Assembly (NCBI GenBank): GCA_038400315.1
Contig: CP151667.1
Span: 558,001-622,000 of the forward strand
Source of the DNA: Isosphaeraceae bacterium EP7
GTDB lineage: Bacteria; Planctomycetota; Planctomycetia; Isosphaerales; Isosphaeraceae
DNA length: 64,000 nt
Direction: 5' to 3'
Part shown: piece after piece, positions 1 to 64,000 of the stretch
Layout of the letters: every line of letters begins with the position of its first letter
How positions within the stretch are numbered: position 1 is the first letter of the stretch
Notes under the pieces: model-generated
The model's database searches: none
Told to the model about the DNA's origin: nothing
What the model saw: only the letters and a program-made list of their open reading frames with translations
Position numbers and translations under genes: made by a program

Positions 1-2
1 TT

Positions 3-137
3 GAGATCGGCAAATCTCTGAGCAGCCTGGCGAGGCTGTGGAGTCGCGTCGTGGCCGGATCGTCCCGCAAGGACGCCGGTTCGACGCGGAGGCTGTTCGG
101 GCATGAGGGAGTCATCTCGCGAATTCGGGAATGTTGA
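3..137 (+). CDS. Possible 3' end of a gene cut by the window start
   Basis: An open frame enters from the left edge and stops with TGA at 135-137. It gives about 44 Arg/Ser-rich residues with no recognisable motif. The opposite strand is also open across this stretch from an ATG near 115, so the coding strand is not settled. No ribosome-binding site or family signature decides it. Listed only because a truncated gene at the edge cannot be excluded. Confidence 0.2.
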   Translation, partial: EIGKSLSSLARLWSRVVAGSSRKDAGSTRRLFGHEGVISRIREC

Positions 138-305
138 AGAGTTTGGTGGAATTTCTTGCAATGGCCCGAGGCGTGACCGTACCTTGTGGGGACCAACCCG
201 ATCGATACCCGAAACATTCAACCCATCCTGATGCCGTCCGACGGCGGCATCGAGGTTCACTCGTCGCGCGCCCTCCGCGGGGTACGCTTCGTAAGGAGGG
301 GGACC

Positions 306-1253
306 GTGTCAACCACATCCGGGAGTCAACGATATTCGATCGCCGGGGTGAGCAAGTTGACGGGCGTGAGTTGCCACGCCTTGCGGGTCTGGGAGCGTCG
401 TTACGGTTTCCCGGAGCCCGAGCGGTCGCCGTCGGGGCATCGGCGGTACGACATCCAGCAGGTCCGGGTCTTGCGCATGGTGTCCGACCTGGTGCACCAG
501 GGGCAGGCCATCGGCACCTTGATGGCCAAGGTCCGCGCAGGACACCTGCTTGCCGACGAGGCGGGCGAGTCTTATGACGACGCGGTCGAGTCCAGCCGGG
601 CCGAATCCCCGGCCAGCGAGCTGCTCGACCTGCTGATCGATGGCGACCGCGCCGCCGCCGAGGCCTGGTTCGACGATCATGCGGCCAGGCTCGGCCCCCT
701 GGATCTACTGGCCGAGGTGATCGAGCCGGCACTCGTCGAGATCGGCGACCGGAGATATCGGGGCGAGTGCGAGACTTTCCAGGAGCACACCGCGGGGCGA
801 TTCCTGCGCAACAAGCTCGACCGGATGCTCGACGAGGCGCGACGGCGGTCCGACCGGGAGGGGCCGCCGAGGGGGATGGTGCTGGTGGGCACCGCCCAGG
901 GCAATCCCTTCGACGGCGGGATCCTGATGATCTCGGTGGTGCTGGAACTGGCCGGATGGCAGGCGGTCGACATCGGCGTCGACCTGCCGGTCGAGGAGTT
1001 CGCCAAGGCGGCCCAGGCCTGGACGCCCGACGCGTTGGCGATCTCGTTCCTGCTCTCGCGCAACATCAACAAGCGTTTCGCGGAGTTGTCGAAGATCACC
1101 GGCCTGCCGATATTCGTCAGCGGCCGGAGCATCCTGAATTACCAGAGTCTGGCCCGAGGGCGAGGCCTGACCCCGCTCTCCGGGACCATCCGTTCGACCG
1201 CCGCCATGATGGTCGCCGAGCTCGAATGCCGCCGTATTGCTCGAGACGCCTGA
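306..1253 (+). CDS. MerR-family regulator with B12-binding-like fold (CarH/LitR type)
   Basis: Predicted cytoplasmic DNA-binding regulator of 315 residues. The N-terminal MerR winged-helix spans about residues 8-75 and contains the signature HALRVWERRYGFPEP followed by SGHRRY. A helical cap domain (about 90-180) contains an E-H pair at residues 160-161, like the cap of CarH. A Rossmann-type cobalamin-binding-like domain spans 190-310. I chose GTG 306 because AAGGAGG lies at 292-298; an in-frame ATG at 186 lacks such a site. CarH/LitR proteins use adenosylcobalamin as a light sensor to repress carotenoid or photolyase genes. Here the lower-ligand motif ExHxxG reads NPFDGG (200-205), with Phe where His should be, so canonical His-on cobalamin binding is doubtful. 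No carotenoid gene is adjacent. The family call is firm; ligand and targets are unknown. Confidence 0.88.
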   Translation: MSTTSGSQRYSIAGVSKLTGVSCHALRVWERRYGFPEPERSPSGHRRYDIQQVRVLRMVSDLVHQGQAIGTLMAKVRAGHLLADEAGESYDDAVESSRAESPASELLDLLIDGDRAAAEAWFDDHAARLGPLDLLAEVIEPALVEIGDRRYRGECETFQEHTAGRFLRNKLDRMLDEARRRSDREGPPRGMVLVGTAQGNPFDGGILMISVVLELAGWQAVDIGVDLPVEEFAKAAQAWTPDALAISFLLSRNINKRFAELSKITGLPIFVSGRSILNYQSLARGRGLTPLSGTIRSTAAMMVAELECRRIARDA

Positions 1254-1317
1254 GGTCCACCGTTTCCAAGCACGGCCCTGCCCCGACTCGCGGGCGCAGG
1301 CCGGTCGACGAAACGAC

Positions 1318-1345
1318 GCCGCCCCCGTCGATTGACGGGGGCGGC
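1318..1345 (+). terminator. Perfect 12-bp hairpin after the MerR gene
   Basis: The arms at 1318-1329 and 1334-1345 are perfectly complementary and very GC-rich, with a 4-base loop. The hairpin lies 65 bases after the MerR stop, between two convergent genes. No T-run follows, so it may act with a factor or as an mRNA 3'-end stabiliser rather than as a classical intrinsic terminator. Confidence 0.55.
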
Positions 1346-1351
1346 GAGTCG

Positions 1352-1402
1352 AAATCCGAGGCGGCGAGTCGGCCACATTTCCGCGGCCGACTCGTCGGAT
1401 TT
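1352..1402 (-). terminator. Hairpin at the 3' end of the repeat-protein gene
   Basis: A perfect 10-bp stem (1365-1374 with 1385-1394) is flanked by a further 8-bp complementary pair (1352-1359 with 1395-1402), separated by a 5-base bulge on one side. It begins at the stop codon of the minus-strand repeat-protein gene. It probably ends that transcript and also backs up the preceding hairpin for readthrough from the other side. Confidence 0.5.
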
Positions 1403-2013
1403 CAGTACTGGGGGGACGACTTGGCCGGGGCCTGAGCCGCGGGGAGGATCTTGGCCGGGGCCTGGGCCGCGGGCAGGACCTTGACCGGAGCCTGGGGGGC
1501 CGGCAGGACCTTCACCGGGGCCTGGGGGGCCGGCAGGACCTTGGAGGGAGCCGCCGGGGCAACCTTGGTCGGGGCCTGGGGGGCCGGCAGGACCTTCACC
1601 GGAGCCTGGGGGGCCGGCAGAACCTTGACCGGGGCCTGGGGGGCGGGCAGACCCTTGACCGGGGCCTGGGGGGCCGGCAGGACCTTGACCGGAGCCTGGG
1701 GGGCCGGCAGGACCTTGGAGGGAGCCGCCGGGGCAACCTTGGTCGGGGCCTGGGGGGCCGGCAGGACCTTGGTCGGGGCCTGGGGAGCGGGCATGACCTT
1801 GACCGGGGCCTGGGGGGCCGGCAGGACCTTCACCGGAGCCTGGGGGGCCGGCAGGACCTTCACCGGAGCCTGGGGAGCCGGCAGGACCTTCACCGGAGCC
1901 TGGGGGGCCGGCAGGACCTTCGAGGGGGCCTGAGCCGAGGCGACGACCTTGTCGTGGTGGCCAAGGCCGGTCACGCCGCTGCCCATAGCGACGATAAGAA
2001 TAGCGCTGAACAT
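1402..2013 (-). CDS. Secreted Pro/Ala/Lys 10-residue-repeat protein
   Basis: A 203-residue protein. The N-terminus is short and hydrophobic (MFSAILIVAMGSGVTGLG), which fits a signal peptide or anchor. The rest is tandem repeats of the type LPAPQAPVKV. I count 16 QAPxK units and two shortened AAPSK units at similar spacing. Each repeat carries one Lys and three to four Pro, so the chain should be extended, basic and non-globular, perhaps a cell-surface spacer or polyanion-binding tail. GAGGA sits a few bases before the ATG. No catalytic domain is visible. The reverse strand is also open through the repeats, a by-product of their composition. The function is unknown. Confidence 0.72.
   Translation of the reverse strand: MFSAILIVAMGSGVTGLGHHDKVVASAQAPSKVLPAPQAPVKVLPAPQAPVKVLPAPQAPVKVLPAPQAPVKVMPAPQAPTKVLPAPQAPTKVAPAAPSKVLPAPQAPVKVLPAPQAPVKGLPAPQAPVKVLPAPQAPVKVLPAPQAPTKVAPAAPSKVLPAPQAPVKVLPAPQAPVKVLPAAQAPAKILPAAQAPAKSSPQY
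1420..1935 (-). repeat. 30-base coding tandem repeat
   Basis: The DNA repeats with a 30-base period, with many near-identical copies and a few shortened units. It encodes the 10-residue protein repeat. Most differences between copies are at single positions (Val/Thr/Ser/Ala after QAP), pointing to recent expansion by slippage or unequal recombination. There are no spacers, so it is not CRISPR. Confidence 0.88.
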
Positions 2014-2583
2014 CGCGATGTCCTCGGATGAGTAAACTTACTTGTCGACACTCGATCGAGTCTCTGCACTCACAGTCCCTGGTGGCACGGCATCGATCGA
2101 TCGGTTGAGGAGCGCCCGAATGCCGACATCACCATCCCGGTCGAAAATTGGCCACGCACGTCGTAACCTAGAGTTGTACGGCCCGAAGGTCGACCAGCTC
2201 TCCTGCTCCGACATGCGCAGTGTCTCTTCGTGGTCACGGGATCGTCGAGGAACCCCTCGGGTCGGTCATCTTGGCCGGCCCGACGGCTTCACCCCAGGGG
2301 TGGCCGAGACAAGTTATCGGCCTGGATCTGTGCCTGGATGAGTCGCCGGGGAAAATTCGAGGAAATGCCGCCTTGGCGAATTCTAGGGGGTCTGACGCGG
2401 GGGTGGGGCTCTGGGTAAAAACGGGGCCATGTAATTGTCCACCGCAGGGTGGATGACTGCCGAATCATCAGTGAGCGTTGAGCGGGCATCGAGCCCGGCC
2501 CCGCCCGGTCCCGTCGCAGGGATGCCGGCGATAAGATGCCGAAGGGGCTGGTCGAGGTTTTCCTACCGGTATTGGGAGGCAGC
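2014..2583. other. Intergenic region between divergent genes
   Basis: These 570 bases separate the start of the minus-strand repeat-protein gene from the start of the secreted protein at 2584. Short open frames occur on both strands (for example 2042-2341 plus and 2289-2597 minus), but they have no ribosome-binding site, conserved motif or protein-like composition. The region presumably holds both promoters; I see no convincing -35/-10 pair. Confidence 0.6.
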
Positions 2584-4131
2584 ATGCGCAAGGGCAACAG
2601 GCTCCGCGAAGCGATCGCCGGGGCCGTTCTCGCCGCGGGATTTTCCGTCTGGATACCGGTCGCGGAGGCTGCCGATCGTGTTCAGCCCGTCCCGCTGGGG
2701 GGGACGCTGAAGGCCCAGTCGGGCGATCGCCAGTTCGGCGTCTATGTGCCGACTCGATTCGGCGGCGAGCTGACCGTCTCGACCACGTCGGGCAAGGTGG
2801 AGGCCCTCACCGGCCCCGACGGCAAGCCCCGCTCCAATGGCGGCGAGGTCGGCAACGACCAGCAGGGCTGGTTCACCTTCAAGGTGACCGACGCCAAAGA
2901 GGGATACGCCGTCGATTCCAAGTTCATCCAGGTCGGTGAGTCGATTCGCAAGCCCTGGAACTTCTACTACTGGCCCACCAAGGGAGACTCGATCCACGAG
3001 CCCTGGGCCGGCGGAAATGCCCGGGTTGACACCATGGCACCGGCCGGCGACGACCAGATGGTGGCCACCCCGGGCGGTTACATCGCCCCCGGGCAGGACA
3101 TCGTCCTTCCGGGTCCCAACGGGATCCTGGAGACGCAGCCGGCCTCCGGCGACACCTCCACCTGGTTCCCCAACCTCTACGACGACCTGACCTGGCGCGG
3201 GCCCGAGGGCCAGCTCTTCCAGACCCCCTCCCCCCTGCTCAAGTATGACCAGATCTTCAACATGTCGGCCCGCAACTGGGAGGCCGCCAACAGCCAGAAC
3301 CGCGACATCAGCCGCTGGCCCGGCCACTGCCTCGGCGGGGCCATCGCGTCGATCTCGATGAACGAGCCCAACCCCGCGCCCGGCTCGGGCCTGACCCGCG
3401 ACGAGTTGAAGGCCCTCTGGGCCGAGCTCGGCGAGAACCACTACAACCACCGGATCGGCGACCACGCCAAGGACATCCCCGCCGGCCCCCCCCGCCCCGG
3501 TCCCGACGAGTGCGACCCGTTCGTCCCGCGGTTCCACGCCATGCTGGAGACGCACATCCGCGGCGAGAAGAAGGCGCTCCTGGCCAACTTGCGGGCCTTC
3601 CCCCCGCGCGGCACCGTCAATGAGGTTTGGAACCACGGCGTCGGCAAGTACGTCTCCACCTTCGAGGCCGTCCCCGGCAAGGGCGAGCGCACCGTCAGGG
3701 TCAAAACCGAACTGACCGCCACCAGCGGGTCGTGCCTCAATGGCAACGACGACAAGCCCCGCGTCAACACCTACGAGTACCGGATCGTCTACGGCCTCGA
3801 CGGTAAGGTCGACGAGACCAACCCGTACACGGCCGACTGGATCAGCGTCGGCGGCGAGGCGATCTTCGCCCCGCTGAACGTCCTGCAGGTGCTCGAATCG
3901 AGCTGGCAGGGGCACAACCCGCAGGTCAACGAGGCCAACGTCCGGGCCGTGGACCTGGCCAACGGCGGCGGGCTCGGCGGTCGGTTTGCCGGCGTCGCCC
4001 CCACATTCCGCCCCGTCGGCAGCTACGAGGCCGGCCGCGCCCCGATGTTCGCCGGCCGGAACGACGGCTCGATGGAGAGCCCCAACGCACCCCGCCGCGG
4101 CGGCATCTTCCGCGGCATTTTCGGCCGCTGA
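2584..4131 (+). CDS. Secreted protein of unknown function with possible Cys-His active site
   Basis: A 515-residue protein. I chose ATG 2584 because GGGAGG lies just upstream at 2574-2579 and the resulting N-terminus is a clean signal peptide (MRKGNRLREAIAGAVLAAGF, ending near AEAAD). Residues 30-110 look like a beta-rich domain. The segment WPGHCLGGAIASI places Cys249 before a helix, and WNHGVGKY places a His at 351, about 100 residues later. That order resembles papain- or transglutaminase-type folds, but I cannot confirm it. The C-terminus is Gly/Arg/Pro-rich. It stands alone, with a strong terminator behind it. Probably periplasmic or extracellular; the enzyme activity is a hypothesis. 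Confidence 0.72.
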   Translation: MRKGNRLREAIAGAVLAAGFSVWIPVAEAADRVQPVPLGGTLKAQSGDRQFGVYVPTRFGGELTVSTTSGKVEALTGPDGKPRSNGGEVGNDQQGWFTFKVTDAKEGYAVDSKFIQVGESIRKPWNFYYWPTKGDSIHEPWAGGNARVDTMAPAGDDQMVATPGGYIAPGQDIVLPGPNGILETQPASGDTSTWFPNLYDDLTWRGPEGQLFQTPSPLLKYDQIFNMSARNWEAANSQNRDISRWPGHCLGGAIASISMNEPNPAPGSGLTRDELKALWAELGENHYNHRIGDHAKDIPAGPPRPGPDECDPFVPRFHAMLETHIRGEKKALLANLRAFPPRGTVNEVWNHGVGKYVSTFEAVPGKGERTVRVKTELTATSGSCLNGNDDKPRVNTYEYRIVYGLDGKVDETNPYTADWISVGGEAIFAPLNVLQVLESSWQGHNPQVNEANVRAVDLANGGGLGGRFAGVAPTFRPVGSYEAGRAPMFAGRNDGSMESPNAPRRGGIFRGIFGR

Positions 4132-4185
4132 TCAGCCTGCCCGAGCATTCCAGCTTGTCTCGCTCACGCTGATACGATCCAACCG

Positions 4186-4245
4186 CGGCCGTCGCGACAT
4201 CCTGGCTCGATTCGTCGAGATCCAGGGCGTCGCGACGGCCGTTTT
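4186..4245 (+). terminator. Strong intrinsic terminator
   Basis: A perfect 13-bp GC-rich stem (4186-4198 with 4229-4241) continues inward through two 5-bp stems (4201-4205 with 4222-4226, and 4206-4210 with 4215-4219). It is closed by a TTCG tetraloop at 4211-4214. TTTT follows directly at 4242-4245. It ends the transcript of the secreted-protein gene 55 bases after its stop. Confidence 0.85.
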
Positions 4246-4358
4246 GCATCCGGTCGGCCAGCGAATGAGATTTTGACGAGATTTGCGCGCGCCGGGCTGT
4301 CTAGAATCCCCTCCGTAAGATATCGTCCACGCTGCGCCACAGGAGGTGACGCGACGCC

Positions 4359-6413
4359 GTGGGCCACGGGGAGGATCTGACCGTGCGGCAGACCAAGGAT
4401 GGGGGCGACCGCGAGGACGCGGCGAGCGACCCGGATTTCGCCGGAGGGGCCTCTCGCCCGATCGGTTCGGCCCGGCTGCTCCTCTGGTTCGGACTGGTGG
4501 CCGGCTGGGCCGAGCTGGCAACGATCCTGGCTCGCGACTCGATCAGCGGCCGGATCACGATGGATGCGCTGCGGACGAACCGCCATTTCCTCTGGATGAT
4601 CCCGGCCTCGAACGCCTTGATCCTCGGCGGCCTCGGGCTGGTCGTCGGCGTGCTTTCAAGGCGGCGGCCCGACCTCGGGCGTTGGCTCGCCTGCCGGATT
4701 GGTGCCGGCGCGACCGCCATGGCCGTCCTGCTCGTATTCGAGGGGATCGACGCAAGGGCAAGCCTGGTCTTGGCCTGCGGCATTGGCGCCTTCCTCGGTC
4801 GGGCGATGGAATCGAGGGCCGGGTCGTTGGCCCGCTGCGTCCGCATCGGCCTGCCGGCGCTGCTCTTGGCCCTGGTCGGCTGGTCCACCTGGGGCTATCT
4901 GCGGACGTCTGGGGCAGAGCGAAGCGAACTGGACGCCCTCCCGCCGGCGACGTCCGGCGCACCCAACGTGGTCCTGATCGTGCTGGACGCGGTGCGTGCC
5001 TCGAGCCTCAGCCTCTACGGCCACGACCGACCGACGAGCCCGAATCTCGAACGCCTGGCCCGTCGCGGGGTCGTCTTCGACGAGGCCCGGCCTTCAAGCT
5101 CATGGACGCTGCCGTCGCACGCCAGCATGTTCACCGGGCGCTGGCCGCACGATCTGTCCGTCGGCTGGGACGAGCCGCTCGATGACTCCAGGCCCACCCT
5201 GGCCGGATATCTGGCCACGCGCGGATATGCGACCGCGGGGTTCGTGGGCAACACGTATTATTGTAACGCCCAGTATGGCCTGAATCGGGGGTTCGCCCGA
5301 TACGAGGACGACTACGAGAACCTGGACGTCTCGCTGTTCGAGGTCGTCAGGAGCACCGGCATGGGCCGACGTCTGCTCCGCGTCTTCGGCCACAAGTACC
5401 ACGTCGCGGGGGGCGGGACCTCGCTGCGCAAGTCGGCCGAGATGATCAACCGCGACGTCCTGGGCTGGATCGAGGGCCAGCCCGCGGACCGTCCTTTCTT
5501 CGCGTTTCTCAACTATTACGACGCCCATGGTCCCTACGTCCCCCCCGACGGCCCCGACACCCGTTTCGGCCTGAATGCCCTGCCGCAGGCCCGGAAGGAC
5601 GTCATCCTCGACCGCTACAGGCGGCTCAAGGCCGGTGCGCACCGGCCTGCCGACGGCACCCCCCAGCAGGTCGAGCGTGACCTGACCGACCTGATGCGCG
5701 ACTCCTACGAGAGCTGTATCGCCTACCTCGATCGCCAGATCGGGCAGCTCGTCGACGAGCTGGACCGCCGGAAGGTGCTGGAGAAGACCCTCGTGATCGT
5801 GACGTCCGACCACGGCGAGCACTTCAACGAGCACGGGTTCTTCGGCCACGGGCACAGCCTCTATCGCCCCGAGGTCCACGTCCCGCTCGTCATCCTGCCC
5901 CCCGGTTCCGGGGCGGCCGGGTCTTCGGTCCGCGAGCCCGTGACGCTGCGTGACCTGGCGGCGACGACGGTCGACATCCTCGGCGTCGCGGCCCGCTCGC
6001 CGTTCCCCGGCCGCTCGCTGGCCCGATTCTGGCGCCCGGGCGGTGCCAGCCTCGCGGCTCGGTCGACGAGCCCCTCGCCGGTCCTCTCCGAGCTCGAGCA
6101 TCGCGCACACTCGACGCCAATGGCCGAGGTTCCCGCCTCGCTCGGTCGGCTCCGGTCGATCGTCGCCGGCGGCGAAGTTTATATCCACAACGACGGCGGC
6201 CGCGAGGAACTCTTCGACCTGAAGTCCGACCGGACGGATCTGCACAACCTGAACGCCGGAAGCGCCTCGCACCCCTCCGTGCCCCGCTTCCGAGCGATCC
6301 TGGATCGCCTCCCGGGGATCGACCTCGACCCGCCCCCCCTGCCAGGCCTGCGCGACGACGAGCTGGCCGAGGGCGTCAGCCAGCCGGGCCGCGACGGCAG
6401 CCTCCTTGACTAG
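4359..6413 (+). CDS. Membrane-anchored sulfatase-fold (alkaline phosphatase superfamily) enzyme
   Basis: A 684-residue protein. The N-terminal third (about 40-195) holds several hydrophobic membrane segments. A sulfatase-like catalytic domain follows on the outer face. It opens with VVLIVLDAVRASSLSLYGHD, whose Asp is a metal ligand, and includes SDHGEHFNEHGFFGHGHSL, which supplies further Asp/His ligands. The nucleophile motif reads SWTLPSH, with Thr250 where sulfatases carry the Cys or Ser that becomes formylglycine (CxPSR). It is therefore unlikely to be a formylglycine sulfatase. Thr nucleophiles occur in related phospho-transferases and phosphatases such as LtaS. GTG 4359 is preceded by AGGAGGTG at 4341-4348. 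A phospho- or phosphonate-group enzyme acting on lipid or polysaccharide is plausible; the substrate is unknown. Confidence 0.82.
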   Translation: MGHGEDLTVRQTKDGGDREDAASDPDFAGGASRPIGSARLLLWFGLVAGWAELATILARDSISGRITMDALRTNRHFLWMIPASNALILGGLGLVVGVLSRRRPDLGRWLACRIGAGATAMAVLLVFEGIDARASLVLACGIGAFLGRAMESRAGSLARCVRIGLPALLLALVGWSTWGYLRTSGAERSELDALPPATSGAPNVVLIVLDAVRASSLSLYGHDRPTSPNLERLARRGVVFDEARPSSSWTLPSHASMFTGRWPHDLSVGWDEPLDDSRPTLAGYLATRGYATAGFVGNTYYCNAQYGLNRGFARYEDDYENLDVSLFEVVRSTGMGRRLLRVFGHKYHVAGGGTSLRKSAEMINRDVLGWIEGQPADRPFFAFLNYYDAHGPYVPPDGPDTRFGLNALPQARKDVILDRYRRLKAGAHRPADGTPQQVERDLTDLMRDSYESCIAYLDRQIGQLVDELDRRKVLEKTLVIVTSDHGEHFNEHGFFGHGHSLYRPEVHVPLVILPPGSGAAGSSVREPVTLRDLAATTVDILGVAARSPFPGRSLARFWRPGGASLAARSTSPSPVLSELEHRAHSTPMAEVPASLGRLRSIVAGGEVYIHNDGGREELFDLKSDRTDLHNLNAGSASHPSVPRFRAILDRLPGIDLDPPPLPGLRDDELAEGVSQPGRDGSLLD

Positions 6414-6716
6414 ATCTGCCTGCATTTTCGGCAAAGTCGGCCTAGATGGCCCGGCGACTCGTCGCCCCGTTCCTCCCCGGAACGGCAGGCTCGGGGCGAC
6501 GGGCCGTCCGTCTTCCCGAATTCCGCAATTCCGTCACTGTCGTTCAAGTTTGCCGTGCGACTTTGACGATCAGTTAAGCACGGAGGGGTGGTCCCCGTCA
6601 CAACGTCAACGTGACGCGTACCCCCTGACCTCATTCTGCCCTCGATCACGGGCATTTCACACGATTCAGAGTCCAACGGAATCGACCTGGCGCGATCCGG
6701 GCGAAGGAGGCCTTCG
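6414..6716. other. Intergenic region with a hairpin, upstream of the 6.7 kb operon
   Basis: 303 bases. The first part carries the inverted repeat annotated at 6460-6501, probably the 3' end of the sulfatase-fold gene. The remainder precedes the ATG at 6717 and should contain the operon promoter. A run with TTGACG lies near 6560, but no well-spaced -10 follows. No gene seen. Confidence 0.55.
6460..6501 (+). terminator. Probable terminator hairpin after the sulfatase-fold gene
   Basis: CGTCGCCCCG at 6460-6469 pairs perfectly with CGGGGCGACG at 6492-6501. The loop itself contains a small GTTCC/GGAAC stem. It lies about 46 bases past the stop codon at 6413. There is no T-run, as for several other hairpins in this window. 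Confidence 0.5.
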
Positions 6717-7268
6717 ATGAGCCGCGAATCCGGCCTCCATTGCTTGCAGACGCGGCCAGCCCCTCGGCAGCGGGCCGCCCTCTCCGACCTGCCCGTCTCG
6801 AACGTCGGTTCCCGACGCGACGAGCAGCACGCGGCCGTGCCCGTCCTGATTCGGGTGCCCAGGATCGAGGTCGTCGGGACGATCTCCCATGGCGCGATGC
6901 CTGTTCGACGCCGCCGAAGACGGTTGCGACGCGAGGTCCGCGCGGTGGGAATCGGGCTGCTGACGTGCCTGCCGATCACCTGGATCCTGGCCGGCGCCGT
7001 CGGCAGTCGGGTCGACTTGACGAGGCCCTCCGGCTCGGTCGAGGCCGATGCGAAAGGGCCACCCGCCGCGATGCCGGTGGTGCTCCTCTCGCTCGAGCCG
7101 GTGTCAGACGGGCCCGACGCGGTAGCCGGCCGGTCCGTCGAGGTCCGTGACCAGGATGACACGTCCCCCGCCGCGACGATCGGCCCACACGAGTCGGTGC
7201 AGATGCCCGGCTATCTGCTCCCGGTCGATGGCAACTCGGCGGAGGAGGTCCCCCATGCGGGATATTGA
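6717..7268 (+). CDS. Single-span membrane protein, first gene of ATPase operon
   Basis: A 183-residue protein with no recognised domain. A basic N-terminal half (an Arg cluster PVRRRRRRLRRE at about 62-73) precedes one hydrophobic segment (about 76-97, VGIGLLTCLPITWILAGAVG). A Pro/Asp-rich tail follows. The Arg cluster before the span predicts a cytoplasmic N-terminus and an exported tail. GAAGGAGG lies upstream of ATG 6717. The end overlaps the start of the next gene by 14 bases, so the two are probably translationally coupled. Given the downstream kinase-like protein, it could be the membrane partner that Wzz/Wzc-type co-polymerases provide elsewhere, but there is no sequence evidence for that. 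Confidence 0.68.
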   Translation: MSRESGLHCLQTRPAPRQRAALSDLPVSNVGSRRDEQHAAVPVLIRVPRIEVVGTISHGAMPVRRRRRRLRREVRAVGIGLLTCLPITWILAGAVGSRVDLTRPSGSVEADAKGPPAAMPVVLLSLEPVSDGPDAVAGRSVEVRDQDDTSPAATIGPHESVQMPGYLLPVDGNSAEEVPHAGY

Positions 7269-8034
7269 TCAGGCCCTGGCCCGTGCCTACGGGCGACGGG
7301 GTACGCCCGCCCAGCCCGGACCGAACAACGCCCTCCCCACGCCCCACTTCCCGGTCGAACCCGCTCGCCCGGTCCGGCCGGATCGGGATGGCGCGATCGA
7401 CGCGACGATCGGGCTCCAGTGGCCCGAGACGGTCCGCATCCTGGAACGCGAGCACGGCGACCGGTTCGAGGAGCTGGCGGACGCCCTGATCGAGGTGCGC
7501 GACCAGAGGCGGCTGAAGGTCCTGCTCTTCACGAGCTGCCATCGCGCCGAGGGGCGGACTTCGCTGGTCCTGGCCGTGGCGAGGGCCCTGGCCCGCCGGC
7601 CCGGGCGGACCTTGCTGGTCGACGCCGACCTGACCGGCCCGATGCTGGCCCGTCAGCTTGGCCTGCGGCCCGAGTATGGCCTGGATGACCTGGTCGACTC
7701 GGGCATCGCGCTGGCCGAGGCGGTGGTCGAGGCGCCCGACGACAACCTGTCGGTTCTCCCGCTCCGGGCGGCGGTGGCCCGTCCTCGCGAGTTCCTCGCC
7801 AGCGCCGGCTGGTCATGCACGATGGCCCGGCTGCGACGCGAGTATGACCTGGTCCTGCTCGACGGCAGCCCGCTGTTCGCAGGGCTGAGCGCCGCGGTGC
7901 TGCATAGCTCGGTCGACGCGGCCATCCTGGTGCGCAACCGGACCCTGACCGGCGAGCGTGCCCTGCTCAGGGCCCGCGAGGTGCTCGACGCCGGCGGCAT
8001 TCCCCTGCTGGGGATGGCCGAGACGTTCGTCTGA
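7255..8034 (+). CDS. CpsD/CapB-like (BY-kinase fold) P-loop protein with altered Walker A
   Basis: A 259-residue cytoplasmic P-loop protein of the bacterial tyrosine kinase/MinD-like group that controls exopolysaccharide chain length and export. Residues 84-125 hold the Walker A region and Walker A' (LLVDADLTGPML). Residues around 205 hold the second hydrophobic Walker strand (LVLLDGSPLFAG). The P-loop reads AEGRTS, with Arg101 in place of the near-invariant Lys, so ATP use may be weakened or lost. No Tyr-rich C-terminal cluster, the usual autophosphorylation site, is present. ATG 7255 is preceded by GGAGGAGG; an upstream in-frame ATG at 7147 would overlap the previous gene heavily. It lies 74 bases before the ExeA-type ATPase. 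Confidence 0.8.
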   Translation: MRDIDQALARAYGRRGTPAQPGPNNALPTPHFPVEPARPVRPDRDGAIDATIGLQWPETVRILEREHGDRFEELADALIEVRDQRRLKVLLFTSCHRAEGRTSLVLAVARALARRPGRTLLVDADLTGPMLARQLGLRPEYGLDDLVDSGIALAEAVVEAPDDNLSVLPLRAAVARPREFLASAGWSCTMARLRREYDLVLLDGSPLFAGLSAAVLHSSVDAAILVRNRTLTGERALLRAREVLDAGGIPLLGMAETFV

Positions 8035-8108
8035 TTCCGGGCGGCTGGATGCAGGCCCGACGGATCGGGCCGGCTTGAGGATGCGAGGCCAGAGGAGGCG
8101 GGCGGCCC

Positions 8109-8915
8109 GTGTACGAGTCGCATTTCGGCCTTTCCGGACGCCCGTTCGGCGAGAAACAAGGCCCCGATGCCTGGGTTTCGCTTCCCAGTCGAGACGCGGT
8201 CCTGCGCCGGCTGCGCTACGGCCTGGAGCACGCTCAGGGGCCGGTCCTGCTGTTCGGGCCCCCGGGATCGGGCAAGACCGCCGTGGCCCGTCGGCTCGCG
8301 GTCGCCCTTGGCTGGCCCGCCGCGCACGTCGTCTTCCCCGCCCTTCCCGCGGCCGACTGGCTGTCGACGCTGGCCGACGAGCTGACCGGCTTCGCCCACG
8401 GGCCGGCCGCGCCGGCGGCCTCGCTCAGGCGTCTGCGTTCGCACTTGGAGGCCGCCGCCAGCCGGGGTGATCGCCCCCTGCTGGTCGTTGACGAGGCCCA
8501 ATTGATCGAAGATCCGGCCGCGTTCGAGTCGCTGCGACTGCTGCTGAACTTCGCCACCCTGGGGCCGCCCGACCTGGCCCTCGTCCTGGTCGGCACCGCC
8601 GACGTGCTGGATCGGCTCCCGCCTGGGCTGGCCGACCGCCTCACGGCGAGAGCCCTGCTCGGCCCGCTCTGCGAGTCCGAGGCTAGGTCGTATCTCGCCG
8701 GCCGCCTGCGGGCCGCGGGATCCGAGGTCTCTCTCTTCGATGTCGAGGCGACCCGGGCCCTCTGGATTGCCGCCGACGGACTCCCCCGGCGGCTCAACTT
8801 GATGGCTGACATGGCCCTGCTCATCGCCTATGCCGAAGGCCTCGCCGCCCCCGATGCCGCCTGCGTCGAGGCCGCCGCCCTCGAACTCGAGCCGATGATG
8901 CCGCTGGCCATCTGA
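8109..8915 (+). CDS. ExeA-like AAA ATPase
   Basis: A 268-residue AAA-type ATPase. It begins MYESHFGLSGRPFG, typical of ExeA/GspA-like proteins. Walker A is GPPGSGKT at 50-57, Walker B is LLVVDEAQ at 124-131, and a sensor region lies near LVLVGTADVL. ExeA proteins couple ATP hydrolysis to secretin assembly or, in exopolysaccharide clusters, accompany a CpsD-like kinase. There is no peptidoglycan-binding or transmembrane segment, so it should be cytoplasmic. Start GTG 8109 follows an AGAGGAGG run. It is the last gene of the 6717-8915 operon and converges on the DUF2235 gene with 22 bases between. Confidence 0.88.
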   Translation: MYESHFGLSGRPFGEKQGPDAWVSLPSRDAVLRRLRYGLEHAQGPVLLFGPPGSGKTAVARRLAVALGWPAAHVVFPALPAADWLSTLADELTGFAHGPAAPAASLRRLRSHLEAAASRGDRPLLVVDEAQLIEDPAAFESLRLLLNFATLGPPDLALVLVGTADVLDRLPPGLADRLTARALLGPLCESEARSYLAGRLRAAGSEVSLFDVEATRALWIAADGLPRRLNLMADMALLIAYAEGLAAPDAACVEAAALELEPMMPLAI

Positions 8916-8937
8916 GGGCCCCGGCCCCGATGGATCG

Positions 8938-9999
8938 TCAAAGGGTCGAGGCTTCCAACTGCTGCTCAACGAGGTCGGGCAGGACCTTATTCGTCGGGGT
9001 GTAGCTTCGATTCGCCAGGCGTCGCCCCTCGATGGAGGGATCCAGGCACTCGACGTCGAGTTTCGACGTGCTGACCGGCCTGGAATGCCTCGAGCTGAAC
9101 CTGCGATAGATGGGGCCCAGCACCGGGACATTGGGGAATCGGGCATAGGAGTCCGGGAACTTCGCCTCGAAGTCGGCGGGTTTCACCTCCACGGGCGTGA
9201 GTTCGAGCCCTCGCGCCGCGGCCTTGTCCTGCATCCACCGAAGGGTTAGATCGGAGAACTCGGGGGTTTCGTTGCCCCCCCCGACGTCGCTATGGCCACC
9301 AACAAACCAGCGCTGCTCGATCGATTGCCGGTGGTCGGGCTCCTCTCCGTCCTTGAGCGACCAGAGCGAGGCGGCGAATTGCTTCCGATGCTCGTCGAGG
9401 GCGACGGCCTGGTAGGCACTCTCGACGATGGAGCTGAGCTTGGTGTCGTGGAATCTGAAGAACCAGTAATTCAGGAAGTTAAAGCAGGTTAACGGGATCC
9501 CGAGGGCGCCGACCGTGTCCCAGACCCCCAGGAATTTGATGGGGACCTCGCGCGAGTATCGCTTCCGGAATCGCCTGGCCATGAAGGTGTCCGCACCACC
9601 CCATCGCACCCGATAGATGTAATAGGCGATGTTGGAAATGATCCATCCGTGCCGCTGATGCGGCAGGTGGCAGTTGCGGATCAGGCCGACGAGGCTCCGC
9701 GCCGTATAGGCGCCCCGGCTGAAGCCGAGGATGTAAATCTCGTCGCCGTCCTCGTAGTTCTCGACGAGGAATTGATATCCCTTGACGATGTTCGCACCCA
9801 GCCCGTAGCCGAGCAGCCCGCCAAGCCACTTGTCATACCACTCGGTCCCCACACCCGGGACATACAGGCGGAGCTGGTCCGGGCCGTTCCCGCCCTCCGT
9901 GCTCGGGTGGACGGAATCGTGGAATCGCAAGACGTTGGTCGGGTCCGTGGACGTCTGTTTGTTCCACGTCCCGTCGTAGCAGATCACGATACGCTTCAT
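8938..9999 (-). CDS. DUF2235 alpha/beta hydrolase (Tle1-like)
   Basis: A 353-residue protein of the DUF2235 family, whose best-known members are T6SS phospholipase effectors (Tle1) and other uncharacterised lipase-like hydrolases. It begins MKRIVICYDGTWN, the family's N-terminal signature. The nucleophile elbow is GFSRGAYTAR with Ser94. The later GGHSDVGGG motif probably contributes the acidic residue or His of the triad. An in-frame GTG extends the frame to 10062, but ATG 9999 matches the family N-terminus. No T6SS vgrG, PAAR or immunity gene is adjacent and there is no signal peptide, so a housekeeping lipid or ester hydrolase is as likely as an effector. Confidence 0.85.
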   Translation of the reverse strand: MKRIVICYDGTWNKQTSTDPTNVLRFHDSVHPSTEGGNGPDQLRLYVPGVGTEWYDKWLGGLLGYGLGANIVKGYQFLVENYEDGDEIYILGFSRGAYTARSLVGLIRNCHLPHQRHGWIISNIAYYIYRVRWGGADTFMARRFRKRYSREVPIKFLGVWDTVGALGIPLTCFNFLNYWFFRFHDTKLSSIVESAYQAVALDEHRKQFAASLWSLKDGEEPDHRQSIEQRWFVGGHSDVGGGNETPEFSDLTLRWMQDKAAARGLELTPVEVKPADFEAKFPDSYARFPNVPVLGPIYRRFSSRHSRPVSTSKLDVECLDPSIEGRRLANRSYTPTNKVLPDLVEQQLEASTL

Positions 10000-10061
10000 G
10001 GTACCTGAACACCCCGGCCGCCCTCGCCCCGCGTCGGTCAAGGATGACGCGGCACCGGACA

Positions 10062-10090
10062 CTTATAGCGGGCCGATCGCGACGATGCAA
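10062..10090 (-). promoter_or_regulatory. Possible sigma70-type promoter for the DUF2235 gene
   Basis: On the minus strand, TATAAG (10067 to 10062) lies 17 bases downstream of TTGCAT (10090 to 10085). It is about 60 bases before the DUF2235 start codon. The -10 matches 5 of 6 consensus bases, the -35 only the first three. Supported by position and spacing, not by experiment. Confidence 0.42.
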
Positions 10091-10134
10091 GTTGCGCGCG
10101 TTCATGCAAAAAATATGCATTGTTCGGGAATGTA

Positions 10135-11679
10135 TTACTTGCGGCCGATCGTGTCGCTGACGGCGGCCTGGAGGCTCTCTCCGAGCCCCTTCTGGCGGAT
10201 GGCCTCGACGTCGGCCCGGCAGGCGAAGAGGGCGTCGACGATTCGAGGGTCCCACTGCTTACCCGAGCCCTTGCGGAAGACCTCGTCGATCTGTCGGGTG
10301 TTCAGGCGGTGGCGATAGGGCCGGTCGCTCGACATGGCGTCGAAGGTGTCGGCCACGGCCAGGATCCGGGCCTCCAGCGGGATCTGGTCGCCTCTCAGGC
10401 CGGCGGGGTAGCCCGACCCGTCCAGGCTCTCGTGGTGTCCCGCCACGCCGGGCAGCAGATGGCCCAGGGTCTTCAGGTCGCCCAGGATGCGCACGCCGAT
10501 GACCACATGAGACTGGATCACGCGGAATTCGTCCGGTGTCAGCGGTCCGGTCTTCTTCAGGACGTTGTCGTCGACGCCGATCTTGCCGACGTCGTGCAGC
10601 AGGCCCGCCAGGTAGAGGTCGCCCCGGCGGCGGGTGCTCATCTTCAGCTCCTCGCCGAGGCGTACGGCGATCCGTGCGACGCGCTCGGAATGGCCGAAGG
10701 TGTACTGATCCTTGGCGTCGATGGCGGCGGTCAGGGCGCGGATGACCCCGAAGAGAAGGTCCTTCAAGTCGGCGAACGTCCGGCTGTTGCTGCGCTGGGC
10801 GGCGATCAGCGAGGCCACCGGCCGGATCAGGTCCAGCTCGGCCGCGTCCAGCGCCACGTCAGCCCCCTCGGAGACGGAGACGACCCAGCCGGAGGGGGAC
10901 TCGTCGGCGTCGGCCACGACCGAGACCTGCCAGGGCGGGTGGCCCGAGTCGTCGTAGACCCGGGAGTGCGCCCCATCGGGCAGGCCCGAGGCGTCGGCGG
11001 CCAGGCCCCTCCAGGTCCGAGAGTCGAGCCCCTCGACCATGCCGGCAACGATGACGGGCTCGAAGGCCGAGGCGGGGACCCAGGCCGCGGCGTCAACCCC
11101 CAGGCCGACCCGGGCCGCGGCGACGGCCAGACTCTGGAAGGTCGCGGGGGCGTCGCTGACCCGAAGTCGTCCGATCAGGCGGGCCGTGGGAATTCGGCTC
11201 GCCCTGGGCTTGCGGGGCGTTGCCGCGATTTCGCGGCTCTCGGACACCTTTTGCAGGGCCGAGGCGATCGACTGGCCCCAGGCCCTCAGGGCCGGCTCGG
11301 GGCACGACGGGCCCCAACCGGGCCAGTCGTCAGGGGCTGCGCCGGCGGGCATGAAGCCGGCCCAGGCGATCAGGTGGCCCTGCGGTGTCTCCTTTAGCGC
11401 GGCCTGCACCGGCAGGCCCAGCCAGACCGGGCCCACCTCGCCGGGCCTGAGCCAGAGGGTCGCGCGGGCCGTGGCTCCTCGGGCCGCCAGCTCGGCGGCC
11501 GGAGGCAGCTCGCAATCGGGCGAGCCCGCCCGGGCCAACCAAGCTGGCGCAGGCGCGTTGGGGTCGAGGATCCCGAGCGGCGCGTGCAACTCTCGCGAGA
11601 GCCGCGAGGCCAGAGCTTGCAGGGGGTCGCCCGCGGTCCGTGGCGGGCTGGAGTACCTGGGTTCTGCCGTGGTGTCCAT
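10135..11679 (-). CDS. HD-GYP domain protein, probable cyclic-di-GMP phosphodiesterase
   Basis: A 514-residue protein. The C-terminal HD-GYP domain (about 310-490) has the metal-binding HD pair in GLLHDVGKIG (His362, Asp363), an HHE at 415-417, and GSGYPAG with the GYP signature at 423-425. HD-GYP enzymes hydrolyse cyclic di-GMP to pGpG or GMP. The N-terminal 300 residues look like a divergent GAF-type sensor pair with no strong motif. ATG 11679 is preceded by GGGAGG at about 9 bases; an upstream in-frame start at 11700 lacks one. No membrane segment is seen. It stands alone with its own weak promoter candidate. The domain call is strong; sensor input is unknown. Confidence 0.9.
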   Translation of the reverse strand: MDTTAEPRYSSPPRTAGDPLQALASRLSRELHAPLGILDPNAPAPAWLARAGSPDCELPPAAELAARGATARATLWLRPGEVGPVWLGLPVQAALKETPQGHLIAWAGFMPAGAAPDDWPGWGPSCPEPALRAWGQSIASALQKVSESREIAATPRKPRASRIPTARLIGRLRVSDAPATFQSLAVAAARVGLGVDAAAWVPASAFEPVIVAGMVEGLDSRTWRGLAADASGLPDGAHSRVYDDSGHPPWQVSVVADADESPSGWVVSVSEGADVALDAAELDLIRPVASLIAAQRSNSRTFADLKDLLFGVIRALTAAIDAKDQYTFGHSERVARIAVRLGEELKMSTRRRGDLYLAGLLHDVGKIGVDDNVLKKTGPLTPDEFRVIQSHVVIGVRILGDLKTLGHLLPGVAGHHESLDGSGYPAGLRGDQIPLEARILAVADTFDAMSSDRPYRHRLNTRQIDEVFRKGSGKQWDPRIVDALFACRADVEAIRQKGLGESLQAAVSDTIGRK

Positions 11680-11745
11680 CAATGAAGCCCTCCCACGCAA
11701 CCCATCCTGAGGCGCGAAGCCGGCAGCCGCGGCACCTTTTCGACA

Positions 11746-11774
11746 ACCCTAGGACACAGATTGCGACCGTGCAA
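11746..11774 (-). promoter_or_regulatory. Candidate promoter for the HD-GYP gene
   Basis: TTGCAC (11774 to 11769) and TAGGGT (11751 to 11746) on the minus strand are separated by 17 bases. They lie about 67 bases upstream of the HD-GYP ATG. The match to consensus is partial (4/6 and 3/6), so this is only the best candidate in the gap. Confidence 0.3.
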
Positions 11775-11843
11775 GGCGCTACGGAGGATGGGCCAGAGAT
11801 CCGGTCGGGCCCCGGAATTCCACGCCTCAGGTCGGTGCGCAAA

Positions 11844-11877
11844 GACGCGGCGAGGCGTCGGCACGCCTCGCCGCGTC
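11844..11877 (-). terminator. Perfect 15-bp hairpin after the Gly-rich TPR gene
   Basis: The arms 11844-11858 and 11863-11877 are fully complementary around a CGGC loop. Read on the minus strand, it begins about 20 bases after the TPR-gene stop and is followed by TTTGCGC. A likely terminator. Confidence 0.7.
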
Positions 11878-11897
11878 GGTGTCCGGGGGCGTCATGA

Positions 11898-13712
11898 TTA
11901 ACCGCGGGTGAAGGTCAGGCCGGGGTCGCCGGCGCCTCCGTTGACGATCTTGAAGTTCATCTTGTCCTCGGCCAGCCAGGTGATCCTGCCCACCATCACC
12001 CCGCCGTCCTTGTCCTGGGCCAGGGTCAGCAAGTTGTCGGAGAACCCGGACTCCCCCTCGATCTTGTGAGGGGAGCCCTGACCGGAGGCGACATCCCACT
12101 CGAACCGGTTGCCGTCTTTCACCGTCAGTGTGATCGTCACCCCCTGCGCGGGGCTGGCCTTCCAGGTGCCCGCGAGGTTGGCGTTCTTGGGGACGAACGC
12201 GGGCGTCGTGGGCTGCTCGGCGATCGCCTGAGTTTGAGTGGGTTGATCCGCCTGAGGCTGGCCGGCGTCGGTGGTCGCGGGTGCGGCGACTGCGGCCTGC
12301 AACTGCTTCAGGAGCGAAGCCGAGAGCTGGTCCGTAGGCTTGAGCGCGACGACCGCCTTGTACTGGTCGATCGCCGCGTCCTTGAAGCCGGCGACAAGGT
12401 AGTGGTAGGCCAGGACGAACCGGGGCGAGGCCGAGGAGGCATCCTGCTTGGTGACGGCCTCAAGGGCCCTGAGCTGCTTGGTGTAGACGTCGACGTCGGG
12501 ATAGAGGCCGATCAACGTCGTCCAGTCCCAGCCGGGCCCCACGGCCAGGACGGCGTAGAGGGTGCTTGCCGCCTGCTCATACTGGCCCAGGGCGAAGAGG
12601 ACCAGGGCGCGGAACTCGTGCATGGTCGGGTCGTTGGGCATCTTGGCCAGGGCCTGGTCGGTCTGGGCCAGGGCCTGGGAATAATCCCCATCGTAGAACG
12701 ACTGCCGGGCGGCGTCGAACGTCTGCAAGCTCGGGTCGCTGACGGTCGAGTCGGGCGGCGGGCCGCTGGCGTCGATCGGCTGGCTGTAGTCGAAGGAGCT
12801 GATCGGCTGGACATTCTGATCCAGCGGCTGCTGCACCACGACGGTCGGCGCCGTCACGACGTAGGGGTTCGCATAGCTGGAATAGCCCCACGAGTAGTAG
12901 GGGCTGCCCAGCCCCCAGGCGAGCAGGCCGCCGGTGGCCAACCCCACGCCGAATCCGCCGAGGCCGTAACCCCAGTTGTTGCCGCGCCAGTAGCCGTTGT
13001 ACCAGTTGTTGTGGTATCCGCCGTAGGCGCCGCCAGGGTAGCCCCATCTGCCGATGTTGCCGTACCCATACCCGGGTCCGCCCGGACGATACCCGGGTCC
13101 GCCCGGACGATAGCCGGGGTATCCGGGACGATAGCCAGGCCCGCCAATGCGATTGACATTGCCCGCGCGATTGCCGCTGACGTTGGTGTTCCGATTGAAA
13201 TTGTTGCTGTTATTGATTGTGACCGGCCGGTTGTTGACACCGACGTTCGTCCGGGTGTTGCCGCCGCCGCCGCCGATGTTCGTCCGGGTGTTGCCGCTGC
13301 CGATGTTTGCCCGGGTGTTGCCGCCGAGATTCGTCCCGGTAATGCCGCCGCCGATGTTTGTCCGGTTACCGCCGATGTTCTGGCGGTTGAACGAGTTCCC
13401 GCTATTCGTGGGCCGGAAGTTGTTGCCGCCGCTGATCGATCTCGGTGAGTTGAAAGACGGGGAGTGCGAGAACCCGCCCGAGGGGTGGTATCCGCCTCCT
13501 GAGAAGCCGCCACCGCGGTATCCTCCTCCCCCCCCCGAGAAGCCGCCGCCGCGATAACCTCCTCCGCCCCCCGAGAAGCCACCGCCGCGGAAACCACCCC
13601 CTCCGCCGCCCCCTCGCCCGCCTCGGGCCAGGACGGGCGAGGCATCGATCGTGAAGGCCAGCAGCGTCGCGATGACCGCCGCCCGCCTGAAGTAGTCGCG
13701 TCTCATGATCAT
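11898..13712 (-). CDS. Secreted Gly-rich/TPR protein
   Basis: A 604-residue protein. An N-terminal signal peptide (MRRDYFRRAAVIATLLAFT, cleavage near VLARG) is followed by a Gly-rich stretch with GGGGGYRGGGFSGG repeats (33-80). Asn/Gly-rich NIGGG-type units follow (about 100-200), then GYRPGGPGYR units. A hydrophobic GLGGFGVGLATGGLLAWGLG segment lies near 255-275. A TPR-like helical part (about 330-470) contains QTFDAARQSFYDGDYSQALAQ-type repeats. The last 95 residues, beginning NLAGTWKASPAQG, look like a small beta-barrel/lipocalin-like domain. ATG 13712 or 13706 could be the start. Probably a periplasmic or envelope scaffold protein; no enzyme signature. Confidence 0.8.
   Translation of the reverse strand: MIMRRDYFRRAAVIATLLAFTIDASPVLARGGRGGGGGGGFRGGGFSGGGGGYRGGGFSGGGGGYRGGGFSGGGYHPSGGFSHSPSFNSPRSISGGNNFRPTNSGNSFNRQNIGGNRTNIGGGITGTNLGGNTRANIGSGNTRTNIGGGGGNTRTNVGVNNRPVTINNSNNFNRNTNVSGNRAGNVNRIGGPGYRPGYPGYRPGGPGYRPGGPGYGYGNIGRWGYPGGAYGGYHNNWYNGYWRGNNWGYGLGGFGVGLATGGLLAWGLGSPYYSWGYSSYANPYVVTAPTVVVQQPLDQNVQPISSFDYSQPIDASGPPPDSTVSDPSLQTFDAARQSFYDGDYSQALAQTDQALAKMPNDPTMHEFRALVLFALGQYEQAASTLYAVLAVGPGWDWTTLIGLYPDVDVYTKQLRALEAVTKQDASSASPRFVLAYHYLVAGFKDAAIDQYKAVVALKPTDQLSASLLKQLQAAVAAPATTDAGQPQADQPTQTQAIAEQPTTPAFVPKNANLAGTWKASPAQGVTITLTVKDGNRFEWDVASGQGSPHKIEGESGFSDNLLTLAQDKDGGVMVGRITWLAEDKMNFKIVNGGAGDPGLTFTRG
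13473..13616 (-). repeat. Gly-rich coding repeat
   Basis: Repeated units encode GGGFSGGGGGYRG-like peptides near the N-terminus of the TPR protein. Arg and Tyr or Phe recur at regular spacing within Gly runs, like RGG/YG low-complexity segments. The DNA is correspondingly repetitive. Confidence 0.7.
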
Positions 13713-13764
13713 CGCCCCGTGGTGGAGTTCGTGGGTGTTCGGTCGGAGGGCTGCTCGGGCCGGC

Positions 13765-14721
13765 TCAGCGAGGTTTCGGCGGGGTGCGGACCATCACGTA
13801 TTCGGTCTCGGCGTCCAGGACCTCGCCGTCGAGCGTCCGGTCGGAAACCCTGACCTGAACCCGGTCCTTGCTCAGCATCTTCGTGGACCGCGTGGCGCCC
13901 GCGACGCCGCCGTCGACACGGACTCCGCTGGCCTTCTGGATCCAGGTCCCCTGGCCGTCGGACGACCAGGTCGACTCGCCGAATCCGCCTTCTTCGTCGA
14001 AGACCCACGAGCGGAACTGCTCGGCCGCGGGGTCCCAGCCGATGCGCTCGGTCCCCTTCAGGACGGGCTTGTCGCCGACCTGGATGGAGAAGGAACGGAT
14101 CAGGAAATTCTCTCCCTCGGCCCAGGCGACATGCGTGCTGACCAGGGCGTCCTCGCTCTCGCTGACCCAGTCGCCGATCATCCAGGCGAGCTCTTCGAGC
14201 CGCTGGTGATGGTTGTCGACCGGCGCGGGGGTGTCGCGCACCTGGGCGTGCTTCCAGCCGCCGTCGGCCTTGGCGTAGAGGACGACGTAGCCGATGCGTT
14301 CGGGCTTTGCCCCGCCCTCGGCCGACTTGATGACGGCGATGCCCTCTTCCTGGGCTAGCTCGTCGGTCAGGAAGCTGATCGGCTTGGATTCCAGGGTGAT
14401 GGTGTCGCCCGGGCTCTCCTCGAAGCCGGCGGCGAAGCGGTCGAGGATCGCGGGACGTCCTGAAGTGACGAGCCCATCCTCGTCCAAGATCTGGGCCCCT
14501 TCGGTGAAGGTGTCGGCCACGGCCTTGGCGTCGCCCGCGTTGAACGCCTTGACGAATGCCTCGTCGAGCGCCTTGATCGCGGCGCGGGCCTCGGGGTGGT
14601 CTTCCGCGGGCTTGACTGCCCCCGCCTCGGGAGCCTGGGCCCTCGCCATGGGCGCGAGGCCAAGTGCCAGGCAGGGCAGCGGGAGCAGCAGCACACGCAG
14701 CAGTGTCGAGGTTCGGGTCAT
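13765..14721 (-). CDS. SgcJ/EcaC-like (SnoaL/DUF4440 fold) exported protein
   Basis: A 318-residue protein. Starting at ATG 14721 gives a clean signal peptide (MTRTSTLLRVLLLPLPCLAL, cleavage after ARAQA). A SnoaL-like/DUF4440 domain follows at about 40-165, with AIKALDEAFVKAFNAGDAKA typical of the SgcJ/EcaC group. A second beta-rich half (about 170-318) begins LEELAWMIGDWVSES, resembling domains that score a background signal in DUF1579-type proteins. The frame is open upstream to 14901 but without signal-peptide character. Such proteins are common and uncharacterised in planctomycetes; enzymatic activity is not established. A 52-base gap separates it from the Gly-rich TPR gene downstream on the same strand, so they may be co-transcribed. 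Confidence 0.82.
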   Translation of the reverse strand: MTRTSTLLRVLLLPLPCLALGLAPMARAQAPEAGAVKPAEDHPEARAAIKALDEAFVKAFNAGDAKAVADTFTEGAQILDEDGLVTSGRPAILDRFAAGFEESPGDTITLESKPISFLTDELAQEEGIAVIKSAEGGAKPERIGYVVLYAKADGGWKHAQVRDTPAPVDNHHQRLEELAWMIGDWVSESEDALVSTHVAWAEGENFLIRSFSIQVGDKPVLKGTERIGWDPAAEQFRSWVFDEEGGFGESTWSSDGQGTWIQKASGVRVDGGVAGATRSTKMLSKDRVQVRVSDRTLDGEVLDAETEYVMVRTPPKPR

Positions 14722-14947
14722 GGTGCCAGTCCAGGGTCGGGTGAAGAAGATGACCGGAGGCCGGCGTTGCCTCGTCGAGTCGCCCCTTCTTGAACGTAGT
14801 TTGGCGCGTCGGAATAACCGCGACAAGGGACCTGCCCCGGCAACGCCGCCCGATCGACGCCCCATTCGTCTGGGCCGAGTCGACGGCGCTCTCCCTAGCA
14901 TTTAGTACGCGATCCGGCCCACGTCCCCGCCAGGCCAATTTGCCGCC

Positions 14948-16111
14948 TCACGACTCGCCGAGCGTGACCTCGACGTCCGTCGGCTGGCCGTCGCGCACCA
15001 CGCTCACGCGCACCGAGGCGCCCGGGCTGTGGGCCTCGACCTCGGTCAGCAGCTCGTCGACGGTGCGGACCGGCTTGCCGTCGATGGCCGTGATCAGGTC
15101 GGCCGCATCGCGGTCGAGCTGCCGGACCAGGCCGAACCGGGTGCGCGTCACCCTGACGCCGATCGGCCGCAGACCCGCCAGCGCGGCGGGCCCGCCCTCG
15201 GCAAGGTCCACGATGAGCAGGCCGCCCGGCTCGCGCAGCACGCGCGTCAGGCCCAGGTCGGCGCGGATGACCCGCCCGCGTTCGATGAGGGGCTTCAGGA
15301 TGCGCGAGATCGAGTTGATCGGCACCGCGAACCCGATTCCCGCTGACTGCCCGACCTGGCTGAGGATCGCCGTGTTCATGCCGATGACCTGCCCGCGCGT
15401 GTTCAGCAGCGGGCCCCCCGAGTTGCCGGGGTTGATTGCAGCGTCGGTCTGGATGATCCCCCGGATGGTGCGCCCGTTCTTCGCCTTCAGGGATCGGTCG
15501 AGGCTGCTGATGATCCCCGTCGTCAAGGTCCGCTCGAGCCCGAACGGGTTGCCCAACGCCAGCACCTTCTGGCCGACCTGCAGCGACGACGAGTCCCCGA
15601 GGGCGACCGGGCTCAGCCGCTCGGCCGGGACGTTCACCCGCACGATCGCCACGTCGTTGGAGGCGTCCTGCCCCACCAACTCGGCCTCCTGGGTCGACCC
15701 GTCGGAAAGCGTGACCTGGATGCTCTCCGCCCCCTCGACGACGTGCGAATTCGTCAGGATGTGGCCCGACGTGTCGATGACGAAGCCCGACCCCGTCCCG
15801 CTCGACGTCTCGTCGCCGAACAGGCCTTCGGCCGACGCCGCCGTGGTGATATTGACCACGGCACGATTGACCGTCGCATACACATGAATGTTCACCCGTT
15901 CCTCGGCATCGAGCAGGGCCAGGACCTCGGCGCTCGGCGGCGTCGGCGGAGCGGGGATGACCGCGGGGAGTTGCATCGGCGCAGGCAGGGGGATCGCCGC
16001 CTGCGGCGCTCCCGCCCGTTCAGGCCGCTCGTGGCCCAGCCAGGCCATCACAAGGGCGAGCGTCACCAGGGCCGTCAGGGTATGTCCCACCATCGTCCGA
16101 CCAGCCGCCAT
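14948..16111 (-). CDS. HtrA/DegP-type serine protease
   Basis: A 387-residue envelope protease. An N-terminal membrane span (about 8-25) anchors a Pro-rich linker. The trypsin-like domain follows, with the triad in TNSHVVEG (His), SNDVAIVRV (Asp) and GNSGGPLLN (Ser). One PDZ-like domain occupies the C-terminus (about 290-385; GGLLIVDLAEGGPAALAGL). HtrA proteins degrade misfolded periplasmic proteins; the single PDZ resembles DegS-type members. I prefer ATG 16111, which has GGAGG at a normal 9-base spacing; ATG 16120 touches that site. It is divergent from the PVC cytochrome gene, with 257 bases between. Confidence 0.92.
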   Translation of the reverse strand: MAAGRTMVGHTLTALVTLALVMAWLGHERPERAGAPQAAIPLPAPMQLPAVIPAPPTPPSAEVLALLDAEERVNIHVYATVNRAVVNITTAASAEGLFGDETSSGTGSGFVIDTSGHILTNSHVVEGAESIQVTLSDGSTQEAELVGQDASNDVAIVRVNVPAERLSPVALGDSSSLQVGQKVLALGNPFGLERTLTTGIISSLDRSLKAKNGRTIRGIIQTDAAINPGNSGGPLLNTRGQVIGMNTAILSQVGQSAGIGFAVPINSISRILKPLIERGRVIRADLGLTRVLREPGGLLIVDLAEGGPAALAGLRPIGVRVTRTRFGLVRQLDRDAADLITAIDGKPVRTVDELLTEVEAHSPGASVRVSVVRDGQPTDVEVTLGES

Positions 16112-16368
16112 CGCCGCCATCCTCCGGGTGTCTTGCCGCCCGCATGCCCGTCGGGGCGGGCTCTCCTAAAAGTGATACACCGGGCGTCGCACGCCTTACA
16201 ATCCCGCGCGTGCGGGGCGCTGGACTCGACCTATCGTCCGTGTGAGAATGCGGCCTTGGCGCGGGCCTCGCGGGTGCGCCAGGCCGCCCCGTGCGAGGGG
16301 CACGGCCCGCCCTGCCCTCGCTCCACTCGCCCGCACTCATCCGTCTCGACCCCGAAGGAGTCGTCGCC

Positions 16369-19300
16369 ATGCCGCACCGCGTCCTGACACGCCTGGCGCC
16401 GGCCGCCGCGCTCGCGTTTGCGCTGGGGGCCTCGGCCGCGTCGGCCCAGGTCTCGCCCGCCGAGAGCGCCAAGATGCTGAAGCCCGCCAAGGGGCTGGAG
16501 GCCACGCTCTGGGCGTCAGAGCCGATGGTGCATAATCCGACGAACATGGACGTCGACTCACGCGGCAGGGTCTGGGTCACCGAGGGCCTGAACTATCGGC
16601 TCACGCGCGGCGGCAACAAGCGGTTCTCGCACGCCGAAGACGCCGATCGCATCAAGATCCTCGAAGACACCGACGGCGACGGCAAGGCCGACAAGGTCAC
16701 CGTCTTCGCCGACAAGATCTTCCCGATCCCCATGGGCATCGCCGTCGAGGAGAAATTCGGGCTCGACGGCAAGTATCTCGGCGCCCGGGTCTACGTCGGC
16801 AACAGCCCCAACCTGATGGTCTTCGAGGACAACGACGGCGACGACAAGGCCGACAAGCGAGAGGCCCTGCTCACCGGCTTCGGCGGCGTCGACTCCGACC
16901 ACGGCGTGCACGGCATGGCCCTGGGCATGGACGGCAAGCTCTACTTCACCCACGGCGACGGCTGCTGCTCGGTGCAGCCGGACAAGTCCGAGAAGCTCCA
17001 GAACTTCGACGTCCACGATAAGTCAGGTCGGCACGTCTCCTCAGTCGAGCTGGGCAACGCCTTGCGGGTGAACCGCGACGGCACCCAGTTCGAGATCCTG
17101 GCCGACCGGCTCAGGAACGACTACGAGGCGACCGTCGACGCCTCGGGCAACGTCTTCGTCAGCGACAACGACGACGACGGCAACCGGGGCAGCCGCGTCT
17201 GCTGGATCATGGACGGGGGAGCTTACGGTTATAAGACGCCCGGCAGCCCGAGGCACTGGGGCGAGGACGTCCCGGGCAACGTGCCCAAGCTAGCCGGGAC
17301 CGGCAACGGCAGCCCCTGCGGCATCATGATCTATGAAGGCAGCCTGATGCCGGCGCCCTTCCGCGGCGCCCTGCTGGAGGCCGACGCCGGCACCCGCCAG
17401 ATCAACTCATTCCCGCTGACCCGCCGCGACTCGACCTTCAGGACCGACGCGGGGGTCTTCCTCACCAGCGACGACCCCTGGTTCCGGCCCGTGGACATGG
17501 CCGCCGCGCCCGACGGGTCGGTGTTCGTCGCCGACTGGTACGACGCAGGGGTCGGCGGCCATGCCTTCCAGGACCAGACCACCGGCCGGATCTATCGGGT
17601 GGTCCCCGAAGGTTCCAAGCCCGCCGCCGTGACGCTCGATTTCGCCGGAATCGACGGGCTGATCGCCGCCCTGAAGTCGCCCGCGGTCGCCTCGCAGGAC
17701 GCTGCCCGCCGCTCGCTGGTTGCCCGCGGCAAGGAGGCCCTGCCCGCCCTGAAGGCCCTCTTCGCCGGCGACTCGCCGGTGCACCGGGCCCGCGCCCTCT
17801 GGGCGATCCACCAGATCGAGGGCGACGCCGCGCCGCTGGCCGCCCTGAAGGACGGCGACCCCCGGATTCGCGAACAGGCCGTGCGGATGCTGGGCCGCGA
17901 CGTCAGCCGCAACGGCAAGGTCGAGCAGGCCGGCCCCACCCGCCCGCTGGCCGCAGAGGTGCACCTCGACGCGCTGAAGCCGATGGCCGACGACCCCGAC
18001 GCGGGCGTCAGGCTCGAGTTGATCCTGGCCCTGCGCGACCTGCCGACGGACAAGGTCGGCGACACCCTGAAGACCCTGGCCCGATCGTGGGACGGCCGCG
18101 ACCGCTGGTACCTGGAAGCCCTGGGCCTGGCACTCCAGAAGCGCGAGTCCGCGTTCGTCTCCAGCCTCTTCGACGGCTCGCTCTACGGCGCCCTCGACCT
18201 GGCCACCGCCGGCCGGGCCGCCGACGTGGCGCTCCCCCCTTACTTCCCGGTCGACCGCAACGAGGCCTACCTGGGGACCCGCGACGAACTGCCGGCGGCC
18301 TCGCCACTTAGCCGGACTCTTGGCCTGTCCTGGAGGCTCCGCCGGCCCGAGTCGCTCCCCCTGCTGGTTCGCGTCATGCCGTCATTGCGATCTCCCGAGA
18401 TGCAGCAAGCCGCGGACGACGTGCTCGGCCAGCTTACCGGAGACCGCGCCGCGGTGGCCGTGGCCGATCTTGCGACGCAGACCAACGATCCGCTTCGCAG
18501 ACGCCAGTTGATGGACACGCTGGCACGCCGCCTCGATGGCCCCTGGCGGGGTGCCCGCGGCACGCCCGAAGTCACCCGACTGATCTCCCGGGCCCTCAAC
18601 GAGCCGATTCCCACGGTCGAAGCCATCCGGCTGGCCATCGCCACCGGCGACGCCAATTATGGCGATCCGCTCAAGGCGATCGCCGTCGACCTCAGCAAGT
18701 CCGATGAGCTGCGTGTCGCGGCCGTCGAGGGGATCGGCAAGCTGAAGCCCTCGGGGCCGCAGCAGCTCTTGCGCAACCTGGTCGGCGACGCTCGGCGGCC
18801 CGACCGATCGACCGCGGTGGCCGAGGCGGCCGTGCGGGTCTACCCGATGGTGGTCGAGGACGCTCGCCGCGCGCTGATGGACCTGATCCGCTCGACGGCC
18901 AACCCCCTCGCCATCCGTCGCGAGGCCCTTCGGGTCTATTCGTCGCAGCCCGAGGGCGGCCAAGAGATCCTGGCGATGGCCCGCGCGAAGACCCTGCCCG
19001 CCGAGCTGGTCACCGAGGCGACGGCCCTGGTCAACGCCCACGCCGACCGCCGTGTCCGTGATGCAGCCCCCAGCGTGCTCCCCCTGCCCAAGGCCGCCAG
19101 CGGGAATCCCCTCCCCCCCATCTTCGAGCTGGTCCGCCGCGAAGGGGACGCCGCCCGGGGCAGCAAGGTCTTCCATCGCGAGGGGGCCAACTCCTGCGCC
19201 ACCTGCCATCGGGCGCAGGGGCGGGGCAACTGGGTCGGGCCCGACCTGTCCACCATCGGCACGAAGTACGGCAAGGCCGAGCTGATCGGGTCGATCCTCA

Positions 19301-20019
19301 ACCCCAGCGCCGCCATCGGCTACAACTTCCGCAGCCTGATCGTCGGGATGGCCGACGGCCGGACCCTGACCGGCCTGCCCGTGGAAGACGCCAACGGCCG
19401 GCTCGTCCTGAAGACCTCCGACGGCCGGCGTGAGGTCCTCAGCGCCGCCGACATCGACGACCGCAAGGTCAGCGAGGTCTCGCTCATGCCCGAAGGGCTG
19501 GCCTCGACGATGTCCGACGGTGAGTTCGTCGATCTGATCGAGTTCCTGATGACCCTGAAGCAGCCTGTCAGCATCGTCGGCCAGTTCTACGCGGTCGGAC
19601 CCCTGGCCCCCGACGAGCCGTTCGACACGGCGGCACCCATCGACGTCTCCAGCCGCGAGGGCAAGCACACCTGGCGGCGGCTCGGGGCCGACGCCGAGGG
19701 GCGTTTCGACCTGTCGTCGCTGGCCGACGCATCGCAGGTCGCCTATCTCTACGCCCCGGTCACCTCGACCTCGCCGCAGGAGGCACGGCTGGTCGTCGAC
19801 GCCCCGGGAGAGGTGAAGGCCTGGCTCGGCGGCAAGGAGCTGGCGCTGGTCGCCTCGGGCGATGGTCCCTCGCGGTCGGCGAACGTCACCCTGCCGAGCG
19901 AGCCCACCGGCCTGCTCCTGCGGCTGACGGGCGGGGCCAAGGCGGGCATCGTCGCGACGTTCGTGGCCAAGAAGCCGATCGAGTTCTCCGCCGAGATCGC
20001 CCGGACCGCCGCCCCCTGA
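16369..20019 (+). CDS. PVC-type membrane-bound dehydrogenase/cytochrome c with HEAT repeats
   Basis: A 1216-residue exported protein. A signal peptide (MPHRVLTRLAPAAALAFALG, ending ASAQV) is followed by a beta-propeller dehydrogenase domain (about 35-420; GLEATLWASEPMVHNPTNMD start, with repeated DNDGDxKAD turns). HEAT-like helical repeats span about 425-900. A planctomycete/PVC heme-binding domain spans about 915-1065, with CATCH at 943-947 and a distal Met candidate in SLMPEGLASTMSD. A C-terminal beta domain ends the chain. The domain order is the standard PVC membrane-bound dehydrogenase architecture, thought to oxidise sugars or alcohols and pass electrons through c-type heme. The substrate is unknown. 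GAAGGAG sits 5' of ATG 16369. A monocistronic unit. Confidence 0.93.
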   Translation: MPHRVLTRLAPAAALAFALGASAASAQVSPAESAKMLKPAKGLEATLWASEPMVHNPTNMDVDSRGRVWVTEGLNYRLTRGGNKRFSHAEDADRIKILEDTDGDGKADKVTVFADKIFPIPMGIAVEEKFGLDGKYLGARVYVGNSPNLMVFEDNDGDDKADKREALLTGFGGVDSDHGVHGMALGMDGKLYFTHGDGCCSVQPDKSEKLQNFDVHDKSGRHVSSVELGNALRVNRDGTQFEILADRLRNDYEATVDASGNVFVSDNDDDGNRGSRVCWIMDGGAYGYKTPGSPRHWGEDVPGNVPKLAGTGNGSPCGIMIYEGSLMPAPFRGALLEADAGTRQINSFPLTRRDSTFRTDAGVFLTSDDPWFRPVDMAAAPDGSVFVADWYDAGVGGHAFQDQTTGRIYRVVPEGSKPAAVTLDFAGIDGLIAALKSPAVASQDAARRSLVARGKEALPALKALFAGDSPVHRARALWAIHQIEGDAAPLAALKDGDPRIREQAVRMLGRDVSRNGKVEQAGPTRPLAAEVHLDALKPMADDPDAGVRLELILALRDLPTDKVGDTLKTLARSWDGRDRWYLEALGLALQKRESAFVSSLFDGSLYGALDLATAGRAADVALPPYFPVDRNEAYLGTRDELPAASPLSRTLGLSWRLRRPESLPLLVRVMPSLRSPEMQQAADDVLGQLTGDRAAVAVADLATQTNDPLRRRQLMDTLARRLDGPWRGARGTPEVTRLISRALNEPIPTVEAIRLAIATGDANYGDPLKAIAVDLSKSDELRVAAVEGIGKLKPSGPQQLLRNLVGDARRPDRSTAVAEAAVRVYPMVVEDARRALMDLIRSTANPLAIRREALRVYSSQPEGGQEILAMARAKTLPAELVTEATALVNAHADRRVRDAAPSVLPLPKAASGNPLPPIFELVRREGDAARGSKVFHREGANSCATCHRAQGRGNWVGPDLSTIGTKYGKAELIGSILNPSAAIGYNFRSLIVGMADGRTLTGLPVEDANGRLVLKTSDGRREVLSAADIDDRKVSEVSLMPEGLASTMSDGEFVDLIEFLMTLKQPVSIVGQFYAVGPLAPDEPFDTAAPIDVSSREGKHTWRRLGADAEGRFDLSSLADASQVAYLYAPVTSTSPQEARLVVDAPGEVKAWLGGKELALVASGDGPSRSANVTLPSEPTGLLLRLTGGAKAGIVATFVAKKPIEFSAEIARTAAP

Positions 20020-20040
20020 TCGGGTCGGATCGGGCCGGGC

Positions 20041-22419
20041 TCAGCCCGCGGCGGCCTTGCCGGCCAGAACGCGGACGAGCTCGGCCCGATCGATCGGCTT
20101 GCTCAGGTACGCGTCGAACCCGGCGTCGAGGCAGCGCTCTTCATCCCCCTTCATCGCGTGGGCCGTCAGCGCGACGACCCTCGTGTGCTCGCCCATGAGT
20201 CGGTCGCGGCCGCGGATGGCCGTGAGCGCCGCGAATCCGTCCATCACCGGCATCTGCAGGTCCATCAGCACCAGGTCGAACCGCTCGTCTCGAAGGGCGG
20301 TCAACGCAGACTGTCCCTCGCCGACGATCGTCACGCGGTGCCCCAGCCGTTCCAGCAGGTACGAGGCAACCTTCTGGTTGACCGGATTGTCCTCGGCCAG
20401 GAGCAGCCGGAGCGATCCGGGGAGCCCGGCCGGCGTGCATTCGGTGGCCTGCCTCCGAGGTCTCGAGGCCATTGGCCTGCCGTACGGGGCTGCCGAGCGG
20501 CCGAGGACCTCGACAATCGCCCCCAGGAGCCGGTCGGCAAGGACCGGTTTGTCGAGGCTGGCGGCCAGCCCCAGGGCCATTTGGTCGGCCCTGTCCGGGG
20601 GACCGGCCGAGGTGAGCATGATCACCGGTACGTCCGAAGTCTGGGAGTCGTCACGCAGCAAGGCGGCCAGGGTGTAGCCATCCATCACGGGCATCTGGCC
20701 GTCGAGCAGGACCAGGGCGAACGGCTCGTCGGCCTTGCTCCCCCGACCGTCGCATCCCAGGGCCGCGAGTGCCTCGTCGGCCGAGGACACCGCCAGCGGC
20801 CTGGCGTTCCAACTCGCCAGCAACTCCATCAAGATCCGCCGGTTCGTCGCGTTGTCGTCGACAATCAGGACCCGCAGCCCGACGAGCGCCGCCGCCGGAC
20901 TCCCGGCCGGAGGATTGGCCCGGATCCTGGTCTCCCCCGAGGTTTGCGAGGGATCGACCAGGGCCAGCGCGACGACGGCCCGGAAGCGGCTCCCCCGGCC
21001 GGGCTCGCTCTCGACCTCGATCCGCCCGCCCATGAGGTGGACCAGGTTCGACGCGATGGCCAGGCCCAGGCCCGCCCCCTCGTGCCGCCGGGTCAGCGAC
21101 CCGTCGACCTGCTCGAACGGCTCGAAGATCCTCGAGATCTTCTCGGGCGCGATGCCCACGCCGCTGTCGGACACGCTGATCTCAATGATGGCCTCGCCAT
21201 TGAGCTTGGCCCGCAGGCTCAGGCCGACGACCACCTCGCCCTTCTCGGTGAACTTGATCGCGTTGGTGACCAGGTTAACCAGCACCTGCCTCAGCCGGTT
21301 CGGGTCGCCCACGACGTGCCGGGGCACGTCGGCAGCGACCTGGCAGGCCAGCTCCAGCCCACGAGCATGGGCCCGGGGCGCCAGCGACCGCAACGCCTCA
21401 TCCACCCAGACAGGCAGATCGATGGGCACGGGATCCAGGTCGAGCTTGCCCGCCTCGATCTTCGAGAAGTCGAGGATGTCATTGATCACCGTCAGCAGCG
21501 AGATGGCCGACCCCCTGGCCGTCTCCAGGAAATCTCGCTGCCTGGCCGACAGGTCGGTCCCCAGCGCCAGCTCGGTCATCCCGATCACGCCGTTCATCGG
21601 CGTCCGGATCTCGTGGCTCATGTTGGCCAGGAACTGACCCTTGGCCCGGGTCGCCGCCTCCGCCTGCGCCAGGGCGTCGCACAGGTCGTCATTGCTGTGC
21701 GCCAGCGTCTCCATCGCCTCGTCGCGGGCCTCGATGGCCCGCGCTACCTGGCGCACCGCCGGCTGGAAGATCCAGAGTGCCTCCAGGCCCAGGGTCACCA
21801 GCACGGCGATCATCACGAACCACTCGATGGAGCGGCTCTGATTGACCCGGGCCCGCGCCTGGATGTCGAACTGGTCCACGATGTCTTCCATGTTCCTGAG
21901 GTAAGCGTCCTCGCTTTCCATCAGGCGGGCGAGCGTGCCCTTCATCATGTCGCCGGCAGGGGCACCGCGTTCGATCTCCTCGGCCGCCTGGATCACGCGT
22001 TCCATCTGGGGGCCGACGAATTCGAGGTACTCGGGCGTCGATCGAATCAGCGAGGCGCCGCGTCTCAGGGCGCGAGGATAGGTCGCGGTGTCGGGCGGCA
22101 GCACGCCGAGATCCGCGTTGCCCCGCCGAAGCGACAGATGGCCCTGCCGCCATTCATGAATGGCCTTGCGGATCTCTCTGCCAAACTTCGCCCGTAGTTC
22201 GGGGCTCGTCGTCGAGAGTTTCGCCAGGCTCGCCTTGGCGATCTTCTGGCTGAGCGTCCGCTGGCTACCGGCGATCGTGATCGTCCGAGCGACCGATCCC
22301 TCGCACCAGAGGCTCAGCTGAACCATGACCTGGCCCATCGTCGTCAACACTGCGACGATCAGCAATGCGACCACATAGCGCCGGGTCAGCGGCCCCGTCT
22401 CGTTGGTCGGTTTGATCAT
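20041..22419 (-). CDS. Hybrid sensor histidine kinase with PilJ-like sensor and two receiver domains
   Basis: A 792-residue membrane signalling protein. Membrane spans at about 15-37 and 199-218 flank an extracytoplasmic helical sensor. That sensor has the SQRTLSQKIAK motif typical of PilJ-type nitrate/pilus receptors. The cytoplasmic part has a HisKA with phospho-His269 (NMSHEIRTPMNG) and a HATPase_c. Two receiver domains follow: RVLIVDDNATNRR with LLDGQMPVMDGY, and LLLAEDNPVNQK with LMDLQMPVMDGF, each with an acidic pocket and phospho-Asp. This BarA-like layout usually ends with an HPt domain; none is present, so phosphotransfer needs an external HPt or stops at the receivers. The start follows GGGGAAG. 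Confidence 0.93.
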   Translation of the reverse strand: MIKPTNETGPLTRRYVVALLIVAVLTTMGQVMVQLSLWCEGSVARTITIAGSQRTLSQKIAKASLAKLSTTSPELRAKFGREIRKAIHEWRQGHLSLRRGNADLGVLPPDTATYPRALRRGASLIRSTPEYLEFVGPQMERVIQAAEEIERGAPAGDMMKGTLARLMESEDAYLRNMEDIVDQFDIQARARVNQSRSIEWFVMIAVLVTLGLEALWIFQPAVRQVARAIEARDEAMETLAHSNDDLCDALAQAEAATRAKGQFLANMSHEIRTPMNGVIGMTELALGTDLSARQRDFLETARGSAISLLTVINDILDFSKIEAGKLDLDPVPIDLPVWVDEALRSLAPRAHARGLELACQVAADVPRHVVGDPNRLRQVLVNLVTNAIKFTEKGEVVVGLSLRAKLNGEAIIEISVSDSGVGIAPEKISRIFEPFEQVDGSLTRRHEGAGLGLAIASNLVHLMGGRIEVESEPGRGSRFRAVVALALVDPSQTSGETRIRANPPAGSPAAALVGLRVLIVDDNATNRRILMELLASWNARPLAVSSADEALAALGCDGRGSKADEPFALVLLDGQMPVMDGYTLAALLRDDSQTSDVPVIMLTSAGPPDRADQMALGLAASLDKPVLADRLLGAIVEVLGRSAAPYGRPMASRPRRQATECTPAGLPGSLRLLLAEDNPVNQKVASYLLERLGHRVTIVGEGQSALTALRDERFDLVLMDLQMPVMDGFAALTAIRGRDRLMGEHTRVVALTAHAMKGDEERCLDAGFDAYLSKPIDRAELVRVLAGKAAAG

Positions 22420-22510
22420 CTTCCCCGTCCGGGCGGGCGGCTTAGCCGGGTCGCCCCATGCACCCAGCTCTAATGTTCAAATAGGACATGAATTCGCGAG
22501 ACGCGTGGGA

Positions 22511-23773
22511 TCAATCGCGATCTCGGCGAATCGGCCCCGGCGTGGCCCTGGGGACACTCGTCATTTTGCGTCGAACCGCACGGACGAACCGCTCGCGCGC
22601 GTCCTCGTAAAGGATTCGCTCGTCCGAGGCGCTCTGCCTCGCCGTGCCCAGCCGGCTGGCCAGGTAGCCGGGCATCGCCGACAGCGTGTCCGACGTCTGA
22701 GCTTCGACTCGATCCAACCAGGCCTGATCCCCGCCCCGCATCAGCCGCAACTCGGCGGCAACACGGCTCATCCGGTTTTGCGACTGGAGATAGTTGCCCA
22801 GGTATCGCTCGACGATCCGCATCGAGGCCCGGTAGGGTGCAACTTCGGGCCAGAGCGCCGACCATCGTACGCCTGGCGCCTTGGGAGAGGGCCTGGGCAG
22901 ATAGCCGCGGTCGGTCAGGGACCGAGCCAGGTCGGCCGCCAGGATCGCGTCATAGCCGACCGACGTGCCCAGGCTGTAATCGCCGCGAGTCGGCTCGATC
23001 ACGACACCATATTCGCGTACCAGGCCACGCACCAGGGATTCCGAAGCCCCTTCGAGCGGGGCGGCATCGGACCGGTGGAGGCCATTCGCCAGACGCATGG
23101 CGTGGTCGGTCAGGGCGAGGGCCCGCGTCGGGTCGCCCTCCGCGGAAACGCGCCTGGCCTCGGCCAACTCGGCATTCGCCCAGCGAACCTTCGCCTCGTC
23201 TCGTCTTGCGAGTACTTCGCCCGAGAGGGCAACCAGGGCCGAGTCTCGCGTCGCCCGGAGCGCCAGGCCTTCCCAGATGCCGACTCCGTAGTCCCCATTC
23301 GTGCTCGGCGGCGTCTCCAACAGGAGGCGAATCTCGCGCCTGGCCAGCTCATCGCGTCGCTGGGTCAGTGCCCGGATCTGGTCGGCGGAAGCCCCGTCGT
23401 CCGTGCGAGCCAGATTCAGGGCGGCCTCGATCTCGGCCAGTGCCAGGCCTGGCATCCCCGCGCGATCCTTAGCGTCGGCCTCGCCGGTCAGGGCGTCCAG
23501 GCGGATCTGCCTGGCCTCTCGCTCGCGCGCCTGGCTGATCCGGCCGGCGGTAGAGACCGCGATCAGCACGGCCGAAAGTGCCAACGCGGCCCAGGCCCAG
23601 GCCGACCACCAGGGAGCCTTTCGACCCGATCTGGATCGGTGGCTGGGCAATCTGGGAATGAAAGGGACCTCGGCCTGAGTGCCGCAGTCGGTGCAGCGCA
23701 CGAGCAGGCCGGGGGCCAGGCCGTCCAGGCGAAGCTCGCTCCCACAATCCGGACAGGCGAACGTTCCGACCAT
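22511..23773 (-). CDS. Zinc-ribbon, single-span membrane protein of unknown function
   Basis: A 420-residue protein. The N-terminus has a zinc-ribbon pattern of two CxxC pairs (FACPDCGSE, about 7-10, and RCTDCGTQ, about 27-30). One membrane span follows (about 55-77, PWWSAWAWAALALSAVLIAV). The long C-terminal part is Ala/Arg/Leu-rich and helical, probably outside the cytoplasm. It may contain TPR-like pairs (AKDRAGMPGLALAEIEAALN) but has no enzyme motif. Zinc-ribbon plus a span at the N-terminus is a recurring planctomycete layout with no assigned role. It is downstream of the degenerate hydrolase gene on the same strand and upstream of the histidine kinase, with gaps of 157 and 91 bases. Confidence 0.8.
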   Translation of the reverse strand: MVGTFACPDCGSELRLDGLAPGLLVRCTDCGTQAEVPFIPRLPSHRSRSGRKAPWWSAWAWAALALSAVLIAVSTAGRISQAREREARQIRLDALTGEADAKDRAGMPGLALAEIEAALNLARTDDGASADQIRALTQRRDELARREIRLLLETPPSTNGDYGVGIWEGLALRATRDSALVALSGEVLARRDEAKVRWANAELAEARRVSAEGDPTRALALTDHAMRLANGLHRSDAAPLEGASESLVRGLVREYGVVIEPTRGDYSLGTSVGYDAILAADLARSLTDRGYLPRPSPKAPGVRWSALWPEVAPYRASMRIVERYLGNYLQSQNRMSRVAAELRLMRGGDQAWLDRVEAQTSDTLSAMPGYLASRLGTARQSASDERILYEDARERFVRAVRRKMTSVPRATPGPIRRDRD

Positions 23774-23929
23774 CGCCGCGTCCCCGTGGCCCCGACGAGA
23801 TGTCGGCGCAACTCGGTACGACTCACAACTTCGCTATCCTACGCCATCAACCCACCCAAAGGCGAGATCGTGAGGCCAAGGATGAACGCGTGTGGCGAGA
23901 ATCGGAGACGTCGCGGGGCCGAGACGGGC

Positions 23930-24721
23930 TCAGAGCTCGAACGGGTCGGTGCAGCGGTTGATCAGCCAGGTGTCGACGTCGGAGAGCATCGGGCTGGTCA
24001 TCCGGTGGGCGCACGGATAGGACTGGAAGGCAACCTTCAGGCCCCCAGCACGCAGGGTCGCCACGTCACGCCTCGCCTTCTCGACAGGGACCCGACCGTT
24101 CCACTCGCCGTGGACAGCCAGGATGCGCAGCGAGCGACAGGCCTTGAGGCGGCCCAAGGGACGGAAGCCGTGGCCCGAGGGGAGCCAGCCGTTGATTGCG
24201 ACCACCCCGGCAAACTTATCCGGGTAGCTCAGGCCCAGCCGGTAGGCCACCGCGGCCCCTTCGCCGCACCCCATCAGGAAGATGCGTTCGGAATGGACGT
24301 GGACCGACCGGCGAATCCGGCGAATCGCCGAGAAGACGCCGTCTTCCAACGCGTCGACCGGATCGGGCGACCGGTCGCTCAGGCGGCGGTCGAGCCACTC
24401 GGCATCGGTCAGGTGGGGGACAGTCGACCGGCGTGTCTTGCCCGACTTGCCGAACGCTTCGGTCCACCCATGACCGATGACTCGGCCCTGCTTCTGGATG
24501 GTCTCGGGTCCACGCAGGCTGACGCCGACGTAATTCCGCCAGCTCATCGCCGGCATCGACCGCATCATCTGCTGCTCGTCGCCGCCCCGCTGGTGGAACA
24601 TGACCACGAGAGGATACGGATAGTTGGGCTCGTATCGTTGAGGAACGAAACGAGCCTCGACCAACGGCTCCGCCCCGGCCGATATATCATACGATGGGGC
24701 CTCGCGCCGGTCGTTGAACAT
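23930..24721 (-). CDS. Alpha/beta-hydrolase-fold protein with degenerate active site
   Basis: A 263-residue protein of the carboxylesterase/phospholipase/dienelactone-hydrolase type (LVVMFHQRGGDEQQ; a GVSLRGP strand; YPCAHRMT near the end). The nucleophile elbow, normally GxSxG, reads GCGEG: Gly where Ser should be, with Cys one residue earlier. The acidic residue after HGEW is Asn instead of Asp, while the final His is kept. Both strands of the DNA check support GCG. It may be catalytically dead or use a shifted Cys. ATG 24721 follows a GGAG; an upstream TTG at 24766 would add 15 residues. No signal peptide, so cytoplasmic. Confidence 0.78.
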   Translation of the reverse strand: MFNDRREAPSYDISAGAEPLVEARFVPQRYEPNYPYPLVVMFHQRGGDEQQMMRSMPAMSWRNYVGVSLRGPETIQKQGRVIGHGWTEAFGKSGKTRRSTVPHLTDAEWLDRRLSDRSPDPVDALEDGVFSAIRRIRRSVHVHSERIFLMGCGEGAAVAYRLGLSYPDKFAGVVAINGWLPSGHGFRPLGRLKACRSLRILAVHGEWNGRVPVEKARRDVATLRAGGLKVAFQSYPCAHRMTSPMLSDVDTWLINRCTDPFEL

Positions 24722-24965
24722 CAGCGGCTGCTCCAGGAGACGGGTCCGAGAGGGCTGACGGGCCAAGCCCCCGTCCGCCCCACCCCGAAGCTCGATCGGA
24801 CGCCTCCGCGCCTCGATTCGAGCTCATTTGGGTCACCCCAAGCATACTCAGGAAATTGCCAGCCTTCAATAAATCCCCCAGATAATTTGGATTTGGGGCT
24901 AGTATTTCTTGCCCAAACCCATAGAACTGGGTAAAGCCCCTGGATCGTTCAGATTAACCCGACCG

Positions 24966-26573
24966 TTAGCTCTTGTTGCCGTTGCTACTTCCGGTCAGGT
25001 TGAACTTGTTCAAGAAGCTGGTAATTGCCTTGGGGAAGATCGACAGTCCGTTGTTCGACTTGACCGGGACCGGCTGCCGACGAAGGGGGGTGCTCTTGCG
25101 CTGGGCGATCAGGGCGGCCCGCCGATTGGCGGCGGCCACCCGGCCGATCTGGGCGGTGGTCCGGGCATTCGCGGCACTGGTGGCGGGCGTCGTGGTGACG
25201 GGCGTCGGCACCGTGCTCCGGCCATCTGTACCCATGACTCTCAGGACGATCGGGCTCGACGAACTGCCGTTGTTCGTCTGGAAGGTCTCGTCGACCGTGT
25301 TCTCGGGGTCGACCACGACCCAGATCCGGCCGGCGCCAATGCTGCTCAGGGTGATTCCCGCGGGGAGTTGACCCGGGAGCCGCAGCGTCTGGGTCAGGTC
25401 CCTGCTATAGCCGCCCTGAAGATTATCGACGCTGGTATCACCCAGGAAGATGCCCTTGTCGTTGCTGGTGTTGTTCCCGATGAGGTAGAACCGGACCTTG
25501 AAGGCCCCGCTGTCGACCTTGCCAAGATTTTGTAAGTTGGCAGTTACCTGGAAGTTCTGTCCCCAGAAGACATTTCCCGTGGGGGCCGTGACGGCTCCGA
25601 CGGCCAGGTCGGGCTTTTCAGCCGCCGCAGCGGCTGCGGCGGCCGCGATCGAGGTCGCGTCAGCGGCGGTGAAGATCGTCATCACGGTCTGGTCGAGTCC
25701 CAGACCTTGAGTGGCGACGTGCGGGGCAAGTGGGTTGGTCAGGTAGTCGGCATCAGCGACCAGGGTGACGGTGAACGTCGTCGCGCCGCCGACACTGGTC
25801 GGGATCGTGGCGGGCAGGGTGATTTCCTGCACCACGTTGACCGTCTGATACGATGGTACGGGCGGGATGGCGATGCTGCCGAGCGTGATGTCGCCGGCCC
25901 CGCCAAAGGCCGAGCCCGAGGGCGTGGCCACGACGCGGGCACGGGTCGCCGGGGCATCACCCGCCAGCGTGTTCTTGACCTGGGCCGTCACCTTGATCGT
26001 CGAGCCCCAGGCGACCTGGCTCTGAGAGACGCCGAAGGCGGTTCCTATCAACTCGGCGGGCTTGATCGGGGTGATGTAGACCGACGAGAGGTCCAACCCC
26101 TGGCCCATCGCCTGATTGTTGGCGATCGAGGTCTCGGGCAGGGTGTGGTTCGGGTCGATCTGGCTACCGACGTAGACCAGCTGGTTGGCGGTCAGCCCCG
26201 AGACGGGTGTCGAGGGGAGCCGGAAGACCTCGTCGTACGACGCCGACGCGCCCGGTTCGAGGTTGGTGTCGATCGTGAACGTCCCGAGCAACACCGCCGT
26301 GGATCCCACGTTGGGGGTGCTCGATGCGTAGACGGCCACCAGGGTCGGCGTGGTGGTCGCCGAGTCCCCCTGGTTGGTGATCGTCCCGATCGCGTGGAAC
26401 GCCTGGTCCCAATCCAGGTTATTCGGGGTGCTGAAGGCCGTGCCGACCAGGTCGGGTCGCCCGACTCCGGCCGCCATTAGCTGCCGTCCCTCCAGGGCAT
26501 CGAAACGGAGGATGATCGGCTTCCGCCCCCAGGCCCGATGACGCTCGGCCACCCGACGGTCTCTAGATGACAT
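24966..26573 (-). CDS. Exported CARDB-repeat protein with LEPR-XLL-like motif
   Basis: A 535-residue protein. ATG 26573 has GGGAGGAG upstream. Residues 20-32 read LRFDALEGRQLMA, a variant of the planctomycete LEPR-XLL sorting motif (consensus LExRxLLA). Three CARDB-like beta-sandwich repeats follow (about 40-150, 165-300 and 330-460), each with pairs such as PDLVGTAF, NQGDSATTTPTLVAVY and NLGKVDSGAFKVRFYL. CARDB is an Ig-like cell-adhesion-related fold. The C-terminus is basic and ends NKFNLTGSSNGNKS. Probably cell-surface. A further in-frame stretch reaches 26702 without a ribosome-binding site and is not part of the call. Confidence 0.86.
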   Translation of the reverse strand: MSSRDRRVAERHRAWGRKPIILRFDALEGRQLMAAGVGRPDLVGTAFSTPNNLDWDQAFHAIGTITNQGDSATTTPTLVAVYASSTPNVGSTAVLLGTFTIDTNLEPGASASYDEVFRLPSTPVSGLTANQLVYVGSQIDPNHTLPETSIANNQAMGQGLDLSSVYITPIKPAELIGTAFGVSQSQVAWGSTIKVTAQVKNTLAGDAPATRARVVATPSGSAFGGAGDITLGSIAIPPVPSYQTVNVVQEITLPATIPTSVGGATTFTVTLVADADYLTNPLAPHVATQGLGLDQTVMTIFTAADATSIAAAAAAAAAEKPDLAVGAVTAPTGNVFWGQNFQVTANLQNLGKVDSGAFKVRFYLIGNNTSNDKGIFLGDTSVDNLQGGYSRDLTQTLRLPGQLPAGITLSSIGAGRIWVVVDPENTVDETFQTNNGSSSSPIVLRVMGTDGRSTVPTPVTTTPATSAANARTTAQIGRVAAANRRAALIAQRKSTPLRRQPVPVKSNNGLSIFPKAITSFLNKFNLTGSSNGNKS

Positions 26574-26976
26574 AGGTGTCTTCTCCTCCCTGAGAAGGCG
26601 GCCCGACTCTGCGACTGCTCGCTCCGCCCCGGCTCCACGGCCGAGATTCGAACTCGGGGTACGTCCCTCCGTCGGCCGACTAGGCCTGCGGGGGGGGCGC
26701 ACTTGGCCGTGCTCGGAATCGTGACCTGTTCGACAACGACATGGGCCGTCGTCAAAGCTCGGGGCAATCCTTCCTGGATTCGCCTGGGAAGTTATCTCGG
26801 GTCGCGCGGGTCGTCAAGTCCAGCGTAATTCGCTCGGCTCGCATAATCCTCCCGTCCGGGGCGACCCTCCGGCGGGCAGGTCCGCCGCCATGATGTAAGC
26901 TCAAGTTGAGATGATGAGGCGAGATCCGACGGCCTCGCATCCCTACCGCACCACCGCCCAGTAGGAGATCCGCATC
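26574..26976. other. Divergent intergenic region
   Basis: These 403 bases separate the CARDB gene (minus) from the small Tyr/Gly-rich gene (plus). They contain a stretch resembling a tRNA T-arm (26641-26655) that does not complete a cloverleaf. The region presumably holds both promoters. No gene seen. Confidence 0.5.
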
Positions 26977-27387
26977 ATGAGTCGCACCCACGGGGCCTCG
27001 CTCCTCGGGATCCTGCTCGCGGTCATGTCGGCCGACGCCAGCGCTCAGGACCCGGCCGGCCCGCCGCATGCAAGCATCTACTATGCGGCTCCCGGGCTTT
27101 ACGCCACCACGTACGGGTCGCCGAGTTACAAGGTGCCTCGCACCTACTCGTCGTTCTCTTCCCCATATGGCGCAGGCTACGGCTACGGATACCGCCCGAC
27201 GAGCTTCCTGCCCGGCCCGTTCGGCGTCGGCCTCTGGCGTCCGGGCACCACACAGGGGTATGGTCCGGGCTCTTCCATCTACTCGACCTACGCCGTCCCG
27301 CCGGCCGGCTACCCCGTCACCATCCCCGCACACGCCCCCATCGGTGCCTACGCGCCGGGCTTCGGGCCCTCGCCGTTCGATCCCTGA
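26977..27387 (+). CDS. Small secreted Tyr/Gly/Pro-rich protein
   Basis: A 136-residue protein. The signal peptide MSRTHGASLLGILLAVMSAD ends near ASAQ. The mature part is rich in Tyr, Gly, Pro and Ser (ASIYYAAPGLYATTYGSPSY; GAGYGYGYRPTSF) and lacks Cys. AGGAG precedes the ATG. Similar short Tyr-rich secreted proteins recur in planctomycetes without assigned function; a wall or matrix component is a guess. Confidence 0.7.
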   Translation: MSRTHGASLLGILLAVMSADASAQDPAGPPHASIYYAAPGLYATTYGSPSYKVPRTYSSFSSPYGAGYGYGYRPTSFLPGPFGVGLWRPGTTQGYGPGSSIYSTYAVPPAGYPVTIPAHAPIGAYAPGFGPSPFDP

Positions 27388-27426
27388 CGTCAGGCGTTGG
27401 AAAATTGCCCCTGCGCCAGGAATGTT

Positions 27427-27457
27427 GGGAAGCTTGGAACTCCCAGGCTTCCCATTT
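27427..27457 (+). terminator. Intrinsic terminator after the Tyr-rich gene
   Basis: GGGAAGCTTGG at 27427-27437 pairs with 27443-27453 (11 bp, one T-G wobble), with a 5-base loop. ATTTCTCCC and an A/T-rich stretch follow. It starts about 40 bases after the stop at 27387 and insulates rpsA from upstream transcription. Confidence 0.65.
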
Positions 27458-27533
27458 CTCCCAAAATTACGGAAGACGCTTCATCCCGGCCCCTCACTTC
27501 GCTTAGGGACCGGGGGATCGCAACTGTCTTGGG

Positions 27534-27561
27534 TTGTCAGGACGGTTGAAGGTTCTATAAT
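27534..27561 (+). promoter_or_regulatory. Strong sigma70 promoter of rpsA
   Basis: TTGTCA (27534-27539) and a perfect TATAAT (27556-27561) are 16 bases apart. The expected start near 27568 leaves a 240-base leader before the S1 start codon at 27811. Strength and position fit a housekeeping ribosomal-protein gene. Confidence 0.75.
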
Positions 27562-27576
27562 CGTTGATTGCGTCAA

Positions 27577-27613
27577 GTCGACTTCGAGCGTGGCGAAGTC
27601 GACCGATTTTCTT
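27577..27613 (+). promoter_or_regulatory. Terminator-like hairpin at the 5' end of the rpsA leader
   Basis: GTCGACTTCG at 27577-27586 pairs perfectly with CGAAGTCGAC at 27594-27603, with a 7-base loop. It is followed by CGATTTTCTTTCC. It lies only about 10 bases past the predicted transcription start. It could be an attenuator, an RNA-stability element or the end of a very short RNA. Structure is seen; function is inferred. Confidence 0.55.
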
Positions 27614-27810
27614 TCCGAGTCCCCAAGGCCGGGGATGACGACCGATCCGGTTCGTCCACGTCACGGGTCGGTCGATGCGCGAATGATGCACGAGACGCCG
27701 GGACCGAGGGGCGACGCCCCGAGGGACCGACTCGTCGCGCGATCATCTTATTGCCGGCCGCCCCAGGGTGCGCGAGCCCAGGGGATGGATGGAAACCGAA
27801 CCCAACTCCT

Positions 27811-29907
27811 ATGGTCGATCGTAACCTCCTCCGTGAATTCGACGTCACCGACGAAGAGCTCGACGCGTTAGGTGCCGGGGCTGATGACGGCGGCGAATTC
27901 GAGCGTGTGCTCGGCGAAGCCCAGGCCTTCAACATCAATAGCATCGTGACCGGCAAGGTCATCGAGGTTGTCGGCGACCAGGTCGTCGTCGACATCGGCT
28001 ACAAGTCCGAAGGCTTGGTCCCGCTCAACGAGTGGGAAGATGAGCCCCCGCCCGTCCCGGGCGACTCCGTCGAGGTGCTCCTCGAGGGCACCGACGACGA
28101 CACCGGCGAGATCGTCCTGTCCCGCAAGAAGGCCCACAGGATGCGGGCCTGGGAGATGGTGATCTCCAAGTACCACGAAGGCGACGTGGTCAGTGGAAGG
28201 GTCACCCGGAAGATCAAGGGCGGCCTGCTCGTCGACATCGGCGTCAACGTCTTCCTGCCCGCCAGCCAGGTCGACATCCGACGCCCGTCGGACATCGCCG
28301 ACTATATCGATCAAGAAATCCAGTGCATGATCCTGAAGATCGACGAGGGCCGACGCAACATCGTCGTCTCGCGTCGTAAGCTCATCGAGATCACCCGCGA
28401 GCAGCAGAAGAAGCAGCTGCTCGCCGAGATCTCGCCGGGCCAGGTCCGCAAGGGCGTCGTCAAGAACATCGCCGACTTCGGCGCGTTCGTCGACCTCGGC
28501 GGTATCGACGGCCTGCTGCACATCACCGACATGTCGTGGGGCCGCATCAACCACCCCAGCGACATGGTCAAGATCGACGAGCACATCGAAGTCATGGTGC
28601 TGCACGTCGACAAGGACCGCGAGAAGATCGCGCTCGGCCTGAAGCAGAAATCGGCCAGCCCCTGGGAAAACGTCGCCGAGAAGTACCCGGTCGGTACCCG
28701 GGTCATCGGCGAAGTCGTCAACGTCATGAGCTATGGTGCCTTCGTCAAGCTCGAAGAGGGGATCGAGGGCCTCGTCCACATCTCAGAAATGAGCTGGACG
28801 AAGCGCATCAATCATCCCAGCGAGTTGGTCCAGATCGGCGACAAGATCGAAGTCGTCGTCCTCGGCATCAACAAAGAGAAGCAAGAAATCTCGCTGGGCA
28901 TGAAGCAGACGCAGGCCAACCCCTGGGATCAGGTCGCCGGCAAGTACCCGCCGGGCACCATGATCGAAGGCACGGTCCGCAACCTGACCAACTACGGCGC
29001 GTTCATCGAGATCGAAGAGGGCATCGATGGCCTTCTGCACATCTCCGACATGAGCTGGACGCGCAAGATCGGCCACCCCAACGAGGTGCTCGAGAAGGGC
29101 CAGAAGATCCGCTGCCAGGTCCTCAACGTGGACCAGGAACGCAAGCGAATTGCGCTCGGCCTCAAGCAGCTCAAAGATGACCCGTGGGAGACCGACATCC
29201 CGGGCCGCTACGGCCCCGGCGACGTCGTCAACGGCAAGGTCACCAAGCTCACCAACTTCGGCGTCTTCGTCGAGCTGGAACCGGGCCTGGAAGGACTCCT
29301 GCACATCTCGGAGCTGGCCGACCACAAGGTCGACAGCCCCGAAGAAGTGGTCAACGTCGGCGACGATATCGAGGTGAAAATCCTCAGGGTCGACCGCGCC
29401 GAACGCAAGATCGGCCTGTCTCGCAAGAAGGCCCAGTGGGTCAAGGGCGACGACGAAGAGGGCGAAGAGCCCGTGGAAGGTGCCGCGCCCAGCGGTGCCG
29501 GAGCCGCGGCGAAGGCCGAGGCGGCGAAGGCCGAAGCCCAGGGCCTCAAGGGCGGGCTCGGCGGCGGCGGACTCCTCTTCTCGATGGGGGGAGCCCCCTC
29601 CAGCACCGATGAGGAGACCGAAGGTCAAGGCGAGGAACTCTCGGACGCGGACAGCACGCCCGCCGACGAAGACCAGGCCGAGACCACCGAGACGGACTCG
29701 ACCGAAGCACCGGAAGCGGTCGCCGCGGACGAAGCCGTTGTCGCCGAAGAGGTCTCGGAAGAGGCCCCTTCCCACGAGGCCCCTTCCCACGAGGCCCCTT
29801 CCTACGAGGCTCCGAAAGCGACGGCCTCGGAGGAAGCTCCGGAAGACGTCACCTCCGACGATGAAGAAGCAGAAGAAAAGGCCAAGGCGGAAGCCGAACA
29901 GGCCTGA
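27811..29907 (+). CDS. rpsA: 30S ribosomal protein S1
   Basis: A 698-residue protein. Six S1 RNA-binding domains lie at about 44-107, 124-188, 212-279, 297-366, 383-453 and 470-540. Domains 3-6 carry the YGAFV/GLLHIS-type core. S1 helps the 30S subunit bind and unfold mRNA leaders. After residue 545 comes an acidic Ala/Glu-rich tail of about 150 residues with a short EAPSH repeat, longer than the tail of most S1 proteins. ATG 27811 is chosen because the family N-terminus begins there. The 20 bases before it show no Shine-Dalgarno, as is common for rpsA, which is often autoregulated. Flanked by its own promoter, leader and terminator candidates. Confidence 0.95.
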   Translation: MVDRNLLREFDVTDEELDALGAGADDGGEFERVLGEAQAFNINSIVTGKVIEVVGDQVVVDIGYKSEGLVPLNEWEDEPPPVPGDSVEVLLEGTDDDTGEIVLSRKKAHRMRAWEMVISKYHEGDVVSGRVTRKIKGGLLVDIGVNVFLPASQVDIRRPSDIADYIDQEIQCMILKIDEGRRNIVVSRRKLIEITREQQKKQLLAEISPGQVRKGVVKNIADFGAFVDLGGIDGLLHITDMSWGRINHPSDMVKIDEHIEVMVLHVDKDREKIALGLKQKSASPWENVAEKYPVGTRVIGEVVNVMSYGAFVKLEEGIEGLVHISEMSWTKRINHPSELVQIGDKIEVVVLGINKEKQEISLGMKQTQANPWDQVAGKYPPGTMIEGTVRNLTNYGAFIEIEEGIDGLLHISDMSWTRKIGHPNEVLEKGQKIRCQVLNVDQERKRIALGLKQLKDDPWETDIPGRYGPGDVVNGKVTKLTNFGVFVELEPGLEGLLHISELADHKVDSPEEVVNVGDDIEVKILRVDRAERKIGLSRKKAQWVKGDDEEGEEPVEGAAPSGAGAAAKAEAAKAEAQGLKGGLGGGGLLFSMGGAPSSTDEETEGQGEELSDADSTPADEDQAETTETDSTEAPEAVAADEAVVAEEVSEEAPSHEAPSHEAPSYEAPKATASEEAPEDVTSDDEEAEEKAKAEAEQA

Positions 29908-29921
29908 GCCGTTAACGGCTC
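29906..29921 (+). terminator. Palindrome over the rpsA stop codon
   Basis: GAGCCGTTAACGGCTC is a perfect 16-base palindrome starting at the second base of the TGA stop (29905-29907). In RNA it gives a 6-bp stem with a TTAA loop, followed by GGTCTGTTC. A weak first terminator or 3'-end element of rpsA. Confidence 0.4.
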
Positions 29922-30561
29922 GGTCTGTTCACGCCTGATCACTGCCTCCGATGTCAACTGACGGGCCGCCGACTCCTCCTCGCGAGGGGCCGGCGGCCCG
30001 CTCTCGTCGACTCCCCTCCCCGCTTTCACCTCCTCCCGACATGCACGCCCCACTCTCCTCGGATGCCGTCAATCGGGACGCCCTCTCGTCGGCCCGAGTG
30101 GGCGAGCACGCGCCAGGACGAAGTACACGCTTCCGGCCCATGGAATTCGGGCGATCGGCAGGACGCCCTTAACCGCCAAACCTTCCCAGGTTTCCAAAAC
30201 CTCTCAAGTTCACAAGTCAAGCCTCCGATAGAGAAGGCATGACATCCGGCGGGTTCCTCGAATGGGACCGGGCGTCGGGGCAAGTTGGACTAGGTGGCGA
30301 GAATCGCACCGGCCCGATTGGCCACGGTGACCTTGATCGGGATGACCTGCGGAAGCCTCCAGGGCTCGATCGTGCGGAGGCGGATGCCGACGCAAGGCGG
30401 GCCACGTGCCGGCCGGGATGACCCCGGCCACTCGGGGAGGACGTTGGGTGTGGTCGGTCGTGGGCCATGGAGGAGGGGTGCCCGGCGGGCATCCTCCGGC
30501 CGACCTCATCCGGTGCGCGGTCTGGACAAAACTCCTGCGATCGACCTAGACGAGGATCTTC
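29908..30561. other. Long intergenic region between rpsA and the sigma factor
   Basis: 654 bases. It contains the terminator hairpin at 29962-30000 and a set of short complementary segments at 30178-30202. The rest is GC-rich with no supported gene; short frames on both strands lack ribosome-binding sites. It should include the sigma-factor promoter, but I see no clear one. GAGGA before ATG 30562 is a normal ribosome-binding site. Confidence 0.6.
29962..30000 (+). terminator. Terminator hairpin downstream of rpsA
   Basis: CGGGCCGCCG (29962-29971) pairs perfectly with CGGCGGCCCG (29991-30000). The loop contains the CCTCGCGAGG palindrome. It is followed by CTCTCGTCGACTCCCC, with no clean T-run. 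About 55 bases past the rpsA stop. Confidence 0.55.
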
Positions 30562-31398
30562 ATGGCCCGGATTCGCCGATACCGCCGTGATACGGTGCAG
30601 AGCCCCCTGGAGACCTACCTCCGGGAGATCAACGAGGTGGCCCTGCTGACCGCCGACGAGGAGAAGATGCTCGCCCATCGGATCGCCGCCGGCGACAATG
30701 CCGCCCGCGAGCGGATGGTCCGGGCCAATCTCAGGCTGGTCGTCAACATCGCCCGAGGCTATGTCGGCAAGGGCCTGGCACTCCAGGACCTGATCGAGGA
30801 GGGGAACCTCGGACTGCTCCGCGCCGTCGAGGGCTTCGACCCCGCCGTCGGCACTCGGTTCAGCACCTACGCCAGCTACTGGATTAAGCAATCCATCAAG
30901 CGGGCGCTGGTCAACACGGCCAAGCCGATCCGAATCCCGGCCTACATGGTCGAGTTGCTCTGCAAGTGGCGGCGGATGGCGTCCGACCTGCAGGAGTCCT
31001 TCGGCAGGCCGGCGACCTTCGAGGAGATCGGCAAGGCCCTGGAGCTTCCCAAGAAGAAGCTGGCCATCGTTAAGAAGGCCATCAAGGTCTACAATCTCGT
31101 CCCCCAGACCGATCAGCCCGAGAATGGCTGGAGCCTGGGCGAGATGCTCATGGACGAGCGCACCAAAGCCCCCGACGTCGAGATGGTCGAGGCGGATAAC
31201 CTCAGGCTCGTCCTGCACCGGCTCGACGAGATGGACAAGCGCGAGGCCACGGTTCTCCGGATGCGGTTCGGCCTCAACGACATCCCGCCGAAGACCCTCA
31301 AGGAGATCGGCGAGTCGCTCGGCCTGACACGCGAACGCGTCCGCCAGATCGAGAACGAGGCCCTGGGCAAGCTCTCGGCCGTCTTTGCGAACGACTGA
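30562..31398 (+). CDS. RNA polymerase sigma-70 factor, RpoD/RpoS-like (group 1/2)
   Basis: A 278-residue sigma-70 protein. Region 1.2 (PLETYLREINEVALLT) is followed by region 2 with the -10 binding segment (GLLRAVEGFDPAVGTRFSTYASYWIKQSIKRAL). Region 3 comes next, then region 4 with the -35 helix-turn-helix (TLKEIGESLGLTRERVRQIENEALGKL). There is no long region 1.1, so this is a compact primary-like or stationary-phase sigma, not the full-length RpoD. Cytoplasmic, binds core RNA polymerase. Downstream of rpsA but separated by a 650-base gap and terminators, so separately transcribed. A strong hairpin follows. Confidence 0.95.
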   Translation: MARIRRYRRDTVQSPLETYLREINEVALLTADEEKMLAHRIAAGDNAARERMVRANLRLVVNIARGYVGKGLALQDLIEEGNLGLLRAVEGFDPAVGTRFSTYASYWIKQSIKRALVNTAKPIRIPAYMVELLCKWRRMASDLQESFGRPATFEEIGKALELPKKKLAIVKKAIKVYNLVPQTDQPENGWSLGEMLMDERTKAPDVEMVEADNLRLVLHRLDEMDKREATVLRMRFGLNDIPPKTLKEIGESLGLTRERVRQIENEALGKLSAVFAND

Positions 31399-31422
31399 TT
31401 CCGGATCTTGCTCGCAGAAACG

Positions 31423-31468
31423 GAGGCGGGCGCGACCACCCTTCCGGGATGGTCGCGCCCGCCTCTTT
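31423..31468 (+). terminator. Strong bidirectional-looking terminator
   Basis: A perfect 16-bp GC-rich stem (31423-31438 with 31450-31465) with an 11-base loop, followed by TTT at 31466-31468. It lies between the convergent sigma-factor and PEP-CTERM genes. On the other strand the stem is followed by CGTTTCTG, so it may serve both. Confidence 0.85.
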
Positions 31469-31494
31469 CGCGTTGCTGCGGAGGTCCTGCGATC

Positions 31495-32238
31495 TCAGTC
31501 GTCCGTCGCCGAGCGGTCGGGGGCGGAGAGCTTGCGGCGGAAGGCCAGGCCGACGCCGCAGGTGAGCAGCATGATCAGGGTGGTCGGCTCGGGGACCGGG
31601 AACGGCTTGGGCGAGTTGTAGCCCCGCGTGTTGCTGGTCGCCTTCACCGCCGAGAAATCCTTGGTGAAGCTCCCATCAAACGTGCTCAGCAATTCCGGCT
31701 GGATGCGCATGTAGGCGTCCTTGCCGAAATATTCCTTGAGAGCCCCGCCCGTGATCTTCAACTCGAAGTCGTACAGGTCGGTGCCGCTGATGCCCAGCGA
31801 GCCCAGGTCCTGCGAGCCGAACTTGGTCGGCGTGCCCGACAGGAGCAGGCCGCTGTAGGTCTGCTTGTCGGTGACGATTGTCCCCCAGAGCTCGTACTTG
31901 TTCGTCGGCGAGTCGGCCACGAGCTGGCCATTCGCGTCGAGCGTCGCGGAGACGATCTGCCGCCGCACCCCGTCGGCCGAGTTGGGCAGGATCGGATACT
32001 CGGAGGCCAGGGTCTTTTCGCCGGCGATCAGGTACGGCGTGTTCGTCACCTGGAACGTGCCCGTCCCGGTGGCGGGGTCGTAGACATACGACTGGACGCC
32101 GTTGATGTCGGCCGAGATGTCGGGGAACGCCCGATCCGCCGCGGGCCGGATCAATCCGGCGTCCGCTCGCAGGGTCAGGGTTGCGAGGAACAGGACGGTC
32201 AAACCCGCTTTCAAAGCGTAGCTGCGCATCCGGTGCAT
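31495..32238 (-). CDS. PEP-CTERM sorting-domain protein
   Basis: A 247-residue exported protein. ATG 32238 gives a signal peptide (MHRMRSYALKAGLTVLFLAT) and follows GAAGGGAA. The body is a beta-rich domain of unknown function. The C-terminus is a classical PEP-CTERM tail: VPEPTTLIMLLTCGVGLAFR then RK. PEP-CTERM proteins are recognised by an exosortase, which cleaves the tail for export and attachment to extracellular polysaccharide. No exosortase is in the window. The frame is open upstream to 32553 but has no start signal. Confidence 0.92.
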   Translation of the reverse strand: MHRMRSYALKAGLTVLFLATLTLRADAGLIRPAADRAFPDISADINGVQSYVYDPATGTGTFQVTNTPYLIAGEKTLASEYPILPNSADGVRRQIVSATLDANGQLVADSPTNKYELWGTIVTDKQTYSGLLLSGTPTKFGSQDLGSLGISGTDLYDFELKITGGALKEYFGKDAYMRIQPELLSTFDGSFTKDFSAVKATSNTRGYNSPKPFPVPEPTTLIMLLTCGVGLAFRRKLSAPDRSATDD

Positions 32239-32982
32239 GGGATTCCCTTCCGGTCGCCCCGATTGGGACTGATCGATGCCTCGCCCGGGCGTTGAGCCTC
32301 GGACGCGGCGGTGCCAATCAAATGCGATGTACCGAAGCAGAGAGGGACCGAACTTCGCTCCTGCCGCACCGGGTTCCTCCGTCGGACAGCGATGTCCGCG
32401 GCGAACGCCGGCCCGCCCCGAAAGCTCGTGGCGCGTTGATCGTTCGCACTCGCGTCGGCAATGACGCGGCCAGGTCGGGCAAACCTGAGATCGGGGACCG
32501 TGCCTTGGCTGGCACGAGGGAACTCGGAGGAGGCGTCGCCCTGTCTCGTGCACACAGAGCGCCGCCAGGAATCCGTCCCGGGTAGTCCAATCCTTGGTCT
32601 GTCGCGTCTCCGGCCGTTCAACCGACGTGGGGCGAGTCCTAGACTCGGCAAGGGATCCAGGGGGTCGACCGTGACTCCCCGGATCGGAGCGGCCGGACTT
32701 TAGGTTAATCGGCCAGATCTGTCAATCCGGAATTTCGCATGCGTATCGAGCTGTTTTTCATCCTTTTTGGTCATAGTAGGCACTAGTTTGGTTTGGGATG
32801 CCTGCCTCCCTGACCGGAATGATCCGATCACCCAAGCACGCCTCGTCAGGTCGAGGTTGGATGCACGCTTGCGGGCGAGCGTCGAATGGTCCATGAGTGC
32901 CCGATGTGTCGGTGTCTCGTCTCTTCCCGCGGCACCGTCCGTCGGGCGTCTCGTCGCGACGACACCCAAGGAGCTGAGACCG
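32239..32982. other. Divergent intergenic region of 744 bases
   Basis: Separates the PEP-CTERM gene (minus) from the first ELWxxDGT giant (plus). Small frames exist on both strands but none has a ribosome-binding site or family signal. Bases about 32700-32800 are less GC-rich than their surroundings, as expected for promoters, but no strong -35/-10 pair stands out. The AAGGAG at 32968-32973 is the ribosome-binding site for ATG 32983. Confidence 0.55.
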
Positions 32983-35900
32983 ATGAGCCGCCATCCTCGC
33001 CGGCGACCGTCCGGACGTCACGCGACTCTCCAGGTCGAGTTGATGGAGCCACGCCTGCTCCTCGCCTCGTCCCTGCTTCAAGATCTCAACGCGATGGAGA
33101 AGGGCTCCGCTGTCTCCAGCCCGGTGGCGTACGATGGCCGGGTCTATTATGTCGCCCAGGACGGGTCGGACCCGCTTTATTCGCAGCTCTATGAGACCGA
33201 CGGCACCGACGCCGGGACACGGAAGATCGCCGGGTTACAGGTCAGTACAGACGCCAGGCTGGTCGTCAGCGGCGGCTCGCTCTATCTTGCCGCCAAGGGG
33301 CTCAACGACGGGCCGGAGCTCTGGAAAATCACCGGGACGGCCGCGCCGGTCGAGGTCAAGGATCTCAATCCGGGGCCTTCCGGTTCGTACCCGACCAAGC
33401 TCACCTCGGCGGGTGGCCTGCTCTATTTCTCGGCCGTCGGGGGCGATCTCAACAACAACGCGGAACTCTGGAGGTCCGACGGGACCGAGGCCGGCACCTT
33501 CGCTCTCAAGAACGAAGTCTCGGCGGTGGACTCCTCCGACCCGGGCAACCTCACCGCCGTCGGCAGCACCCTGTTCTTCTCCGCCTCCCCTTACGGCGAC
33601 CGCCAGCTCTACAAGACCGACGGTACCGTCGCCGGGACGGTGCTGGTCAAGAGCTTCGGCTTGCCGGGCTCGATCGACCGGTACGTTTCCGAGCTGAATC
33701 GCTGGGCGTCGGTCGGGGACACGCTCTACTTCGTCGCCAACGACGGGACGCATGGCTTCGAGGTCTGGAAGAGCGACGGGACCGACGCCGGCACAGTAAT
33801 CGTCAAAGACATCAACCCAGGCCAGGGCGATAGCCTGCCCACGACCGAGAATCCGCTGACGGCGTACAACGGTTCGGTCTACTTCGCCGCGAACGACGGG
33901 ACGCATGGCTTCGAGCTCTGGAAGACCGACGGGACTGGCGCCGGCACCGTCATGGTCAAGGACATGAACGTCGGGACCTCGACCGATGGCTCCTACCCTG
34001 CTCAGCTCACCGTTCTGGGCGGATCGCTGCTGTTCACGGCCTACGAGCCGGGCACCGGCACGGAACTCTGGAAGACCGACGGGACCGACGCCGGGACGGT
34101 GCTGGTCAAGGACATCAGGACGGGCTCGCTCGGGTCTTCCGCCGGCGACCTGGCGGCCGTCGGCCAGTTCGTCTTCTTCACCGTCGACGACGGCACGCAT
34201 GGGAACGAACTCTGGAAGACCGACGGGACCGATACCGGCACCGTGTTGGTCAAGGACATCAGGACGGGCCCGGTTGACTCGAACATCGGCGATGGTGGCC
34301 TCTCCGGCACCTTCGCCTCGATCGGCGGCACGGTCTATTTCTCCGCCAACGACGGCGTTCACGGCGACGAACTCTGGAGGTCGGACGGGACCGACGCCGG
34401 CACGGCGATGGTCAAGAATCTTCGACTGGGCACCGACTCTTCCAACCCCACCGACGCGGTCGTGCTGGGAGGTTTCACTTATTTCCTCGCCGCCTCGGGC
34501 GAGTCGACCGGCGAGTTATGGAGGACCGACGGCACGTCGGCGGGGACGACCAAGGTCACGTCCAGAGTCAGCGATCTCTCCTGGCTCGTCCTGTTCAATG
34601 GCACGCTCTACTTCCAGGGGACCGACGCCACCTACGGCGCGGAGCTCTGGGCGAGCGACGGCACCGACACCGGCACGCGGATTGTCCAGGACGTCTTCCC
34701 CGGAGCCGGCGCGTCGTCTCCGAGCCAGCTGACGTCCGGGCCCGGCGGGCTGTACTTCACCGCGGACGACCCCAACGTCGGCACTCAGCTTTACAGGACC
34801 GATGGCACCGCGGCCGGCACCGCGATGGTCAAGGCCATCAACACCGGGTGGCAGGGCACGCAGATCGCCGCCCTGTCCTTCATCGGCGGACTCCTTTATT
34901 TCTCCGCCGACGACGGCGTTCACGGATCGGAGCCCTGGAAGAGTGATGGTACCGAAGCCGGCACCATCATGATCGCGGACGTCCAGTTCGGGCCTGGCTC
35001 GTCCTATCCGACCGATTTCCAGGGGATGGGAGGGGCCGTTTATTTCGTCGCCGCGGACAACGGCTTCCGACTCTTTCCCGTGTACGGTCGCGAACTCTGG
35101 AAGACCGATGGCACCGCCATGGGGACCGCGATGGTCAAGGATATCCTGGCCGGGCCGGGCGACGGGCTCGGCCCCCACGTTGTCGACGCGAGTACGGGGT
35201 CGAGGCTAGTCGTCATCGGCTCCATGCTCTATTTCGCCGCCGATGACGGAACCCACGGCTCCGAGCTCTGGAAGAGCGACGGGACTGCGGCAGGCACCGT
35301 CATGGTCACCGACCTGTACCCCGATGCGCTCGGGTCGTCCCCGACCTGGCTGACCGCGTTCAATGGGTCGCTTTACTTCGCCGCCTCCGGATCCGCGGGA
35401 AATTCGCTCTACCGGACCGACGGGACCGCGGCGGGAACGGCGCTGATGACGTCGAGGAGTTCGGCCTCGCTCGGCTCTCCCACCCATTTGAAGGTCGTGA
35501 ACGCCACCCTGCACTTCACTGCCGACGACGGCGTGCACGGCCGTGAGCTCTGGAAGAGCGACGGGACCGTGGCCGGCACCGTCTTGGTCACCGACATCGC
35601 CCCCGGAGCGGCCGACTCGGGCGCGGCGGTGCTCGGGACCATCGGTGCGAACTCGATCCTGGTCTCCGCCGACGACGGCATCCACGGCTTCGAGCCCTTC
35701 GTGGTGACCGGCGTCGCATCGGCCGTGGCAAATGACTTCGACGGCGACGGCAAGTCGGACATCGGCGTGTACATGCCCGACAGCGCCCAGTGGGTGATCC
35801 GCAACTCCTCGGGCGGGTCGTCGGCGACGGTCTGGGGCAACACGGCCGGCACGACGACGATCCTCTCGGGCGACTTCGACGCCGACGGCAAGGTCGACAT

Positions 35901-36849
35901 CGCCACCTATGACCATGGCTCGTCGGTCTGGTACGTCAAGCAGTCCACCGGCGCCGCGCCGATCGCCCTGGTCTGGGGCCGTGCCGGCAGCAACGACGTG
36001 CCGGTCGTGGCCGACTTCGACGGCGACGGCAAGGCCGACATCGCCGCGTACAACCCCTCCACGGCGCAGTGGTTCATCCACTACACCTCGGGCGCCACGC
36101 CGGCGGTGATCGTATGGGGCCGGGCCGGCTCGGCCGACCTGCCCGTGGCGGTCGACTTCGACGGCGACGGCAAGGCTGACCTGACTGTCTTCAACCCGAA
36201 CACGGCCGAGTGGATCGTCCGCAACTCGGCCGCCCTGTCGGCCACCTCCGTCATCTGGGGCCGCGCCGGCGACGTGCCGGTGGCGGCCGACTTCGACGGC
36301 GACGGCAAGGCCGACATCGCCACCTACACCCCCGCCTCGGCGACCTGGGTGATCCGCTACTCGACCGGCCTCCCGGCCCAGTACATCCTCTGGGGCCTGT
36401 CCGGCGGCTCGGACATCCCGATCACGGGCGACTACGACGGCGACGGCAAGGCCGACCTGGCCGTCTACACGCCCGCCACCTCGCGCTGGTTCACCCGCAA
36501 TGCGTCGGGCCCGCTGGTGGCCAACACGGTCGTCTGGGGCCGTGCCGGCAGCGGCGACGTGCCTCTGGTGAAGAAATACACCGTCATCACCAGCGGCGGG
36601 AACCGCTCGGTTTCCGTGGCCGCCACCCAGCCCGTAGCCCTGCCCCTTGCGTCGGTCTCCGGGCTGACCGTCACCCCCAAGGCCGCCGTCCCGATCCCCA
36701 CCTTCGCCGCCCGTGCCCGCCTGCTACATGGCGTCGCGCCGCGATCGTCAACCACCAGGTTGACGGCTGCACCGTCGCACCCGAATCCGGCGTCGATCTT
36801 CAAGAAATGCAGCCCGGCCCGGTCAACCACGGCCCCCTCCCCGGCCTGA
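32983..36849 (+). CDS. Exported ELWxxDGT-repeat/FG-GAP giant with LEPR-XLL motif (copy A)
   Basis: A 1288-residue protein. ATG 32983 follows AAGGAG; the longer frame from 32767 has no such site. The basic N-terminus leads to a planctomycete LEPR-XLL motif (VELMEPRLLLAS, about residue 24-35). About 880 residues of ELWKTDGTxAGT-type repeats (TIGR04534) follow; I count 17 units at roughly 50-residue spacing. Six FG-GAP/VCBS-like units (DFDGDGKADIATY, D-x-D-x-D-G metal-binding turns) alternate with VWGRAGSxDVP. A basic tail (ARARLLHG) ends the chain. Probably a cell-surface or secreted beta-propeller adhesin or binding protein; no catalytic residue seen. It is a whole-length paralogue of the next gene. 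Confidence 0.9.
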   Translation: MSRHPRRRPSGRHATLQVELMEPRLLLASSLLQDLNAMEKGSAVSSPVAYDGRVYYVAQDGSDPLYSQLYETDGTDAGTRKIAGLQVSTDARLVVSGGSLYLAAKGLNDGPELWKITGTAAPVEVKDLNPGPSGSYPTKLTSAGGLLYFSAVGGDLNNNAELWRSDGTEAGTFALKNEVSAVDSSDPGNLTAVGSTLFFSASPYGDRQLYKTDGTVAGTVLVKSFGLPGSIDRYVSELNRWASVGDTLYFVANDGTHGFEVWKSDGTDAGTVIVKDINPGQGDSLPTTENPLTAYNGSVYFAANDGTHGFELWKTDGTGAGTVMVKDMNVGTSTDGSYPAQLTVLGGSLLFTAYEPGTGTELWKTDGTDAGTVLVKDIRTGSLGSSAGDLAAVGQFVFFTVDDGTHGNELWKTDGTDTGTVLVKDIRTGPVDSNIGDGGLSGTFASIGGTVYFSANDGVHGDELWRSDGTDAGTAMVKNLRLGTDSSNPTDAVVLGGFTYFLAASGESTGELWRTDGTSAGTTKVTSRVSDLSWLVLFNGTLYFQGTDATYGAELWASDGTDTGTRIVQDVFPGAGASSPSQLTSGPGGLYFTADDPNVGTQLYRTDGTAAGTAMVKAINTGWQGTQIAALSFIGGLLYFSADDGVHGSEPWKSDGTEAGTIMIADVQFGPGSSYPTDFQGMGGAVYFVAADNGFRLFPVYGRELWKTDGTAMGTAMVKDILAGPGDGLGPHVVDASTGSRLVVIGSMLYFAADDGTHGSELWKSDGTAAGTVMVTDLYPDALGSSPTWLTAFNGSLYFAASGSAGNSLYRTDGTAAGTALMTSRSSASLGSPTHLKVVNATLHFTADDGVHGRELWKSDGTVAGTVLVTDIAPGAADSGAAVLGTIGANSILVSADDGIHGFEPFVVTGVASAVANDFDGDGKSDIGVYMPDSAQWVIRNSSGGSSATVWGNTAGTTTILSGDFDADGKVDIATYDHGSSVWYVKQSTGAAPIALVWGRAGSNDVPVVADFDGDGKADIAAYNPSTAQWFIHYTSGATPAVIVWGRAGSADLPVAVDFDGDGKADLTVFNPNTAEWIVRNSAALSATSVIWGRAGDVPVAADFDGDGKADIATYTPASATWVIRYSTGLPAQYILWGLSGGSDIPITGDYDGDGKADLAVYTPATSRWFTRNASGPLVANTVVWGRAGSGDVPLVKKYTVITSGGNRSVSVAATQPVALPLASVSGLTVTPKAAVPIPTFAARARLLHGVAPRSSTTRLTAAPSHPNPASIFKKCSPARSTTAPSPA

Positions 36850-37224
36850 TTCCCGCCGGCGGAAACTCGGCCCCTGACCCGATCCCTCGGCCGGGGCCGG
36901 GCCTGACGTCCATGGGTCATGACCCTTTAAATGTCTGGAATCGATAGAAATCCTAATTTTTTCGCTTTGAGTTTCTTGCGTGATCCCATCCCCTCGTCGA
37001 TGATATCGGCGGTCGTGCGGGCGCAACGCCCGCCGCGGGAAGAGGCCCCGCAACCATCCTCGCTCGGAGACCGTCGTCGATCGCCGGATGCCCGCCCATC
37101 AAGGGCATGGGTATCCGGCGGCCCCCCTCGATGCTCGTCTCTCGCCCGGACTCCCGCCTCACCCGCCGGGGCAAGGACGACTGGGAACGGCAACATTTGG
37201 GGTTCGACATAAGGTGGTGCGACG
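36850..37224. other. Intergenic region between the two giants
   Basis: 375 bases. GGCCCC and GGGGCC arms around 36870-36900 could form a terminator for copy A. The stretch 36930-36970 is less GC-rich (TAGAAATCCTAATTTTTTCG) and is the best place for a promoter of copy B. No gene seen. Confidence 0.5.
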
Positions 37225-40200
37225 ATGAATCGGTTGAAGGCAACTCGGGCATCAATTCGGTCCCGCGCTCGCATCACGCCCCGACTCGAGGCCCTGGAGC
37301 CGAGGACGCTGCTCGCCGCGGCGATCCTGGCCAGCGTCGAAGTCGACCTGAATCTCTTCTATCTCAGGGCCCCGGTGGCCTACGAAGGCTCGGTCTACTA
37401 CTTCGATAGCGACGGGACGAGCCAAACCCACTCCGCGCTCTACAAGTCCGACGGAACCCCCGCAGGCACCCATCGCTTGGCGGATCTGAGTTATGCATTC
37501 CCGACCGTGTTCGTCGAGAGTAGCGGGTCGCTCTATTTCACCGCCTCGAACGAGGTGCAGGGGAACGGTCTCTGGAAAATCACCGGATCGGCCGTCCCGG
37601 TGAAGGTCAATTATCCCACCTCGCAGCCCTACAATCCGAATCCCATCAACCTGACGGACGTGGGCGGTGTGCTCTTTTTCAGCGAGGACGATCACCTCTA
37701 CAAGACCGACGGGACCGATGCGGGGAGCGTCCTCGTCAGCGTCCTTCCGACCGATTTCAACCGGGGTCTTGAAACGCCGTCGAACTTCAAGGTGGTCGGC
37801 CCGACCCTCTACTTCTCATTCCGCGACGCAGTGCATGGCCGGGAACTCTGGAAGACCGACGGCACAGAGGCCGGTACGGTGATGGTCAAGGACATCAATC
37901 CGGGCTCGAATGACTCGATCACGGGACGAGTGCTGTCGGTCTCTGACTGGTCGGCCGTCGGCCCGACCCTCTATTTTTACGCCGGCGACGGCGTGCACGG
38001 CGACGAAGTCTGGAAGAGCGACGGGACCGCTGCCGGCACCGTCCTGGTCAAGGACATCAATCCCGGATTGTCGACCAGCATCTTCACCCCCAACTTCGTT
38101 GAATTCGCCGGAGCGGTCTATTTCACCGTCGACGACGGCGTCGATCGCTTCCAGCTCTGGAAGAGTGACGGGACCGACGCGGGAACATTGCTGGTCAAGA
38201 AGTTCGCCAACGGCACCCTCCCCGGCGGGTCCTCGCCGAGCACGTTGATCGTCGCCAACGGCTCCCTGCTCTTCACCGCGACCGGCTTGGACGGCACCCG
38301 GCAACTCTGGAAGACCGACGGGACCGATGCGGGAACTCTGCTCGTCACCCGTGTCACCGGCCTCTACCCCATCATTGATCTTTATTCGCCGATTCTGGTC
38401 GACTCGACCGTCTACTTCGTGGGCGTCGGTGCTCAGGGCCGGCACGAAATCTGGAAGACGGACGGGACGGCGGCGGGGACCGTGCTGGTCAAGGAGCTCG
38501 ATCCCGTCGCTGGATGGCAAACGACCCAGATCGCCTACGGATACGGCGGGCGGGGTCTGGACGGCTCCTTCACCGCAATCGGCAGCACCGTCTTTTTCCT
38601 CGCGTCGCTCGGCCTAGATCCGACCTCTCACTGGAAGGTCACTCCCCTCGACCTCTGGAAGAGCGACGGGACGGATGCCGGCACGGCCCCCGTGATGACC
38701 AATCCCTTCACCACCGACCCGGCGAAGGGCGTGACCCTCGGACGATACACCTACTTCATCGAAGGGCCGAACGCCAACGCCACCGAACTCTGGCGCACCG
38801 ACGGCACGGCCCGGGGGACGAACCGGGTGAGCGCCAGGGTGACCGAGATCACCGACCTGGTCGTCTTCAACGGGGCCCTCTACTTCCGGGGCTACAACTC
38901 AAGCTCGGGCTCCGAGCTCTGGACCAGCGACGGCCACGAATCGGGCACGCACGCGGTCCTGGACCTCAACCCGGGCATGGCCAGCGCATCGCCGGCCTGG
39001 CTGACCCCCGGCGGCGATGCGCTCTACTTCACCGCAACTGCCCCCCTCATCGGCTCTCAGCTGTATAAAACCGACGGGACCGCCGCAGGCACGACGATGG
39101 TCAAGGCGATCAATGCTGCTGGAACGACACTCTCCGATCTATCGTTCCAGCAGGGCCGCCTGATCTTCTCCGCCGACGACGGGGTTCACGGCGCGGAGCC
39201 CTGGACGAGCGATGGGACCGCAGGGGGGACGGCGCTGCTGATGGATGTCAATCCGGGGGCCGGGTCGTCCGATCCCTCGGCCTTCCAGTCCATCGGAGGC
39301 TTGACCGTCTTCGTCGCCGTCGATGGCACGCACGGCCGCGAGCTCTGGGCCAGCGACGGCACCGCCGCGGGCACCACGCTCGTCGCCGACATCAACCCCG
39401 GAGCCGGGGACGGGTTGGGCCTCGACGCGAGGTTCGTCCCGATGGGCGGGGCGCTCTATTTCGCGGCCGACGACGGGGTGCATGGGGCTGAGCTCTGGAA
39501 GACCGACGGCACCTCCGCGGGCACGTCGATGGTCATCGACCTGATCGCGGGAGCCTCGGGCTCGGTCCCAACCTCGCTGACGACCGTTGGCGGATCGCTT
39601 TACTTCGTCGCGTCGGGGGCGCAGGGAACCGAGCTTTACAAGAGCGACGGGACCGCCGCCGGCACGTCCCTGGTCAAGGACATCAACCCCGGGGAAGTCG
39701 GATCCGGGCCGCACGACTTGCTGGCGGTCGGCGAGGCCCTCTACTTCGTGGCCGATGACTCGGTGAAGGGGGCGGAAATCTGGCGGACCGACGGGACAGA
39801 GGCAGGCACGTCCCTGTTCCAAGAGATGTCGCCTCAATCGGACTGGCCAGGGCCCAGGATTCTCACCTCGATCGGCCTCAACTTGCTGGTTGCCCATGAG
39901 GGCAATCCCTGGCTCGTCTTCGAGGCGTCTGCGCCTAATGTCGCGACGAACGACTTCGACGGCGACGGCAGGTCGGACGAGACCGTCTACGATCCGACGA
40001 CGTCCATCTGGTACGTCCACGACGCCTCGGGAATCGCACCCACGACCTTCGTCTGGGGCCGCGCCGGTAGCAATGACATCCCGCTGACGGGCGACTTCGA
40101 CGGCGACGGGCGGGCCGACATGGCCGTCTACAGCCCGGATACGGCGATCTGGGCCATCCATTACTCCTCGGGCATCGCCCCGACGGCGGTGGTCTGGGGC

Positions 40201-41127
40201 CGCGCCCGCAGCGGCGACATCCCGATCGTCGGAGACTTCGACGACGACGGCAAGGCCGACCTCGTCGCGTACAGCCCCTCGAAGTCGATCTGGTCGATCA
40301 AGCTCTCGTCGACGCCGACCCCGAAGGTGACGGTCTGGGGCCGCGCCGGCAGCGATGACATCCCGCTGGTGATCGATTACGACCACGACGGACTGCTCGA
40401 CCTGGCGGTGTTCAGTCCCTCGACGCACCGCTGGTACGTTGGGGATTCCGCGGGCAATGTCCTGAGAGTCAAGGACATGGGCAGCGGTGCCCCGACAACG
40501 TTGCAGCCGACGATCGGCGACTTCGACGGCGATGGAAGGTCGGACCTGGCCCTCTACGATGAGGAAACGATTCGGTGGAGATATCTCGGAAAAGACCAGC
40601 AAATGCACGAATTCGGCAGTTTCAGCGACCCCTTTTCTTATCCCAATAGGCGACCCAAGATCTCGATCACGGGGGATTACGACGGCAACGGCCGCGATGA
40701 TTTCTACTCCTACATTCCGGCCGGAGCGCAATGGCTTGCCTCCAGCGACTTCAGGGACCCTCTGCTAACCTGGGGCCGTGCCGGCAGCGCGGACGTTCCC
40801 ATGAGCCGGGCCGTGACTCCGACCGTGGTCGCGACCCTCGCGGCACGCTCCGCCGCAGGCGAGAGCCGCTCCTCGGCCCAATCCGCGACCGACGCGGGCG
40901 CCAGCCTGGCCGCCCTGCCAGCGACGGTCGCCCCCGTGTCCGCGACCGTCAGGGTCTCCTCTTCCACTCCTTCGTTCTCGGCGCGAGGCCGGATGCTCCA
41001 GGCCGGTTCGCCTCGCACTTCCTTGACGAAGCAAGCGGCCGTCCATTCGCCTTCGACGGTCGGCGCGGCCCTGACCTTCAAGCGAGCGGCCCCGGATCGT
41101 TCGAGGTCCCTCGTCTCGCCGGCCTGA
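37225..41127 (+). CDS. Exported ELWxxDGT-repeat/FG-GAP giant with LEPR-XLL motif (copy B)
   Basis: A 1300-residue protein. The LEPR-XLL motif is RLEALEPRTLLAAA at about 20-33. The same architecture as copy A follows: 17 ELWxxDGT-type units, six FG-GAP-like units (DFDGDGRSDETVY to DYDGNGRDDFYSY), VWGRAGSxDIP linkers and a basic C-terminal tail with FSARGRMLQ. The degenerate unit LWKITG is second, VWKSDG is fifth and PWxSDGT is thirteenth in both copies, so copies A and B arose by duplication of a whole gene. An AAGGTGG precedes the ATG. Probably surface-exposed; ligand unknown. Confidence 0.9.
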   Translation: MNRLKATRASIRSRARITPRLEALEPRTLLAAAILASVEVDLNLFYLRAPVAYEGSVYYFDSDGTSQTHSALYKSDGTPAGTHRLADLSYAFPTVFVESSGSLYFTASNEVQGNGLWKITGSAVPVKVNYPTSQPYNPNPINLTDVGGVLFFSEDDHLYKTDGTDAGSVLVSVLPTDFNRGLETPSNFKVVGPTLYFSFRDAVHGRELWKTDGTEAGTVMVKDINPGSNDSITGRVLSVSDWSAVGPTLYFYAGDGVHGDEVWKSDGTAAGTVLVKDINPGLSTSIFTPNFVEFAGAVYFTVDDGVDRFQLWKSDGTDAGTLLVKKFANGTLPGGSSPSTLIVANGSLLFTATGLDGTRQLWKTDGTDAGTLLVTRVTGLYPIIDLYSPILVDSTVYFVGVGAQGRHEIWKTDGTAAGTVLVKELDPVAGWQTTQIAYGYGGRGLDGSFTAIGSTVFFLASLGLDPTSHWKVTPLDLWKSDGTDAGTAPVMTNPFTTDPAKGVTLGRYTYFIEGPNANATELWRTDGTARGTNRVSARVTEITDLVVFNGALYFRGYNSSSGSELWTSDGHESGTHAVLDLNPGMASASPAWLTPGGDALYFTATAPLIGSQLYKTDGTAAGTTMVKAINAAGTTLSDLSFQQGRLIFSADDGVHGAEPWTSDGTAGGTALLMDVNPGAGSSDPSAFQSIGGLTVFVAVDGTHGRELWASDGTAAGTTLVADINPGAGDGLGLDARFVPMGGALYFAADDGVHGAELWKTDGTSAGTSMVIDLIAGASGSVPTSLTTVGGSLYFVASGAQGTELYKSDGTAAGTSLVKDINPGEVGSGPHDLLAVGEALYFVADDSVKGAEIWRTDGTEAGTSLFQEMSPQSDWPGPRILTSIGLNLLVAHEGNPWLVFEASAPNVATNDFDGDGRSDETVYDPTTSIWYVHDASGIAPTTFVWGRAGSNDIPLTGDFDGDGRADMAVYSPDTAIWAIHYSSGIAPTAVVWGRARSGDIPIVGDFDDDGKADLVAYSPSKSIWSIKLSSTPTPKVTVWGRAGSDDIPLVIDYDHDGLLDLAVFSPSTHRWYVGDSAGNVLRVKDMGSGAPTTLQPTIGDFDGDGRSDLALYDEETIRWRYLGKDQQMHEFGSFSDPFSYPNRRPKISITGDYDGNGRDDFYSYIPAGAQWLASSDFRDPLLTWGRAGSADVPMSRAVTPTVVATLAARSAAGESRSSAQSATDAGASLAALPATVAPVSATVRVSSSTPSFSARGRMLQAGSPRTSLTKQAAVHSPSTVGAALTFKRAAPDRSRSLVSPA

Positions 41128-41136
41128 TCCGCACGG

Positions 41137-41988
41137 TCAGGCGAGCAGGTAGTTGTGGATGAGCTGGGCGACGCCATCCTCGTCATGGTCGCCCGTGACG
41201 AGGTCGGCGACGGCGCGGACGGACTCGGGCGCGTGGCCCATCGCCACGCCCAGGCCGGCTCCTCGAATCATCGGCTCGTCATTCAGGTCGTCGCCCACCG
41301 CGCAGATCTCAGAAGGGAGCACGCCCCAGAGTTCGGCCAGGTGCAGCAGGGCCGACCACTTGCTGGCGTCGTGGCGGATGACCTCGCACATCGTCCCCGC
41401 GTAGCGCGGGCTCCGCTGCACGAAGGTGCGGACCCGGCCCGGAACTCGCGCGTGGATGGCCCGCTCGGTGTCGAGCATGGATTCCTGAGTGCCGATGACG
41501 CAGACATGATAATGCGGATGCGCGGCGTGGTCCCGGTCCCATCCGGGAGAGACCTCGGCGTTGGCGCTGTTCCGGCTCAGGTAGTCGTCGTAGAGCGGGC
41601 GGCCCGTCGGGGCCATGGAGATGAGGAAGTCGGAGTCATCGGGGGAGCGGTCGGTGAAGGAGAGCGGCGGCTCGTCGCGCAGGCGGAAGACCTCGAAGAC
41701 CTCTCGGGCGACGTCGGGGTCGAGGTCGGCCCGCCAGAGGGTGGCGTGGTCGCCGGGCCGCTTGACCAGGGCCCCCGAGTTGCAAACGAGCGGCGCGTCG
41801 AGCCCCAGCTCATCGGCGATCGGGCGTGCCCTGCGGTAGCGCCTTCCCGTGCAGAGGACCGGCCTGATGCCCGCGCGTGCGGCATCGGCCACCGCCCGGG
41901 CGGTGCTGGGCCGGAGGTGGCCCTCGCGATCGAGCAGGGTGCCGTCGACATCCAGGGCCAGGATCCGGTAGCGTGGCGTGATGGTCAT
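41137..41988 (-). CDS. Cof-type HAD-IIB phosphatase
   Basis: A 283-residue cytoplasmic HAD superfamily phosphatase. Motif I is ALDVDGTLLD with nucleophile Asp13 and acid/base Asp15; motif II is CTGR; motif III/IV is AVGDDLNDEPM. A C2-type cap lies between. Cof/YidA-like enzymes dephosphorylate sugar phosphates or other small phosphate esters; the substrate is not predictable. It converges on copy B with only 9 bases between stops and is divergent from the next lipoprotein gene. Confidence 0.92.
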   Translation of the reverse strand: MTITPRYRILALDVDGTLLDREGHLRPSTARAVADAARAGIRPVLCTGRRYRRARPIADELGLDAPLVCNSGALVKRPGDHATLWRADLDPDVAREVFEVFRLRDEPPLSFTDRSPDDSDFLISMAPTGRPLYDDYLSRNSANAEVSPGWDRDHAAHPHYHVCVIGTQESMLDTERAIHARVPGRVRTFVQRSPRYAGTMCEVIRHDASKWSALLHLAELWGVLPSEICAVGDDLNDEPMIRGAGLGVAMGHAPESVRAVADLVTGDHDEDGVAQLIHNYLLA

Positions 41989-42065
41989 GCCTTGTTGCCC
42001 CTCCCCGGGGACGTGACTTGGCCGCTGCGACTGGACCGCAGGATCGACCTGGAGGATTTGCCGCG

Positions 42066-43121
42066 ATGAGCCGGGCCGATCGAAGAGTCTGCCGTGGACT
42101 GGCGTTTCTGAGCCTGCTCACCTGGGGATTGTCGGGCTGCGACCCGGCCCCCCCGCCCGATTCCCCGGAGACCGCCGGGGCGCCCGCCGTGGCCCGGCGT
42201 CCGGCCAGGCAAGTCGCGCTGGTCCTGCCCGGGCCACGCAGGCTCTCCACCCAGCTCACCGAGCAGTTCATGAGGCAGGAGACGGGCAAGCGCGGGTTGC
42301 TCTTCCGGTCGTTCCAGCCGGAACCCGAGGCCCCCCCCTCGGCGCAGGCCGCCTCGATCCGCCAGGCGATGGAGGGCCGACCTTCGGTCCTGATGGTGAT
42401 TCCCGAGCGGGCGCCCGAGGTGGCCGAGGCGCTGGAAGAGGCGAGGCTGAAGAAGGTGCCCGTGCTGCTGCTCGACGTCCCACTCGGCGCCGAGCTTCCC
42501 TACCCCATCGTGCGCAACTCGGACTACACGGGCGACGCCCGCAAGCTCCTCGCCGCAGCGATGGAAGACGCTCAGACGCAGGGGTTCCCCGCCCAGGGCC
42601 CCGCCGTGATCGTCAGGTCGGCCGACGACCTCGATCGGGCCTCCGAGCGTGCCGAGGCCCTGAGACTCGCGGCCCAGGGGGCGGGATTGACGCTGCTGGA
42701 CGACGTGCGATACGTCCCGTCTGCGGGTTCCCAGGCGAAGATCCTCGAAGCACTCGCGGCTCATCCCGAGATCGCCCTGGTCCTGGTCGAGGACGACCTG
42801 GGCCTGGAAGGGGGCGCCAATGCGAGGCTTGCCCTGAAGCCGGCGGGGAAGTTCATCATCGCCGGGTTCGCCGTGCAGGCCCTGATCACCTCGATGGTCA
42901 AGGAGAACGAGTTTGCCGCCACGGTCGACCGCAACTTGATGGGCCTGGTGCGGCAGGCCCTCGCGGTGGCCGATACCCTGGCCGCCGGAGGCGCGGAGCC
43001 CTCCGCCCCCGTGGCGATTCCCCTCGTTTTCAAGCGCGGGTACAGCGACCGTAGCGAGCGAGTCCCGCCCCAGCTCCCACCACGCGGCAGGCCCGCCACC
43101 GACGCCGCGCCCCCCGGCTGA
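42066..43121 (+). CDS. Periplasmic sugar-binding-type lipoprotein (orphan)
   Basis: A 351-residue substrate-binding protein of the Peripla_BP_4 (ribose/LacI-like) fold. ATG 42066 follows GGAGG. The signal peptide ends in a lipobox (LTWGLSGC), so Cys should be lipidated. Strand/helix pairs such as VALVLPGPRRLSTQLTEQF, VLMVIPERAPEVAEALEEA and VPVLLLDVPLG match the two-lobed fold. Its ABC permease and ATPase are not in the neighbourhood, so it may serve a distant transporter or act as a sensor input. The C-terminus is Pro-rich. The ligand is unknown. Confidence 0.82.
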   Translation: MSRADRRVCRGLAFLSLLTWGLSGCDPAPPPDSPETAGAPAVARRPARQVALVLPGPRRLSTQLTEQFMRQETGKRGLLFRSFQPEPEAPPSAQAASIRQAMEGRPSVLMVIPERAPEVAEALEEARLKKVPVLLLDVPLGAELPYPIVRNSDYTGDARKLLAAAMEDAQTQGFPAQGPAVIVRSADDLDRASERAEALRLAAQGAGLTLLDDVRYVPSAGSQAKILEALAAHPEIALVLVEDDLGLEGGANARLALKPAGKFIIAGFAVQALITSMVKENEFAATVDRNLMGLVRQALAVADTLAAGGAEPSAPVAIPLVFKRGYSDRSERVPPQLPPRGRPATDAAPPG

Positions 43122-43153
43122 ACGGCGGGCGTGGCTCGCGTCGCCCGTTTCGT

Positions 43154-44464
43154 TCAGTGGCCCGAGTAGGCCGCTCCGACGGATCGACGGCCGCGGACGC
43201 TCTCGGGGAACATCGCCTCCTGGTCCATGGTCCCCGAGGCGTCGAAGGGGATCGGCAGGTAGCCGGTCTCGAGATCCAGGTGCGGGTGCGCCTGGATCTC
43301 GGCGTCCAAGGCGGGGGAGGCCCACAGCGTCTTGACCTCGAGCGTGTTGGGGATGACCACGATCCGTGCGTCGGCCTGGTTGACTCTCCAGCAGGTGTCG
43401 ATCGCGGCCCGCAAGACCTCGAGATCGGTGGGCATCGAGATCGGGATCCGCGCCCGCTCGAGGAAGCACGAGGTCAGCACGTTGATCCGGAACGGCTCCG
43501 GGTCCATCCTGGAGAGCAGACGCTCGGTCGTCAGGTCGGCGAATCCGACCCCGACGATGTTGCCGTGGCTCTCGTCCGACACGTCGAGTGCCACCAGCCT
43601 CGTGACCATCGGCCTGGCGAAGTCGGGCATCGTCTCGACCATCAGGCGGCCGATCACGTTGGGATCCATGCCGGCGCCCGAGTAATTCTTGCCGATCTCG
43701 CCCACCACCAGGACGTCGATCTGGTCGAACGGCAGCCGGCCCATCAGCGCCCTGGCCTTCGCCAGAAGCTTGGGCTCGACCTCGAGGATCGTCTCGGGCT
43801 CCAGCGCCGCGATTTCCGCGGGCAGGTCGTCGGCGTTCTCGACGATGGCCAGGCCCAGGGCGAACTTGGTGTTCTCGACCAGGAACTTGCCGACGGCCGG
43901 CAGCACCTCACGCATGCCGATGAGCCCCATCTTGTGCACCTGGCTGGCGCCGTCGCGCTTGCCCAGGCCGATGGTCAGCATCTTGAGGACGCCCGACTCA
44001 TAATCGCCGACGAAGTCGGTGTGCGGCTTGACCCGGTTGATCAGGACGATGCCGTCGGCGCCGTAGGCGTTCTTGTCGAAGAAGATGGGCAGGCCGACCG
44101 GGTTGGTGCCCAGCACCACCGTTTCCATGTCGGTGCGGACGTCGACGCCCATGGCCTCGGGGGTGATCCCGTAGCCGGCGAGCAGCTCGCGCTGGCCTTC
44201 GGGCGTGGCCCCGCCATGGCTGCCCATCGCCGCGACGATGAACGGCCGGTAGCCCATCCCCTTCAGGGTGTCGACGGTCGCCTTGGCGATCGGCTGGATG
44301 GCCGTGATCCCGCGGCTGCCGACTCCGACGGCGATCGACCCGCCCGCGGGCACCCTGCCCTTCAGCCGACTTTCCAGGATCAAGGTCCGGACCGTCCCGG
44401 GCAGGTCCGCCACGGCGGGCTGTGGGGCTGACTGACGGACGCGGGCCAGGGGCGGGAAGGACAT
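43154..44464 (-). CDS. LarA N-domain-like protein (DUF2088-type)
   Basis: A 436-residue cytoplasmic protein. The first half resembles the N-terminal domain of nickel-pincer lactate racemase LarA (AMGSHGGATPEGQRELLAGY). A conserved NRVKPHTDFVGDYESG segment and a GKRDGASQVHKMG segment follow. Full LarA binds the nickel-pincer cofactor and racemises lactate; I cannot see the C-terminal LarA domain clearly, so the activity is uncertain. ATG 44464 is preferred; a GTG at 44473 would add three residues. It is divergent from the MFS transporter gene. Confidence 0.82.
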   Translation of the reverse strand: MSFPPLARVRQSAPQPAVADLPGTVRTLILESRLKGRVPAGGSIAVGVGSRGITAIQPIAKATVDTLKGMGYRPFIVAAMGSHGGATPEGQRELLAGYGITPEAMGVDVRTDMETVVLGTNPVGLPIFFDKNAYGADGIVLINRVKPHTDFVGDYESGVLKMLTIGLGKRDGASQVHKMGLIGMREVLPAVGKFLVENTKFALGLAIVENADDLPAEIAALEPETILEVEPKLLAKARALMGRLPFDQIDVLVVGEIGKNYSGAGMDPNVIGRLMVETMPDFARPMVTRLVALDVSDESHGNIVGVGFADLTTERLLSRMDPEPFRINVLTSCFLERARIPISMPTDLEVLRAAIDTCWRVNQADARIVVIPNTLEVKTLWASPALDAEIQAHPHLDLETGYLPIPFDASGTMDQEAMFPESVRGRRSVGAAYSGH

Positions 44465-44679
44465 GCGAGTCACCCATTCGGGGCCGAGATCGATCGCCGG
44501 GAAGCCCCAATCGTAGGGCCGGGCGCCTGCACCGTCAATCAGGTCCGGGGCGGGCGGGTGCTATGAGCCGGCGGCGGGCCAGGGTAGGCTGGTCGGGCCT
44601 TGCTCCACGCCCGATCGTCGAGGACGACTCCCCTCCCCTCGCCCCACCTCCGCTCGTCGCCCGAGAGAGACGCCCGTCG

Positions 44680-46035
44680 ATGAGACCGACGAACCGGACC
44701 AGGCTCTGCATGCTCTTCTTCCTGGAGTACCTCATCAAGGGGGCCTGGGTGCCGCTGCTCGGGCTCTACCTGGGCACGAACTACCTGAACTTCGGCGCGA
44801 ACCAGCAGGCCTGGGTCTTCAACTGCTTCACGATCGCGTCGATCACAGGGATGTTCTTCGGCGGGCAACTGGCCGACCGCGCCATGTCGCAGGAGAAATT
44901 CCTGGCGTTCAGCCATCTCATCGGCGGGCTGGCGATGCTGGGCCTGGTCTACGCTCGGACGTTCTGGCCGTTCTTCGGCCTGACGCTGCTGCACTGCTTC
45001 TTCTACGTGCCGACGCTGTCGGTGGCCAACGCGGTCGCGTTCGCCAACGTCGAGGACCCGAAGCGCGACTTCGGCCGGATCCGCCTCTGGGGCTCGGCCG
45101 GCTGGATCGCGGCGGCCTGGCCGCTCATCTTCATCCCGGTCGACTGGGCGAAGGTGCCGTCGATGGCCGAGGCCGGCGGCTTCGTTTCGTGGATCAGCAA
45201 GGCGCTCTCGACCCTGAAGACGGGCCCGGCGATGGAGTCGGCCTTCGCCGGGATGTTCGTCGTCTCGGGCGTGGCCTCGCTGGTGCTGGCGGCCTTCTGC
45301 CTGACCCTGCCGCATACCCCGCCGTCGATCCGAAAGGACGCCCCGTTCGCCCCGCTGCGGGCGATCCGCCTCCTGGGCAGGCCGAGCGTGATGGTGCTCT
45401 ACCTGGTGACCTTCTTCGATTCGATGGTCCACAACTGCTACTACTTCTGGACGAGTCGGTTCCTCCAGTCGCTCGGCGTGCCGCAGAACTGGATCGCGCC
45501 GGCGATGAGCATCGGCCAGGCGATGGAGGTCGCGGCCATGGCCATGCTGGGCCTGATCCTCAAGCGACTCGGCTGGCGCACGACGATGCTCATCGGCATC
45601 CTCAGCCAGGCCATCCGGTTCGGCGTCTATTCGATGGGCTCGCCCGATCTGCTCTGGCCGGTGATCGCGGTGAACCTCGTCCACGGCTTCGCCTACGCCT
45701 GCTTCTTCGGCGCCCTGTTCATCTACGTCGATGAGAGCTTCCCGGCGGACGTCAGGTCGAGTGCGCAGAGCTTATTCAACGTCATGATCCTGGGCATCTC
45801 GCAGTTCGCGTCGAACTTCTTCTGGGCCCGCATGGGGGACGTCTTCTCTTCGACGACCATGGTGGCCGGCAAGGCGGTGAAGGTGTTCGACTACCATCGC
45901 TTGTTCCTCGTCCCCTTCGGAGTTTCGCTCTTCGCCGCCGTCTTCCTGGCCGTCTTCTTCCACCCGCCGAAGGATCTGGGCAAGGAGCTGGGCGTCGAGG
46001 AAGAGTTCGGCGAGGCCCTGGCCGCTACCGCCTGA
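44680..46035 (+). CDS. MFS transporter, nucleoside:H+ symporter-like
   Basis: A 451-residue integral membrane protein with about 12 hydrophobic segments. The early region (LCMLFFLEYLIKGAWVPLLG, then LADRAMSQEKFLAFS) and the whole layout match the Nuc_H_symport/NupG-like branch of the major facilitator superfamily. Starting at ATG 44680 gives the family N-terminus; an open frame upstream to 44422 is not credible. It is followed 46 bases later by the flavin oxidoreductase gene on the same strand, so the two may form an operon. Predicted inner-membrane uptake of a nucleoside or similar solute; the substrate is inferred from the family only. Confidence 0.88.
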   Translation: MRPTNRTRLCMLFFLEYLIKGAWVPLLGLYLGTNYLNFGANQQAWVFNCFTIASITGMFFGGQLADRAMSQEKFLAFSHLIGGLAMLGLVYARTFWPFFGLTLLHCFFYVPTLSVANAVAFANVEDPKRDFGRIRLWGSAGWIAAAWPLIFIPVDWAKVPSMAEAGGFVSWISKALSTLKTGPAMESAFAGMFVVSGVASLVLAAFCLTLPHTPPSIRKDAPFAPLRAIRLLGRPSVMVLYLVTFFDSMVHNCYYFWTSRFLQSLGVPQNWIAPAMSIGQAMEVAAMAMLGLILKRLGWRTTMLIGILSQAIRFGVYSMGSPDLLWPVIAVNLVHGFAYACFFGALFIYVDESFPADVRSSAQSLFNVMILGISQFASNFFWARMGDVFSSTTMVAGKAVKVFDYHRLFLVPFGVSLFAAVFLAVFFHPPKDLGKELGVEEEFGEALAATA

Positions 46036-46081
46036 GCGTCTCGCGTCGGGGTGATCGACGGGTCTCCGAAGGGCCTTCTCC

Positions 46082-47095
46082 ATGTTCACGATCGGGTTGA
46101 CGGACCACCTGGAAGGCCCCTCGGGTCGGCCCTCGAGCGAGATCTTCGCGGAGGTTGCCGAGCTGGTGAGGCTGGCCGACGAGCTGGGGGCCGAATACGC
46201 CTGGTTCGCCGAGCACCACGGCCATGCACACCTCGGGCACCTGCCGACCCCGCTGCTGTTCGCGCTTCACCTGGCCGGGCAGACCCGGCGGATCAGGCTG
46301 GGCACGGCGATCATCTGCCTGAACCTGCATCACCCGCTCGACGTGGCCGAGCAAGTCGCGGTGGCCGATGCCCTGACCGGAGGCCGAATCGCGGCGGGAT
46401 TTGGCAGCGGCAGCACGCCCGAGGAATCCGACCTCTTCAAGGCCGGGATCGGCCTGGGCGGCGGGGCCGACGAACGCGACCGGCACTCGCGGTTCGAGGA
46501 GGCCCTTCGCGTGATCGCCGCTGCCTGGGGGGGCGACTGGGATCAGGGCGTGGGCGGAGTGCCGGCACACACGACCCTACCTGCCGCGGGATCGGGCCTC
46601 ATCGGTCGGAGCTGGCAGGCCGTCAACAGCGTGGGCTCGGCCAGGATCGCCGGCTCCTTCGGCTTCAACGTCCTCTTCTCGCACCTGAGAACCCCCGAGC
46701 AATATCGCGAGTATGTCGACGCCTATCGGGCCTCGGGCGGAAGAGGGAAGGTGGCGGCGAATCGCCCCGTATTCGTGGGGCCCGACGACGCCACCGCCTT
46801 CGAGACGGCCGAGCCGGCATTGCGGACGATCTGGCGGCGGTTCCGCGACGAGGGGAAAATTCCCGGCGAGACGCCCGAGCCCGATCGCCCCCAGGACCTC
46901 TGCGGCCACCCGATCAACTTCATCGTGGGCGGACCGCAGTCGGTGGCCCGTCAGCTGATCGACCTGCACCGGGCCGTGCCTTACGACGTGGCCAACGTCG
47001 AGGTGCGCTGGGCGGGCCTGACACACGAGCAGGTGCGAGAGAGCCTCCGTCGGCTCCTGGTGGAGGTCGTCCCGCTGGTCCGTGCGGCGCGATAG
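46082..47095 (+). CDS. Luciferase-like flavin-dependent oxidoreductase (LLM class)
   Basis: A 337-residue cytoplasmic enzyme of the bacterial luciferase-like F420/FMN-dependent family. It has the TIM-barrel pattern MFTIGLTDHLEGP, YAWFAEHHGHAHLG, RIRLGTAIICLNLHHPLDVAEQ and later FIVGGPQSVARQLIDLH. Such enzymes oxidise or desulfonate varied substrates using reduced flavin; the substrate cannot be read from the sequence. It lies 46 bases after the MFS gene, with AAGGG before the ATG, suggesting that transport and oxidation of the same compound are linked. Confidence 0.9.
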   Translation: MFTIGLTDHLEGPSGRPSSEIFAEVAELVRLADELGAEYAWFAEHHGHAHLGHLPTPLLFALHLAGQTRRIRLGTAIICLNLHHPLDVAEQVAVADALTGGRIAAGFGSGSTPEESDLFKAGIGLGGGADERDRHSRFEEALRVIAAAWGGDWDQGVGGVPAHTTLPAAGSGLIGRSWQAVNSVGSARIAGSFGFNVLFSHLRTPEQYREYVDAYRASGGRGKVAANRPVFVGPDDATAFETAEPALRTIWRRFRDEGKIPGETPEPDRPQDLCGHPINFIVGGPQSVARQLIDLHRAVPYDVANVEVRWAGLTHEQVRESLRRLLVEVVPLVRAAR

Positions 47096-47214
47096 ACCGG
47101 TCGAATCGACCCCCGGATTCATGCAAACATGAAAACCGGAGGGCCCGGTCCAGGCCGACAGCCGTTGAAGCGGGCACGCGAATCCAGACTTGCTTTACTC
47201 CCGCGAGCCCAGTT

Positions 47215-48009
47215 TCAGGGCGACTGCGGGGGGGCGGGCCGGAATCCCGCGGCCTGAAATTTTGCCTGCCCTTCGGGTCCAAGCAGGTAGGCGGCCAGAG
47301 CCTCGGCGTCCTCGACGCGGCGGCTGGCCGCAACGACACCGAGCCCCTGGACGATCGGGTCGTACAATTCGGGGTCGACTTCCAGGACCCGCAGGCCCGG
47401 CGGCCTGGCCAGGGCCTTGCCGACGAGGGCGGCCTCGGCATCTCCCGACTCGACATATTGAAGAGCCTGGCGGACGTTGGTGGCACGGACGAGCTTCGGG
47501 CCGATCGAGTCCAGCAGCCCAGCCTTGCGCAAGGCCTGCTCGGCCGCCGCGCCGTAGGGGGCCGTCGCGTGATTGGCGATGGCCACCCTCTTGATCTCGG
47601 GCCGGGCCAGGTCGCCCAGGGCCGCGATCGGTTTCCCCGCGTGCTCTCCCCAAACCAGGATCAGCGAGCCCACGGCGTACGGCCTCGACGATTTGGGGCG
47701 GACAAGGCCGGACGTTTCCAGGTCGTCGACGAATTTGCGATTGGCCGACAGGAAGAGGTCGAAGGGGGCTCCCGCCTCGATCTGCTGGGCGAGCTGTCCC
47801 GAGGCACCGAAGACGAGGTCCACTTTCAGCGAGTGCGCCCGCTCGAACTCGGCGACGATCCCCGGCAGGCTGCTCTGGAGGTCGGCCGCGGCGGCCACCC
47901 GGAGCGGCGCCGGCGCGGCCGTCTCGGGCGGCGTGCCGCATCCGGCCAGCATGCACGCCAGGGCGAGCGTGGTCGACCGGGCGACGAAGCGGGCTGGGAT
48001 CGGGGGCAT
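47215..48009 (-). CDS. Molybdate-binding lipoprotein ModA-like (orphan)
   Basis: A 264-residue lipoprotein. ATG 48009 follows AAAGGAT. The lipobox is ACMLAGC. The mature part has the ModA order: PLRVAAAADLQSSLPGIV, FGASGQLAQQI, FDLFLSANRKFVDDL, and a LVKATN-like RATNVRQALQYVESGDAEAALVG. ModA binds molybdate or tungstate for the ModBC transporter. Neither ModB nor ModC is beside it; both neighbours are unrelated. The gene is therefore an orphan here. ModA-type proteins can also bind other oxyanions. Confidence 0.88.
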   Translation of the reverse strand: MPPIPARFVARSTTLALACMLAGCGTPPETAAPAPLRVAAAADLQSSLPGIVAEFERAHSLKVDLVFGASGQLAQQIEAGAPFDLFLSANRKFVDDLETSGLVRPKSSRPYAVGSLILVWGEHAGKPIAALGDLARPEIKRVAIANHATAPYGAAAEQALRKAGLLDSIGPKLVRATNVRQALQYVESGDAEAALVGKALARPPGLRVLEVDPELYDPIVQGLGVVAASRRVEDAEALAAYLLGPEGQAKFQAAGFRPAPPQSP

Positions 48010-48167
48010 GGCGGATCCTTTCCGGGCGAGCGCATGGCACGAAGGGCGGCCGGCCGAATATCCTAGTGGGCATCCGCCGGAGATCAACCGGCCCAAGGGT
48101 TTCGGCCCGCGAGGTCAAATCGGCAGGGCCACGCCCGGTCGGCGAGGAACGAGGGACGGGACGCGCG

Positions 48168-49688
48168 ATGAAGATTGAACAGTTCTTGCGGCATCACGGC
48201 ATCAGCGGCAACCCGTTCAGCGAGGAAGACGCGCAGACGGACACCGTGTTCAAACGCGGCTGCCTGACCACCATCCATCACCCCTCCTGGGACAAGTTCT
48301 TCGGCAACCCCGCCGACCCCTCGACCGCCCTAGTCTTCGGCGAGAAGGGGAGCGGCAAGACCGCGCTCCGGCTCCAGACGGCCGCCGAGATCGAGAAGTA
48401 CAACGAGGCCAACCCCGGCAAGCGGGTCTTCGTCATCGAGTACGACGACTTCAACCCCTTCCTCGACCACTTCCGCGCCGCGGTGAAGGCCCGGGACACC
48501 AACGAGGCAATCTCCGCCTGGCGTCTCCAGGACCACATGGACGCGATCCTCGCCCTGGGGGTCACCAGGCTCGTCGACGAGCTGACCTCGGGCAAGGTCG
48601 ACCTTTCCCCACTGGGCCTCGACCGCAGGCGCGACCTCCTGATGCTGGTCGCCCTGTACGACCAGTCGACCGGCGAGCCGATCGAGAAGCGATGGAGCCG
48701 GCTGCGAAGGCGATCGGGCTTCCGCCCGCTCTGGGGCCGGCGCGACCTCCAGATCGGCTTCGGCACCACCCTGCTCGTGGCCGCCCTGCTGGCCACGTTC
48801 CCCAAGCTCCAGTCGCTCTCGGTCCTCCCCTGGCTGCTCCTGCCCATCGTCCTGGGCTGGGCCTACTGGCTCTGGCGTCTGGGCCGTGCCGAGTGGTTCG
48901 CTCGCGACATTCGCAAGTCGCTTCGAGTGCTCTCGCGCGACCCCTCGGCCCTGCGCTGGGCCCTGCTCTGGTTCAAGCCCAGCGAGCTGAGCGGCCAGCC
49001 GCTGCCCAGGACCGCCCGCGGGGGCGGCGAGGAACGTTACGAGCTCCTGCGCAAGTTCCAGGGGGTGCTCGCCGCGCTGGGCTACTCCGGGATCATCATC
49101 CTGGTCGACCGCGTCGACGAGCCTCAGCTGATCGAGGGCGACCCCCGCAAGATGCGGGCCCTGGTCTGGCCGCTGCTCGACCACAAGTTCCTCCGGCACC
49201 CCGGCATCGGCCTGAAGCTGCTGCTCCCCATCGAGCTGGCCTACTACCTTGAGAAGGAAGACAAGGAGTTTTACGACCGGGCGCGCCCCGACAAGCTCAA
49301 CATGATCAAGCCCCTGCGCTGGACCGGCCCCTCGCTGTACGACCTCGCCGGCGACCGCCTGCGAGCCGTCGCCGCCGGGGTCAATGGCGAGGCAACGCCA
49401 GACACGGCGATCAGAACCGACGCATCCGGCAAGGCCGCGGTGACGGGCCCCAGGCTCCGGCAGATGATCGACCCGTCCATCTCGGACGACAGCCTGCGAG
49501 ACGCGCTCGGCAGCCTGCGCACGCCCCGGCAGCTTTTCAAATTCCTCCACCGGCTCCTGCAAGAGCACGCCCAGCGCCACACCGAGGATAACCCGCGCTG
49601 GACCGTGGACGCCGACACCTTCCGCACCACCCTGGCCGCTCACCTGCGAGACCTCGACGCCTTCGATCGAGGCTACGGGCACGGCTGA
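48168..49688 (+). CDS. KAP-like membrane P-loop NTPase
   Basis: A 506-residue protein. Walker A is GEKGSGKT at 58-65 and Walker B is IIILVDRVDE at 309-317. Two membrane segments (about 195-213 and 217-237) lie between them. Insertion of membrane spans inside the P-loop domain is the hallmark of KAP NTPases (Kidins220/PifA group), which include phage-exclusion proteins in bacteria. ATG 48168 begins MKIEQFLRHHG; an upstream frame to 48066 is unsupported. No effector or toxin gene is adjacent. A membrane-bound stress or defence ATPase is plausible; only the fold is clear. Confidence 0.82.
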   Translation: MKIEQFLRHHGISGNPFSEEDAQTDTVFKRGCLTTIHHPSWDKFFGNPADPSTALVFGEKGSGKTALRLQTAAEIEKYNEANPGKRVFVIEYDDFNPFLDHFRAAVKARDTNEAISAWRLQDHMDAILALGVTRLVDELTSGKVDLSPLGLDRRRDLLMLVALYDQSTGEPIEKRWSRLRRRSGFRPLWGRRDLQIGFGTTLLVAALLATFPKLQSLSVLPWLLLPIVLGWAYWLWRLGRAEWFARDIRKSLRVLSRDPSALRWALLWFKPSELSGQPLPRTARGGGEERYELLRKFQGVLAALGYSGIIILVDRVDEPQLIEGDPRKMRALVWPLLDHKFLRHPGIGLKLLLPIELAYYLEKEDKEFYDRARPDKLNMIKPLRWTGPSLYDLAGDRLRAVAAGVNGEATPDTAIRTDASGKAAVTGPRLRQMIDPSISDDSLRDALGSLRTPRQLFKFLHRLLQEHAQRHTEDNPRWTVDADTFRTTLAAHLRDLDAFDRGYGHG

Positions 49689-49694
49689 GAGCCC

Positions 49695-49729
49695 GATGAC
49701 CCCGGCGCCCGAGTGGCGCCGGGGTCATC
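49695..49729. terminator. Perfect 15-bp hairpin between convergent genes
   Basis: The arms 49695-49709 and 49715-49729 pair perfectly around a 5-base loop. It sits between the KAP-like gene and the SGNH hydrolase gene, which converge. The base run after it has few Ts on either side. Likely a shared transcription end. Confidence 0.7.
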
Positions 49730-49733
49730 TGAC

Positions 49734-50849
49734 TTACGGCTTCGACTGATCGGCCAGGGCATGCCGGATGAACGGCTCCAAGGCGTCTGCGATCCGCACG
49801 AAGCCGAGGTCGGTGGGGTGGCTGCCGTCGACTGTCCCCTCGTCGTCGAGGCCGATCAGGTCCTTGGCGGGAACGAGCGTCAGATGCTTGTCCCCGGCGT
49901 CGATCCGGGCCTTGAAGGCGGCGTTCAGGGCCTTGTTGGAGCCCTGCACTTTGCTCGCACGGTCGGGGAGATAGGCGGAACCGGCGTAGACCAGATTCTC
50001 CACCAGCACGATCGGCGTGTCGGGGTGGGCCTTGCGGATCGTCTCCAGGAACGGGCCGATGCGCTCCGCCACCTCGTCCGTTGACAGGTTGGGGAGGCTG
50101 TCGAGCACGAAGACCGCCGGGTCCAGCTCGGCCAGCAGGGTCGCAACTTCGGGCTCGGTTTTGGCGTTGCCCGAGAAGCCCAGGTTGATCGCCGGCACAC
50201 CCAGACGTCTGCTCAGGATCGCCGGATAGGCCATCCCGGGCCGTGCGGCGCAACCGCCCTGTGTGATCGACGTGCCGTAGAAGACGACCGGCTTCGCGGC
50301 GTCGGCCGGCAAGAACCGGAACTTGGTCCCCTCGGCCACTCCGATTTCGATGTGGTCGACGCCGTTATACAGCGGAAAATTCAGCCGATATTCGCCCAGC
50401 TTCCCCGGCAACCCGGCTGCCACGATCTCTTCGTTGGCCGGGAACTGCCTGGGCTGGCCCACGCCCACGAAGTGACACGACGCGCCGTCCTTGATGTAGA
50501 GGTCCACACCGCTGACCCCCGTCGCGGCCATGTGCGGCATCTCCAGCCGCTGCTTGCGCAAGGCCCATCGCACCGAGATCAAGGGCGAGTCGGTCTCGAA
50601 CCGGACGCCCAGGCCGGACGAGTCGTTGGACAGGCTCCAGACCGGCTCGCGGACCACCCCTTCCGCCTTGGCCGGTAGCCGGTCGAACCGGTGCTTCGTC
50701 GCGGCCCATCCCTTGCCTTCGACCTCCGTCACTTCATGCCAGGTGGTTCCGGCCGCCGACGCGGGGGCCTGCTTCACGGGAGACGCGGCGAGCAACGCCA
50801 GCGGAATACCGATCGCCAGGGCCAGCAGGCGAGATCGTGAGCGCGGCAT
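49734..50849 (-). CDS. Secreted SGNH/GDSL hydrolase
   Basis: A 371-residue exported hydrolase. An N-terminal signal sequence (LLALAIGIPLALLAAS) precedes a beta-sandwich SGNH_hydro_N domain (about 40-180). The SGNH catalytic domain follows: block I GTSITQGG with Ser194, block II GFSGN, block III and the final DGSHPTDLGF with catalytic Asp/His. Two-domain members act as carbohydrate or acyl esterases; acetyl-xylan-type activity is possible. Probably periplasmic or outer-surface. It is the minus-strand partner of the KAP-like gene at the shared terminator. Confidence 0.9.
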   Translation of the reverse strand: MPRSRSRLLALAIGIPLALLAASPVKQAPASAAGTTWHEVTEVEGKGWAATKHRFDRLPAKAEGVVREPVWSLSNDSSGLGVRFETDSPLISVRWALRKQRLEMPHMAATGVSGVDLYIKDGASCHFVGVGQPRQFPANEEIVAAGLPGKLGEYRLNFPLYNGVDHIEIGVAEGTKFRFLPADAAKPVVFYGTSITQGGCAARPGMAYPAILSRRLGVPAINLGFSGNAKTEPEVATLLAELDPAVFVLDSLPNLSTDEVAERIGPFLETIRKAHPDTPIVLVENLVYAGSAYLPDRASKVQGSNKALNAAFKARIDAGDKHLTLVPAKDLIGLDDEGTVDGSHPTDLGFVRIADALEPFIRHALADQSKP

Positions 50850-51007
50850 GGGGGATGTGCCTCAAGGGTGTCGCAACGTGAAGTCTTCCAATTTTTGCCC
50901 GCGTTTCGTGGCCTGGCAATGGGCATGCAGGCCCGCTTGACGCCGGTTATATGGGCTGGGCATAGTCGAAGAGTCACCGGCAGCCCTGTCCTCGCCTTGG
51001 TCCCGCC

Positions 51008-51604
51008 ATGCCCCGCCGTTTTCGGTATCTGAAACTCTTCAAGCCGTATGATGTGCTGACCCAGTTCACCGACGAAGGGGGGCGGGCGACGCTCAAGGAT
51101 TTCGTGCCCGTTCCCGACGTCTACCCGGTCGGCCGGCTGGATCGCGACAGCGAAGGGCTCTTGCTGCTAACCGACGACGGCCCGCTGGCCCACCGGCTGA
51201 CCGACCCTCGATACGGTCACCCCCGCACCTATCTGGCGCAGGTCGAACGGGTGCCGACACCCGAGGCGCTCGAAGCCCTGCAACGAGGGTTGGAGCTTGC
51301 CGACGGCCCGACCAGACCCGCGGGCGCCAGGCTCCTGGACGAGCCGCCGCTTCTGCCCGACAGGCCCGTGCCCGTCCGGTTTCGCAAGAATGTCCCGACG
51401 GCTTGGATCGAGCTCATCTTGCGCGAGGGGCGCAACCGCCAGGTACGCCGCATGACCGCAGCCGTCGGCTTCCCCACCCTGCGGCTTGTCAGGGCCGCGA
51501 TCGGCCCTCTGACGTTGGACGACCTGGCCCCAGGCCAGTGGCGCGACCTGACCGACGCCGAGGTCGCCGCCCTGCGCACGGCTGGTCGACCTCCCGCACG
51601 CTGA
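51008..51604 (+). CDS. 23S rRNA pseudouridine synthase, RluE-like
   Basis: A 198-residue RNA-modification enzyme of the RsuA/RluB/E group. It has no S4 domain, like RluE. The catalytic Asp45 is in [15 protein letters not shown]; the later [20 protein letters not shown] segment is the group's second hallmark. RluE converts a uridine in domain V of 23S rRNA to pseudouridine; specificity here is inferred. Cytoplasmic, monocistronic. Confidence 0.93.
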
Positions 51605-51674
51605 GTCGCGAATTCCGAAGGCTTTTCCTACACCACTCCCCGGATCTTCACCCATAATAAGATGGGGAATCGGG

Positions 51675-53444
51675 ATGAGATGGGACGCCTTGGCGAATCC
51701 GGGCGATGGTGGGCCCTGCGACATGCTCTTGCGAACTCGGGCCCTGCTCATCTTCGGGGGCTGCCTGGTCCTCGTCGTCACACTCGCGACGCTCAACGTC
51801 CTGATGACCCGCGGGGCCAGGGCACTCGATGCGGCGCAGTCGGTCCGTTATCAGTCGTACTTGCTGGCGGACGAGCTGCGGCAGAGTTCCGACGATCTGA
51901 CCCGGACGGCCCGAACGTACGTTGTCACCGGCGATGGCCGCTATGAGGCGGAATACAACGGGATCCTCGACGTCCGAAATGGCAAGGCCCCGCGCCCTGA
52001 CGGCCGGACGGTGCCGCTTCGGACCTTGATGGTCGAGCTCGGCTACGACGAGGCCGAGCTGGCCAAGCTCAAGCAGGCCGAGGACAACTCCAACGCCCTG
52101 GTTCACACCGAGGTCGTGGCCTTCAACGCCATCAAGGGGCGATACGAGGATGCCGGCGGGGCCTTCACCCGCGAAGCCGCACCCGACCCCGAGATGGCCC
52201 GGCGGATCATGCACGACGAAGCCTATCACCGCGACAAGGCGACGATCATGGGGCCGATCCAGGAGTGTGTCGGGATGGTCGAGGCCCGGACAGAACGCGC
52301 GGTGCTCGAGCTGGAGGAGCAAGTCAGGCGCCTGCTCTGGGCGGCCCTGGCCGACTGCCTGGCGCTGGCTGTGTTCGTGGTCTTCGCCGCGTTCACCACC
52401 TTCCAGATCGCTCTGAGGCCGCTGGATCGCCTGGCGCGGGCGATCCGGGACATCGCCGAGGGAGAGGGCGACCTGACGGTGCGGGTCGGGGGCGAGGGGC
52501 GTGACGAGATCGCCTCGCTGGGCCGCGGGTTCGACACCTTCGTCGGTAAGCTCCAGGCCCTCGTCCGGCGGCTGGCCTCGGACGCCGCCAGCCTGAACCG
52601 GGCGTCCGAGGCGCTGACTTGCACCGCCAAGGCGATGGGCGACCGGGCGGCACTCAGCCGCGAACGTAGCGGCGCGGTCGCCGACGCGGCCGGCCGGACC
52701 GCCTCGACGCTCCACTCCATCGCGGCGACGAGCACGCAGGCGGCGGCCAACCTGACGGCGGTGGCCTCCTCGGCCGACGGCATGGCCGGCGCCACCGCCG
52801 AGATCGCACGCACCACCGAAGGAGCCCGGCTCGTCGCGGGGCAGGCCCTTGAGAAGGCCAGATCGGCCCGTCGCAAGGTCGACGACCTGGGGGCCGCCGC
52901 CGAACGCATCGGCGCCATCGTCGAGGTCATCAACGAGATCGCCGGCCAGACCAACATGCTGGCCCTGAACACGGCGATCCAGGCCGCCGGCGCGGGCGAA
53001 TCCAACCAGGGATTCGCTGTCATCGCCACCGAGATCAAGGCCCTGGCCCGCCAGGCCAACGAGGCCGCCGACGAGATTCGCCACATGGTCGAGGCGATCC
53101 AGGGTTCGACCGGCCGCGCCGTGGGCGAATTGGCGGAGATCACCGAGGTGATCGGCCAACTCGATGGCGACGTCGGGTCGATCACCCTGGCGGTCCGCGG
53201 CCAGTCCGAGGCCACCCAACTGATCGCCCGCAACGTCGGCGAGGCGGCCGCCGGGCTCGCCGACATCTCGGCCAGCGTCGGCCGTGCCTTCGGCGACGCG
53301 TCGGCCATCGCCCGCGACATCACCGAGGTCGACCGGGCCATCGCCACCCTGGCCTCCGGCGGGCGTGAGGTCCGCGAAGACTCGGGCCGCCTCGACGGCC
53401 TGGCACGCAGCCTCGGCGCCATCGTCGGCAAATATCGGGTCTGA
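51675..53444 (+). CDS. Methyl-accepting chemotaxis protein with atypical tip
   Basis: A 589-residue membrane receptor. Membrane spans near 20-42 and 215-240 flank a helical sensor with YHRDKATIMGPI-type residues. A HAMP linker (LDRLARAIRDIAEGEGDLTV) and a long coiled signalling domain follow. The conserved tip reads QTNMLALNTAIQAAGAGES, where the family usually has AIEAARAGE: Gln and Gly replace the Glu and Arg that contact partner receptors or CheA/CheW. No che genes are near. ATG 51675 or 51723 may be used. It may signal outside the standard flagellar pathway. Confidence 0.9.
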   Translation: MRWDALANPGDGGPCDMLLRTRALLIFGGCLVLVVTLATLNVLMTRGARALDAAQSVRYQSYLLADELRQSSDDLTRTARTYVVTGDGRYEAEYNGILDVRNGKAPRPDGRTVPLRTLMVELGYDEAELAKLKQAEDNSNALVHTEVVAFNAIKGRYEDAGGAFTREAAPDPEMARRIMHDEAYHRDKATIMGPIQECVGMVEARTERAVLELEEQVRRLLWAALADCLALAVFVVFAAFTTFQIALRPLDRLARAIRDIAEGEGDLTVRVGGEGRDEIASLGRGFDTFVGKLQALVRRLASDAASLNRASEALTCTAKAMGDRAALSRERSGAVADAAGRTASTLHSIAATSTQAAANLTAVASSADGMAGATAEIARTTEGARLVAGQALEKARSARRKVDDLGAAAERIGAIVEVINEIAGQTNMLALNTAIQAAGAGESNQGFAVIATEIKALARQANEAADEIRHMVEAIQGSTGRAVGELAEITEVIGQLDGDVGSITLAVRGQSEATQLIARNVGEAAAGLADISASVGRAFGDASAIARDITEVDRAIATLASGGREVREDSGRLDGLARSLGAIVGKYRV

Positions 53445-53558
53445 CCAGGCAGCGTCGGTCTCCTGCCCGTCGGCCGTTGCCCGCTGGTTATGACCCCGAA
53501 ACAAGGGTACACTGGATGAGGTAGGCAAGGCGAGCAGAGCCGCGGAGGGGCGAGCCGG

Positions 53559-54986
53559 ATGAGCGACGCGACCGACGCCCCCGACCGCGACGCGGGCGAC
53601 GACGGGCCGCCCAAGCTGGAACTCCGGTTCGAGCAGGGGACCGTGCAGGTCGCCGGCCTCGCCGAGGACGACACCCGGGGCATCCCCGGCCTGCGGTACG
53701 ACGCCCGCATCGGCCTGCACACCGCCGAGGGGATCTGGTACCGGACCATCGTCCAGGACCTCCGTGATCGCGGGATCCCGTTCGTCGACAAGGCACGCGG
53801 CTACGGCAAGACTCGCTGGCCGATGCGCGTCAACAAGCAGGCGTTCCCGCATCAGATCGAGGGGCTGGAGGCCTGGAGCCAGGCCGGCATGCGCGGGGTG
53901 GTGGTGCTGCCCACCGGCACCGGCAAGACGCACCTGGCGAACATGGCCATCGAGGCCGCCGACCGCCCGACCCTCGTCGTCACCCCCACGATCGACCTGC
54001 TCAACCAGTGGTACGACGAGCTCTCCCTGAGCTTCGGCACCGAGGTCGGCCTGCTCGGCGGCGGCTCCTACGACATCAAGCCGCTGACAGTCACGACGTA
54101 TGACTCTGCCTACATGAACATGGATCGGCTGGGCGATCGGTTCGGCCTGCTCGTCTTCGACGAGTGCCACCACCTGCCCGGCCCCACCTACGGGCTGGCC
54201 GCCACCTGCTCGATCGCGCCGTTCCGCCTGGGCCTGACCGCCACCCCCGAGCGGGCCGACAACGCGCACCTGGCGCTCGACCACCTGATCGGGCCGATCG
54301 TCTACCGCCGCGAGATCACCCAGCTCCGCGGCGAGTTCCTGGCCGACTACCGGGTCGAGCGCCTCTTCGTCAACCTGACCGACGAGGAGCGTTTCCGTTA
54401 TGAGACCGCGCGGGAGACCTATCGAGGATTTCTTTCGGACAGCGGGATCGACATGCGTCGCCCGGGCGCCTGGGGCCAGTTCCTCTTCGCCGCGCATCGC
54501 TCGGCGCACGGCCGCCAGGCCTATCTCGCCTATCGAGAGCAGCGTTCGCTGGCGCTGGCCGCGCCGGCCAAGCTCCACCTGCTCGCCAGGCTCCTGGAGC
54601 GGCACAACGGCGAGCGGACCATCATCTTCACCCACGACAACGCCACCGTGTACACCATCGCGCGGCAGTTCCTCGTCCCGGTCATCACCCATCAGACGAA
54701 GACCAAAGAGCGGCGCGACGTGCTGCTCAAGTTCAACTCGGGCGAGTACCCCGTCGTGGCCACCTCGCGCGTGTTGAACGAGGGGGTCAACGTCCCGGAG
54801 GCCGCCGTCGCCGTGATCCTCTCCGGCTCGGGCAGCGTCCGCGAGCACGTCCAGCGCCTCGGCCGCATCCTCCGCAAGTCGGGCGACAAAGAGGCCACGC
54901 TCTACGAGGTCATCACCCGCGGGACCAACGAGGAATTCACCTCCAACCGTCGCCGCCAGCACAGCGCCTACGGCGGCGGTGCCTGA
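53559..54986 (+). CDS. XPB-like superfamily 2 helicase
   Basis: A 475-residue SF2 helicase. Walker A is PTGTGKT (118-124), the DEAH-type box is DECHH (201-205), motif III is TATPER (227-232), and motif VI lies in HVQRLGRILRKSG. The N-terminal damage-recognition-like region is short. XPB helicases unwind DNA in nucleotide excision repair; archaea and some bacteria encode them. It is followed 42 bases downstream by the DUF790/Bax1 gene, its known partner in archaea. Cytoplasmic. The pairing is strong evidence for a repair unit. Confidence 0.92.
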   Translation: MSDATDAPDRDAGDDGPPKLELRFEQGTVQVAGLAEDDTRGIPGLRYDARIGLHTAEGIWYRTIVQDLRDRGIPFVDKARGYGKTRWPMRVNKQAFPHQIEGLEAWSQAGMRGVVVLPTGTGKTHLANMAIEAADRPTLVVTPTIDLLNQWYDELSLSFGTEVGLLGGGSYDIKPLTVTTYDSAYMNMDRLGDRFGLLVFDECHHLPGPTYGLAATCSIAPFRLGLTATPERADNAHLALDHLIGPIVYRREITQLRGEFLADYRVERLFVNLTDEERFRYETARETYRGFLSDSGIDMRRPGAWGQFLFAAHRSAHGRQAYLAYREQRSLALAAPAKLHLLARLLERHNGERTIIFTHDNATVYTIARQFLVPVITHQTKTKERRDVLLKFNSGEYPVVATSRVLNEGVNVPEAAVAVILSGSGSVREHVQRLGRILRKSGDKEATLYEVITRGTNEEFTSNRRRQHSAYGGGA

Positions 54987-55028
54987 CCCGAAATCCTGAC
55001 GAATCCACCGCGCGGGGACGCCCGACCG

Positions 55029-56300
55029 ATGCTCACCGGCAACCTCGTCCGAGTCCGCGTTGCCAAGCAGCGCGTCATCCCGATGTACCTCAACCCCGCC
55101 TCGCCCGACTGGCTGGAGGTGGCCGAGAGCCTGCTCCTCATCTTCCGCGAAGGGGTCGGCCTGACCCGCGGCGAGATCGAGACGGAGATCGACCAGCTCG
55201 TCGGCGAGGGGATGGCCACGCTCGCCCACCGAGGCCTGGCCAAGGTGCTCGAGGACCGCGCCGAGTTCGAGGTCGTCGCCGACGTCGCCCCCGATCGCAT
55301 CCGCGAGTCGGTCTTCACCGCCGCCGCCCTTCACCGCAAGGCCCTGCGCGAGGCTGCCGCCGTCCCCGGCGTCGACCCCCTGCACCGCCCCGCCTTCAAC
55401 CGCGAAGGGGTGCTCGCCGAGGTCGGCCAAGCCCTCGGAATGGACCCGGCCCAGGTCGCCGCCTCGATGTTCGCCGACCTGAAGGATGAGAACCGGCTGC
55501 TCACCTTCGACGACCTCACCGCCGTCCGGCTCATCGAGCGGTACAACGTCGCCCTGGCGCAGTCCATCCTGCTGAGGTGCACGCAGGCGACCATCGAGGT
55601 TCGACACGAGAAGCCCGCCCGCTTCCGCCAGCTGTTCCGTCACCTGAAGTTCCACCGCCTGCTCTACCGCGTCGAAGGGACGATGGCCGAGGGCTACACC
55701 TTGCAGCTCGACGGCCCGCTTAGCCTCTTCAGCGCGACCACCAAGTACGGCCTCCAGACGGCCCTCTTCCTGCCCGCCTTGCTGCTCTGTGAGGACTTCA
55801 GGCTCGACGCTGAGCTGCGCTGGGGTCCCAGGCGCGAGCCGAGGAGCTTCCACCTCACTTCGAACGACGGCCTCATCTCGCACTACGCCGACACCGGCAC
55901 GTACACCCCCCCCGAAGTCTCCGCCTTCGTCGACCGCTTCCGCCAGGTCGCCCCCGCCTGGACCGTCACGGAGGCCACCGAGATCCTGGAGCTGGGCCGC
56001 GAAGGGGTCTGGGTCCCCGACTACCGCTTCGTCCACAAGGCGACCGGTGTCGACGTGTTCGTCGAGGTGCTCGGCTTCTGGAAGCGATCCAGCGTCGAGC
56101 GGCTCCTGAAGCTCCTGCCCGAACACGGGCCGAAGCACTACGCCCTGGCCATCTCCGACCGCCTGAAGGTCGACGAGGAAGCCCTCGAGAACCTGGCCGG
56201 CCCCGTCCTCCGGTTCAAGGAGATTCCCAATGCCTCCGAGATGGCCGCCCTTCTCGACCGCTGCCTTCCCGCGACCGGCGGCCTTCGCCTAATTCCCTAA
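55029..56300 (+). CDS. Bax1-like nuclease (DUF790)
   Basis: A 423-residue protein. DUF790 features span the whole chain. The C-terminal nuclease part has VPDYRFVHKATGVDVFVEVLGFWK, a PD-(D/E)xK-type site with Asp331 and Glu346. Archaeal Bax1 binds XPB and cuts bubble DNA 3' of the lesion. Here it lies directly downstream of XPB on the same strand, so a repair helicase-nuclease pair is the natural reading. ATG 55029 is preceded by a modest purine run. Cytoplasmic; no signal peptide. Confidence 0.9.
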   Translation: MLTGNLVRVRVAKQRVIPMYLNPASPDWLEVAESLLLIFREGVGLTRGEIETEIDQLVGEGMATLAHRGLAKVLEDRAEFEVVADVAPDRIRESVFTAAALHRKALREAAAVPGVDPLHRPAFNREGVLAEVGQALGMDPAQVAASMFADLKDENRLLTFDDLTAVRLIERYNVALAQSILLRCTQATIEVRHEKPARFRQLFRHLKFHRLLYRVEGTMAEGYTLQLDGPLSLFSATTKYGLQTALFLPALLLCEDFRLDAELRWGPRREPRSFHLTSNDGLISHYADTGTYTPPEVSAFVDRFRQVAPAWTVTEATEILELGREGVWVPDYRFVHKATGVDVFVEVLGFWKRSSVERLLKLLPEHGPKHYALAISDRLKVDEEALENLAGPVLRFKEIPNASEMAALLDRCLPATGGLRLIP

Positions 56301-56482
56301 TTATGCGTCTAATAAGGCTTTATTTCTCCGGGGCCCGACTGGTGTCGGATTTCTTCAACGTCGACTCGCATGGCGATGGCTTGGGTCGTTATAGTTTAGC
56401 GTTTGGGTAGGTCTACCCTTGCTCACGCCGGTTGAAAAGCTCTCTTCAGACACCCGGATGGCCCACGGCCGAGGATGACGGC

Positions 56483-57118
56483 ATGTCCGCCGCAGACCTC
56501 AAGGATCAGGACTCGGTCACCGAGTGGATCGACGCCGCCATACACGGCGACCATACCCAAGCGCTTCAACACATCTGGGAACGCTACTTCAACCGCCTGG
56601 TCGGCCTGGCCAAGAACCGGATGAAGGGCCTCCGCGGCGTCACCGACGAGGAAGATGTCGCCTCGCAGGCGTTCAGCCACCTGATCCTCGGCCTCATCGG
56701 CGGGCGCTACCCCACGCTGCGCGACCGCGATGATCTCTGGAACATCCTCGTCACGATCACCGCGCACGAGGCCAATGACCGTCAGAAGTACGAGTTGGCC
56801 GCGAAGCGCAGCGTCAACCGCACGCTCGGCGAGTGGACCCTCGGCGACGATCCGAACTCGGGCGAATCGGGCTTCGAGACGGCTGTCGGCGTCGGACCCA
56901 CGGCCGAGTTCATGGCCATCGTCGCCGAGAAATACAAGAATCTCCTCAACATGCTCGCGGACGATCACCTCCGACGGATTGCGGTGGCGAGGATGGAATG
57001 CTACACCCAGGGGGAGATCGCCGAGATGGTCGGCTGCTCCACCCGCGATGTGGGCCGGAAGCTGGCCGAGATCCGGCGGACCTGGAACGTCGAGGCTCCG
57101 GCGCTGTCGGCCCGCTGA
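56483..57118 (+). CDS. ECF-type sigma factor
   Basis: A 211-residue sigma factor. Region 2 includes LWERYFNRLVGLAKNRM-like helices and EEDVASQAFSHLILGL; region 4 includes TQGEIAEMVGCSTRDVGRKLAEIRRTW. This matches the planctomycete ECF group that often lacks a linked anti-sigma. ATG 56483 follows GAGGA; the longer frame from 56432 has none. It controls an unknown regulon. The KDPG aldolase gene starts 80 bases downstream and could be under the same transcript. Confidence 0.9.
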   Translation: MSAADLKDQDSVTEWIDAAIHGDHTQALQHIWERYFNRLVGLAKNRMKGLRGVTDEEDVASQAFSHLILGLIGGRYPTLRDRDDLWNILVTITAHEANDRQKYELAAKRSVNRTLGEWTLGDDPNSGESGFETAVGVGPTAEFMAIVAEKYKNLLNMLADDHLRRIAVARMECYTQGEIAEMVGCSTRDVGRKLAEIRRTWNVEAPALSAR

Positions 57119-57198
57119 ACCGGGCCGCCCCGTCCCCATCACCCCCGCATGATCGCCGGGGCAGCCGCCCACCGTGCTGCCCGAGGAGAGGCCCCGCG

Positions 57199-57852
57199 AT
57201 GAGCCGAGAGTCGATCCTGCAACGTATCCTCGACGGTGGCATCGTCGCCGTCGTCCGGTCGGAAGACCCCGAGCCCCTGGTCAAGGTGGTCGAGGCCCTC
57301 GCCGAAGGGGGGGTGACAGCCGCCGAGATCACGTTCACCGTCCCCGACGCCGTCGAGGTCATCCGCCAAGTCAAGAAGCAGGTCGGCGACTCGGTCGTCC
57401 TGGGCGCGGGCACCGTCCTCGATACCGAGACCGCCCGCGCCGCGCTCCTGGCCGGCGCCGAGTATCTCGTCTCCCCGGCCGTCAATCTCGACGTCATCCG
57501 GATGTGCCGCCGCTACAGCAAGCCCATCATGCCGGGTGCCCTGACCCCGACCGAGATCCTGACCGCCTGGGAGGCCGGTGCCGACGTCGTGAAGATCTTC
57601 CCCTCCGACCTGGGAGGCCCGCCTTATCTGAAGGCCCTCCGCGGCCCATTCCCCCAGATTCGCCTGATGCCCACCGGCGGGGTCGACCTCAACACCGCCG
57701 AGGCGTTCCTCAAAGCCGGGGCCTGCTGCCTCGGCATCGGCGGCTCCCTGGTCGAGCCCAAGGCCATCGCCGCCAGGGATTTCGGCAGGATTCGCGACTT
57801 GGCCGCCCAGTATGTGGCCATCGTTCGCGCCTTTCGGTCCGCCGCACGCTGA
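57199..57852 (+). CDS. eda: 2-keto-3-deoxy-6-phosphogluconate (KDPG) aldolase
   Basis: A 217-residue class I aldolase of the KDPG/KHG family. The Schiff-base Lys132 is in AGADVVKIFPS; Glu43 in AAEITFTVP assists catalysis; GAGTVLD and PTGGVD form the phosphate site. It splits KDPG to pyruvate and glyceraldehyde 3-phosphate in the Entner-Doudoroff pathway, or 2-keto-4-hydroxyglutarate. ATG 57199 follows GAGGAGAG. No edd or glucose genes are adjacent. A strong hairpin follows the stop. Cytoplasmic. Confidence 0.94.
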   Translation: MSRESILQRILDGGIVAVVRSEDPEPLVKVVEALAEGGVTAAEITFTVPDAVEVIRQVKKQVGDSVVLGAGTVLDTETARAALLAGAEYLVSPAVNLDVIRMCRRYSKPIMPGALTPTEILTAWEAGADVVKIFPSDLGGPPYLKALRGPFPQIRLMPTGGVDLNTAEAFLKAGACCLGIGGSLVEPKAIAARDFGRIRDLAAQYVAIVRAFRSAAR

Positions 57853-57871
57853 AATACCGCGTCCCAATCCG

Positions 57872-57912
57872 GCCGAATCGTCCCGGGCCCCTCGTTCCCG
57901 GGACGATTCGGC
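57872..57912 (+). terminator. Perfect 16-bp hairpin after eda
   Basis: The arms 57872-57887 and 57897-57912 are fully complementary with a 9-base loop. It starts 20 bases after the eda stop. The following bases (ATGCGCGC) lack a T-run. Confidence 0.7.
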
Positions 57913-58102
57913 ATGCGCGCAGGTTGAGTGCGTAATCTGGGGTGTGCAACCGGATTAATCGGACGTCTCGATTCAAGCCGGGCGGACGGCAACGTCGATA
58001 GCTTCAGACACGGGGACTGTGCCTCGCATTGGGACGTCGGACGACGTGCCCCCCTCAAAGGATTGAGGCGGGCGATGAGGTCGGGGGCAGGGAGGCGAAC
58101 TG

Positions 58103-59737
58103 GTGCGGCCAAGGTGGTTCAAGGTGCGAATGGCGACCGTCCTGCTGGGAATCCTCCCGGCGATCGGCCCCGTTGCGCCTTCCCCGGCCCGCTCCGCCGA
58201 GGCCCCCAGGAAGGGCGCCAAGGTTCTCTACCACCAGAGCCGGACCTTCCGCATCCCGGTAAATATCGTGGCGGCCGACAAGCCACGGATCAAGGAAGTC
58301 CAGCTCTGCGTCTCGTCGGACTCGGGTTACACCTGGACCGTCGTCAACCAGATCAGCCCCGACCGGCCCGCCTTCACGTTCAAGGCCATCCGCGACGCCG
58401 AATACTGGTTCGCCACCCGCGTGCTCGACGCCGACGGCAAGCTCTTTCCCCCCGACGATCGCAAGGTCGAGCCGGGGATGAAGGTGATCGTCGACACCAC
58501 CCCGCCGCTCGTGACGCTCGACTCCCGCGACCGCCGAGGCAGCGTCGCGTCGGTGACCTGGGAGGTCAAGGACGCCAACCTCGACCTCACCAGCCTGACG
58601 CTGGAATATCAGGCCGAGGGGGCCGTCGAGTGGCGCACGGTCCCGCTGCGTCGCCCCGCGCTGATCGGCGGCGAGAAGTGGGACGCGGGCACCGCCGAGC
58701 CCCTCAGGGTCCGGCTCAGGGTCTCCGACAAGGCGAAGAACGAGCAGACGGCCAGCCTGACCATGCCCTACGGGGGCGCCATCCCCCCCGCGGCCTCGTC
58801 GTCCGACGACTCCGAATACGGCCAGCCCCCGTCGCCGATCCTGCCCATCTCCTCGGGCTCGGAACCCCGCCAGTCGGTGTCGGACGCCCAGGCCGGTTCG
58901 GGCCCGACCCTCGATGAGTCGAGCCCCTTCTACGGCGTGGTTAACCAGGGAGCTCAGGCTCCCCCGGTCAGCCAGAATCCCGATCCGGTCCCCACGCCCG
59001 CCGCCCCCCCCGTCGCGGCGAGCCCGACCCCCGCGCCGGCTCCGACGCAGGCACCCGTGGCGGCCGGCAACGGCAAGACGATGCTGGTCGCCAGCCCCCG
59101 GTTCTCGCTGGAATACGCGGTCGATGACGCGGGCCCCAACGGCCCCGAGACCGTCGAGCTCTGGATCACCAACGACGGCGGCCGCAACTGGAGCCGGCGC
59201 CCCGAAGACCCCGACCGGGCCTCACCTTATCCGGTCGACCTGGGCGGCGAAGGGACCTTCGGCCTCTGCCTGGTGGCCCGCTCGGCCAACGGCCTGGGTG
59301 ACCTGCCTCCCGCCCCCGGCGACCCTCCCCAGACCTGGGTCGAGGTCGACTCGACCCCGCCGGCCGTCCAGCTCGACCCCCCCGCGATGGGCGCGGGCGC
59401 CAACGTCGGCAAGCTCACGATCACCTGGCGAGCCTCCGACCTCCACCTCGCCTCGCGCCCGGTCGTCCTCTCCTACCGCCCGGTCGGGTCGAACGCCCCC
59501 TGGCAGCCGATCTCGGCCCCCATGGAAAACACCCAGCAATTCACCTGGACGCTCCCGGCCAACATCCCCCCCCGGTTCCACATCCGGGTCGACGTCATCG
59601 ACACCGTCGGCAATCTAGGATCGGCCGAGACCACCGACATGGGGCCCGTCTTCATCGACCGCGCCCGCCCCCGCAGCCGGATCATCGGCCTCGACCCCTC
59701 CGCCCGCGGCAACACGTCCGCCCGCCCTCTCCGCTGA
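58103..59737 (+). CDS. Secreted Ig-like-domain protein
   Basis: A 544-residue exported protein. GTG 58103 has GGAGG 7 bases upstream and gives a signal peptide ending near ARSAEAPR. Two similar beta-sandwich halves (about 40-210 and 310-530) each contain a VSSDSGYTWTVVNQ- or ITNDGGRNWSRRPED-type motif and a VDTTPPLVTLD/VDSTPPAVQLD strand, as in bacterial Ig-like domains of surface proteins. They are joined by a Pro/Ala/Ser-rich linker (about 225-310). No catalytic residue seen. Probably envelope-associated. Confidence 0.82.
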   Translation: MRPRWFKVRMATVLLGILPAIGPVAPSPARSAEAPRKGAKVLYHQSRTFRIPVNIVAADKPRIKEVQLCVSSDSGYTWTVVNQISPDRPAFTFKAIRDAEYWFATRVLDADGKLFPPDDRKVEPGMKVIVDTTPPLVTLDSRDRRGSVASVTWEVKDANLDLTSLTLEYQAEGAVEWRTVPLRRPALIGGEKWDAGTAEPLRVRLRVSDKAKNEQTASLTMPYGGAIPPAASSSDDSEYGQPPSPILPISSGSEPRQSVSDAQAGSGPTLDESSPFYGVVNQGAQAPPVSQNPDPVPTPAAPPVAASPTPAPAPTQAPVAAGNGKTMLVASPRFSLEYAVDDAGPNGPETVELWITNDGGRNWSRRPEDPDRASPYPVDLGGEGTFGLCLVARSANGLGDLPPAPGDPPQTWVEVDSTPPAVQLDPPAMGAGANVGKLTITWRASDLHLASRPVVLSYRPVGSNAPWQPISAPMENTQQFTWTLPANIPPRFHIRVDVIDTVGNLGSAETTDMGPVFIDRARPRSRIIGLDPSARGNTSARPLR

Positions 59738-59925
59738 CGGACGTCGGCAGTGGGTTGCTCATTCGGCGGAATGCGGCCAATCTGGTGCCGGAGGTTCTGA
59801 CCGATCTGGCCCGGCGAATCACGGCGTGCACGCATCGACGCAATGCACTCTCTGTGCGTTTGATCCCTCAGCCCTCCCGATCAGGCAATGGGACGAGACC
59901 GATCGGGCGTCCACGGGAGGTTTTC

Positions 59926-60351
59926 ATGGCACCAACCGCGTTTGATTTCGAAGGTTGGACAAATCACGAACCCCCCGCCGACCCGGCCGAGATCGCTGCC
60001 CTGCGCACCGACTCCGGGATCGAGCTGCCCGAGGATTATCTCGACCTCCTGCGCCTCAGCAACGGCGGCGGCGGTCCGCTGGACGTGGAGCCGGGCTGGT
60101 TCCAGATCTGGCCGGCCGGCGATGTCTTGCCCTTGAACCGTAATCACGAAGTCCAGCAGTCCATCCCCGGCCTCATCGGCTTCGGCTCCAATGGCGGTGG
60201 CGAACTGCTCGCCTTCGACACCCGGGGCAACCCCCCCTGGAAGATTGTCATGGTCCCCTTCCTCGCGTTGCAAGACGAGGCCATCGTCTGGGTCGCGAAG
60301 GACTTCGCCCGGTTCCTGATGGCCACCGGCCGCGCCACGCCGAGGGATTGA
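59926..60351 (+). CDS. SMI1/KNR4 (SUKH) family protein
   Basis: A 141-residue cytoplasmic protein. ATG 59926 follows GGGAGG. The SUKH fold is shown by ALRTDSGIELPEDYLDLLRL, the Gly-rich SNGGGGPL and GFGSNGGGELLAFD. SUKH proteins are often immunity factors for contact-dependent or secreted nuclease toxins, but many are stand-alone. No toxin gene is adjacent, so the role here is open. Confidence 0.88.
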   Translation: MAPTAFDFEGWTNHEPPADPAEIAALRTDSGIELPEDYLDLLRLSNGGGGPLDVEPGWFQIWPAGDVLPLNRNHEVQQSIPGLIGFGSNGGGELLAFDTRGNPPWKIVMVPFLALQDEAIVWVAKDFARFLMATGRATPRD

Positions 60352-60568
60352 GCCGACGAGGGGCGAGGCCGCTTCAGCGGTTTCGACGAGTTGGGCCCGC
60401 TGGTTGTGACACGTTTCTCCAGGAACCATGGCCGGGTCGTGTTTGCGACTCGAATCGAGGATCGGCCCCGAGGGTTGCGAGAATCTGGCGGCAGATCAGG
60501 CCAAGACTCCATCAGGGACGACGAAAGCCCTTCAGAGATCGACCCGCGGTCCAGGTAGGGAATCGATC

Positions 60569-61075
60569 ATGTCGACCAGGGTGGCTGGCTGTGCTCTCAT
60601 CGCTCTCGCGGTGTTCGTTTTCGCATGCCTGACGATCTGGAAGGGGACTGACCCGCGAATTTCCACGAAGGACGGCCTGCTCGACGTCTTGGTTTATGGG
60701 AATGGCCGGCCGCAGAAGTGGGGGCAACTCAGGCCGGAAGGGGCCGGAAGCAATGCCATCCGGTCGCTCATCGAGACGAAGCGAGGACAATGGTCCCTCA
60801 GCTTGGTCTCGTATGTCCCCGTGCTTTGCCTGAAATCTCGCTCATTCACGATCAATATCCATCAAAATTTGATGATTATCAATTTCGGGGCCGCAAGCGG
60901 ATCGCCCCGGCAGGTCGTCTGCCCCTTGACCGACATCGAGTTTGAGCGAGTCCGGATGGCCATTTTTGAAAGCATCGGAGAGCGGCCGACCGGTCCCGTC
61001 AAGTCACACCTCGACTTCGAGCCTTCGGAGTTGCCCGAACGAATCGGCGCCGCCCCACTCTGCGATCCTGCATGA
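60569..61075 (+). CDS. Small single-span membrane protein
   Basis: A 168-residue protein starting at ATG 60569, preceded by AGGTAGGG. One membrane span near the N-terminus (GCALIALAVFVFACLTIW, about 7-24). The rest has no known domain. Base composition is less GC-rich than its neighbours (for example the stretch 60845-60895), which could mean recent acquisition or relaxed constraint. No motif to infer function. Confidence 0.65.
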   Translation: MSTRVAGCALIALAVFVFACLTIWKGTDPRISTKDGLLDVLVYGNGRPQKWGQLRPEGAGSNAIRSLIETKRGQWSLSLVSYVPVLCLKSRSFTINIHQNLMIINFGAASGSPRQVVCPLTDIEFERVRMAIFESIGERPTGPVKSHLDFEPSELPERIGAAPLCDPA

Positions 61076-61159
61076 TTCTCGGAACTCCCTCGTTTAGACT
61101 GATCGCTCAAGGTGTGCGACCCGCGGCCCTCTCCCGCGACACCCCGGAGCAATCACCCG

Positions 61160-64000
61160 ATGAACACTCTTCAAGCCATTTTGCGCCGTCAACCACGGGC
61201 GGGCGGCCTGGCCCTGGTGCTGCTCGCGTTCGGATTGATGGCCGGGGCCGCTGAGATCCCCAGGCCGGAGCACCCTCGGCCCGACGCGGTCCGACCTCAC
61301 TGGGCCAACCTCAACGGCCCCTGGCAGTTTCGATTCGACGCCGAAGACAAGGGCAAGCAGGCCGGCTTGCAGAAGCCGGGGGCCCAGGGTTTTGACCGCT
61401 CGATCGTGGTGCCGTTCTGCTGGGAGAGCGAGCTTTCGGGGATCCACCAACCGAAAGGCACGTCCAAAATCGGCTGGTATCGCAGGTCGTTCGACGTGCC
61501 CGCCACGTTCCCCAAGGATCAACGCGTCTGGATTCACTTCGACGCGGTCGACTACCGGGCCGACGTCTGGGTCAACGGCGTCCACGTTGCCGAGCACGAG
61601 GGGGGCTACAGCCCGTTCTCGGCCGAGATCACCGACGCACTCGCAACCGGTGGCGGCAATGTCCTCGTCGTCAGGGCGTTCGACCCCACCGATCCGTCGC
61701 TCCCGACCGGCAAGCAGGTCGGATGGTACACGCCCACCTCGGGCATCTGGCAGACCGTCTGGCTGGAAGCCCGTCCCCGGGCATTCGTCGAACGATGGGC
61801 GGTGCGCACCGAGATCGATCCCCCCTCCGCGACCTTCACCGTCGACCTCGGCGGCATCGACGACAAGGTGCTGAACGCGGGCGGATACAAGCTGTCGCTC
61901 AGGCCGGCCGACCCTTCCCTGCCGCCGGTTGAGGCCGCCGTTGTCAACACCTCGAAAGAGGGCGTGGGCCGCAAGGCGGGGTTCGAGCGTGTGACTCTCA
62001 AGCTCGACATGCCCGATGGAAAACTCTGGTCGCCCGAGTCGCCGAATTTATACGAGGCTACCCTGGAACTGAGCGGATTGGGAGCACCGGCCGACCGCGT
62101 GCAGACCTATTTCGGCCTGCGCACGATCGCGCGCGGCAAGGTGGGCGATGAGCTGTTCGAGCGCATCCTGCTCAACGGCAAGCCGGTCTACCTGCGCGGG
62201 GCGCTCGATCAGTCGTTCAACCCCAAGGGGGTCTACACCGCACCGTCGGATGCCTTCCTGAAAGGGGACATCGAGCTGGCGAAGCGGCTGGGCCTGAACA
62301 TGCTCCGCATCCACATCAAACCCGATGAGCCGAGGCGCCTCTACTGGGCCGATAGGCTAGGCATGCTCATCATGGAGGACATGCCCAACACCTGGCAGCA
62401 GAACGAGGAGGCGCGGTCCGCCTGGGAGCACGGCATGCGCGAGACCATGCTCCGCGACCGCAATCATCCCGGGATTATTTCATGGGTCGCCTTCAATGAG
62501 ACCTGGGGCCTCGGCCGGCCCGAACGCTACAAGGAAGACAGGTCCACCCAGCGTTGGGTCAAGGACATGGTCGCCGCTATCCGCACGATTGACCCCACCC
62601 GGCTCGTCGAGGATAACAGCCCCTGCAACGAGGATCACGTCGGCGAGACCACCGACCTGAATAGCTGGCACTTCTACATCGACGACCATGCCGAAGCCGC
62701 CGCCCACCTGACCCGGGTCGTCGACGGCAGCAAGCCCGGCAGCCCCTTCAACCACTGCCCCGGCGAGCGGATGAACTCCGCCCCGCTCATCAATAGCGAA
62801 TACGGCGGCGTCTCGGCCGGCAGCGGCGACCGCGACGTCTCCTGGTCGTTCCGCGACCTGACGACCCTGATGCGCAAGCAAAACGCCATCCAAGGGTATG
62901 TCTACACCGAGCTCTCCGACATCGAGTGGGAGCACAACGGGTTCGTCGACTACGACCGCTCCCTCAAGGAGTTCGGCTACTCCGCGTTCGTCCCCGGCAT
63001 GACCCCCGCCGACCTCAATGGGGCCGACTTCATCGGCTACGGCACCCCGCCGGCCATCGAGTCCAGGCCCGGCCAAGTCATCAGCGTTCCCCTCTTCGTC
63101 AGTCACTACTCCACCGTGGAGGAGGCCGCGACCCTGACCTGGTGGGTGGCCGGTACCGACGACCGCGGCGACAAGATCGAGACCGAGCCCCGCAAGGTGC
63201 CCGTCGCCTGGACGCCTTACGGGGTGGTCGACCTGAAGCCGGTCAAGTTCAAGGTCTCGTCCCCCCTGGTCGGCGCGCTCGCCCTGGTCCTGGAAGATGC
63301 CCGGGGCAAGCGGCTGGCGGCCAACTTCGTCAACGTCGTCATCCGCCCCGAGACGCGTCGCCCTCGCATCGAGCGCATCTCCGATCGAGAGGTCGCCATC
63401 CGGTTCTCGCCGGCCGACTTCGCCGAGTCCACCTGGTCGTCCCCCGGCCTGCCTTCCGAGGGCAAAGCGACTGGCCTCGGCGTCGGCTCCTTCGCCTACC
63501 GCCTCAAGCTCCCCGCCTCGGTGCGCGAGGCCGGCCCCGTCGCTTTCGAACTGATGGTGGAGGCCTCCTCCCACGCCGGCCGCGAGCAGGTCGACTGGCC
63601 CGAACGCATCAACCCCCAGGACAACCCCCAGACCGACGCACGCAAGTGGCCCTCCACCGTGGAAGTGTCGCTCAACGGCGGGCTCGTCGCCCAGGTCGAC
63701 CTGCCCGACGACCCGGCCGACGCCCGCGGCGTTTTGTCGCACCTGGCCAGGGTCAGCCACGGCAGCTACGGCGTGCTCGTTGAGGTGGCCAGCGAGATTC
63801 CCGACCCTGCACGCTCGGAGATCGCCAAGGCCCACCCCTTGGTCCTCCGGCTGCGGGTTCCCGCCAGTCCACGAGGCACCGGCGGCCTTGCCCTCTACGG
63901 GGCCGACACGGGCGCCTATCCGTTCGACCCGACGTTCCTCATCAGGACCGCGCGCGACCTTCCCGCCGACCTCGGGGCGGACCCCGATGTCGCGATCGCC
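61160..64000 (+). CDS. Exported glycoside hydrolase family 2 enzyme (3' end outside window)
   Basis: 947 codons are present without a stop up to the window end. A signal peptide-like N-terminus (QPRAGGLALVLLAFGLMAGA) precedes a GH2 sugar-binding domain, an Ig-like domain (about 190-310) and the TIM barrel. Acid/base Glu447 is in AFNETWGL; nucleophile Glu547 is in INSEYGG. GH2 enzymes are beta-galactosidases, beta-glucuronidases or mannosidases; specificity is not readable. A long C-terminal extension of beta domains follows. GGAGC precedes ATG 61160. The true end lies beyond 64000. Confidence 0.92.
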   Translation, partial: MNTLQAILRRQPRAGGLALVLLAFGLMAGAAEIPRPEHPRPDAVRPHWANLNGPWQFRFDAEDKGKQAGLQKPGAQGFDRSIVVPFCWESELSGIHQPKGTSKIGWYRRSFDVPATFPKDQRVWIHFDAVDYRADVWVNGVHVAEHEGGYSPFSAEITDALATGGGNVLVVRAFDPTDPSLPTGKQVGWYTPTSGIWQTVWLEARPRAFVERWAVRTEIDPPSATFTVDLGGIDDKVLNAGGYKLSLRPADPSLPPVEAAVVNTSKEGVGRKAGFERVTLKLDMPDGKLWSPESPNLYEATLELSGLGAPADRVQTYFGLRTIARGKVGDELFERILLNGKPVYLRGALDQSFNPKGVYTAPSDAFLKGDIELAKRLGLNMLRIHIKPDEPRRLYWADRLGMLIMEDMPNTWQQNEEARSAWEHGMRETMLRDRNHPGIISWVAFNETWGLGRPERYKEDRSTQRWVKDMVAAIRTIDPTRLVEDNSPCNEDHVGETTDLNSWHFYIDDHAEAAAHLTRVVDGSKPGSPFNHCPGERMNSAPLINSEYGGVSAGSGDRDVSWSFRDLTTLMRKQNAIQGYVYTELSDIEWEHNGFVDYDRSLKEFGYSAFVPGMTPADLNGADFIGYGTPPAIESRPGQVISVPLFVSHYSTVEEAATLTWWVAGTDDRGDKIETEPRKVPVAWTPYGVVDLKPVKFKVSSPLVGALALVLEDARGKRLAANFVNVVIRPETRRPRIERISDREVAIRFSPADFAESTWSSPGLPSEGKATGLGVGSFAYRLKLPASVREAGPVAFELMVEASSHAGREQVDWPERINPQDNPQTDARKWPSTVEVSLNGGLVAQVDLPDDPADARGVLSHLARVSHGSYGVLVEVASEIPDPARSEIAKAHPLVLRLRVPASPRGTGGLALYGADTGAYPFDPTFLIRTARDLPADLGADPDVAIA

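Follow-up and report, generated by a model that had tools for sequence, protein, structure and literature searches.

What controls rpsA, the gene of ribosomal protein bS1, in Isosphaeraceae bacterium EP7, and what part is played by a hairpin that lies directly behind its promoter? We analyzed a stretch of 64,000 nt, hereafter the window (GCA_038400315.1, contig CP151667.1, positions 558,001 to 622,000 of the forward strand). Comparison with the leaders of related genomes points to the hairpin at the start of the rpsA mRNA as what appears to be a previously undescribed control element. The locus presents the following features:

27534 to 27539, forward strand: -35 hexamer TTGTCA, a sequence match
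27556 to 27561, forward strand: -10 hexamer TATAAT, a sequence match
27568 to 27573, forward strand: TTGCGT, where the transcript is expected to begin (predicted start site)
27577 to 27603, forward strand: 5'-proximal hairpin with a perfect 10-bp stem (arms 27577-27586 and 27594-27603), covarying in relatives
27587 to 27593, forward strand: loop AGCGTGG, with the conserved core GCGUG at 27588-27592
27607 to 27614, forward strand: T-rich tail TTTTCTTT, terminator-like, starting three bases after the stem
27781 to 27810, forward strand: stretch before the start codon, with no Shine-Dalgarno-like 4-mer in its last 18 bases
27811 to 29907, forward strand: rpsA, encoding bS1 (698 aa, six S1 domains)

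The rpsA promoter is exceptional within its genome. The near-consensus sequence TTGTCA-N16-TATAAT that the original prediction had placed upstream of rpsA is present at 27534-27561, where it matches 11 of the 12 consensus bases. It is the sole promoter-like site between 26500 and 28500 (0.3 in shuffled sequences), and the pattern TTGWCA-N16-18-TATAAT was found at three sites in the 7.2-Mb genome, against none for the reversed pattern used as a control. The promoter of gapA in the same genome (G000:C1:3576474-3576503, L198) precedes a very stable hairpin, which is absent from the relatives, and a third TTGWCA-TATAAT site (G000:C1:4331595-4331622, L199) is followed by a long hairpin and then by an ORF whose product resembles, by eye, a protein combining a helix-turn-helix with a response regulator. 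An inverted repeat (TGGGAAGCTTGG / CCAGGCTTCCCA, 27426-27454) lies between the rpsA promoter and the ORF upstream of it, and is possibly the terminator of that upstream gene. Downstream of rpsA, the ORF at 30562-31398 resembles a sigma-70-type factor, as judged by eye.

The start codon at 27811 is backed by the protein start MVDRNL, which is conserved in relatives, and a leader of about 243 nt follows if transcription starts near 27568. A long leader devoid of a Shine-Dalgarno sequence had been proposed, and this description holds: over these roughly 243 bases, none of the 4-mers AGGA, GGAG and GAGG was found 4-18 bases before the ATG in the window, and they are absent from 39 of the 40 family leaders. 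The 16S rRNA keeps CCTCCTTT although the leaders do without such a 4-mer. The missing Shine-Dalgarno sequence is not special, because genes with this signal are ordinarily few in planctomycetes: an excerpt of PMC5397173 names Planctomycetes among the phyla that include species with small fractions of such genes, with one planctomycete tabulated. Near the ATG, the folds of single sequences vary from one family member to another. We also considered an upstream in-frame start of rpsA, since the ORF of the window is open from 27568, and rejected it; the frame is open from the -10 hexamer to the ATG in 18/38 leaders, as could also be the case for a non-coding GC-rich leader. As second codon, rpsA has GTA in 30 of the 40 family leaders (ATGGTAGATCG), which is odd for GC-rich genomes, and GTC in the window (27811-27821).

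The perfect 10-bp hairpin announced near the expected start was recovered at 27577-27603, with the T-rich tail beginning at 27607. The first 49 nt of the expected transcript fold with -16.3 kcal/mol (z -1.84, 7 of 200 shuffles being as good), and the longer segment 27568-27840 shows no unusual stability (z -0.92). Taken alone, the hairpin and the promoter constitute modest evidence for a control element; the sequence evidence becomes strong once relatives are compared. A 10-mer common to the hairpin and the 16S rRNA was spotted by eye. A pseudoknot between the GCGUG loop and downstream CCACG-like sequences was rejected, as total complementarity was at chance (212 vs 209.3, p 0.3, 39 rows, with wrong loop letters used by the script in some rows, e.g., L011); by eye, this pairing had seemed convincing in the window, G001 and G031.

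One of the tests set beforehand for the hairpin was whether relatives share its stem, and the outcome was in favor of the original prediction. We located the N-terminal part of rpsA in 38 of the 45 family genomes, and two additional rpsA-2 copies brought the set to 40 leaders; only these two rows were left out of the tests on 38 rows. A promoter-proximal stem, defined as a stem score of at least 7 within the first 56 bases past the -10 hexamer, was found in 32 of 38 rpsA leaders against 3.1 expected from dinucleotide shuffles, the -10-like hexamers in relatives having been chosen by eye, a choice that may favor hairpins. The arms of the stem vary between genera, and GCGUG or a near variant of it is preserved in the loop. 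The stem is thus conserved, it covaries as detailed below and it carries a conserved loop, which supports a cis-acting element of rpsA. The family members that deviate from the hairpin pattern are G013, G024 and the rpsA-2 copies of G009 and G026. These second rpsA-like copies (G009:C4:2181322, L039, and G026:C1:3108582, L040) have leaders without the conserved hairpin. At the expected 5' end, TTGCG or ATGCG occurs 5-7 bases past the -10 hexamer in 15 of 38 family leaders against 0.39 expected from shuffles, an excess that shared ancestry inflates. This (U/A)UGCG repeats the core of the hairpin loop, and its pairing with the rest of the leader was not above chance.

Covariation of the stem was evaluated on two alignments. 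Alignment A1 comprised 29 of the 40 family leaders (28 of them distinct), L031-L040 and L070 having been dropped by eye for poor alignment or as rpsA-2 copies. Its 10-pair stem presented a covariation score of 0.348 against 0.196 in shuffled alignments, with 0 of 500 shuffles reaching as high, and 35 cells were changed on both sides against 16.3; a model-fitted alignment of 30 rows, one of which is a chance match inside a locus, yielded a score of 0.394 against 0.205 and 39 such cells against 15.7, all relative to shuffles that ignore the relatedness of the rows. In both alignments, the true register outscored every slide of up to 3 columns. Compensation was also seen within genera, for instance between L014 and L022 (g15) or L009 and L020 (g18). 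Counted as pairs in which both sides had changed, the signal was not clearly above the shuffles, with 8 vs 6.4 in A1 (89/500) and 8 vs 5.8 in the fitted alignment (22/500). The conserved structure is backed by covariation, as is found in ribosomal leaders; counting against this, the consensus fold of RNAalifold had 0 pairs for the MAFFT alignment and 4 for the model-fitted one, we think because rows with shifted arms break the consensus.

A covariance model of the element singled out rpsA among the candidates scored. In its own genome, the rpsA leader scored 43.3 bits and the next match 17 bits (E 4.5), among the 150 candidates scored out of 2846 at first look. Across the family, all 24 matches of at least 28 bits were rpsA leaders, such that the element sits consistently upstream of a ribosomal-protein gene, and the best other match reached 27.3 bits. 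A wider regulon was rejected, these other family matches of at most 27.3 bits being near chance for 45 genomes. The family search missed divergent leaders (g6, g8, g21 and rpsA-2) and, under stricter filters, G002 and G034; leaders such as G002 had been found in an earlier model search. The rpsA leader of G010 was new to the model, because the gene is cut by a contig end in this genome, and it has the same sequence pattern as the others; its recovery, with the rpsA ATG 204 bases past the start of the match, is the closest thing to an independent test that these sequences afford.

Outside the family, the signal is only suggestive. In searches of 294 genomes, matches outside the family reached at most 30 bits, and nine that were fetched carry no rpsA. 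Among 90 rpsA loci outside the family, eight matches with E up to 10 were obtained, four on the plus strand within the leader (E 1.6-6.6) and four on the minus strand; these E-values are rough, because the best minus-strand match (E 0.0004) sits inside a gene. None of these outside-family searches returned an rpsA leader at a convincing score. GCGTG was found in the loops of 94 outside leaders 12 times against 3.5 expected, ranking third among pentamers, with others rising as much. By eye, a hairpin after a -10-like site presents GCGUG in G049, G092, G098, G077 and G051, and GCAUG in G053. Rfam 15 returned 0 matches for the window at curated (gathering) thresholds and, for seven loci searched at E up to 1, one weak match below the cut-off in L016.

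The explanation that we favor, with a probability of about 0.45, is that a ribosomal-leader-like RNA controls rpsA through a factor that binds the loop, most plausibly bS1, in combination with attenuation in the lineages that carry a T-run. The covarying hairpin with its GCGUG loop, often preceded by (U/A)UGCG, would act in cis as RNA at the 5' end of the rpsA mRNA. A trans-acting factor would read the loop and adjust rpsA expression in the fashion of ribosomal leaders, the direction of this control being something that we infer rather than observe. The candidate factor, bS1, has six RNA-binding domains, is autoregulated in gamma-proteobacteria and is encoded directly behind the leader. As the reader of the loop it is a tentative candidate, with the odds leaning somewhat against it: bS1 prefers single strands, which counts against its reading a hairpin loop, and we know of no preference of bS1 for GCGUG, which counts against it likewise. 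In lineages with a T-run, including the organism of the window, binding could alter the stopping of the polymerase about 45 bases past the start; for this organism in particular, we regard attenuation as possible and somewhat on the doubtful side. In the lineages without a T-run, control would fall on translation or decay.

The strongest rival is a plain stabilizer of the 5' end, in which the hairpin, unread by any specific factor, would protect the rpsA mRNA against decay that depends on the 5' end. We consider this unlikely, although part of the evidence speaks for it. About 10 bases at most separate the hairpin from the expected 5' end, and it persists where the T-run is absent. In addition, of 17 promoter-like sites in the genome of the window, 7 present marked structure in the first 50 bases, compared with 1-3 at other offsets; some of the 17 may not be promoters, since the reversed pattern yields 9 sites. 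Part of the rpsA signal could accordingly reflect a general habit of 5' ends. However, this explanation leaves both the conserved loop and the recurring (U/A)UGCG at the 5' end unaccounted for, and a loop that is kept while the arms change is something that a mere stabilizer would not need. It is also at odds with gapA, for which a near-consensus TTGACA-N16-18-(TATAAT-like) promoter was identified by strict pattern in 18 of the 30 family loci fetched (L216-L245). A promoter-proximal stem followed only 1 of these 18 promoters (1.2 expected), against 32 of 38 in rpsA, which indicates that the hairpin is not a by-product of strong promoters in this family. Among stems scoring at least 6, the loop contained CGYG, GCGY or CGUA in 28 of 35 cases for rpsA and in 1 of 5 for gapA. 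We had considered gapA as a second case of the element and rejected it, as the promoter recurs across the family and the hairpin does not.

A promoter-proximal intrinsic terminator or attenuator, releasing an RNA of 40-50 nt from the start of rpsA, is less probable again. At least five T were found in the eight bases past the stem in 20 of 40 rows, or about half of the leaders, a count in which L037 and L038 rest on a different hairpin chosen by the finder and the visible T-runs of L005 and L011 were missed. The T-run is strongest in g7 and g15, and the tail of the window fits a terminator pattern. The T-run of the window is, however, displaced three bases from the stem and not that of an ideal terminator, and the RNA ahead of the hairpin is too short for a classical antiterminator. 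Whereas an intrinsic terminator is a stem followed by a conserved T-run, the T-run here is missing in g6, g9, g14 and g18. In a bS1 tree built from 31 family proteins and four outgroups, g14 and g18 form a clade (support 97/96) with no T-run, having 0-4 T in any eight bases, whereas most of its neighbors in g7 and g15 carry one. Nonetheless, the hairpin and loop are retained in five of the six members of this clade, G013 having diverged. The tree as labeled, including the error on L005 and L011, needs at least six changes of the T-run, so both gains and losses are possible. Since the hairpin is kept without the T-run, it seems to have a job independent of termination. The proposal of attenuation or of a short released RNA is thus possible where a T-run follows the stem and fails as the whole function, because about half of the leaders do without a T-run, as does a well-supported clade in which hairpin and loop are kept.

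We give a marginally lower probability still to a two-site sensor confined to the first 45 bases, in which one factor, bS1 or a different RNA-binding protein, would grip both the 5' (U/A)UGCG and the GCGUG loop before RNA polymerase has moved far from the promoter, and choose between release of a 45-nt RNA and the full mRNA. Both copies of the motif may bind the same factor. If this were true, it would constitute a ribosomal leader acting during or just after promoter escape, whose RNA-binding part persists as genera acquire and lose the termination arm.

A DNA operator, with the inverted repeat just past the start site binding a transcription factor, appears very improbable: the arms are perfectly palindromic and lie at a near-fixed distance from the -10 hexamer, but they change with compensation between and within genera, and an operator would keep its arms rather than its loop. 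A chance structure in a GC-rich genome, to which the folding z of only -0.92 for 27568-27840 would be congenial, is hardly credible in view of the stem counts, the covariation and the held-out match in G010.

Searches of the literature, with subscription journals mostly outside it, turned up no description of a 5' hairpin element of rpsA. The table of 20 new leaders in Eckert and Weinberg 2020 (PMC7247131), the part of that paper considered, contains no S1 leader and no planctomycete lineage. An excerpt of PMC2864571 lists the planctomycete motif Rhodopirellula-1 without mention of 'rpsA', and an excerpt of PMC11109978, which reports 30 ribosomal leader candidates, contains none of the planctomycete names looked for. 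Autoregulation by bS1 has been described for gamma-proteobacteria. If the ribosomal-leader-like reading is true, the element would be a second, different-looking and covarying rpsA leader, in a phylum with few Shine-Dalgarno genes, and it would show how a main protein of initiation without Shine-Dalgarno sequences is controlled in planctomycetes. The hairpin is a compact RNA of 27 nt with a defined loop, which can be used to seek its binding factor.

Among known systems, the closest in gene identity is the rpsA leader of gamma-proteobacteria, where bS1 represses its own mRNA; judging from an excerpt of PMC10931766, the two share the gene, a structured leader and the lack of a canonical Shine-Dalgarno sequence. 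In those bacteria, the translation initiation region itself forms the structure, which acts together with AU-rich single strands, whereas here the conserved hairpin occupies the 5' end, with 207 bases between it and the ATG, so that we speak of a likeness rather than of an established homology. As in ribosomal leaders generally, in the terms of an excerpt of Eckert and Weinberg 2020 (PMC7247131), the 5' UTR of a ribosomal-protein gene consistently carries a covarying structure; unlike in these leaders, the ligand here is a putative one. The stem and the T-rich stretch behind it in about half of the leaders resemble an intrinsic terminator or attenuator, but the T-run is not conserved, no alternative antiterminator was seen in the leader and only some 10-15 bases of RNA precede the hairpin. 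Finally, hairpins of the ompA type at the 5' end stabilize mRNA. The rpsA hairpin resembles them in lying very near the expected 5' end, and differs from them in its conserved loop sequence and its association with one gene.
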